Of a stretch of 25,146 nt of DNA, positions 1 to 25,146 are shown in pieces. How positions within the stretch are numbered: the stretch's first letter is position 1; every line of letters starts with the position of its first letter. The notes beneath the pieces are model-generated. The model was given only the letters and a program-made list of their open reading frames with translations. It was not told the DNA's origin and made no database searches. The stretch lies in contig JAGCLR010000407.1 in NCBI GenBank assembly GCA_017646885.1, positions 1 to 25,146 on the forward strand. The letters run 5' to 3'. This DNA comes from Methanobrevibacter sp. GTDB lineage: Archaea > Methanobacteriota > Methanobacteria > Methanobacteriales > Methanobacteriaceae. The translations under genes and the position numbers were made by a program.

Positions 1-153
1 AATAAGTAATTGGCTGGTTGATATAATGGTAATGGAATGGAATAGAGTTAGTAAGATAGGGTTAGAGTTAGTAAAATAGTAAAATAGAGTTTTTTGGTGG
101 CCACCGGGACCAGGTCCATGCATCACCACCCCGTATCCGCCTCCGTTTACCCA
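1..153. other. Gene-free left end with short AT repeats and a GC-rich segment
   Basis: I see no convincing gene here. Bases 1-90 are AT-rich with short direct repeats of the type GAGTTAGTAAAATAG. Bases 95-145 are abruptly GC-rich and contain the palindrome GGTGGCCACC and the small inverted repeat GGACCAGGTCC, similar in style to the GC-rich leader at 735-935. A minus-strand transcript escaping the terminator at 154-183 would run into this segment. The in-frame extension of the gene at 306-647 ends with TAA at 147-149. Confidence 0.4.
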
Positions 154-183
154 ATAAAAAAAGCCTCTAAGTAGAGGCTTTTT
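154..183 (-). terminator. Intrinsic terminator (bidirectional)
   Basis: A 9-bp perfect stem (AAGCCTCTA at 161-169 with TAGAGGCTT at 172-180) is followed on the minus strand by a run of seven U. It lies downstream of the gene at 306-647 and would end its transcript. T residues on the other side make it potentially bidirectional. Confidence 0.85.
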
Positions 184-305
184 ACAAATTCATGAAACCA
201 GTTATCTACATCCTGATCCTGATCCTTTTTAAGTTTTTCAACCTTTTCAACTTTAACCGGGGTCATCTGTCCCAGGTGAGTAAAAATATTTTCATCTTTA
301 AGCGC

Positions 306-647
306 CTACTCAACGCGCTTAATCATTTCTTTCTGAATATTCTTACGCTGTGGAAGCATAATTTCAGCTGCCTCAATAGCTTTTTCAAACATTTCAGGTC
401 CTACTTCTTCTACTTCAGCCTCTGTGATTTCGCCCAGGGCGATAAGGTAATTAATAAAGGCCGCGGTCAATTCCTGTCTAGCTACTTTGATCTGGCCCTG
501 CTTCTCCTGCTCTTTCTTTCTAGCTTCCTCTTCCTCTTTCATCTTAGTCTGGATCCTTGATGCCTCAATGCGAACCATATCAAGAATCTCATCTACTGTT
601 CCGCCCTCGCGGAGAATCTGTTCAACTGTCATCATAGACTTATCCAT
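306..647 (-). CDS. Unknown charged helical phage protein
   Basis: Not recognised. The 113-residue product is almost entirely predictable as helix. Its middle (residues about 32-55) is rich in Glu, Lys, Gln and Arg and suggests a coiled coil, and the rest is acidic and soluble with no membrane segment. The start is supported by AGAGAGG eight to nine bases before ATG and by a promoter at 707-735. The stop is TAG. The same frame then stays open for 52 more codons to a TAA at 147-149, so a read-through product or a lost longer gene is possible. It is the last gene of the leftmost block, and the GC-rich leader at 735-935 lies upstream. Confidence 0.75.
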   Translation of the reverse strand: MDKSMMTVEQILREGGTVDEILDMVRIEASRIQTKMKEEEEARKKEQEKQGQIKVARQELTAAFINYLIALGEITEAEVEEVGPEMFEKAIEAAEIMLPQRKNIQKEMIKRVE

Positions 648-706
648 CTCAATTTACCTCTCTTGTCTGTAATTTGTATATATCTTTCTCTCTTTCTTAT
701 ACATAT

Positions 707-735
707 ATTATATCAAAATTTTTTATAAAATTCAA
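707..735 (-). promoter_or_regulatory. Sigma-A promoter for the gene at 306-647
   Basis: Minus strand: -35 TTGAAT, 17-bp spacer, -10 TATAAT. It has a slightly weak -35 compared with the other promoters of the window. Confidence 0.65.
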
Positions 736-935
736 GTGGTTGCGGGCGCCAGGTCATTGTCACCTGGGACGGGTCCCGTCCCCAGAACAAAACAACTATG
801 AAGGGGATCCATATGGCAAGGGCCTCGGTATTCCGGGAAAATCCAGGTCGCCGGGCCAAGGTCCAAACAACTAGGAAAAATCGCCATATAGGCCCGTGGA
901 CCTGGAACCGGGCCGCAGCGTGCGTCCGCGGCCCG
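736..935 (-). ncRNA. GC-rich structured leader or small RNA with a 75-nt tandem repeat
   Basis: About 200 bases with no convincing ORF and far higher GC than the surroundings lie immediately downstream of a consensus minus-strand promoter (939-967). The 5' end of the predicted RNA folds as an 8-bp perfect stem (CGGGCCGC 909-916 with GCGGCCCG 928-935). Further in, two copies of a unit are seen 75 nt apart. On the plus strand each has AAACAACTA, exactly ten bases, then CCATAT (790-814 and 865-889), with GC-rich stems around them. One such stem is CGGGCC (852-857) with GGCCCG (890-895). It could be an independent RNA or a long structured 5' leader of the gene at 306-647. I do not recognise a known RNA family. 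Confidence 0.45.
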
Positions 936-938
936 CTC

Positions 939-967
939 ATTATACCATACCTCGCGCCTTATGTCAA
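939..967 (-). promoter_or_regulatory. Sigma-A promoter P2 of regulatory element 1
   Basis: Minus strand: perfect TTGACA, 17-bp spacer, perfect TATAAT. Transcription would begin at the GC-rich hairpin at 909-935. No facing plus-strand promoter is visible, so this is a half-copy of the convergent elements described at 5223-5346. Confidence 0.8.
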
Positions 968-1032
968 TATACAAAATAAACGAATTATAGAGCAGATCTT
1001 TGGTAAAATTGCACAAAACTGGCAAATTGCAT

Positions 1033-1061
1033 AAAAAAACAGGGCATTTCGCCCTGTTTTT
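1033..1061 (-). terminator. Intrinsic terminator (bidirectional)
   Basis: Stem CAGGGC (1040-1045) with GCCCTG (1051-1056). Seven U follow on the minus strand, ending the gene at 1074-1475, and five T follow on the plus strand. Confidence 0.85.
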
Positions 1062-1073
1062 GTGTATTTTAGC

Positions 1074-1475
1074 CTATTTTTTAGGCTTTCTTTTACGTTT
1101 TAAGTCAATTTCATAGTCATTTTCACCAATACTGAAGGAAATCAGCTTACCAATGTTGGTAATTTTGACATTTTCAGCAAATTCTGGAAGAATTTCCGCA
1201 ATTTTCTGAATAATCATTTCTTTTTCCGGGTCTTCCTTGCGTTCGCGTTTGACTGTTTTTTTCTCAGTCTCAGCTTTCGCAGAATGGATAGTTGCCATGA
1301 TTCTGTTGTCTTTTACTTTTTGAGTGAGCATTTCCTGTTCTTCATTTTCTGTGTAGCCTTCATCATCCAGCCACATTTCGATTGCTTCCTCTTTTGAGAT
1401 TTTTAAAACTTTCATGCTCTTTTCAATCTCAGCATCCGGAATTGTAATCATCTTTCCATTAAATTCGTATCTCAT
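1074..1475 (-). CDS. Unknown phage protein with basic C-terminus
   Basis: Family name not recognised; the SKEEAIEMWLDDEGY-type motif near residues 28-42 looks familiar from phages of Clostridia, but I cannot name a domain. The 133-residue product has an N-terminal half with beta then helical character, a charged linker, and a strongly basic tail ending in KRKRKPKK, which suggests contact with nucleic acid. I chose the ATG at 1475; AAGGA lies 12-13 bases upstream, which is long, so the GTG at 1484 is an alternative start. It has its own promoter (1514-1542) and terminator (1033-1061), so it is a single-gene transcription unit. Confidence 0.75.
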   Translation of the reverse strand: MRYEFNGKMITIPDAEIEKSMKVLKISKEEAIEMWLDDEGYTENEEQEMLTQKVKDNRIMATIHSAKAETEKKTVKRERKEDPEKEMIIQKIAEILPEFAENVKITNIGKLISFSIGENDYEIDLKRKRKPKK

Positions 1476-1513
1476 ACCAATCACCAATCCTTTTTCTTAT
1501 TTTTTATAAATAA

Positions 1514-1542
1514 ATTATATCATATTTTTTAAAATTTGTCAA
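1514..1542 (-). promoter_or_regulatory. Sigma-A promoter for the gene at 1074-1475
   Basis: Minus strand: TTGACA, 17 bp, TATAAT, in very AT-rich DNA. Confidence 0.8.
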
Positions 1543-1564
1543 TAGAAAATCTTAAAATTTTTTA

Positions 1565-1597
1565 AAAATGTTGTGGCGGGTTTAGGTCTCCCGCCAC
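1565..1597 (-). terminator. Terminator hairpin after the minihelix RNA
   Basis: Perfect 8-bp stem GTGGCGGG (1573-1580) with CCCGCCAC (1590-1597). On the minus strand it is followed by AACATTTTT. It closes the unit formed by the winged-helix gene at 1679-2044 and the tRNA-like element at 1631-1672. Confidence 0.65.
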
Positions 1598-1630
1598 TTG
1601 GAAAGGAGGTAACAAAAATTAGATTTTGAA

Positions 1631-1672
1631 GGGAGTCAGGGGACTCGAACCCCTGTTTGCCGTTCAACTCCC
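1631..1672 (-). ncRNA. tRNA-like minihelix (acceptor stem plus T arm only)
   Basis: On the minus strand a 7-bp acceptor-like stem (GGGAGTT at the 5' end with GACTCCC at the 3' end, one G-U pair) encloses a canonical 17-nt T arm: stem AGGGG/CCCCT around the loop TTCGAGT. The 11-nt linker GAACGGCAAAC replaces the whole D arm, anticodon arm and variable loop. No CCA is encoded; the next base is U. It starts six bases after the TAG of the winged-helix gene, so it sits in that gene's 3' untranslated region. It may be the remnant of a deleted tRNA gene or a functional tRNA mimic that could recruit RNase P, RNase Z, CCA-adding enzyme or EF-Tu. The structure is clear from sequence; function is unknown. 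Confidence 0.6.
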
Positions 1673-1678
1673 GTCCTA

Positions 1679-2044
1679 CTACTCCGCAAGGGAGAAGTAG
1701 GATTTTTTCTTTTCAATGGTCTTTACGACCTTGCCTTCCTCTTTAAGGATGCGAAGCAGTGCAGAAAGTTTCTGATTGGAATGCACTCTCATTTCTTCGA
1801 ACAGCTCCCACATTTCAGTAATAGTTACTGGTTTTTCAACCTTGGCAAGACATTCCAGAATCTGAGCCATGATTTTTTCATTCTCAATCTGAGATTTTGT
1901 CTGCTTAGTTGTGGAAGATTTTCTTTCAAGCAATTCCACTTCATGGTCGATGAAAGCAAGCACTTCTTCTGTGCAATTTTCAGATGCTACTACGATACCT
2001 CTAACTACTGCGAACATTTCTTTCTTTGTCATTTTCTTTGTCAT
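1679..2044 (-). CDS. Winged-helix-like protein, paralog 1 of 3
   Basis: Paralogous to the genes at 4456-4824 and 7586-7945. All share an N-terminal TKKMTKKEMF helix, a HExELLERKSS segment, a KTKSQxENEKxMA helix, and a C-terminal half reading P-x-T-x-TE ... SNQKLSALLRILKEEGKV ... KKSYFSLAE. The C-terminal half has the size and pattern of a winged helix (recognition helix SNQKLSALLR followed by a beta wing), so a DNA-binding regulator is likely by inference. I start at the ATG encoding MTKKMTKK; GAGGG lies nine bases upstream. The promoter is at 2085-2113 with an A-tract upstream. Stop codons are tandem TAGTAG. The tRNA minihelix follows directly. Confidence 0.8.
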   Translation of the reverse strand: MTKKMTKKEMFAVVRGIVVASENCTEEVLAFIDHEVELLERKSSTTKQTKSQIENEKIMAQILECLAKVEKPVTITEMWELFEEMRVHSNQKLSALLRILKEEGKVVKTIEKKKSYFSLAE

Positions 2045-2084
2045 AATCAAATCCCTCTTTCTTTCTTTTGTTTTTTACATCTTT

Positions 2085-2133
2085 ATTATATCATATCTTT
2101 TTTTGTTTGTCAAGACTTTTTTTATTTTTTTTA
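2085..2133 (-). promoter_or_regulatory. Promoter with A-tract UP-like element for winged-helix paralog 1
   Basis: Minus strand: TTGACA, 17 bp, TATAAT (2085-2113). Just upstream is AAAAAAAATAAAAAAAG, which resembles an UP element for the RNA polymerase alpha subunit. The same arrangement precedes paralogs 2 and 3. Confidence 0.8.
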
Positions 2134-2187
2134 GGATTTTTTCAAGCCCCTTGACCTTGGCTTTGTGTTCCTCTCTTTGATGATTAA

Positions 2188-2233
2188 AGTATATCATAGG
2201 TCGCAAGAAAACACAATACCGGAAAAATGCACA
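2188..2233 (-). promoter_or_regulatory. Promoter P1 with TGTGCA box, driving a leader without a gene
   Basis: Minus strand: -35 TTGTGT, 17 bp, -10 TATACT (2188-2216), with a TGTGCA box 11 bp upstream of the -35. It is followed by a good ribosome binding site (AGAGAGG) but no start codon, then after about 75 bases by the next promoter. This looks like a leader whose gene was lost, or a short RNA. Confidence 0.6.
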
Positions 2234-2267
2234 AGATTCGGGATAAATTTTTGTTAGATCTGCCAAC

Positions 2268-2388
2268 TAGACTTCCGCGGAAAAATGTGCTATACTGATC
2301 TGTTGTGCAAAAACGGCCTGGGTCGCTCAAGAGCGGGCCGCCAATTATAGCATACTTTTTTATCTCTTGTCAATAGGTAAAATGCACA
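2268..2388. promoter_or_regulatory. Convergent promoter-hairpin element 2
   Basis: Plus promoter: TAGACT, 17 bp, TATACT (2268-2296). Minus promoter: TTGACA, 18 bp, TATAAT (2344-2373), with a TGTGCA box nine bp upstream of its -35 (2383-2388). Between the two -10 boxes lies a GC-rich segment with CGGCC/GGCCG arms and an inner GCTC-AA-GAGC hairpin. The two promoters face each other across the hairpin. Confidence 0.65.
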
Positions 2389-2415
2389 AAAATAAAGGAC
2401 TCAAATGAGTCCTTT
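2389..2415 (-). terminator. Intrinsic terminator
   Basis: Perfect 10-bp stem AAAGGACTCA/TGAGTCCTTT with a 2-nt loop, followed by AUUUUU on the minus strand. It overlaps the stop codon of the gene at 2414-2641. Confidence 0.85.
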
Positions 2416-2641
2416 ACTCCATTCTACAGCATTTTGCAAAAGCCTTCACACAATCAAGCCACAAATCATCTTGCTCCGCGATTTCATGATAATCTAACTC
2501 ATCTGCCCCATCTGGCACACCTTCTGAAGCCCAAACATCATAGTAAACAAAATCATCACCAATTTTATTTCTTACATAATCATCCATTTCTTTTAAAAGA
2601 TTTTTTCTAACTTCTATCAATTCTTTTCTTGTTACTGTCAT
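2414..2641 (-). CDS. Unknown small acidic protein
   Basis: Not recognised. The 75-residue, acidic product has an N-terminal amphipathic helix, a DDFVYYDVW segment that could be a beta strand, and a C-terminal KAFAKCCRME with two adjacent cysteines. The start has AAGGAGAG seven bases before the ATG. It is the second gene of a two-gene operon with the small gene at 2657-2794, 15 bases upstream, both read from the promoter at 2824-2852. Confidence 0.75.
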   Translation of the reverse strand: MTVTRKELIEVRKNLLKEMDDYVRNKIGDDFVYYDVWASEGVPDGADELDYHEIAEQDDLWLDCVKAFAKCCRME

Positions 2642-2656
2642 AATTATCTCTCCTTC

Positions 2657-2794
2657 TTAATCAATTTCTTCAACGTCACATTCATCAAAGTCTCTTTCCA
2701 TTAACCATGCATCCGCGATGTTTAAAGCATCTTCCTCAGACTCTGCATCAATAATATAGGTTGCTTCCTTCATTACATAAACTTCATATTTCAT
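2657..2794 (-). CDS. Small protein resembling the DpnD/PcfM family
   Basis: A 45-residue ORF with ATG preceded by GAAAGGAAATAAAA. It begins MKYEVYVMKEATYIIDAE and continues with a SEEDALNIAD helix. The pattern (strand, turn, strand with an Ala/Glu-rich helix starting S-E-E-A/D) resembles the small DpnD/PcfM-like proteins of Firmicute mobile elements, whose role is not known. It is very acidic. First gene of the operon driven by the promoter at 2824-2852; 15 bases separate it from the next gene. Confidence 0.65.
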   Translation of the reverse strand: MKYEVYVMKEATYIIDAESEEDALNIADAWLMERDFDECDVEEID

Positions 2795-2823
2795 AATTTT
2801 TATTTCCTTTCTTGTTTTTCTTT

Positions 2824-2856
2824 ATTATAGCACCTGGGGTTGAATTTGTCAACCCC
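2824..2856 (-). promoter_or_regulatory. Promoter with -35 inside an inverted repeat
   Basis: Minus strand: TTGACA, 17 bp, TATAAT (2824-2852). The -35 lies in a perfect 8-bp inverted repeat, GGGGTTGA (2836-2843) and TCAACCCC (2849-2856). The repeat reaches the stop codon of the upstream gene at 2856-3002. Confidence 0.75.
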
Positions 2857-3002
2857 TAAATTAAAGTTAATGTAAATTCATTTTCGTAGGCTCTAAGATA
2901 CCATCCAATTAAGTATCTATCATTATCTGCCAGGATTTCACCTGTATCAAGGTCTACCAGACTTGCTTTTTTATCTTCTAAAAATAATCCAAAGTGTCTC
3001 AT
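2856..3002 (-). CDS. Unknown 48-residue protein
   Basis: A short ORF with a strong ribosome binding site (GGAGGG, eight bases before ATG). The product starts MRHFGLFLEDKKASLVDLD and is followed by TGEILADNDRYLIGWYLRAY, an alternation of short strands and turns typical of a small beta domain. Its ATG overlaps the stop of the upstream membrane peptide as TAATG, so translation is probably coupled. The TAG stop lies at the edge of the inverted repeat of the next promoter. Function unknown. Confidence 0.65.
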   Translation of the reverse strand: MRHFGLFLEDKKASLVDLDTGEILADNDRYLIGWYLRAYENEFTLTLI

Positions 3003-3091
3003 TAAATAATCCCTCCTGCCCATAACATCATACTAAAGATTAAAGCCATTGCCATTCCTAATCCTGCTATTGTCAACCAAAAATATTTCAT
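3002..3091 (-). CDS. 29-residue single-span membrane micropeptide
   Basis: MKYFW followed by LTIAGLGMAMALIFSMMLW forms a single hydrophobic helix that fills almost the whole peptide, ending AGGII. An AAAGGATG ribosome binding site precedes the start, and the stop overlaps the next start as TAATG. It is the middle gene of the operon 3113-3340, 3002-3091, 2856-3002. A membrane peptide of this size could modulate a host membrane protein or act as a toxin-like or lysis-related peptide; nothing in the sequence decides. Confidence 0.6.
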   Translation of the reverse strand: MKYFWLTIAGLGMAMALIFSMMLWAGGII

Positions 3092-3112
3092 TTCTTATTT
3101 CATCCTTTCTTT

Positions 3113-3340
3113 TTATGCTTTAATTATAACACGAGCTTCTTCGTATGTCAATCCTTTTTTTATTAAATCTACCATTCTGTCTACTTCTTCAATAGTAAGA
3201 TGCTGATTGCAAAAACAAATTTCCATGTCTTCATTTTCACAGATGTCACAGTCCGCGCCTATGCATGGGGTAGGAGTGTTTTCATAGATATTAGCATTGT
3301 GCACACAAGTCGCGCATTTACAGTTTTTATTCTTACACAT
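3113..3340 (-). CDS. Cysteine-rich putative zinc-binding protein
   Basis: About 75 residues with a dense cysteine pattern in the first two thirds (C-x4-C-x-C-x2-C near the start, then CIGADCDIC and CFCNQH), which suggests one or two zinc sites or a treble-clef-like knuckle. The C-terminal third (EEVDRMVDLIKKGLTYEEAR) is helical. I chose the second ATG of the ATGATTATG start, since GAGG then sits eight bases upstream; the first ATG would be only two bases away. Three other genes here repeat this GAGGTAATGAxTATG arrangement. Promoter P1 at 3366-3394. Partner unknown. Confidence 0.7.
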   Translation of the reverse strand: MCKNKNCKCATCVHNANIYENTPTPCIGADCDICENEDMEICFCNQHLTIEEVDRMVDLIKKGLTYEEARVIIKA

Positions 3341-3365
3341 AATCATTACCTCTCTTTCTGAATAC

Positions 3366-3409
3366 AGTATAGCGCATTCCGGGATAAAAAGCAATAGGCA
3401 AAATGCACA
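3366..3409 (-). promoter_or_regulatory. Promoter P1 with TGTGCA box
   Basis: Minus strand: TTGCTT, 17 bp, TATACT (3366-3394), with a TGTGCA box nine bp upstream of the -35 (3404-3409). It drives the three-gene operon 3340 to 2856. Confidence 0.65.
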
Positions 3410-3442
3410 GACTTTCGCGACAAAATTTGGTGAACATTACCA

Positions 3443-3515
3443 TTGACAGGATCTCGGCCCGCGCCGTGCGCAAATGGGCCGCTCAATTATACCACATTTC
3501 ATGTGGTTTTGTCAA
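3443..3515. promoter_or_regulatory. Convergent element 3 (one arm degenerate)
   Basis: The minus promoter is TTGACA, 18 bp, TATAAT (3486-3515). On the plus strand a perfect TTGACA (3443-3448) is present but no -10 follows. Between them lies a GC-rich hairpin with arms CGGCCC and GGGCCG. This looks like a dyad element that lost the plus -10. Confidence 0.55.
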
Positions 3516-3528
3516 TAGGCATTATGAC

Positions 3529-3560
3529 CAAAAAACAAGTTGCACATTTGCGCAACTTGT
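3529..3560 (-). terminator. Intrinsic terminator of the small RNA
   Basis: Perfect 9-bp stem ACAAGTTGC/GCAACTTGT (3535-3543, 3552-3560), followed by six or seven U on the minus strand. Confidence 0.85.
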
Positions 3561-3730
3561 ATAGTATGCTTTGTAGTAGGCATCATTCCGCATGTCTTCA
3601 GCTTACGGACGCTGGTTCACATTTATATACCGCACACCTACACACCATGCGGTCGATGTCTTTATCGGGATAGGTCTTACTGCGACATCTTGCGTCTTGG
3701 GTTATTCCCTTGCCATCCCTCATCTGTTGA
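3529..3730 (-). ncRNA. Probable ~200-nt structured small RNA
   Basis: A consensus promoter (3735-3763) and an intrinsic terminator (3529-3560) bracket about 170 bases with no good gene. The predicted RNA has several local hairpins: GATGTC/GACATC, CCGCA/TGCGG, CAGC/GCTG, then the terminator. A 42-codon ORF beginning MRDGKGITQDARC lies inside but has no ribosome binding site and starts only about ten bases from the transcription start, so I favour a small RNA. It is more GC-rich than the neighbouring genes. Family not recognised. Confidence 0.5.
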
Positions 3731-3734
3731 ATTT

Positions 3735-3769
3735 ATTATATCACCAAAGGGTTGTTTTGTCAACCCTTT
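3735..3769 (-). promoter_or_regulatory. Promoter with -35 inside an inverted repeat
   Basis: Minus strand: TTGACA, 17 bp, TATAAT (3735-3763). The -35 overlaps a perfect 9-bp inverted repeat AAAGGGTTG (3746-3754) / CAACCCTTT (3761-3769). The stop of the gene at 3768-4358 touches the repeat. Confidence 0.75.
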
Positions 3770-4358
3770 AAGCGAAATATTTTAAAACAATTTCATCTGC
3801 CTCTTTAAGGTCAAACCATTCATTCATGAATCTATCATTTTTCTTGAAGCTCTGCGGATACCGGCGGATATACATTGCTCTGAAATAGCTTTCAAGTCCT
3901 TCTGCAGGAATGTTTCCGCAATCATAAACTCTGTTTACTACTGCTCTTGCACATCCAATTTTTTTATAGGTATCACTGTTTAATTCTTCTTTAAGTCTCT
4001 GTAAAACTTTTCTTGTGGTTGTTCCCACTTTTGAACAAACCATATTTCCATCGGCATCAAAAAATGTGAATAAGTAGCATTTTTCTTTTGCATCGTCCAA
4101 AAGGTCTACACCTTCCGCAATCTGAATAAGTTCAGAATACTTTGTTTTTCTTTGTGTAAGAATTTTACAAATCTTTTTAATTGAACTATCAACAGGATTT
4201 AAAATGTAAGTTTTTGCCCATTCTTTGCAACTATTGAAAATAGTTTCACAAGTTTCGAACCATCTCTGTTTCCAAGTTGCGTTAGTGTTCATCCATCTTT
4301 CAACTGCACCTTCAAAATCATTATTTGCTACGTACCATCCCATGTTTTTTGTTGCCAT
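3768..4358 (-). CDS. Putative GIY-YIG / T5orf172-like protein
   Basis: 196 residues. The C-terminal half, from about residue 93, reads CYLFTFFDADG ... SKVGTTTRKVLQRLKEEL ... VYDCG ... AEGLESYFRAMYIRRYP ... NDRFMNEWFDL. This order (strand, Gly-containing strand, Arg helix, strand, Glu helix, EWF motif) matches the T5orf172/MUG113 branch of GIY-YIG-like domains. In that family Arg and Glu are catalytic; R116-region and the E of AEGLES are candidates. The N-terminal 90 residues are helical and Trp-rich and not recognised. It could cut DNA or act as a non-catalytic relative. Single-gene unit with its own promoter (4390-4418). Confidence 0.55.
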   Translation of the reverse strand: MATKNMGWYVANNDFEGAVERWMNTNATWKQRWFETCETIFNSCKEWAKTYILNPVDSSIKKICKILTQRKTKYSELIQIAEGVDLLDDAKEKCYLFTFFDADGNMVCSKVGTTTRKVLQRLKEELNSDTYKKIGCARAVVNRVYDCGNIPAEGLESYFRAMYIRRYPQSFKKNDRFMNEWFDLKEADEIVLKYFA

Positions 4359-4389
4359 CTCATTTATACCTCTTTCCTTAATTTTCTTT

Positions 4390-4418
4390 ATTATATCATG
4401 CTAATTAACTTTTGTCAA
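4390..4418 (-). promoter_or_regulatory. Sigma-A promoter for the gene at 3768-4358
   Basis: Minus strand: TTGACA, 17 bp, TATAAT, located directly after the hairpin at 4423-4447. Confidence 0.8.
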
Positions 4419-4422
4419 TAGC

Positions 4423-4447
4423 GGATGGGGTAAAATTTACCCCATCC
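4423..4447 (-). terminator. Long hairpin after winged-helix paralog 2
   Basis: Near-perfect 12-bp inverted repeat beginning GGATGGGGTAAA, located between the stop of the gene at 4456-4824 and the next promoter. There is no U-run on the minus side, so it may be a terminator without a tract or an mRNA 3' end stabiliser. Confidence 0.55.
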
Positions 4448-4455
4448 TTTAGAAA

Positions 4456-4824
4456 CTACTCCGCAAGGAAGAAATAAGATTTCTTCTTGTCGATAGTCTT
4501 TTCTACTTTACCTTCTTCTTTCAGAAGTCTAAGCAGAGCGGAAAGTTTCTGGTTGGAAAGACCAGTCAGGCTTTCAGTTTTCATCAGTTCAGTAACAGTT
4601 GTCGGACTGTTAATCTTTGCGAGTTCCTCAAGGATGAGAGCCATGATTTTCTCATTCTCAACCTGAGATTTAGTTTTTGCGGAAGAAGATTTCTTTCTTT
4701 CCAGCAGTTCAATTTCGTGAGCAAGGAAGTCCATCATTTCAGCTTTATTAGCTGTTTCAGCAACTTCTACAACTTCCATAACCATAGTGAACATTTCTTT
4801 TTTAGTCATTTTTTTGTTTGTCAT
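4456..4824 (-). CDS. Winged-helix-like protein, paralog 2 of 3
   Basis: 122 residues, paralogous to the products of 1679-2044 and 7586-7945 over the whole length. Most conserved are HEIELLERKKS, KTKSQVENEKIMA, LSNQKLSALLRLLKEEGKV and KKKSYFFLAE. The N-terminal helix differs most (VVEVAETANKAEMMDF). I start at the ATG encoding MTNKKMTKK, nine bases after GAGGG. Three promoters stand in a row upstream (4877-4905, 4978-5006, and 5099-5127 with a poor -35), more than any other gene here, which suggests high or complex expression. DNA binding is inferred from the fold pattern. Confidence 0.8.
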   Translation of the reverse strand: MTNKKMTKKEMFTMVMEVVEVAETANKAEMMDFLAHEIELLERKKSSSAKTKSQVENEKIMALILEELAKINSPTTVTELMKTESLTGLSNQKLSALLRLLKEEGKVEKTIDKKKSYFFLAE

Positions 4825-4876
4825 AATTAAATCCCTCATTCTTTCTTGTGATTTTTTATTTGTTCTTTGTGCTTTT

Positions 4877-4925
4877 ATTATAGCACCTTTGATTTAGTTT
4901 GTCAAGACTTTTTTTATTTTTTTTT
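4877..4925 (-). promoter_or_regulatory. Promoter with A-tract UP-like element for winged-helix paralog 2
   Basis: Minus strand: TTGACA, 17 bp, TATAAT (4877-4905). Upstream AAAAAAAAATAAAAAAAG matches the A-tract of paralog 1 almost exactly, and the -10 region reads AAGGTGCTATAATA, as in the promoter 101 bp upstream. Confidence 0.8.
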
Positions 4926-4977
4926 GGACTTTTTTGATTGCCTTGACTTTCAACCACCTGTCCTTTTCTATGCCTTT

Positions 4978-5006
4978 ATTATAGCACCTTAGTTGTTATT
5001 TGTCAA
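4978..5006 (-). promoter_or_regulatory. Second tandem promoter upstream of winged-helix paralog 2
   Basis: Minus strand: TTGACA, 17 bp, TATAAT. It drives a ~70-nt leader that has GGACAGGTGG but no usable ORF before the next promoter. Confidence 0.75.
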
Positions 5007-5222
5007 GGGGCTTTTTAACTTTTTTTCAAGTTTTTTCTTGAAGGAGAAGCACCTGCCGCTTAGGGAGTTTACTAACCTTGTTCCCCTTGACACTTATGAT
5101 TATATCACATTCTACGCAGAATACAATAGACAGAATACACAAAGATGCGGTGGATCCTTTGTGCAATGTGCCAGGTCCTTGGTAGATCTGCCCAAATTCC
5201 GGGAGTTTTTAGTGTTGAAGTT
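5007..5222. other. Gene-free stretch: weak promoter and leader remnants
   Basis: I find no supportable gene. On the minus strand there is a -10 TATAAT (5099-5104) with only a poor -35 (ATTGTA or TTGTAT), then a leader starting with AGTGTCAAGGGGAA. This resembles the leader start AGTGTCAAGAGGGA near 9176. The part at 5145-5220 carries TAGATCTGCC, a motif shared with elements 2 and 6 in part. Confidence 0.45.
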
Positions 5223-5346
5223 TGTGCAACTTGCCCATTGACAAAATTGCTGAGCCATGGTATAATAGAAATTTCGGCGAGTGAGGAGCGCTCGCCGGGC
5301 GATCATATCACATCTGGGGCATTATGTCAATAGATAATTATGCACA
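5223..5346. promoter_or_regulatory. Convergent promoter-hairpin element 4 (best copy, 124-bp dyad)
   Basis: In order on the plus strand: TGTGCA (5223-5228); nine bp; TTGACA (5238-5243); 17 bp; TATAAT (5261-5266); stem GGCGAG (5276-5281); nine-base loop; CTCGCC (5291-5296). Then come the mirrored minus elements: -10 TATGAT (5302-5307), 17 bp, -35 TTGACA (5325-5330), ten bp, TGTGCA (5341-5346). Every paired part is centred within about two bases of 5284-5286. Two near-perfect promoters therefore fire at each other, and both transcripts would begin with the same hairpin. Confidence 0.8.
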
Positions 5347-5381
5347 AAAATAAGTGGAAATTTTGTTTAAAATTTCCACTT
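5347..5381 (-). terminator. Intrinsic terminator of the gene at 5388-5573
   Basis: Perfect 13-bp stem, AAGTGGAAATTTT (5352-5364) with AAAATTTCCACTT (5369-5381), followed by AUUUUUG on the minus strand. Confidence 0.85.
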
Positions 5382-5387
5382 GACAAA

Positions 5388-5573
5388 TTATAAAATATTT
5401 TCTTTTTTAATTCTTTCCGCGACCACTTCAACCCCGAGGACTCTAATCGCTCTATCCAGTGCATCAGAAAATTCTTTCATTCTCATTCTTTTTACTAACT
5501 TTACACATTCGTCATACTCTTCTTTTGATAATTCGTAAGGAACGCACTCACGCTCTGCTAATTTATACTGCAT
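5388..5573 (-). CDS. Unknown small basic protein
   Basis: Not recognised. The 61-residue product is helical (SKEEYDECVKLVKRMRMKEF, then SDALDRAIRVLGVEVVAERI) and net basic. The second helix pair has the spacing of a small helix-turn-helix, but nothing decides this. ATG is preceded by AGAGAGGAAAAATAA, and the promoter is TTGACA, 17 bp, TATAAT at 5602-5630. It has its own terminator, so it is a one-gene unit. Confidence 0.7.
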   Translation of the reverse strand: MQYKLAERECVPYELSKEEYDECVKLVKRMRMKEFSDALDRAIRVLGVEVVAERIKKENIL

Positions 5574-5601
5574 TTATTTTTCCTCTCTTTCTTTTTTTAT
5601 T

Positions 5602-5630
5602 ATTATATCATGCCTGAATCTAACTGTCAA
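5602..5630 (-). promoter_or_regulatory. Sigma-A promoter for the gene at 5388-5573
   Basis: Minus strand: TTGACA, 17 bp, TATAAT. The -35 lies inside the last codons of the upstream gene (5620-5805). Confidence 0.8.
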
Positions 5631-5805
5631 GAATTGTTTCTATTAATTTTTCTTTAATCTCTTGGCTATTGTTAATTCCAATGTATTCTCCTAAATTAAG
5701 CATTATCGCGCACATTAATGCTTTTTCTCCGTCTGTTGTAGCTTTTGTATAGTGCTGTTCCATGAAATCTAAAATTTCATTAAGATATTCTTCTCTGATA
5801 TTCAT
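5620..5805 (-). CDS. Unknown small helical acidic protein
   Basis: Not recognised. The 61-residue product consists of two or three amphipathic helices (EEYLNEILDFMEQHYTKAT, GEKALMCAIMLNLGEYI, SQEIKEKLIETIL) with no membrane segment. It starts at ATG after AAGGAGTCAATAAA. It is driven by the inverted-repeat promoter at 5829-5861. Its final codons overlap the -35 of the next gene's promoter, showing how tightly the units are packed. Confidence 0.7.
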   Translation of the reverse strand: MNIREEYLNEILDFMEQHYTKATTDGEKALMCAIMLNLGEYIGINNSQEIKEKLIETILDS

Positions 5806-5828
5806 TTTATTGACTCCTTTTTTTCTTT

Positions 5829-5861
5829 ATTATATCATGGGGTTAACCAAATGTCAACCCC
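5829..5861 (-). promoter_or_regulatory. Promoter with -35 inside an inverted repeat
   Basis: Minus strand: TTGACA, 17 bp, TATAAT (5829-5857). Flanking arms GGGGTT (5839-5844) and AACCCC (5856-5861) enclose the spacer and overlap the -35. Confidence 0.75.
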
Positions 5862-5862
5862 T

Positions 5863-6153
5863 TTATTCAATTACTTCAATCTCTGCAAAGTAAAAACCAA
5901 AGCTTTCCATTTCTTCAAAAAATTCTGTCAATTCCATACTTAAAAAATAATTTTCCACCAAAGAAACATGATTTACTTTTTTTGGTGAATCATAGCCAAG
6001 TCTTTCAAACAGTGGAATAGAATCTTCTTTTTCCGGAACGTAGCATTCTGTTGTTGCGTCAAGCCACTGCTCTTTCCAAAGCCACTCAACTGCACGATAC
6101 GGATTTTCTACTACTGCAAGTTCTCCATGATTATCTTCTCTTAATAAATACAT
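5863..6153 (-). CDS. Unknown phage protein
   Basis: Not recognised. The 96-residue acidic product has a start resembling a small beta-sheet (YLLREDNHGELAVVEN), a WLWKEQWLD helix, and a C-terminal ELTEFFEEMESFGFYFAEIEV. I start at the ATG encoding MYLLRED, eight bases after GAGG; a GTG three codons upstream is too close to the ribosome binding site. It is the second gene of an operon with 6192-6335. A strong hairpin between the two genes (6182-6206) may reduce or separate expression. Confidence 0.7.
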   Translation of the reverse strand: MYLLREDNHGELAVVENPYRAVEWLWKEQWLDATTECYVPEKEDSIPLFERLGYDSPKKVNHVSLVENYFLSMELTEFFEEMESFGFYFAEIEVIE

Positions 6154-6181
6154 TTGATGCACCTCTTTCTTTTAATTTTAT

Positions 6182-6206
6182 CTTGCGGAGTTTAGTTCTC
6201 CGCAAG
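6182..6206 (-). terminator. Intercistronic hairpin (attenuator or terminator)
   Basis: Perfect 9-bp stem CTTGCGGAG/CTCCGCAAG with a 7-nt loop that contains the stop codon of the gene at 6192-6335. No U-run follows (AUAAAAUU), so partial termination or mRNA processing is more likely than full termination. Confidence 0.6.
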
Positions 6207-6335
6207 AATTGGTTCAAAATAAGTGATTGTTATTTCGTCTTTATCTGCCTCATTATACAGAGTATCTAAAGACCAAATGTCACTCATTTTTCCAAGAACA
6301 GGGTCGATGTATTCCACCCAGTATTTTGTACTCAT
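6192..6335 (-). CDS. Unknown 47-residue protein
   Basis: Not recognised. The ORF starts MSTKYWVEYIDPVLGKMSD and ends ITITYFEPILAEN; it is acidic, with two strand-like ends and a short helix in between. The ribosome binding site is excellent (AAGGAGG, eight bases before ATG), and it has a promoter with an inverted-repeat -35 at 6365-6397. The reading frame ends within a perfect hairpin. Confidence 0.7.
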   Translation of the reverse strand: MSTKYWVEYIDPVLGKMSDIWSLDTLYNEADKDEITITYFEPILAEN

Positions 6336-6364
6336 AAGCACACCTCCTTATTAGGTTATACCTT

Positions 6365-6397
6365 ATGATACCACTGCTTGACTTAAAAGTCAAGCAG
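6365..6397 (-). promoter_or_regulatory. Promoter with -35 inside an 11-bp inverted repeat
   Basis: Minus strand: TTGACT, 17 bp, TATCAT (6365-6393). A perfect repeat CTGCTTGACTT (6374-6384) / AAGTCAAGCAG (6387-6397) covers the -35 and also the end of the HAD phosphatase gene. Confidence 0.65.
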
Positions 6398-6838
6398 TTT
6401 TTTCAATTCTTCTAAAATATTTTCGTTGGCATTGATTGTATTTCCTAAGTGCCAGCCTTTTCTCACTTCCGCGTTATCATCAACTAAAACCTGATAACCG
6501 CCATTTTTTCTTGTGCAGTTTGCTTTTGTTGTGCCATACGCTACAAGATGAATTTCATCAAATGGGAAGTTGTATCTTGCAAGCCATTCTCTTTTTGCCT
6601 GTCTTACCATTTTATCATATTCTCTTGTGCTTTCTTTTGATAACCAACTTGTTACTGCGATTGTCCAACCGATTGTTTTAAGTTCGTTCAACAGGTTCGC
6701 AAGTTCTACCATGTCGTACATTGGTTCAGCTACGATGTAAGGTGTCGGGTCTTCTGCTCTCAGCATTGGCAACCAGTTTTCTACTCCGTAAAGATTTGCG
6801 ATTGTTCCGTCCATGTCAAATACTAATGTTTTATTCAT
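6383..6838 (-). CDS. HAD-superfamily phosphatase, possibly a 5'-nucleotidase
   Basis: 151 residues. The N-terminal FDMDGT (D8, D10) is HAD motif I, with the nucleophile and the general acid. VTSW (T63/S64) fits motif II, K105 fits motif III, and VDDN (D120, D121) fits the metal-binding motif IV. The short helical insert after motif I (about residues 18-40) is like the cap of small phage 5'(3')-deoxyribonucleotidase-type enzymes. A role in nucleotide recycling or nucleotide-pool control is likely; a polynucleotide 3'-phosphatase is an alternative. Own promoter at 6875-6903. Confidence 0.8.
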   Translation of the reverse strand: MNKTLVFDMDGTIANLYGVENWLPMLRAEDPTPYIVAEPMYDMVELANLLNELKTIGWTIAVTSWLSKESTREYDKMVRQAKREWLARYNFPFDEIHLVAYGTTKANCTRKNGGYQVLVDDNAEVRKGWHLGNTINANENILEELKKLLDF

Positions 6839-6874
6839 AATTTATTACCTTTCCCTTTCCTTTTTTGTAATTTA

Positions 6875-6903
6875 ATTATAGCATTTATTTATTTATTTGT
6901 CAA
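6875..6903 (-). promoter_or_regulatory. Sigma-A promoter for the HAD phosphatase
   Basis: Minus strand: TTGACA, 17 bp (four TAAA-like repeats), TATAAT. Confidence 0.8.
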
Positions 6904-6910
6904 TAGTTTT

Positions 6911-7309
6911 TTATAAATTTATTGAATTTATTCCTCTTTCTTTAAAATACTGAATAACTTTTTCCGCGTCGAAGTGTTTAAATTGTTCTAATTTACAAGA
7001 ACATTTTTCTTCTTTCCAGACAACTTTCCATTCTCTTATTGAGCCATCTTCTTTCCATGTTTTAAAGTCTCCGCCATGCCATGGTTCAATTCTTCTTTTG
7101 TTTGAAAAAAATAAACCTTTTTCCCATCTTGTGCAAAGTAAGAAAATCCAAGAAAAGTCTTTTAATACATCCCAAAGTCCTGCGAAACTATTTCCACTAA
7201 TTTCATTATTTATTATTTCAGATTCATCTTCTAAAATATAATCATAACAGCTACCAATTACTTCATCTTCTAAATAGATTTTAATATCTCTTGTGTATAC
7301 GTTCATCAT
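6911..7309 (-). CDS. Unknown tryptophan-rich protein
   Basis: Not recognised. 132 residues with a beta-like N-terminus (VYTRDIKIYLEDEVIGS), many Trp in the middle (FSWIFLLCTRW, EPWHGGDFKTWKEDG, REWKVVWKEE), a CSC pair, and a C-terminal helix (AEKVIQYFKERG). The start is ATGATG after AGAGAGG. P1-type promoter at 7341-7369 with a TGTGCA box. Transcripts from the convergent element 5 would also reach it. Confidence 0.7.
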   Translation of the reverse strand: MMNVYTRDIKIYLEDEVIGSCYDYILEDESEIINNEISGNSFAGLWDVLKDFSWIFLLCTRWEKGLFFSNKRRIEPWHGGDFKTWKEDGSIREWKVVWKEEKCSCKLEQFKHFDAEKVIQYFKERGINSINL

Positions 7310-7340
7310 GGTTATTTACCTCTCTTCCTTTGATGATTAA

Positions 7341-7384
7341 AGTATACCACAGCGCGCCTAGAAAAGCAATAGACAGAATGCACA
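7341..7384 (-). promoter_or_regulatory. Promoter P1 with TGTGCA box
   Basis: Minus strand: TTGCTT, 17 bp, TATACT (7341-7369). A TGTGCA box lies nine bp upstream of the -35 and is preceded by ATCCCAAATT, similar to other P1 promoters. Confidence 0.65.
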
Positions 7385-7401
7385 AATTTGGGATATTTTA
7401 T

Positions 7402-7537
7402 TTGTCTATTTTAACTATTGACAACAGATCAAAAATGTGGTATACTATAATGTTACGCGGATTCGGCGCGTGAGGAACGAAAGCGCGCCGCCATTTTATC
7501 ACATTTTTATGCGAATGTCAATACAAAAAAATGCACA
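7402..7537. promoter_or_regulatory. Convergent promoter-hairpin element 5
   Basis: Plus promoter: TTGACA, 17 bp, TATACT (7418-7446). Minus promoter: TTGACA, 17 bp, TAAAAT (7493-7521), with a TGTGCA box ten bp upstream (7532-7537). Between them is the hairpin GGCGCG (7465-7470) / CGCGCC (7484-7489), whose loop starts TGAGGAACG, like the loop TGAGGAGCG of element 4. The two promoters are centred on 7469-7470. Confidence 0.8.
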
Positions 7538-7566
7538 AAAAAACAGACCGCATTTTGTGCGGTCTG
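7538..7566 (-). terminator. Intrinsic terminator of winged-helix paralog 3
   Basis: Perfect 9-bp stem CAGACCGCA/TGCGGTCTG, followed by seven U on the minus strand. Confidence 0.9.
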
Positions 7567-7585
7567 CCTATTGACAAATTCAAAA

Positions 7586-7945
7586 TCATTCTGCCAGAGA
7601 GAAGTAAGATTTTTTCTTCTCAATGGTTTTTACAACCTCGCCACGCTCTTTCATAATTCTAAGCAGTGCAGAGATTTTCTGATTGCTTAATTCTACGAGT
7701 GGCATCAGCTCGGTTACAGTGGCAGGCTTGCCAATTTCCGCGAGTGCTTCTTTCAGCTTAGCCATCAGCTTTTCATTTTCAAGCTGTGTCTTTGTTGTTG
7801 CGCTCTTGGAAGATTTTCTTTCGAGCAGTTCCACTTCGTGAGCCAGGAAGCCAAGCATTTCTTCTTTGTTTTCAACTTCTACACTTTCAACAACCTCGAT
7901 TACCATTGCGAACATTTCTTTTTTTGTCATTTTCTTTTCCATCAT
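7586..7945 (-). CDS. Winged-helix-like protein, paralog 3 of 3
   Basis: 119 residues, similar end to end to the products of 1679-2044 and 4456-4824: KKMTKKEMFAMV, HEVELLERKSSKS, KTQLENEKLMAKL, LSNQKISALLRIMKERGEV, KKKSYFSLAE. Differences concentrate between residues 15 and 35 and just before the putative recognition helix, where target specificity would be expected to differ. I start at the ATG eight bases after GAGG; an earlier ATG two bases after the site is unlikely. Promoter with A-rich upstream DNA at 7996-8024, and a clean terminator downstream. DNA binding is inference. Confidence 0.8.
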   Translation of the reverse strand: MMEKKMTKKEMFAMVIEVVESVEVENKEEMLGFLAHEVELLERKSSKSATTKTQLENEKLMAKLKEALAEIGKPATVTELMPLVELSNQKISALLRIMKERGEVVKTIEKKKSYFSLAE

Positions 7946-7995
7946 AGTCATTACCTCTTTCTTTCTTTTGATTTGTTATTTGTTTTTGTAACTTT

Positions 7996-8044
7996 ATTAT
8001 AACGCTTGTTTGTTATTTTGTCAAGCATTATTTTTATTTTTTTT
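7996..8044 (-). promoter_or_regulatory. Promoter with A-tract UP-like element for winged-helix paralog 3
   Basis: Minus strand: TTGACA, 17 bp, TATAAT (7996-8024), preceded by AAAAAAAATAAAAATAA. It is the third instance of this arrangement in front of the same gene family. Confidence 0.8.
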
Positions 8045-8048
8045 CTTG

Positions 8049-8074
8049 CTATGCGTAAAGTTTTTTACGCATAG
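8049..8074 (-). terminator. Hairpin at the 3' end of the exonuclease gene
   Basis: Perfect 11-bp inverted repeat CTATGCGTAAA/TTTACGCATAG overlapping the last codons and stop. No U-run follows on the minus strand, so it is a weak terminator or a 3'-end stabiliser. Confidence 0.5.
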
Positions 8075-8744
8075 CTTTGTGCTGTTTGTAACAATAAGCA
8101 AGAATTTCTTTCTCAATCATTACATCTTCAAGTGCTGTGTGACTTTCAATGAATGTCGGGTCTTTTTTAATAAATCTGAAAAGATTTTCAGCACTTGCGG
8201 AAAGTTTACCATTTGCTGTTAAAAGTCCATACTTTTCACAAAATCTTCTGTAAGACGGCATTTTTAAAATTACATCGCGCGCCATTTTCAGTGTGTCGCA
8301 GATAACTAATTCTTTTGGGAAAAAGTATCTGTATTTTGATTTTGTGAGCCATCTCTGAGTTGTGTTCAGTGTTCCAAGGTCAAATCTCATGTTGTGAGCA
8401 AAAACTTCTTTGACTTCAAACTCTGCAATATCTTCAATCAGTGCTTTTCTGATTTCATAGAAACTTGCTAAAGTTCTTCGACCTGCTTTAATGTCTTCCC
8501 AATACTGCGGAATTTTTTTAGCGTAATAAGAAGATTTCATAAGTTCTTTTTCATGGATAAAGATTTCTGAGTTGATAAAACTTCTTGTTTTATAAACTTC
8601 ACCTCTTTTATCAACTACTGCCCAACCACAATCATAAGTCCACATGTTCCATGGCTGAACTGTTTCGATTGTTTTATCTACTGGACAAGTTTCTGTATCA
8701 AGCACGATTTTGTAACTAATTCTTCTATCAATTTTCTGGTTCAT
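8049..8744 (-). CDS. DEDDh 3'-5' exonuclease (DnaQ/RNase T-like)
   Basis: 231 residues. IVLDTET (D16, E18) is Exo I, HNMRFD (D122) is Exo II, and SHTALED (H202, D207) is Exo III of the DEDDh family, all in the usual order and spacing for a stand-alone domain. Such enzymes remove nucleotides from 3' ends of DNA or RNA with two metal ions, as a polymerase proofreading subunit or in RNA maturation. No polymerase is in this window. The last codons form a perfect hairpin (8049-8074) that may help terminate. It is the gene directly downstream of the tRNA-like cluster, so 3'-end trimming of those RNAs is possible but unproven. Promoter 8782-8810. Confidence 0.85.
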   Translation of the reverse strand: MNQKIDRRISYKIVLDTETCPVDKTIETVQPWNMWTYDCGWAVVDKRGEVYKTRSFINSEIFIHEKELMKSSYYAKKIPQYWEDIKAGRRTLASFYEIRKALIEDIAEFEVKEVFAHNMRFDLGTLNTTQRWLTKSKYRYFFPKELVICDTLKMARDVILKMPSYRRFCEKYGLLTANGKLSASAENLFRFIKKDPTFIESHTALEDVMIEKEILAYCYKQHKAMRKKLYA

Positions 8745-8781
8745 TGTTATCTACCTCTTTCTTTCCTCATCTGATGTATTA

Positions 8782-8810
8782 AGTATAACATACCTTGTTT
8801 TATTTGTCAA
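8782..8810 (-). promoter_or_regulatory. Sigma-A promoter for the exonuclease
   Basis: Minus strand: TTGACA, 17 bp, TATACT. Confidence 0.8.
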
Positions 8811-8835
8811 TACTTTTTTTAAAAATTTTTTTAAA

Positions 8836-8902
8836 TTAATAGTTGGGAGTCGAACCCAATCTTTGGCGGAAGCCATGTGCTAAACCATTACACTACTATT
8901 AA
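8836..8902 (-). tRNA. tRNA-Gly(UCC)-like gene with a collapsed anticodon arm
   Basis: Minus strand. The acceptor stem is a perfect 7 bp (TTAATAG/CTATTAA), the D arm is GTGT-AATGGTTTA-GCAC with the conserved GG, and the T arm is TTGGG-TTCGACT-CCCAA. Between D and T arms only 17 bases remain where a tRNA needs about 23. They contain CTTCCGC, which reads as an anticodon loop with UCC, but the best pairing is TGGC-TTCC-GCCA, a 4-bp stem with a 4-nt loop. No CCA is encoded. All outer helices are intact, so only the anticodon region has shrunk. It may be a decaying tRNA or a tRNA mimic; normal decoding looks impossible. Confidence 0.55.
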
Positions 8903-8911
8903 ATTGCGAGA

Positions 8912-9060
8912 GCGTGCTACCACTTACACCAAGGAATCGAACCTCTCTCAGGGCACCAAGCCGAGTCGAACGGGACCTCTCTCTATTTGGTAGGTTGCCA
9001 ATGCCTAGCTACTTGCCTAGGATGTTCGCTAGATTATTTGGCTTCTTGGGGGACCTTACC
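8912..9060 (-). pseudogene. Cluster of tRNA fragments
   Basis: Minus-strand pieces of at least three tRNAs lie head to tail. One is a D arm (GTGT-AAGTGGTA-GCAC, 8912-8930) followed by CTCTCGC, which looks like an anticodon loop but has no stem. Another is a T-loop motif GGTTCGATTCC (8933-8943). A third is CCG-TTCGACT-CGG (8961-8973), which with GGCAACC (near 8999) and GGTGCC (near 8952) makes an imperfect minihelix like that at 1631-1672. The T-loop parts share flanks (CACCAAG and CTCTCTC on the plus strand), so they look like diverged tandem copies. A consensus promoter at 9076-9104 would transcribe the whole array. Confidence 0.5.
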
Positions 9061-9075
9061 GCTCCATCTGATTGT

Positions 9076-9107
9076 ATTATATCACTCTTGAAGTGATTTG
9101 TCAAGAG
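9076..9107 (-). promoter_or_regulatory. Promoter of the tRNA-like cluster
   Basis: Minus strand: TTGACA, 17 bp, TATAAT (9076-9104), with a 7-bp inverted repeat CTCTTGA/TCAAGAG (9085-9091, 9101-9107) overlapping the -35. Confidence 0.75.
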
Positions 9108-9182
9108 GTTTTTTCAAATTACTTTGATTTCTTTTAAGAGACCTTCACGTAAGCGTTCATCGCTCTCCCTCTTGACACTATT
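9108..9182 (-). other. Short leader with an 8-codon minicistron
   Basis: Between the P1 promoter (9183-9211) and the tRNA-cluster promoter there is no normal gene. The leader contains GAGGGAGAGCG followed by ATG and the eight-codon ORF MNAYVKVS. It may be a leader peptide or chance. Confidence 0.35.
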
Positions 9183-9226
9183 ATAATACCACACTATACC
9201 CTAGAAGTCAACTAAAATATTGCACG
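9183..9226 (-). promoter_or_regulatory. Promoter P1 with CGTGCA box
   Basis: Minus strand: TTGACT, 17 bp, TATTAT (9183-9211), with CGTGCA nine bp upstream of the -35, preceded by ATCCCGAAATT as in other P1 promoters. Confidence 0.6.
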
Positions 9227-9243
9227 AATTTCGGGATAGATCT

Positions 9244-9352
9244 TTGTGCAACTTTTCACCATTTTTCGCTTGACAAATTGCTGGGGCTATAGTATAATAG
9301 AATTTCGGCGCGAGAGGGTCGTTCGCGCCGCGCTGAAACAATCATTTGTCAA
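9244..9352. promoter_or_regulatory. Convergent element 6 (minus -10 lost)
   Basis: The plus promoter is perfect: TTGACA (9270-9275), 17 bp, TATAAT (9293-9298), with TGTGCA further upstream (9245-9250). The hairpin GGCGCG/CGCGCC follows (9306-9328). On the minus strand TTGACA (9347-9352) is present, but GC bases occupy the -10 position. Only the rightward promoter should work. Confidence 0.7.
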
Positions 9353-9365
9353 TTGGCAAAGTAAA

Positions 9366-9402
9366 CAAAAAAAATGGTTGGAAATTATGCAAATTTCCAA
9401 CC
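9366..9402 (-). terminator. Intrinsic terminator of the gene at 9385-9567
   Basis: Perfect 10-bp stem GGTTGGAAAT/ATTTCCAACC followed by eight U on the minus strand. The stop codon of the gene lies in the hairpin. Confidence 0.85.
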
Positions 9403-9567
9403 AATTAAATTCATCAGCTTGCGCAGGTAATACAGCGGTGCTGTGCAAGGTGCAACCCAGCAAACTCCGCAACCAACTATTTTTCTTGCCTGTTCTCTTC
9501 CGCGAATTGTTTCTTTTGTTCTGATGTATTTTACTCCTTCTGTTGTATCCATTAAATAGTATTTCAT
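9385..9567 (-). CDS. Unknown small basic cysteine-containing protein
   Basis: Not recognised. 60 residues beginning MKYYLMDTTEGVKYIRTKET, then RGREQARKIVGCGVCW and APCTAPLYYLRKLM. Three cysteines (GCGVCW, PCT) could bind a metal. ATG follows AAGGAAAGAAAA. The frame ends inside the terminator loop, and codon use matches the neighbouring genes, so I take it as real. Promoter 9601-9629. Confidence 0.65.
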   Translation of the reverse strand: MKYYLMDTTEGVKYIRTKETIRGREQARKIVGCGVCWVAPCTAPLYYLRKLMNLIGWKFA

Positions 9568-9600
9568 TTTTCTTTCTTCCTTTCTTTCTTTGATGGTTTA

Positions 9601-9638
9601 ATTATAACACAAGGGGTTGATTTTGTCAACCCCTTTTT
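9601..9638 (-). promoter_or_regulatory. Promoter with -35 inside an inverted repeat; plus-strand terminator
   Basis: Minus strand: TTGACA, 17 bp, TATAAT (9601-9629). Perfect arms GGGGTTGA (9613-9620) / TCAACCCC (9626-9633) are followed by five T on the plus strand. The same DNA is therefore a minus promoter and a plausible terminator for antisense transcription. Confidence 0.75.
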
Positions 9639-9918
9639 AAAATCTTTCTTGGATGAGAGCTAATCTTTCTTCCATGATTTCGCTCCAGCCTTTAATAAGA
9701 TTTCCAACTTCTGTCCATGTTGTAAGGTTGCCCTGCTGAAGCCCACCAACAAGTTTAGAATTGATTTTGTCTGTTAATTCTACAAGCTCCTGAAGTTCTT
9801 TTTTCACATCATTCATTTCAGCAGATAAGCCATACTCCATTGTTCTTTTATCCATTAAGTTGTCATAGGATGGAGTATCTGCTTTCCAATTTGGATTTAC
9901 ATCTTTAACTGTTCTCAT
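9637..9918 (-). CDS. Unknown phage protein with coiled-coil segment
   Basis: Not recognised. 93 residues: a polar N-terminus (NPNWKADTPSYDNLMDKRTM), then a likely coiled coil (SAEMNDVKKELQELVELTDKI) and a second helix (GNLIKGWSEIMEERLALIQE). No membrane segment. The ATG follows AGAGAGGTAAATAAA. It is driven by the promoter at 9950-9978 and forms a one-gene unit. Confidence 0.7.
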   Translation of the reverse strand: MRTVKDVNPNWKADTPSYDNLMDKRTMEYGLSAEMNDVKKELQELVELTDKINSKLVGGLQQGNLTTWTEVGNLIKGWSEIMEERLALIQERF

Positions 9919-9949
9919 TTTATTTACCTCTCTTGTTTTGTTTTTCTTT

Positions 9950-9978
9950 ATTGTATCATGTTAGGAGCTGTTTGTCAA
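9950..9978 (-). promoter_or_regulatory. Sigma-A promoter for the gene at 9637-9918
   Basis: Minus strand: TTGACA, 17 bp, TACAAT. Confidence 0.75.
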
Positions 9979-9981
9979 CCC

Positions 9982-10290
9982 CTAATGTGAAAATCTTATG
10001 TAATGATTTAACCAATTAGCACCAAAATACTCTGTCAATTCTTTCTCATAATCTGGATAATTTTCTAAGATAGACAGTTTAAGAATTGTATCCCAGTCTA
10101 TTGTTGTAAACCAGTCTCCAATAGAAACACCTTTATAAAATCTTAAAGTATCCAGTAGATAATTCATAGTTTCTTGTTTCTTTACTACTGCCATGGCTTC
10201 CGCGAGGGAAACCACTTGGCTATTAAAGATAGGAGTAATTTCAAAATCATCAACTCTAGTTCCACTAATTTTTTCTGTAAATGTCATCAT
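9982..10290 (-). CDS. Unknown phage protein
   Basis: Not recognised. 102 residues, acidic, with a helical middle (SLAEAMAVVKKQETMNYLLDTLRF), an aromatic SIGDWFTTIDWDT segment and a C-terminal NYPDYEKELTEYFGANWLNHYI. No clear motif. ATGATG follows GAGGTGATACA. The promoter at 10313-10341 overlaps the 3' end of the upstream gene. Confidence 0.7.
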   Translation of the reverse strand: MMTFTEKISGTRVDDFEITPIFNSQVVSLAEAMAVVKKQETMNYLLDTLRFYKGVSIGDWFTTIDWDTILKLSILENYPDYEKELTEYFGANWLNHYIRFSH

Positions 10291-10312
10291 TGTATCACCT
10301 CATTACTTTATT

Positions 10313-10341
10313 ATTGTATCACATGATGTGTGAATAGTCAA
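10313..10341 (-). promoter_or_regulatory. Sigma-A promoter for the gene at 9982-10290
   Basis: Minus strand: TTGACT, 17 bp, TACAAT, inside the last codons of the gene at 10319-10615. Confidence 0.7.
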
Positions 10342-10615
10342 GCATGTTTTCAAAAGTATTTCCTCTTTTTCTATACGCTAAAATATCTCTTTCAATAGAC
10401 TTTTCTAATCTAAGTGTTGGATATTCTTCATACTTAGCAAAAGCATCTAAGTAATAAACATTAATAGAATGATAGAATGGAGATAACAGTGCCAGTTCAG
10501 TGTATTGTCCCTTGCTGTCTTTAATCAAGAGTAACAGATACATGTCTCCATCGTGGTGAATGTGTCTTACTGGAATACCATCATACTTAAATTTCATTAC
10601 TTTATTTGTTTTCAT
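10319..10615 (-). CDS. Unknown phage protein
   Basis: Not recognised. 98 residues with an apparent small beta domain (VMKFKYDGIPVRHIHHDGD, MYLLLLIKDSKGQYTELAL) and a helical basic C-terminus (LRLEKSIERDILAYRKRG). The HIHHDG stretch could bind metal. I start at the second ATG of ATGATTATG, eight bases after GAGG. Promoter with a 12-bp inverted repeat at 10658-10696. Confidence 0.7.
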   Translation of the reverse strand: MKTNKVMKFKYDGIPVRHIHHDGDMYLLLLIKDSKGQYTELALLSPFYHSINVYYLDAFAKYEEYPTLRLEKSIERDILAYRKRGNTFENMLDYSHIM

Positions 10616-10657
10616 AATCATTACCTCTTTCTTTTATTTATTTATCTAACTATCTGT

Positions 10658-10696
10658 ATTATACACCCGAAAGGTATTTATGTCAATACCTTTCGG
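10658..10696 (-). promoter_or_regulatory. Promoter with -35 inside a 12-bp inverted repeat
   Basis: Minus strand: TTGACA, 17 bp, TATAAT (10658-10686). Perfect arms CCGAAAGGTATT (10667-10678) / AATACCTTTCGG (10685-10696) surround a 6-nt centre that includes part of the -35. Read on the plus strand, a T-rich stretch follows the hairpin. Confidence 0.8.
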
Positions 10697-10710
10697 ATAA
10701 ATTTTTTTAT

Positions 10711-10971
10711 TTATTTTACTTTGACAATTCTATCATCTTCTACGCTCATTGTGTGATTGTTATCCATTACAAGTGTAACCTTTTCACCAAGTTCGTAACC
10801 TGTCCCAATGAAGCCCCATTCATGCCCTGTCTCACACTGCACAACTACGGCATCCGCGCGGTAACTAACTACTACGGCTTCTCTTGTGTATCTTGTTTCA
10901 ATTAAAGAACATACTGTTAAAAGTGCTGTAAAAATAACTCCAATTCCTAAACCCACAATTTTATCTCTCAT
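10711..10971 (-). CDS. Membrane-anchored small beta-domain protein
   Basis: 86 residues. MRDK is followed by a hydrophobic helix (IVGLGIGVIFTALLTVCSLI), then a soluble part of short strands (AVVVSYRADAVVVQCETGHEW, GEKVTLVMDNNHTM, DDRIVKVK). This looks like a signal anchor with a small beta-barrel facing one side of the membrane; similar proteins are common and unnamed in clostridial phages. I choose the ATG that overlaps the stop of the upstream gene as TAATG; the in-frame ATG three codons earlier lies within the upstream ribosome binding site. Confidence 0.7.
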   Translation of the reverse strand: MRDKIVGLGIGVIFTALLTVCSLIETRYTREAVVVSYRADAVVVQCETGHEWGFIGTGYELGEKVTLVMDNNHTMSVEDDRIVKVK

Positions 10972-11249
10972 TATTTCCATCCTCTTTCTTTCTTAATTTG
11001 TTCATATCTTTCTTTGTTCTCTTGCTTTATCTTTTCTTTATCGTATACCCTAGCTTTTATTCTTGTATATCCATACTTCTTCATTGCCCAAATATCCATC
11101 TTCCGCTGAATGCTTATCTTGCGGACTGCCTTATCTTGGACCTCTTTCTTATGACTGTTGTAGTAAGCTATGCTTTCTACCTCTACTATTGTGCTCATAG
11201 GTCTGTATTTACCATCTTCTGTATAGAGTGTAAGCTGTATCTGTATCAT
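10971..11249 (-). CDS. Unknown basic protein with coiled-coil tail
   Basis: Not recognised. 92 residues, strongly basic. The N-terminus is beta-like (IQIQLTLYTEDGKYRPMSTIVEVES), the middle is HKKEVQDKAVRKI, and the tail is a long charged helix (KEKIKQENKERYEQIKKER). I start at ATG nine bases after AAGGAG; an ATG three codons earlier overlaps the ribosome binding site. It is the first gene of a coupled pair (TAATG) with the membrane-anchored protein at 10711-10971. Promoter 11283-11311. Confidence 0.7.
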   Translation of the reverse strand: MIQIQLTLYTEDGKYRPMSTIVEVESIAYYNSHKKEVQDKAVRKISIQRKMDIWAMKKYGYTRIKARVYDKEKIKQENKERYEQIKKERGWK

Positions 11250-11282
11250 CTTATACATCTCCTTCCCTGTCCTGTTGAGTAT

Positions 11283-11311
11283 AGTATACTATAAGACATA
11301 GCATTTGTCAA
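11283..11311 (-). promoter_or_regulatory. Sigma-A promoter for the pair 10971-11249 and 10711-10971
   Basis: Minus strand: TTGACA, 17 bp, TATACT. Confidence 0.8.
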
Positions 11312-11669
11312 TAGTATTTAGTAAAGTTTTTATTGTTATTTATTTAACAACTATTGTGCTGTGTTAGTGTATGTATGTGTATACACATACGCTGTGGTGT
11401 GCTGTCCGACCTCTTGCCCCTTGCCCTGGTTAGGGTAGTAGCTAGCTACCTATTAAGCACGCTTTTGTTGTTAATTTTTTAACAAATTAATTCCCTTATT
11501 TACCTAACTACCCTACTAAGGATCGGGTGTTAAAAAATTAACAATCTCGCTACTGTGCATCGCTAAAGTGGTTTACTATTTACTAAGTTTGGCAAACTAC
11601 TCAATTAAGAACGCCCGCATTGTGGGATGTCGCCCTTGTGCATTATACACAAACATCTGCGAAAAAAAT

Positions 11670-11768
11670 TGTGCAATATACCTATTGACAGGCGACTCGG
11701 CTCGCAAGGACCGCTCGCCGGCCAAGCATTAAGCTGTTGTATCTAATGTAATAAGTATGTATTGCACA
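11670..11768. promoter_or_regulatory. Element 7, degenerate copy of the convergent element
   Basis: Plus strand: TGTGCA (11670-11675), nine bp, TTGACA (11685-11690), then directly a GC-rich segment with GGCGA/TCGCC arms. On the right a mirrored TGCACA (11763-11768) stands where the minus box would be, but no minus -35 or -10 remains. The start TTGACAGG is shared with element 3. Confidence 0.5.
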
Positions 11769-11928
11769 ATGTGTATAGACAAATGTTTGTGTTTATTAAT
11801 ATTATTTATTTGTTTGTTTATTATGTGTGAGTGAATGATTATGTGTGCCTTAGCCTCGCGTCTGTGTGTGCACGCGTGCGCGTGTGATGTGTCATGGTAT
11901 AGCAAACACTCTGCGATCTTATACGCGA

Positions 11929-11955
11929 TAAAAAAGACCCCGGGGTGTGTTTCGG
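11929..11955 (-). terminator. Probable terminator of the seven-gene minus operon
   Basis: On the minus strand CCCG and CGGGG can pair around a short loop, followed by UCUUUUUU. It lies 80 bases after the stop of the last operon gene (12038-12304). Confidence 0.55.
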
Positions 11956-12037
11956 GAAGAATTTTTTTTATTTTTTAGAAAATGACTTGCGCACGGCAAA
12001 AAAATCACCAAATCAATTTTTAAATTCAAAAATCGGA

Positions 12038-12304
12038 CTATTCTCTCAACACCTTAATATCTTCCACATATCTTCCGCTAATAATTATATTGCTATTTAA
12101 TATTTTAAGTGCTGTGTTGTTTGGATCCTCTACCCATTCCTGGTAGTTAAAAGTAGAAATAACACCTTTAATTGGTTTCTCTTTATAGGTTGTTTGAATT
12201 TGCACCTTCACGCCTTCTTGATTATTTATAAAAAATCCAAGCATTAAAATTAACACAATAAAAATAATAAATTTAATAAAATTACCATTTAATTTTCTTT
12301 CCAT
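12038..12304 (-). CDS. Membrane-anchored small protein
   Basis: Not recognised by family. 88 residues: MERKLNGN, a hydrophobic segment (FIKFIIFIVLILMLGFFI), then a soluble part (GVKVQIQTTYKEKPIKGVIS, SNIIISGRYVEDIKVL) that looks like short beta strands. Probably a signal-anchored protein with its C-terminus outside the cell, or the reverse. The start overlaps the upstream gene by 23 bases. It is the last gene of the operon that begins at 14028. Confidence 0.65.
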   Translation of the reverse strand: MERKLNGNFIKFIIFIVLILMLGFFINNQEGVKVQIQTTYKEKPIKGVISTFNYQEWVEDPNNTALKILNSNIIISGRYVEDIKVLRE

Positions 12305-12536
12305 AATCTCTCACCTTCTCAACAATATATCCCGCATCTTCCAACTCTTTTATATTTTCTTCATATTGCAAAGCATCATTATCTAAAATAGTTTCAGTAT
12401 ATCCCTCCTCAGAAGCTTCTTCTATCCATTTAATTATTGCGTCTAATTCTCTTTGCTTCTTTTTTTTAGTGATATTCACTGCACACTCCAAACTTTTTTT
12501 TCTAACAGTTTCCGCAGGTAATAATTTACTCCTCAT
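12282..12536 (-). CDS. Unknown small charged protein
   Basis: Not recognised. 84 residues, mostly helical: RSKLLPAETVRKKSLECAVN, a Lys-rich KKKKQRELDAIIKWIEEASEEG, then YEENIKELEDAGYIVEKVRD. The pattern (basic helix, acidic helix, final strand YIVEKV) is common in small phage proteins that follow nucleotide-binding genes, but no function can be assigned. The ATG lies within the last codons of the SLOG gene upstream, nine bases after GAGGAGG, so translation is coupled. Confidence 0.7.
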   Translation of the reverse strand: MRSKLLPAETVRKKSLECAVNITKKKKQRELDAIIKWIEEASEEGYTETILDNDALQYEENIKELEDAGYIVEKVRDYGKKIKW

Positions 12537-12981
12537 CTAGGAAAACCTCCTCGTCTATAAAAATAATTCTCTTTTTCTTTTTCATAGCATATTGGATAGT
12601 TCTCCAAGTTCCGCCATCTTTAATTCCATCCCAAACCGCCAAAAGCACATCACAATTATCTACCATATAGCGGTCTCTTTTAGTATTTAGTCCCTTATCC
12701 CAAATTTCAGATACCCAAAATATATCATCAGCTCTTTCTTTTAATGCGTCAAGCGCATGCCCTCTATAACTCTTAATAGGCAAGCATAATTTTAATTTAA
12801 CACGCGGAAATAGGAAGGCACATTCTCCAAATAAAGTATCTGCTCCTTCCGCACCTCCGCACAATAATTCATCTTCTTCTCCAATAGATAAATCTGTTAA
12901 AACTGCTTTCAACCATTCAACCACTTCCGCGTCTTTCCCTCTTAAACGCGCAGTGGTGTGTCCAGTTAGTGCTATTTTCAT
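12526..12981 (-). CDS. SLOG-fold protein A (DprA/YpsA-like Rossmann)
   Basis: 151 residues. MKIALTGHT, then LLCGGAEGADTLFGECA (about residues 40-55), then DNCDVLLAVWDGIKDGGTWRTI (about 109-128) are the glycine-rich and NCD...WDG...GGT motifs of the SLOG superfamily, which includes DprA, YpsA (DUF1273) and LOG. These domains bind nucleotides or nucleotide-derived ligands in a Rossmann-like fold. The C-terminus is very acidic. RBS AAGGAGG, seven bases before ATG. A second SLOG protein lies two genes upstream in the same operon. Function may be ligand sensing, sequestration or turnover; not decidable here. Confidence 0.75.
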   Translation of the reverse strand: MKIALTGHTTARLRGKDAEVVEWLKAVLTDLSIGEEDELLCGGAEGADTLFGECAFLFPRVKLKLCLPIKSYRGHALDALKERADDIFWVSEIWDKGLNTKRDRYMVDNCDVLLAVWDGIKDGGTWRTIQYAMKKKKRIIFIDEEVFLDEE

Positions 12982-12983
12982 TA

Positions 12984-13232
12984 TTAAACCTCCTTACGAA
13001 ATATAAGTTCTCCTTCAAACCAATTACCGCATAAACAATATCTATTTTCATTGCGGACAAAATAATAATAAAAAGTATAAGTTCCTTCAAATCCGCCATC
13101 CTTCTCAAATCCTAGCGACAATAGATACGCGGAAACCGCGGCAATACTATCTGTTTCTAATACTACTGAATTTTTATATCTCATTAACATATTACTAATT
13201 TTCATTTTATTTTCTACTTTAACTTTTTTCAT
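12984..13232 (-). CDS. Unknown protein between the two SLOG genes
   Basis: Not recognised. 82 residues: a basic N-terminus (KKVKVENKMKISNMLMRYKN), a helix (SIAAVSAYLLSLGFEKDGG), then an aromatic beta-like part (TYTFYYYFVRNENRYCLCGNWFEGELIFR). It overlaps the upstream SLOG gene by 14 bases and ends two bases before the next, so it belongs to the same coupled operon. AAAGG stands nine bases before ATG. Confidence 0.7.
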   Translation of the reverse strand: MKKVKVENKMKISNMLMRYKNSVVLETDSIAAVSAYLLSLGFEKDGGFEGTYTFYYYFVRNENRYCLCGNWFEGELIFRKEV

Positions 13233-13569
13233 AAAAAATTACCTTTCCATGTTTACCCGCCCGCCGCATTTCTTCAATCATATTCTTAGTTCCTTTTGAT
13301 TTTCCGTCCCAAAAGGCAATCAAATAATCTGCATAATTTGCCATTTCTTTGTTGCGGATTGGACCTGCAGAATTTCCATACATACCCCAATCTGCACAAA
13401 AGCTGGTGACTGGAATGTCATTTAATTCCGCCCAATGCTTTCCCGCAAGATCAGCTCCTTTAGCTTCTCCGCAAACTACCTCATCAATCAAATCTTTTTC
13501 TTTATCCAAGGTCGCGGAAAGGAGACCCCAATCTCTAAAATCGCGACCTCCCGCGACAATAACTTTCAT
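13219..13569 (-). CDS. SLOG-fold protein B (YspA / DUF2493-like)
   Basis: 116 residues. MKVIVAGGRDF, VVCGEAKGADLAGKHWA (about 31-47), FCADWGMYGNSAGPIRNKEM (about 57-76) and YLIAFWDGKSKGTKNMI (about 82-98) match the compact YspA-type SLOG proteins (cpYpsA-related, DUF2493) closely in order and spacing. They are predicted to bind nucleotide-derived ligands; activity is unknown. The start is coupled to the upstream gene as TAATG. Clusters of SLOG genes have been linked by others to NAD or ADP-ribose signalling; whether this one takes part in such a pathway is inference. Confidence 0.85.
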   Translation of the reverse strand: MKVIVAGGRDFRDWGLLSATLDKEKDLIDEVVCGEAKGADLAGKHWAELNDIPVTSFCADWGMYGNSAGPIRNKEMANYADYLIAFWDGKSKGTKNMIEEMRRAGKHGKVIFYEKS

Positions 13570-13742
13570 TAATATCTCCTTCTTCTATTGATCAATTCCT
13601 TTAAATCTTCAATAGTCATTTTATCTGTGTAAATAAGACCGCCTGCAATAACAATTGCGACAATACATACTCCACTCGCGGCAGACGCAATTCCGCCAAT
13701 AGTTGAACCTATTGCTTCTAAACCAATTCCTATAACTTCCAT
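13569..13742 (-). CDS. 57-residue glycine-rich membrane protein
   Basis: Starts at ATG after GGAGAAGAGTAGA. Residues 3-38 are hydrophobic and rich in Gly, Ala and Ile (VIGIGLEAIGSTIGGIASAA, then VCIVAIVIAGGLIY), enough for one long or two short membrane helices with GxxxG-type contacts. The C-terminus is soluble and basic, ending INRRRRY. This is like small phage holin-type or channel-like peptides, but no lysin is in the window. It overlaps the SLOG gene as TAATG and follows the DUF7352-like gene by one base. Confidence 0.65.
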   Translation of the reverse strand: MEVIGIGLEAIGSTIGGIASAASGVCIVAIVIAGGLIYTDKMTIEDLKELINRRRRY

Positions 13743-13743
13743 T

Positions 13744-14028
13744 CTACTCTTCTCCTACTGTAAAAATATGCCATACATAAATACCTTGTTTGATAGTGTC
13801 AACAAATTTTAAATTATTTTGCTCTTCCATAATCCAATCAAGCGGCCACCCAGTTCCGACACAATAAAATGTAACCACTTCATCCGGTTCATCTGTATTA
13901 ACAATAGACCAAATACATGGCACACCCATCGGATCCAGTCCTGCGGAAAGTATCGGTCCTCCGCCAGGAATGTTTAATTCAATTTTTTCTATATTTGGTT
14001 CTATTGGATATTTATAAATTGTTATCAT
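13744..14028 (-). CDS. DUF7352-like protein
   Basis: 94 residues. ITIYKYPIEPNIEKIELNIP, GGGPILSAGLD, VPCIWSIVNTDEP, FYCVGTGWPLDW and YVWHIFTVGEE, in this order, resemble the short DUF7352-type proteins common in phages: an all-beta domain with conserved YKYP, PxGA-like and VWHVF-like ends. Function unknown. It is the first gene of a seven-gene operon ending at 12038, driven by the promoter at 14068-14096. ATG follows AAGGAGAAAGAAAA. Confidence 0.8.
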   Translation of the reverse strand: MITIYKYPIEPNIEKIELNIPGGGPILSAGLDPMGVPCIWSIVNTDEPDEVVTFYCVGTGWPLDWIMEEQNNLKFVDTIKQGIYVWHIFTVGEE

Positions 14029-14067
14029 TTTTCTTTCTCCTTATATTCACTTTTACTTTCTAAAAAT

Positions 14068-14096
14068 ATTATAACATTTTAATTTAATTTTGTCAA
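14068..14096 (-). promoter_or_regulatory. Promoter of the seven-gene minus operon
   Basis: Minus strand: TTGACA, 17 bp, TATAAT. It stands back to back with the plus promoter at 14118-14146, so this gap is the divide between leftward and rightward transcription. Confidence 0.85.
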
Positions 14097-14117
14097 CTCA
14101 TTTTTCATAGATTTAGT

Positions 14118-14146
14118 TTGACAGAGATAAAATTTTGTGTTATACT
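14118..14146 (+). promoter_or_regulatory. Promoter of the rightward head operon
   Basis: Plus strand: TTGACA, 17 bp, TATACT, 26 bases before the ATG at 14173. It has no TGTGCA box and no hairpin, unlike the elements to the left. It is the only clear plus promoter ahead of the packaging and capsid genes in this window. Confidence 0.8.
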
Positions 14147-14172
14147 TATTATAAGGCAAGAAAGGAGAGCTT

Positions 14173-15342
14173 ATGATAGACACAGAAAATAAAAATTTGG
14201 ACTTTGAGGATGATGAGTTAGAGGATACCGATCAATCCCTTCAAGAGTCAATAGAAGATAATCTCGCGGAAGAAGGTATTAAACCTGTTGTTAGATTGGA
14301 TTATACTTTACAAACTCCTCAGGAAAGAAATGAATTAGTTAAACAAATTATCGATAGCACGCCTCCTGAAAAACTTACCAATAGATATTTAGAAATTTTA
14401 ACAGATTATATTATATTTGCAATGGATAAAGAAGAGCGAAAAGAAAAGAAAATTTTAACAGATAATAGAATGGTAACAGTAAATAAACGAGAAACTTCCT
14501 ATCAAGGACTAATTAGTAAGTTTGAAAATGGGGAAGATGGAATTTATAATATGATTGCGAATGACAAGAATATTATATTTACACCTAAGGTATCAATCAC
14601 CCCGCAAGATTTGGAGGAAATTCCCGCGCTAAGAGACTTAAAAGAAGCGATCGCGCAAGTAGAGGCGCAAGTTGGACGAGCAAGCGGAAAGAAAAAATAT
14701 TTATTAAAAAAACAATTAATTGAAATGCGACAAGATCAATATGTAATTAAAAATGCGTATCACCCGCCCATGTATTGTGTTAATGCGGTTAAAAGTTTTA
14801 GCACCATGGATTTTTCAGAGTCTGTTGTTATTACTGAAGAAGGAGAAGTAAAAAGTAACGCGGTAATTACATTATTTGATTCTAAACATGTTTCTGCGCT
14901 ATTGTGTAATTATTCAAGATTAAAAGAAGATGCTTATGGTAAATTTTATAGCGATTCTTATTTTTTAATGGAGGATTTAGATAGTTTAGTAGAACGAACT
15001 TTAAAAGAAAAATACCCCTTATATTACGATCTTTTAATTTATAAAATTGATGGCAAACAAAATATTGAAATTCAAAAACTTTTATTGGATGATCATGGAA
15101 TTAAACATTCAGTAGAGTATATTTCCTCGTTGTGGAGGAATAAAATTCCGAAACTGCTTGCGGAGCAAGCACAAGAGGAATATTTACTCTGGTATTTTAC
15201 AATGAAAGAAAAAGGCAAATGGAAAAAATGCTCTCGTTGTGGTGAAGTTAAATTAGCTCATAATCGCTTTTTTTCAAAGAATAAAACAAGCCGTGATGGT
15301 TTTTATAGTATTTGCAAGGCTTGTAGAAATAAAAAGAAGTAA
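14173..15342 (+). CDS. Zinc-ribbon protein at the head of the packaging operon
   Basis: 389 residues. The N-terminus is acidic (residues 1-35); the middle is mixed helix and strand without a motif I know. Around residues 300-330, IQKLLLDDHGIKHSVEYISSL looks like a helix-turn-helix. The C-terminus has CSRCG (C353, C356) and CKAC (C381, C384), a four-cysteine zinc ribbon ending in Lys. DNA binding is therefore likely. Its place, two genes before the large terminase, suggests a role in packaging initiation (small-terminase-like) or late transcription; neither is proven. RBS AAAGGAGAG before ATG. Confidence 0.65.
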   Translation: MIDTENKNLDFEDDELEDTDQSLQESIEDNLAEEGIKPVVRLDYTLQTPQERNELVKQIIDSTPPEKLTNRYLEILTDYIIFAMDKEERKEKKILTDNRMVTVNKRETSYQGLISKFENGEDGIYNMIANDKNIIFTPKVSITPQDLEEIPALRDLKEAIAQVEAQVGRASGKKKYLLKKQLIEMRQDQYVIKNAYHPPMYCVNAVKSFSTMDFSESVVITEEGEVKSNAVITLFDSKHVSALLCNYSRLKEDAYGKFYSDSYFLMEDLDSLVERTLKEKYPLYYDLLIYKIDGKQNIEIQKLLLDDHGIKHSVEYISSLWRNKIPKLLAEQAQEEYLLWYFTMKEKGKWKKCSRCGEVKLAHNRFFSKNKTSRDGFYSICKACRNKKK

Positions 15343-15354
15343 GGAGGCAATTTA

Positions 15355-16539
15355 ATGGCATGCACATGTGATAAATGTGGTAAGCAAATGGATGATAAAA
15401 ATTTTTATACCTATAAAAATGGGGATAAAACAGAATTATGTAAAAGTTGCTTAACCATGCATATTGATAACTTTGATGAAAGTACTTTTCTATGGCTTTT
15501 AGAAAAAATGGATGTTCCATACATACCAGGAGAATGGAATACTTTGCGCGATAAAGCATATGCAAAAGATCCTTACAAAATGAATGGTATGTCAGTATTT
15601 GGTAAATATCTTGCTAAAATGAGATTAAAACAATGGAAGCAATATGGTTGGGAAGATACTGAAATGCTTCAAGAAAAACATTGCCAAAAAATTATGCAAG
15701 ACCGAGAAGATCGAGAAGAATATGAACAATCTTTAAAAGATCAATTGGATAGAGGTGAGATTAATGAATCTCAATATAAGACTTTAACTAGCACAGCAAG
15801 ACAACACGCGGAAATGTCTATGATGGCACCACCTCCGCAGAATATGGTTCCAGTTTTTTATGATGAAAATAAATTTATATCAGAAGAAGAATTAATCGAT
15901 CCCGCAGGAGAATTAACGCAAGAGGATAAAGTTTATCTCGCAATGAAATGGGGTAGATTATATAAGCCAGATGAGTGGATTTCTCTTGAAAAAAATTACA
16001 ATGAAATGATGAACTCATTTGATATTCAAGATGCGGATACTATTAATACATTAGTTCTTTTGTGTAAAATTAATTTAAAAATGAATCAAGCTATTGACTG
16101 TGGGGATATAGATGGGGCGTTGAAATCCTCACGTATGTATGATTCATTGCGTAAATCAGCTAAGTTTACGGCTGCGCAGAACAAGGAACAAAAGAACGAT
16201 TTCGTTGATTCTGTTGGTGAATTAGTGGCAATGTGTGAGAGACAAGGTTTTATACCTAGATACGCTACTGATATTCCGCAAGATAAAGTAGATGTTACAC
16301 TTAAAGATATGAACGCATATATCAAAAAATTAGTTACTCAAGATTTAGGTTTTGGACAACAGATTGAAGATTCAATTAAAAAATTACAAATTCAAAAAGA
16401 AATGCGTGAACAAGATGATGGATTTGCTTTTGAAGATGAAGAAGATGATGGATTAAGAGATCAAGATTACGCGGAGTTTTATGAAGACGTAGAAGAACAA
16501 AAACAAAAAGATATGAAAGTTGTTTACGGGGAGGAATAG
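15355..16539 (+). CDS. Zinc-ribbon protein, candidate small terminase subunit
   Basis: 394 residues. A zinc ribbon at the N-terminus (CDKC at 5-8, CKSC at 29-32) is followed by helical, charged sequence with a probable coiled coil (HCQKIMQDREDREEYEQSL) and a very acidic C-terminus. It ends two bases before the large terminase gene, and small terminase subunits usually occupy this spot. However, they are normally shorter and carry a helix-turn-helix, so this is inference from position and DNA-binding features. RBS AAGGAGG. Stop TAG. Confidence 0.55.
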   Translation: MACTCDKCGKQMDDKNFYTYKNGDKTELCKSCLTMHIDNFDESTFLWLLEKMDVPYIPGEWNTLRDKAYAKDPYKMNGMSVFGKYLAKMRLKQWKQYGWEDTEMLQEKHCQKIMQDREDREEYEQSLKDQLDRGEINESQYKTLTSTARQHAEMSMMAPPPQNMVPVFYDENKFISEEELIDPAGELTQEDKVYLAMKWGRLYKPDEWISLEKNYNEMMNSFDIQDADTINTLVLLCKINLKMNQAIDCGDIDGALKSSRMYDSLRKSAKFTAAQNKEQKNDFVDSVGELVAMCERQGFIPRYATDIPQDKVDVTLKDMNAYIKKLVTQDLGFGQQIEDSIKKLQIQKEMREQDDGFAFEDEEDDGLRDQDYAEFYEDVEEQKQKDMKVVYGEE

Positions 16540-16541
16540 TT

Positions 16542-18281
16542 ATGGCACTATCTGATTTAATGGAGCTATCCCTCTCTAAAAATAATAAAAAAGTTGGTTT
16601 ATCAGAAGAGCGTATTAAAGAACAAATTCCTGTTTTACGTGAATATATATCTTTCTGGCGCGAATATCCAGATATTTTTGTTGAATTTTTATGTGGAGAC
16701 AATCCAGAAAACTTTCAACTATATTTTTACCAACGTGTTTTTTTACGTGCGGTTATGCGACATAGATATGCTTATGCAACATTCCCGCGTGCATACTCCA
16801 AATCTTTCTTATCTGTTTTGATTCTTATGATTCGATGTATTTTATATCCAGGATCTCATTTATTCGTTACTACAGGTGGTAAGGAGCAGGCTGCGGGCAT
16901 CGCAAAAGAAAAAGTAGAGGAACTTTGTAAACTTATCCCTGGTATAAAAAATGAAATAGACTGGAGTAGAGGTGCATCTAAATCATCAAAAGATAATGTT
17001 GAATATATATTTAAAAACAAGAGTAAATTAGATATTATGGCTGCAAGACAAAGCTCCCGTGGTAAGCGTGCTACTGGTGGACTTGTGGAAGAGTGTATCC
17101 TTGTAGACCAAACAATGCTTAACGAAGTTATTATTCCAACTATGAACGTTAATAGACGTTTACCTGATGGTTCTCGACAAGAGAAAGAGTTAGTAAATAA
17201 ATCTCAAATCTTTGTTACTACCGCGGGTTGGAAAAATACATTCGCCTATGAAAAACTAATTCAGACTTTAATTCAACAAATCATTGAACCTGATGAAGCT
17301 ATTGTATTGGGCGGAACCTGGCGAGTTCCAGTTATGGAGCAACTTTTACAAAGAAGTTTCATTGAAGAACTTAAAATGGATGGAACTTACAATGATGCTT
17401 CTTTTGCGCGTGAATATGAATCTGAATGGAGCGGAGATGCAGAGAATGCATTCTTCTCTTCTGAAAAATTTGATAAGCATAGAACTTTAAACCAGCCTGA
17501 ATATGAGTGGAGTGGAAGATCTTCAAAGAGCGCATATTATGTTCTTGGGGTCGACGTTGGACGTAAAGGATGCACTACAGAGGTATGCGTATTTAAAGTA
17601 ACTCCGCAAGCTCAAGGTTCAGCGTTAAAAAGTTTAGTAAATATTTATTCTTATGACGAGGAACATTTTGAACAGCAAGCAATTAATATTAAAAAATTAT
17701 ATTATAAATATAAAGCAAGAACAATTGCGATCGACGCGAATGGTCTTGGTATTGGTCTCATTGATTTTATGGTTAAGTCTCAAACCGATCCTGAAACTGG
17801 CGACTTTATTCCAGATTTTGGAGTAGATAATGACGATGAAGGTTTTTATAAAAAATTTAAAACTGCGGATACTGAACTAGGCGCGCTTTATTTAATTAAA
17901 GCTAATGCACCAATCAACACTGAAGCACATACCTATGTGCAAACACAATTATCTAGCGGAAAAATTAAATTATTAATTGATGAAACTCAAGCAAAAGGTA
18001 AATTGATGGGAACTAAAATGGGTCAAGCGATGGATCCAGCTAAACGCGCGGAATATTTAAAACCTTTCACATTAACGACTATTTTAAGAGAGCAAATGCT
18101 TAATTTAGTAGAAGAAAATGAAGGTGTAAATATTATTCTTAAACAATCCTCAAAAGGAGTTCGAAAAGATAAATTCTCTGCTTTTGAATATGGATTATAT
18201 TATATAAAACAAGAAGAAGATAGAACAAGGAAGCGTAAAAAGAGAAATATTTCTGATATGATGTTCTTGTCACAGCGATAA
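16542..18281 (+). CDS. terL: Terminase large subunit
   Basis: 579 residues, the usual length. The ATPase half has a Walker-A-like FPRAYSKSF (81-89, with R-A-Y-S-K-S instead of GxGKS), an LFVTTGGKEQAA segment (107-118), and LVEECILVDQ (181-190) as the Walker B region with the catalytic acid. The nuclease half has YVLGVDVGRKG (D338) and TIAIDANGLGIG (D399), two of the acids of the RNase H-like site. It pumps DNA into the prohead through the portal and cuts it. RBS GGGGAGG, nine bases before ATG. Head genes follow. Confidence 0.92.
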   Translation: MALSDLMELSLSKNNKKVGLSEERIKEQIPVLREYISFWREYPDIFVEFLCGDNPENFQLYFYQRVFLRAVMRHRYAYATFPRAYSKSFLSVLILMIRCILYPGSHLFVTTGGKEQAAGIAKEKVEELCKLIPGIKNEIDWSRGASKSSKDNVEYIFKNKSKLDIMAARQSSRGKRATGGLVEECILVDQTMLNEVIIPTMNVNRRLPDGSRQEKELVNKSQIFVTTAGWKNTFAYEKLIQTLIQQIIEPDEAIVLGGTWRVPVMEQLLQRSFIEELKMDGTYNDASFAREYESEWSGDAENAFFSSEKFDKHRTLNQPEYEWSGRSSKSAYYVLGVDVGRKGCTTEVCVFKVTPQAQGSALKSLVNIYSYDEEHFEQQAINIKKLYYKYKARTIAIDANGLGIGLIDFMVKSQTDPETGDFIPDFGVDNDDEGFYKKFKTADTELGALYLIKANAPINTEAHTYVQTQLSSGKIKLLIDETQAKGKLMGTKMGQAMDPAKRAEYLKPFTLTTILREQMLNLVEENEGVNIILKQSSKGVRKDKFSAFEYGLYYIKQEEDRTRKRKKRNISDMMFLSQR

Positions 18282-18348
18282 GGTCAAAAGCATAAAATTA
18301 AAAAATAAGTTTTTTAAAGTATATTAGTATGATACAAGGAGGATTATT

Positions 18349-18705
18349 ATGCGAGCTTCACGAGGTGAAATAAAAATAGAAGAAATCCTAGAAAATGCAG
18401 GATTTGATTTTAGTGAAGAATATATTTTTCCAGATTTAGTCAGCTCAAGTGGACGTCCTCTTAGGTTTGATTTTGCTGTATTTGATGATAATGGAGATTT
18501 AGATTTCTTAATTGAATATCAAGGTGTACAGCATTATGAAGCTAAAAGTAAGTTTGGCGGATATTCAGGCTTGCGCAAACAACAATACAATGACATGAAG
18601 AAGCGGGAATATTGCGCCAAACATAATATAAAATTAATTGCCATTCCCTATTGGGATGAAGGTCGCGTTGATTATGATTATATTATGACCGCGGCAGGCT
18701 ATTAA
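18349..18705 (+). CDS. Free-standing PD-(D/E)XK nuclease, probable homing endonuclease
   Basis: 118 residues. An N-terminal helix (RGEIKIEEILENAGF) is followed by RFDFAVFD (D41), LIEYQGVQHY (E56, Q58, H62), and KKREYCAKHNIKLIAIPYWD. This is the Vsr/EDxHD-like order: D, then E-x-Q, then a helix with Lys or Arg, then a strand. Such small nucleases in phages often act as free-standing homing endonucleases. It has 67 bases of non-coding sequence before it, its own strong RBS (AAGGAGG), and sits between terminase and portal, where most phages have no gene. That fits a late insertion. A packaging-related nuclease is an alternative. Confidence 0.75.
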   Translation: MRASRGEIKIEEILENAGFDFSEEYIFPDLVSSSGRPLRFDFAVFDDNGDLDFLIEYQGVQHYEAKSKFGGYSGLRKQQYNDMKKREYCAKHNIKLIAIPYWDEGRVDYDYIMTAAGY

Positions 18706-18726
18706 AGAAAGAAAGAGGTGCCTATC

Positions 18727-20340
18727 TTGAAAAACAGAAAAGTTGAAATCAAGCAAAAAGGTTTTAATATGACTCCGGATAGGACCGAGGACGTATATGC
18801 TAATCCAACTTTAGACTTTTCAAAAATTAAAGTCGGATTGAAAACATTAGATGATGCTATTGTTAATGTTGGAGATTTAAGAAAAGTTGATTCTAGATTA
18901 GCTAGTAAGCAAGATGCTTTAAGAGCAATGTATAATAATGATTATGAAAGCATGAGAGAGATTTCTAATTTTTTCTTTAAAACAAGCGGTATTTATTCAA
19001 GATTATGTCGTTACATGGCATACTTATATAGATACGATTGGATGATTACTCCATATGTAAATTCAGATTCCGCGAAAGAGGATAAAATTTTAGATGGTTT
19101 TCATAAAGCATTATTATTCTTTGATACTTTTGAAGTAAAACGTTTTTGCGGAGAAGTTGCTTTAAAAGTAATTAAGAATGGTTGTTATTATGGCTATCTA
19201 ATTCATAATGGTGATAAATTAGCGGTTCAAGAACTACCGCCAAATTATTGTCGTTCAAGATTTATGACTGGCAATCGTCCTGCGGTAGAGTTTAATATGA
19301 AATTTTTTGATGATATGTTTAGAGATACTACTCAAAAAATGAAAATGTTAAATTTATTCCCTAAAGAGTTTAAAAAAGGATATATTCTTTATAAAGAAGG
19401 AAAACTAATGCCAGATTTTCCAGGTGATGTATCTGGATGGTATTTATTAGATGTTAATAGTGTAATTAAATTTAATTTAAATGGCGATGATGCGCCAGTT
19501 TTTATGTCTGTAATTCCAGCAATTATTGACTTAGATGAAGCGCAAGCTCTTGATCGCAAGAAAATGCAACAAAAATTATTGAAAATTATTATTCAGAAAA
19601 TGCCAATGGATAAAAATGGTGATTTGATTTTTGACGTTGATGAAGCACAAGCCCTTCATAATAACGCGGTTCAAATGCTTGGTAAAGCTATTGGTATTGA
19701 TGTCTTAACAACATTTGCGGATGTAGATGTTGCGGATATGGCAGATAAGAATACTACAACAAGTGTAGATGAATTGGGAAAAGTTGAAAGAACAGTCTTT
19801 AATGAAGCCGGTGTTTCTCAGATGCAATTTAATACAGATGGAAATATTGCTCTTGAAAAATCTATTCTTAACGATGAAGCTTCAATGTTTAATTTAGTAA
19901 TTCAGTTTGAGTCATTTTTAAATGATTTATTACAGCCTTTAAATAAAAATCCTAAAAAGATTTTCTATAGAGCACAAATTCTTCCTACCACAATTTATAA
20001 TTATAAAGAATTAGCAAAACTGTATAAAGAACAGACTCAACTGGGATATTCTAAAATGCTTCCACAAATTGCACTTGGTCAAAGTCAAAGTTCAATTTTA
20101 GCAAATGCTTATTTTGAAAATGATATTTTAAATCTTGTTGAAATTTTAATTCCGCCTATGTCTTCTAATACAATGAATTCAGCGGCATTATTGGGCAAAG
20201 ATAAGCAAAATACTGATTCAAAGAATAATAATAATCAGAATAAACAAGTTGCGACTGAAGAGAAACAGGCTGGTCGAAAAGAGAAACCAGATGATGAAAA
20301 ATCAACTAAAACCCTTCAGAACAGAGAAAGCATGAGCTAA
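18727..20340 (+). CDS. Portal protein
   Basis: About 537 residues, located between terminase and the protease/scaffold, the usual portal place and size. RYMAYLYRYDWMITPYV, the basic-aromatic beta stretches, VDEAQALHNNAVQML, and a helical NEAGVSQMQFNTDGNIAL segment resemble the wing, stem and tunnel-loop regions of HK97-type portals. The Asn/Lys/Glu-rich tail is disordered. Twelve copies form the DNA channel. I chose TTG at 18727, eight bases after GAGG; the GTG at 18718 overlaps the ribosome binding site, and ATG at 18769 is another candidate. Confidence 0.85.
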   Translation: MKNRKVEIKQKGFNMTPDRTEDVYANPTLDFSKIKVGLKTLDDAIVNVGDLRKVDSRLASKQDALRAMYNNDYESMREISNFFFKTSGIYSRLCRYMAYLYRYDWMITPYVNSDSAKEDKILDGFHKALLFFDTFEVKRFCGEVALKVIKNGCYYGYLIHNGDKLAVQELPPNYCRSRFMTGNRPAVEFNMKFFDDMFRDTTQKMKMLNLFPKEFKKGYILYKEGKLMPDFPGDVSGWYLLDVNSVIKFNLNGDDAPVFMSVIPAIIDLDEAQALDRKKMQQKLLKIIIQKMPMDKNGDLIFDVDEAQALHNNAVQMLGKAIGIDVLTTFADVDVADMADKNTTTSVDELGKVERTVFNEAGVSQMQFNTDGNIALEKSILNDEASMFNLVIQFESFLNDLLQPLNKNPKKIFYRAQILPTTIYNYKELAKLYKEQTQLGYSKMLPQIALGQSQSSILANAYFENDILNLVEILIPPMSSNTMNSAALLGKDKQNTDSKNNNNQNKQVATEEKQAGRKEKPDDEKSTKTLQNRESMS

Positions 20341-20351
20341 GGAGGACTAAA

Positions 20352-21782
20352 ATGAATAAATCAATAGCAACTATTGATTCTCCGGAGTTCATTAATCTTC
20401 AGCCTCTTGATATTAATCCTTTAATGTCGAAATGCGAAATTAAAGTATGCTACGTAGGAGATAACCGCAATCATAGTTATGCGTCTAAAGATACTCTTCG
20501 TGAGATGTCTAAGACTCTTCGCGGAGCTCCTATTGTGGGATACTTTAAAGAAGAGAAGAATGATTTCCATGATCACGGAGATAAAATTACAATTCAAGAT
20601 GGAGAGATTAGATTTGAAAGTTTAACTCGTCCATATGGTTTTGTTGATCCCGCCGCAAGAGTTTGGTTCCAAAAATTTATTGATATAGATGCATATGGCA
20701 ATGAAATTGAAAGAGAGTATCTTATGACTACTGGATTTTTATGGACTGGACAATATGAAGAATGTCAAAGTGCAGTAGAGAATGAAGGTAAACCTCATTC
20801 AATGGAACTCGATAAAGAAACTTTAAAAGGGCAATGGGCACAAAATTTAAATACAGGCGTTGAATTTTTTATTATAAATGACGCAATTTTTTCAAAACTT
20901 TGTATGCTTGGAGATGATATAGAACCTTGTTTCGAAGGATCTAGTATCACAGCTCCTAGAGTAAGTTCTTCATTTGGTTTAAATGATGAATTTAAAAATA
21001 CATTATTCAGTATGATGCAAGACTTACGATTTGCATTAGAAGGAGGACCACAAATGACTTTAGAAAATAAAGACGGCGTTACTGAAGTTTTTTCTGTTGA
21101 ACAGGACAAACTTAATGAAACAGTAGAGCTGGAAAATCAAAATATTACAGAAGATAATTTTGATCAGACTTCTTTTGCCGCAAAAGATGAGGAAGAAAAG
21201 AAGGAAGAGAAAAAAGAAGAATCTGAAGAAACTTCTAAAGAGTCAGCTCCTGAAAAGAAAGACGAAGAAGAAGATAAAGAAAAGAAAACTAACTTCGTTA
21301 AAGATGATGAAGATGACAAGGACAAAGAAGATAAAGATGATAAAGAAGTAAATGATAAAGATTCAGAAGATGACAATGATGATGAAGATGAAAAGAAAAA
21401 AGCAGCTAACTTCGCATTAGTGGAATCTGAATTAGCAGAATTAAAAATTAAGTATGCTAAACTTGAAGAAGATTATAACGCTTTAGTATCTTTTAAAAAT
21501 CAGATTGAAACTGAACAAAAAGATGCTCTAATTAAGAGTTTCTATATGTTATCAGATGAGGATAAAGCTGATGTTGTTGCTAACAAAGCTAATTATTCTC
21601 TTGAAGATATTGAATCAAAACTTTCTGTTATCTGTGTTAGAAAGAAAGTAAACTTTACAGTTGAAGAAGAAACTAAAACAGATGACGAACCAATTACAAC
21701 TTTTAGTTTAGACGGCGCTACTTCTGCAAATATCCCTGAATGGATTAAAGCAGTAAGAAGAACCGCGCAAGATAGACATTAA
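20352..21782 (+). CDS. Prohead protease fused to acidic scaffold
   Basis: 476 residues. Residues 1-225 look like a phage prohead protease domain: HDHGD (H73, H75) and HSMELD (S150) are candidate catalytic His and Ser of the herpes-assemblin-like fold. Residues 235-476 are an extremely acidic, low-complexity scaffold: repeated D/E/K segments, a coiled coil (ALVESELAELKIKYAKLEED) and a C-terminal segment rich in Arg (IKAVRRTAQDRH) that could bind the capsid protein. RBS AAGGAGG. A separate start for the scaffold part is present at 21054. The protease cuts scaffold and capsid during head maturation. Confidence 0.8.
   Translation: MNKSIATIDSPEFINLQPLDINPLMSKCEIKVCYVGDNRNHSYASKDTLREMSKTLRGAPIVGYFKEEKNDFHDHGDKITIQDGEIRFESLTRPYGFVDPAARVWFQKFIDIDAYGNEIEREYLMTTGFLWTGQYEECQSAVENEGKPHSMELDKETLKGQWAQNLNTGVEFFIINDAIFSKLCMLGDDIEPCFEGSSITAPRVSSSFGLNDEFKNTLFSMMQDLRFALEGGPQMTLENKDGVTEVFSVEQDKLNETVELENQNITEDNFDQTSFAAKDEEEKKEEKKEESEETSKESAPEKKDEEEDKEKKTNFVKDDEDDKDKEDKDDKEVNDKDSEDDNDDEDEKKKAANFALVESELAELKIKYAKLEEDYNALVSFKNQIETEQKDALIKSFYMLSDEDKADVVANKANYSLEDIESKLSVICVRKKVNFTVEEETKTDDEPITTFSLDGATSANIPEWIKAVRRTAQDRH
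21041..21782 (+). CDS. Internal start: separate scaffold protein (RBS 21041-21046, ATG 21054)
   Basis: Within the protease-scaffold gene the sequence AGGAGG (21041-21046) is followed by seven bases and an in-frame ATG at 21054, codon 235. The RBS is as good as those of the full genes. Translation here yields about 242 residues containing only the acidic scaffold and the C-terminal basic segment. Phage lambda makes its scaffold Nu3 from an in-frame start in protease gene C in this way, so a surplus of scaffold over protease is expected. Seen in sequence; expression is inference. Confidence 0.7.
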
Positions 21783-21800
21783 TCAAGGAGGATTATAACA

Positions 21801-22433
21801 ATGGCAGAATTTACAAGAATTGGTTATGGTCAAGTAGAACCTAATCAGCTTTCTGGAATTAAAACAGGTCAGATTTTCGCTAGTCTTCCACTGGACCCAG
21901 AAGTAAATGTACTTCAGAACGGTGAATTTATGTATTATGACTATGCATCTGGCAAAGTAAGTGCAACAGATTCAACAGGAGTAGCAGAACCTATGCTGGT
22001 ATTCCAAGAAATTAAAATTTATGAAGATTGGCTATCATATAAAGATTTCGCTATGATTCGTGTTGGTGATAACTATGTAACAAATAGACCAGCAGTTGGA
22101 AATCTTACATCTGCAAATGTAGATGGAACAATTTATGGTGATGGCGCTCTTACAACAGGCGTTAATCCAAATCCAAGCCATACAGAATATGGATATAGAA
22201 TGGATGGTATCGCTCCAAGACTTATCAAAACAAATCTTGGTGATGTTTTCACAACTAATATGGTAGCTCTTGGTGTTGAATATGCTCAGGGTGATATTCT
22301 TTCTCTTGCAAAAACAGATAGAAATACTCTTGAACTGAGCAAAGAAGGAACTGGAAACATGAAATTCGTTGTTGCTAAAGTTTATACAATGCCGGATGGA
22401 CAGCCTGGACTGAAAGTTCAGAGAGTACAGTAA
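21801..22433 (+). CDS. Probable capsid decoration or head-stabilising protein
   Basis: 210 residues, mostly beta (TRIGYGQVEPNQLSGIKTGQ, FMYYDYASGKVSATDSTG, MKFVVAKVYTMPDGQPGLKV), with many Gly and Asn and no membrane or catalytic motif. It lies between scaffold and major capsid protein, where decoration proteins (lambda D-like) are normally encoded. It has the same low-GC, GAA/ACA-rich codon use as the capsid gene, typical of highly expressed structural genes. RBS AAGGAGG. Exact family not recognised. Confidence 0.65.
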   Translation: MAEFTRIGYGQVEPNQLSGIKTGQIFASLPLDPEVNVLQNGEFMYYDYASGKVSATDSTGVAEPMLVFQEIKIYEDWLSYKDFAMIRVGDNYVTNRPAVGNLTSANVDGTIYGDGALTTGVNPNPSHTEYGYRMDGIAPRLIKTNLGDVFTTNMVALGVEYAQGDILSLAKTDRNTLELSKEGTGNMKFVVAKVYTMPDGQPGLKVQRVQ

Positions 22434-22454
22434 TTAAAATAGGAGGATATAGAT

Positions 22455-23486
22455 ATGGCATTAAAATTTAATGAATTAAAAACATTAGCTAGAACAGTTG
22501 CTAATGCAAATCCATCTTCTCCTGTTGCTTACAGCTGGGGCGAAGATAAATTTAGTTATAGCGATCTGCAAGATACTCTAAGAGCAGAATTAAATGAATT
22601 AGCTGGAACATACAGCTTATATAGAGAAAATAAAAATACAGTGTTCGCACTGATTGAAGATACAATCGATGACGTTCTTCCAAAGAAAGTTCTTGAACAG
22701 TATGGTCAACTTGCTGAAATTAAAACTTTCAAACAGGGAGACAAACCAATCTTTACACAAAGAATTACACAGGCTTCTAAGAGACGTGCTAAACAATTCA
22801 TTGGTAAAGTAGGTCTTGCTGGTCTGTATGAAGTATTCAAATTGGATGGAAAGAGCTATGAAGTAGCAACAAATGCTATCGGTGGTGCAGCTGCTATCGG
22901 ATTCGAAGAATTCCTTGATGGTAGAGTAGACTTCGCTGATGTTCTTGATGTTGTTATGGAAGGTCTTGACGAATGCATCTATGTTGAAATTGAAAAACAA
23001 CTTATTGGTGCTATCAATAACGTTCAGACAGCTAATAAATCTACACAGACATCTTTCGATGAAAAAGAAATGGATAGACTGTTAAGCATTGCAGATTCTT
23101 ATGGAACAGGTAAATCTGATATTTACTGTACATTTGAATTCGCAGCAACTATGGTTCCTGCTCAGGGATGGATTTCTGATGCAATGAGAGATCAAAAATG
23201 GAACAATGGTTACCTTGCTAATTACAAAGGACATAGAGTTATTGTACTTGCTCAATCTTATGAAGATGAAACAAATACAGTAAAAATTATTGACCCTTCA
23301 TACGCTTGGGTAGTTCCAGGTGGAGCAACAAAACCAGTTAAGATTGCTTTCGAAGGTCAGACTATTGTAGATGAATATACAAACTATGACCGTTCTAAAG
23401 AAGTTCAGGTTTACAAGAAAGTCGGAGTAAGAGCAATCTTCACTAACGATATTTGTGTATATCAGAACACATCTTTACATAGATAA
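22455..23486 (+). CDS. Major capsid protein (HK97 fold)
   Basis: 343 residues, the normal length. Follows protease/scaffold and decoration protein and precedes a strong terminator. The pattern fits an HK97-fold capsid protein: an N-terminal helical part (residues 1-55), an E-loop-like strand region (AEIKTFKQGDKPIFTQRITQ), the long spine-like helix (FADVLDVVMEGLDECIYVEI), and an A-domain (IYCTFEFAATMV, YKGHRVIVLAQSY, YAWVVPGGATKPVKIAFEG). Codon use is biased to a few codons, as expected for the most abundant virion protein. RBS AGGAGG, nine bases before ATG. Confidence 0.85.
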   Translation: MALKFNELKTLARTVANANPSSPVAYSWGEDKFSYSDLQDTLRAELNELAGTYSLYRENKNTVFALIEDTIDDVLPKKVLEQYGQLAEIKTFKQGDKPIFTQRITQASKRRAKQFIGKVGLAGLYEVFKLDGKSYEVATNAIGGAAAIGFEEFLDGRVDFADVLDVVMEGLDECIYVEIEKQLIGAINNVQTANKSTQTSFDEKEMDRLLSIADSYGTGKSDIYCTFEFAATMVPAQGWISDAMRDQKWNNGYLANYKGHRVIVLAQSYEDETNTVKIIDPSYAWVVPGGATKPVKIAFEGQTIVDEYTNYDRSKEVQVYKKVGVRAIFTNDICVYQNTSLHR

Positions 23487-23503
23487 GATATTTGACAACT
23501 AAA

Positions 23504-23539
23504 GAGGGGATTTAAATTTAAATCCCCTCATTTTTTTTT
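23504..23539 (+). terminator. Strong terminator after the capsid gene
   Basis: Perfect 26-nt palindrome of two 13-base arms, GAGGGGATTTAAA and TTTAAATCCCCTC, followed by A and nine T. It lies 18 bases after the capsid stop and would raise capsid expression relative to the genes that follow. I see no promoter between it and the next gene, so read-through or an unrecognised promoter must supply those. Confidence 0.9.
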
Positions 23540-23562
23540 AGAGAGAAAAGGAGATAAAAATT

Positions 23563-24138
23563 ATGGTAGAACAGAAGACTTTTACTACTAATTATGTTGA
23601 GGTTAAAAATAGAAATAACGGGTATACTGGATATACTTTAACTAGTGGAGTTCGTAGACAATTTAATATTGGCGAAACAAAAAAAATTGATGTCGAAGAA
23701 TTAAAAGAGCTTAATCAAATGGAAGGTGGAGAATATCTGCTTCGTAATTATTTGATTATTAATGATAAGCCAGCGCTTGAATTTTTAAACATTAATCCAG
23801 AACCGGAATACTGGTATGATGAACCAGAAGTTAGACAATTACTTGAATCAGGCTCTTTAGATCAGCTTGAGGATTGTTTAAATTTTGCTCCACAAGGCGT
23901 TATTGATATGGTAAAAGATATGGCTGTAAAAATTGAAGTTCCGGATACTAGAAAAAGAAAAATGATTCTTGATAAAACTGGATTTAGTGTTGATAATGCA
24001 ATTAATGTTAATAAAATTCTAAATACAGAAGAAGTTGAAGAAGCTCCTAAGACTACTGAAAGAAAGGCAGCTCCAATCGCAGCTTCCGCGGAACCTCAGA
24101 GAAAAAGCAAATATACAGTTGTATCTACTAAAAAATAA
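23563..24138 (+). CDS. Head protein, unknown family
   Basis: 191 residues. The N-terminal 60 residues are beta-like (TNYVEVKNRNNGYTGYTLTS, GVRRQFNIGETKKIDVEELK); the middle is helical and acidic (EPEVRQLLESGSLDQLEDCL, QGVIDMVKDMAVKIEV). The C-terminus is low-complexity and basic (TTERKAAPIAASAEPQRKSK) and probably disordered. It follows the capsid gene and precedes connector-like genes, so it is probably a virion protein. RBS AAAGGAG. Proteins of this shape after capsid genes are common and unnamed. Confidence 0.6.
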   Translation: MVEQKTFTTNYVEVKNRNNGYTGYTLTSGVRRQFNIGETKKIDVEELKELNQMEGGEYLLRNYLIINDKPALEFLNINPEPEYWYDEPEVRQLLESGSLDQLEDCLNFAPQGVIDMVKDMAVKIEVPDTRKRKMILDKTGFSVDNAINVNKILNTEEVEEAPKTTERKAAPIAASAEPQRKSKYTVVSTKK

Positions 24139-24153
24139 TTGAGGAGGTGTAGT

Positions 24154-24621
24154 ATGACCTCTTTTGATGACGTATATAAAAATTTTCTTTCAAAAGTAAC
24201 TGATGATATGTATATGGAGTTAAGTCCAGAAGATACAGTTGGTTTATTAAATGATTTATTATTAGGATCATTACATTATTTTGAGTTCCCTCGTCAAAAT
24301 ATTTATGATTTAGATTTAGATACCCAATACTTTATGATTGATTTAACAACAGAAGAACAAAATATTATTGCTACATATATGATTGTTGAATGGTTAGGGT
24401 ATCAATTAGCAAGTGTTGAAAATGTGCGTATGAAATACAGCGGTTCAGATTTTAAATTTACATCTCAAGCTAACCATATGCAGAAACTACTTCAACTTAA
24501 AAAAGATTATGAAAGATTAGGTTTTAAACTGCAAAGACTTTATAAAAGAAGACGCGCAGATAATAAAGGAATTATGCGTTCTACTTTTGGTGATATTATG
24601 AAACCTATTGAAGGTGCTTAA
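24154..24621 (+). CDS. Putative head-tail connector (adaptor) protein
   Basis: 155 residues, mostly helical: DVYKNFLSKVTDDMYMEL, EDTVGLLNDLLLGSLHYF, EEQNIIATYMIVEWLGYQL, QKLLQLKKDYERLGFKLQRL. Helical proteins of this length right after the capsid are usually the adaptor that docks to the portal ring; the WLGYQL segment and basic Arg-rich end fit. I start at the ATG encoding MTSFDD, seven bases after GGAGG; the ORF is open upstream from the preceding stop. The identity is by position and shape only. Confidence 0.6.
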   Translation: MTSFDDVYKNFLSKVTDDMYMELSPEDTVGLLNDLLLGSLHYFEFPRQNIYDLDLDTQYFMIDLTTEEQNIIATYMIVEWLGYQLASVENVRMKYSGSDFKFTSQANHMQKLLQLKKDYERLGFKLQRLYKRRRADNKGIMRSTFGDIMKPIEGA

Positions 24622-24622
24622 T

Positions 24623-24952
24623 ATGTTAATTAAATATGGAGCGGTAATTCAAGATTCTTCAGTTTATTTTAATTTAAAAAGAATCACTAATCAAGTATAT
24701 AAATTATTACCTAGTCGCGAAGAGGGCGCAGATTGGGAAAAACCATTAGCAACTTTAATAGAGGAACTTGCTGGAATGGATAAAATATTAGTTGACCACC
24801 ATGATATTTTATTTCCTTTATTATGTAAATTAGAGGGACTATCTCTATTACAAAATGAACAAGACTTTGACCTTTACAGAAGAACAATCTTTGAATGTTT
24901 GGGTTTAATAAGTGAGTTGATGAAAATATGTCAGAACTACTTAGAAATTTAG
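24623..24952 (+). CDS. Unknown small head- or tail-completion protein
   Basis: 109 residues. The start is beta-like (MLIKYGAVIQDSSVYFNLK), then helical (DWEKPLATLIEELAGMDKIL, FDLYRRTIFECLGLISELM), net acidic. It has GAAGG eight bases before ATG, begins one base after the previous stop and overlaps the next start by 25 bases. It lies in the head-completion cluster, but I recognise no family. Confidence 0.6.
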   Translation: MLIKYGAVIQDSSVYFNLKRITNQVYKLLPSREEGADWEKPLATLIEELAGMDKILVDHHDILFPLLCKLEGLSLLQNEQDFDLYRRTIFECLGLISELMKICQNYLEI

Positions 24953-25146
24953 ACACTAGATTAAAATATCGAAGCGGCGGCAGAAGTGGTCGAGCCGATG
25001 AACGCATGAAAGAAGATAAATTAAGAGGATTAAAAAAAGCATTACTTTATTCTTATCAAGCGGCAACCGCGATCCTTCCAGGAGATAGAGAATTTAGATG
25101 TTTAATAAATCCTGATAAGTTAAAGACAGATTATGATAATCGCATC
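24928..25146 (+). CDS. Partial gene, possibly a head-completion protein
   Basis: Runs off the right end; 73 codons visible. The start ATG lies in the last codons of the upstream gene with a weak RBS, so translation is probably coupled. The visible part starts MSELLRNLDTRLKYRSGG, then an Arg/Lys-rich stretch, KKALLYSYQAATAIL, and FRCLINPDKLKTDYDN. The FRCLINPDKL segment near the start recalls minor head proteins with an early basic helix, but too little is visible to assign a family. Confidence 0.6.
   Translation, partial: MSELLRNLDTRLKYRSGGRSGRADERMKEDKLRGLKKALLYSYQAATAILPGDREFRCLINPDKLKTDYDNRI

What the first reader, a model, noticed from the sequence alone, without database searches (positions are those of the whole stretch)
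5223..5346. A dyad regulatory element: two near-perfect promoters firing at each other across a GC hairpin
TGTGCA box, -35, -10, GGCGAG stem, CTCGCC stem, -10, -35 and TGTGCA box are arranged in mirror order, all centred within about two bases of position 5284-5286. Related copies, whole or partial, occur at about 909-967, 2268-2388, 3443-3515, 7402-7537, 9244-9352 and 11670-11768, each between blocks of minus-strand genes. The stem sequence changes from copy to copy (GGCGAG, GGCGCG, CGGGCCGC, CGGCCC) while pairing is kept, which argues for selection on the hairpin. Both transcripts would start at the hairpin, giving a 5' stem-loop and antisense overlap of about 25 bases. Face-to-face promoters of this strength would normally interfere with each other. 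Possible roles: transcription-collision switch, paired small RNAs, 5'-stabilised leaders, or replication/packaging site. I know no described family like this.
Basis: seen in the sequence. Interest (0 to 1): 0.9.

Follow-up and report, generated by a model that had tools for sequence, protein, structure and literature searches.

The report
Antisense phage promoters with start-site hairpins
Large gut phages carry, behind many of their early genes, a strong backward-pointing promoter whose transcript would begin with a short GC-rich hairpin; the hairpin's letters differ almost everywhere but its pairing is kept, which points to a repeated way of controlling gene ends.

Summary
The element at 5223-5346 is real and mirrored as described. 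In related phage DNA it is one version of a wider family. The recurring core is a near-consensus promoter (PA) pointing back at the end of the preceding early gene, with a GC hairpin about where transcription should start. Of 107 promoters chosen only by upstream motifs, 94 have a perfect stem there, against 7.75 in shuffles; a pattern without the hairpin gave 48 of 50. Only 3 of 1066 promoters within 70 nt of a start codon have one. Stems are hypervariable (88 distinct arms of 94) but stay paired, with compensatory changes between orthologous loci. Some copies add, or keep instead, a promoter (PB) on the other strand sharing the hairpin. Mirrored motif pairs have the hairpin in 32 of 37 cases with a promoter and 1 of 22 without, so it goes with transcription. 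Best reading: a 5'-end RNA hairpin on untranslated antisense or long-leader transcripts, PA damping or insulating the gene in front. Transcription is inferred, not shown. The face-to-face pair is a minority form.

The parts
5193..5206 (+). CAAATTCCGGGAGT, copy of the class A upstream motif (consensus ACAAATTTcGGGA) between PA and the divergent sense promoter
5221..5228 (+). TTTGTGCA box upstream of the + (antisense) promoter PA
   Evidence: TGTGCA lies at exactly -15 from TTGACA in 70 of 149 class A promoters
5238..5266 (+). PA: TTGACA-N17-TATAAT with TG before the -10, pointing at the 3' end of the minus gene 5388-5573
5275..5297 (.). GC hairpin CGGCGAG-9-CTCGCCG, 8 nt after the PA -10 and 4 nt after the PB -10
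   Evidence: folded
5302..5330 (-). PB: TTGACA-N17-TATGAT, convergent with PA, sharing the hairpin
5341..5348 (-). TTTGTGCA box upstream of PB
5352..5381 (-). intrinsic terminator-like hairpin of the minus gene 5388-5573, directly in the path of PA
5099..5143 (-). divergent sense promoter P2 with its own TTTGTGTA box (TTGTAT-N16-TATAAT)
7418..7539 (.). second complete copy: PA 7418-7446 (+), hairpin 7464-7490, PB 7521-7493 (-), right-hand box 7532-7539
9243..9352 (.). PA-only copy: box 9243-9250, PA 9270-9298, hairpin 9306-9330; opposite TTGACA 9352-9347 has no -10
3443..3515 (.). PB-only copy: orphan + TTGACA 3443-3448, hairpin 3455-3481, PB 3515-3486 (-)
2268..2388 (.). PB copy with weak + promoter; interrupted hairpin followed on the minus strand by TTTTT
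909..967 (-). PB-only copy: PB 967-939, hairpin CGGGCCGC-11-GCGGCCCG 935-909; start of a candidate non-coding RNA region
11669..11768 (.). decayed copy: mirrored boxes and one TTGACA, no -10 on either side, imperfect stem

Best explanation
The element is a member of a family of early-region promoter cassettes in large phages of gut and rumen bacteria, apparently Clostridia. In the direction of the early genes the layout is: terminator of gene 1; optional sense promoter PB; GC hairpin; antisense promoter PA; a CCCGAA/TTTGTGCA motif block; sense promoter P2; gene 2. PA starts just behind gene 1's terminator and fires back into gene 1. PB, where present, fires toward gene 2 from far upstream of its start codon. 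A palindrome reads as a hairpin on both strands, so one hairpin serves both. Proposed mechanism: the hairpin works in the RNA, at its extreme 5' end, on transcripts with no ribosome near their start (antisense PA RNA, long PB leaders). It shields them from 5'-end-dependent decay (RNase J in Firmicutes; RppH as recalled). PA then lowers or insulates expression of gene 1 by polymerase collision plus stable antisense RNA. Shown by sequence: anatomy, conservation, paired stems, coupling of hairpin to promoter, its absence at start-codon promoters. Inferred: that the promoters fire, that the hairpin acts as RNA, that stability is the benefit, that gene 1 is the target.
For: Selection by upstream motifs alone: 94 of 107 have a perfect stem of at least 6 bp; 20 shuffles give a mean of 7.75, maximum 11; start 6-9 nt after the -10 in 77 of the 94. 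Selection by core promoter and leader only: 48 of 50 distinct matches with hairpin, 49 of 50 with a GGGA motif, 47 of 50 with a box-like motif. Context of 2633 strict promoters: start codon within 70 nt 3 of 1066; facing a gene 3' end within 150 nt and with box 83 of 103; distal sense with box 36 of 119. Mirrored boxes: both promoters 12 of 12 with hairpin, one promoter 20 of 25, none 1 of 22. Compensatory changes at orthologous loci. Among 183 class A elements the best stem downstream on the PA strand carries the A-tract of a terminator facing PA in 108, median 16 nt from the hairpin. Literature: RNase J1's 5' exonuclease explains why 5' roadblocks stabilise long untranslated RNA (passages of PMC3997798); terminator plus antisense promoter represses by collision and antisense RNA about equally (passages and Discussion of PMC4731013).
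Against: No transcription data. PB hairpins start 2-5 nt after the -10 in 20 of 20, so a normal start site would fall inside the 5' arm and shorten the stem. The G.T versus A.C mismatch test gave no strand preference (8 versus 7; terminators 122 versus 94). PA RNA has no regular terminator: one within 900 nt in 46 of 183 against 21% of 600 random places; within 150 nt 17 of 183 against 3.7%, so its length is unknown. Distal sense promoters without the box mostly lack the hairpin (23 of 509 have it), and so do antisense ones without the box (50 of 236 have it), so lack of a nearby ribosome alone does not predict it. Only 2 of 8 folded window transcripts have z below -2 against their shuffles. 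Palindromes can also be kept perfect by template switching during replication (recalled), which mimics covariation.
Confidence: 0.5

Rival explanations
1. Collision or roadblock insulator: PA is there to stop readthrough from gene 1. Its RNA has no role; the hairpin keeps the freshly started antisense polymerase from backtracking as it meets the terminator.
For: Hairpin-to-stem distance has a median of 16 nt, so the hairpin would fold behind the polymerase about where sense transcription ends; in a synthetic system a model fitted to data gave antisense-fired polymerases lower collision survival (about 50% against 85%; PMC4731013).
Against: Copies without a PA -10 keep a perfect hairpin. The backtracking step is speculation.
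Confidence: 0.2
2. Convergent switch: PA and PB exclude each other and set a choice.
For: Expected start sites about 22 bp apart imply overlapping polymerase footprints; both promoters occur at 5285 and 7480 and in relatives such as L067 and L042.
Against: Only 12 of 37 promoter-bearing mirrored pairs have both promoters; 20 of the 25 single-promoter ones still have the hairpin.
Confidence: 0.1
3. Sense-direction terminator or attenuator: the hairpin ends RNA made by PB or by readthrough.
For: Of 15 hairpins my script counted as PB-only (a few of these still show a PA -10), 7 have a run of at least 4 T within 12 nt after the stem, as does the window copy at 2330.
Against: Copies with PA have AAATTTCC there, a poor U-tract; a terminator does not explain the fixed spacing to the -10 or the near absence of the hairpin where no promoter remains.
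Confidence: 0.1
4. DNA-level hairpin (cruciform, recombination or replication site), or a PeSL-like mobile cassette in which the repeats serve shuffling.
For: Near-perfect palindromes (30 mismatches in 1686 pairs of 188 class A-like stems) with no wobble bias; many small genes separated by similar cassettes.
Against: Mirrored boxes without promoters have a hairpin in 1 of 22; tight spacing to the -10; stems almost all different, so they offer little homology.
Confidence: 0.1

Closest known systems
Lambda OOP antisense RNA (pO-oop-tO)
   Same: Phage antisense promoter whose RNA overlaps the 3' end of the gene it faces (52 bases over cII; passages of PMC5869508)
   Different: OOP is one gene with its own terminator; here the arrangement recurs at many early genes, has no regular terminator and carries a hypervariable hairpin at the start site
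Synthetic terminator plus antisense promoter pairs (Brophy and Voigt 2016)
   Same: One-way terminator followed by an antisense promoter at a gene's 3' end; represses by collision and antisense RNA (passages and Discussion of PMC4731013)
   Different: Engineered in E. coli; no start-site hairpin in the passages seen; the Discussion cites a lack of conservation of natural antisense promoters, whereas this layout recurs widely
PeSL cassettes of T4-type phages (recalled; only a search listing that counts the term was seen)
   Same: Strong sigma70-like promoter plus stem-loop in a region of small accessory genes
   Different: As recalled, the PeSL stem-loop is a terminator; here the hairpin abuts the start site of an antisense promoter and a separate terminator exists
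5' stabilisers and roadblocks of Firmicutes mRNA
   Same: 5' structure would protect long untranslated RNA (passages of PMC3997798)
   Different: Known cases that I recall sit on mRNA leaders; here on antisense and distal promoters, as a sequence-free repeated family
SPBRE operators of the SP-beta master repressor MrpR
   Same: A short motif repeated at many promoters of a phage; the window's terminase has relatives annotated YonF, an SP-beta-type name
   Different: SPBRE is a 15-bp repressor site and no hairpin is mentioned in the passages seen; no Phage_integrase-family gene found in 12 records searched

Membership tests
Lambda OOP-type antisense RNA | Promoter antisense to a gene's 3' end | tested here: met
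   Of 184 box-bearing promoters whose next gene is antisense, 135 have the hairpin; 83 of 103 when the gene end is within 150 nt. Gene calls are my own
Lambda OOP-type antisense RNA | Short RNA ended by its own intrinsic terminator | tested here: not met
   PA-direction terminator within 150 nt in 17 of 183 (random 3.7%) and within 900 nt in 46 of 183 (random 21%); terminators facing PA are not more bidirectional, 1 of 18 versus 19 of 154
T4 PeSL cassette | Stem-loop acts as terminator of the upstream gene (definition recalled) | tested here: not met
   A separate stem with a terminator A-tract lies beyond the hairpin in 108 of 183, median distance of best stems 16 nt; class A hairpins are followed by AAATTTCC in the sense direction
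T4 PeSL cassette | Mediates recombination between cassettes | not tested
   no recombination analysis done
N4 vRNAP hairpin promoter (definition recalled) | DNA hairpin upstream of the start site replaces -35/-10 recognition | tested here: not met
   Near-consensus TTGACA/TATAAT present and the hairpin lies downstream of the -10
5' stabiliser stem-loop | Hairpin at the RNA 5' end | tested here: inconclusive
   Position relative to the -10 fits for PA (6-9 nt in 77 of 94) but falls 2-5 nt after it for PB (20 of 20); start sites not mapped
5' stabiliser stem-loop | Longer RNA half-life that depends on the stem | not testable with these tools
   needs an experiment
SPBRE/MrpR regulon | Tyrosine-recombinase-fold repressor encoded by the phage | tested here: inconclusive
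   PF00589: 0 of 12 phage records, control positive in 14 of 14; records may be fragments, the window's own phage is not held whole, and MrpR itself is far from known recombinases in sequence
Described Rfam RNA family | Match above gathering score | tested here: not met
   0 matches in the window

The most novel reading that the evidence does not exclude
A new class of phage regulatory unit: early transcription units are closed by a dedicated antisense promoter whose RNA begins with a sequence-free hairpin that acts as a 5' cap substitute. The stability of the antisense RNA, rather than its sequence, is then the conserved trait, and one palindrome can cap transcripts from both strands.
Probability: 0.3. 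Interest if true: 0.8.

Novelty: new variant of a known kind. Interest (0 to 1): 0.62.

Why it matters
Antisense promoters in bacteria are often regarded as weak, fast-changing and noisy. Here a near-consensus antisense promoter with a fixed start-site structure recurs in many large phages while its stem sequence turns over. That gives a clean natural test of what antisense transcription at gene ends is for, and of whether a 5' hairpin is enough to make untranslated RNA last. It also supplies natural terminator and antisense-promoter parts that could be tested in Gram-positive hosts, and a sequence-independent signature for finding regulated early genes in uncultured phages.

Tried and rejected
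Strand test: comparing G.T with A.C mismatches in the stems did not tell RNA of one strand from DNA.

Small-RNA idea: a promoter-to-terminator unit for PA was tested and not supported as the rule.

Tyrosine-recombinase-fold master repressor as the box-binding protein: not found in 12 records. The protein that reads TTTGTGCA, if any, is unknown; the box also sits where an UP element would be (recalled).

Does every box-bearing start-codon promoter come with a hairpin upstream? No: 39 of 88 with the box against 163 of 1372 without.

Replication-origin idea: box counts by 10 kb in two phage records crowd upstream of the terminase; nothing else supports an origin.

Within-genome diversifying selection on stems: 0 identical arms in 231 within-locus pairs, but the between-locus rate (49 of 17347) predicts less than one, so this is not evidence.

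Rfam, tRNA and annotated-phage DNA searches gave nothing for the window's element; an element of L203 has one 60-base match in an unannotated human faecal phage contig. Two controls: in the stretches fetched, Phass-1 (30 kb) and Enterococcus phage H1 (45 kb) have 1 of 17 and 1 of 55 strict promoters with a hairpin within 20 nt.

A very permissive scan for convergent promoter pairs was not specific (1506 observed, 1081 in the control) and was replaced.

Full report
WHAT THE WINDOW IS. A 25,146-base piece, 34% GC, of a large tailed phage: terminase, portal and a phrog_4088 protein on the + strand at the right, and a block of small minus-strand genes on the left. The terminase search found 187 stretches of viral contigs and kept the best 80 loci. 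In annotated phages the closest hit is an unannotated human-faecal contig at 70%, then Enterococcus phage H1, Geobacillus virus E3 and the human-gut phage Phass-1 at 44-47% identity. The box-plus-promoter pattern was found in 18 stretches of genome contigs: 11 are MAGs labelled Clostridia, Oscillospiraceae, Ruminococcus or Acetatifactor; the other 7 are labelled Treponema (3), Acinetobacter (2), Gastranaerophilales and uncultured bacterium. A Clostridia host is therefore likely but inferred.

THE OBSERVATION. Everything described at 5223-5346 is there and centred as stated. The other six copies are a mixture: one more with both promoters (7480), one PA-only (9325), two PB-only (907, 3460), one with a weak + promoter and an interrupted stem (2330) and one decayed (11705); orphan TTGACA motifs without a -10 remain in the copies at 3460, 9325 and 11705. 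A strict promoter followed by a GC hairpin occurs 61 times (46 distinct) in the window plus 80 loci, against 1, 2 and 1 in three Markov shuffles.

ONE FAMILY, TWO PROMOTER CLASSES. A pattern for box plus promoter found 104 stretches of viral contigs. In the window and 204 loci (2.44 Mb, overlaps between loci not removed) 2415 distinct strict promoters were listed, 253 with a GC hairpin; 249 of these were sorted by distance from the -10. Class A (149, hairpin 6-10 nt away): ACAAATTTcGGGA, a variable stretch, aatTTTgTgcaAatTt, CTA, TTGACA, 17-18 nt ending TGTGG, TATAAT, GGAAATTTC, hairpin, CC, A-rich stretch. Class B (73, 5 nt or less): T-rich stretch, TTTTgTgcAatTT, CCTA, TTGACA, TGTGGTATAAT, GG, hairpin. 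Class A points mostly against genes, class B mostly with them. Among 2633 strict promoters in 225 sequences (each distinct sequence once, those within 60 nt of a locus end left out), hairpins occur at: start codon within 70 nt, 3 of 1066; antisense gene end within 150 nt, 83 of 103 with box; antisense farther off, 52 of 81 with box; antisense without box, 50 of 236; distal sense, 36 of 119 with box and 23 of 509 without; inside genes, 6 of 389; no gene downstream in the locus, 25 of 130. Gene calls were my own, by codon usage and ribosome-binding site, so single assignments can be wrong.

IS IT SELECTED? Three tests avoid choosing by the hairpin. First, promoters chosen by GGGA, TTGTG, TTGACA and a TATAAT-like hexamer only: 94 of 107 have a perfect stem of at least 6 bp, 20 shuffles give 7.75 on average (maximum 11), and 77 of the 94 start 6-9 nt after the -10; of the 13 misses several show imperfect stems. 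Second, a pattern of core promoter and leader only (its last two or three letters may touch the stem): 53 stretches in viral contigs; of 50 distinct matches in all 254 sequences held, 48 have the hairpin, 49 a GGGA motif and 47 a loosely defined box. Third, mirrored boxes only, with a lenient promoter definition: 12 of 12 with both promoters, 20 of 25 with one, 1 of 22 with none; some of the last group look like chance matches in coding sequence. Stem arms are almost all different (88 of 94). Between loci whose downstream DNA (60-760 nt beyond the -10) is 65-97% identical, stems change in step, for example L105/L164, L165/L173 and, in a copy lacking a PA -10, L190/L204. Over 50 such comparisons, 313 of 394 base pairs are the same, 72 changed on both sides, 7 go through G.T and 2 are broken, but many needed a register shift chosen for best identity; in the 23 that needed none, 178 of 204 are the same, 24 changed on both sides, 1 through G.T, 1 broken. 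These comparisons are not independent, some hairpins are counted from both strands, and rows had to pass a stem score, so broken stems are under-sampled.

WHAT IT LIKELY DOES. The hairpin is coupled to promoters by presence and by spacing, so it most likely acts in transcription. It is missing where a ribosome would sit near the 5' end and common on antisense and distant box-bearing promoters. In Bacillus subtilis the 5' exonuclease RNase J1 explains why 5' roadblocks stabilise long untranslated RNA (PMC3997798, passages). A gene, a one-way terminator and an antisense promoter is the layout that Brophy and Voigt built and found to repress by collision and antisense RNA in about equal parts (PMC4731013, passages and Discussion). 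Among 183 class A elements with hairpin, the best stem within 150 nt downstream has the A-tract of a terminator facing PA in 108, a T-tract in the PA direction in 23 (13 have both), and 17 have no stem; the median distance from the hairpin is 16 nt. I therefore read PA as an antisense promoter that damps or insulates the preceding early gene, with an RNA whose 5' end is protected by the hairpin; PB uses the same palindrome from the other side. Confidence 0.5 for this mechanism; the anatomy and its conservation are far more certain.

WEAK POINTS. No RNA evidence. The PB spacing (2-5 nt, 20 of 20) puts the expected start inside the stem. Length and end of PA RNA are unknown; terminators in its direction within 150 nt are slightly commoner than at random places (17 of 183 against 3.7% of 600), so a minority may be short RNAs. 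Mismatch types do not reveal the strand. Promoters without the box mostly lack the hairpin, whatever their direction, so the hairpin belongs to the box-bearing set rather than to untranslated RNA in general. Palindrome-correcting replication errors could raise the rate of paired changes, though not their restriction to promoters.

WIDER SPREAD. Relatives with other repeated motifs also have GC hairpins in gaps between genes, mostly but not always between minus-strand ones by crude gene calls: TTATGTAAAC in L003, L007, L009, L046 and L048, and TGTAAAGT-like motifs in L022, L025, L027 and L029. In L049 the order is TTTACA, 18 nt, TATTAT, GTAAACT, hairpin. Enterococcus phage H1 has one hairpin among AAAATAAC and GTTATTTT motifs. 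I did not measure these lineages systematically.

LITERATURE. Searches on early phage promoters with stem-loops and on antisense phage promoters and on collision termination showed no description of this family among the titles listed (10 of 10, 0, 8 of 1711, 10 of 20, 10 of 44 and 8 of 16 papers shown); subscription journals and preprints are largely missing from the library. The T4 PeSL, N4 and UP-element comparisons are recalled.

Noticed in passing
window about 700-935, minus strand; also L086, L097, L098, L101, L143, L181, L187: A conserved non-coding stretch with units like TATATGG...CTAGTTGTTTG, often repeated around TTCCCGAAA, found in 7 of the 8 other loci matching my pattern (the eighth, L010, looks coding); in most it follows a PB-type promoter and hairpin. 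A candidate structured RNA; no Rfam match above gathering score in the window copy.
   Followed up: partly
L003, L007, L009, L046, L048, L049: In a sister lineage the repeated motif beside the hairpin is TTATGTAAAC(T), which resembles, as I recall it, one half of the Bacillus dif/Xer site; no Phage_integrase-family gene was found in the two of these records searched, those of L003 and L049.
   Followed up: partly
window 1679-2050, 4456-4839, 7586-7951 (minus): Three similar proteins of 121-127 aa (MTKKEMF near the start, KKSYF.LAE at the end) encoded in the early block; one weak PHROG match of unknown function for the one copy tested.
   Followed up: no
window about 1625-1670 and 8840-8960 (minus): Stretches that look like tRNA T-arms, which ARAGORN does not call as tRNAs.
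   Followed up: no
L053 and L054 beside tRNA-like sequence; also L055 and window about 1600: GGAAAGGAGG recurs near such sequence, on the other strand an anti-Shine-Dalgarno-like CCTCCTTTCC.
   Followed up: no
L165:9149-9208 and L170:2776-2835: Mirrored box plus TTGACA-like dyads with no -10 and no hairpin, suggesting that box plus TTGACA may be a binding site in its own right.
   Followed up: no
window 14173-15342 (+): Sigma-factor-like protein (phrog_5767) just upstream of the late genes, a candidate regulator.
   Followed up: no
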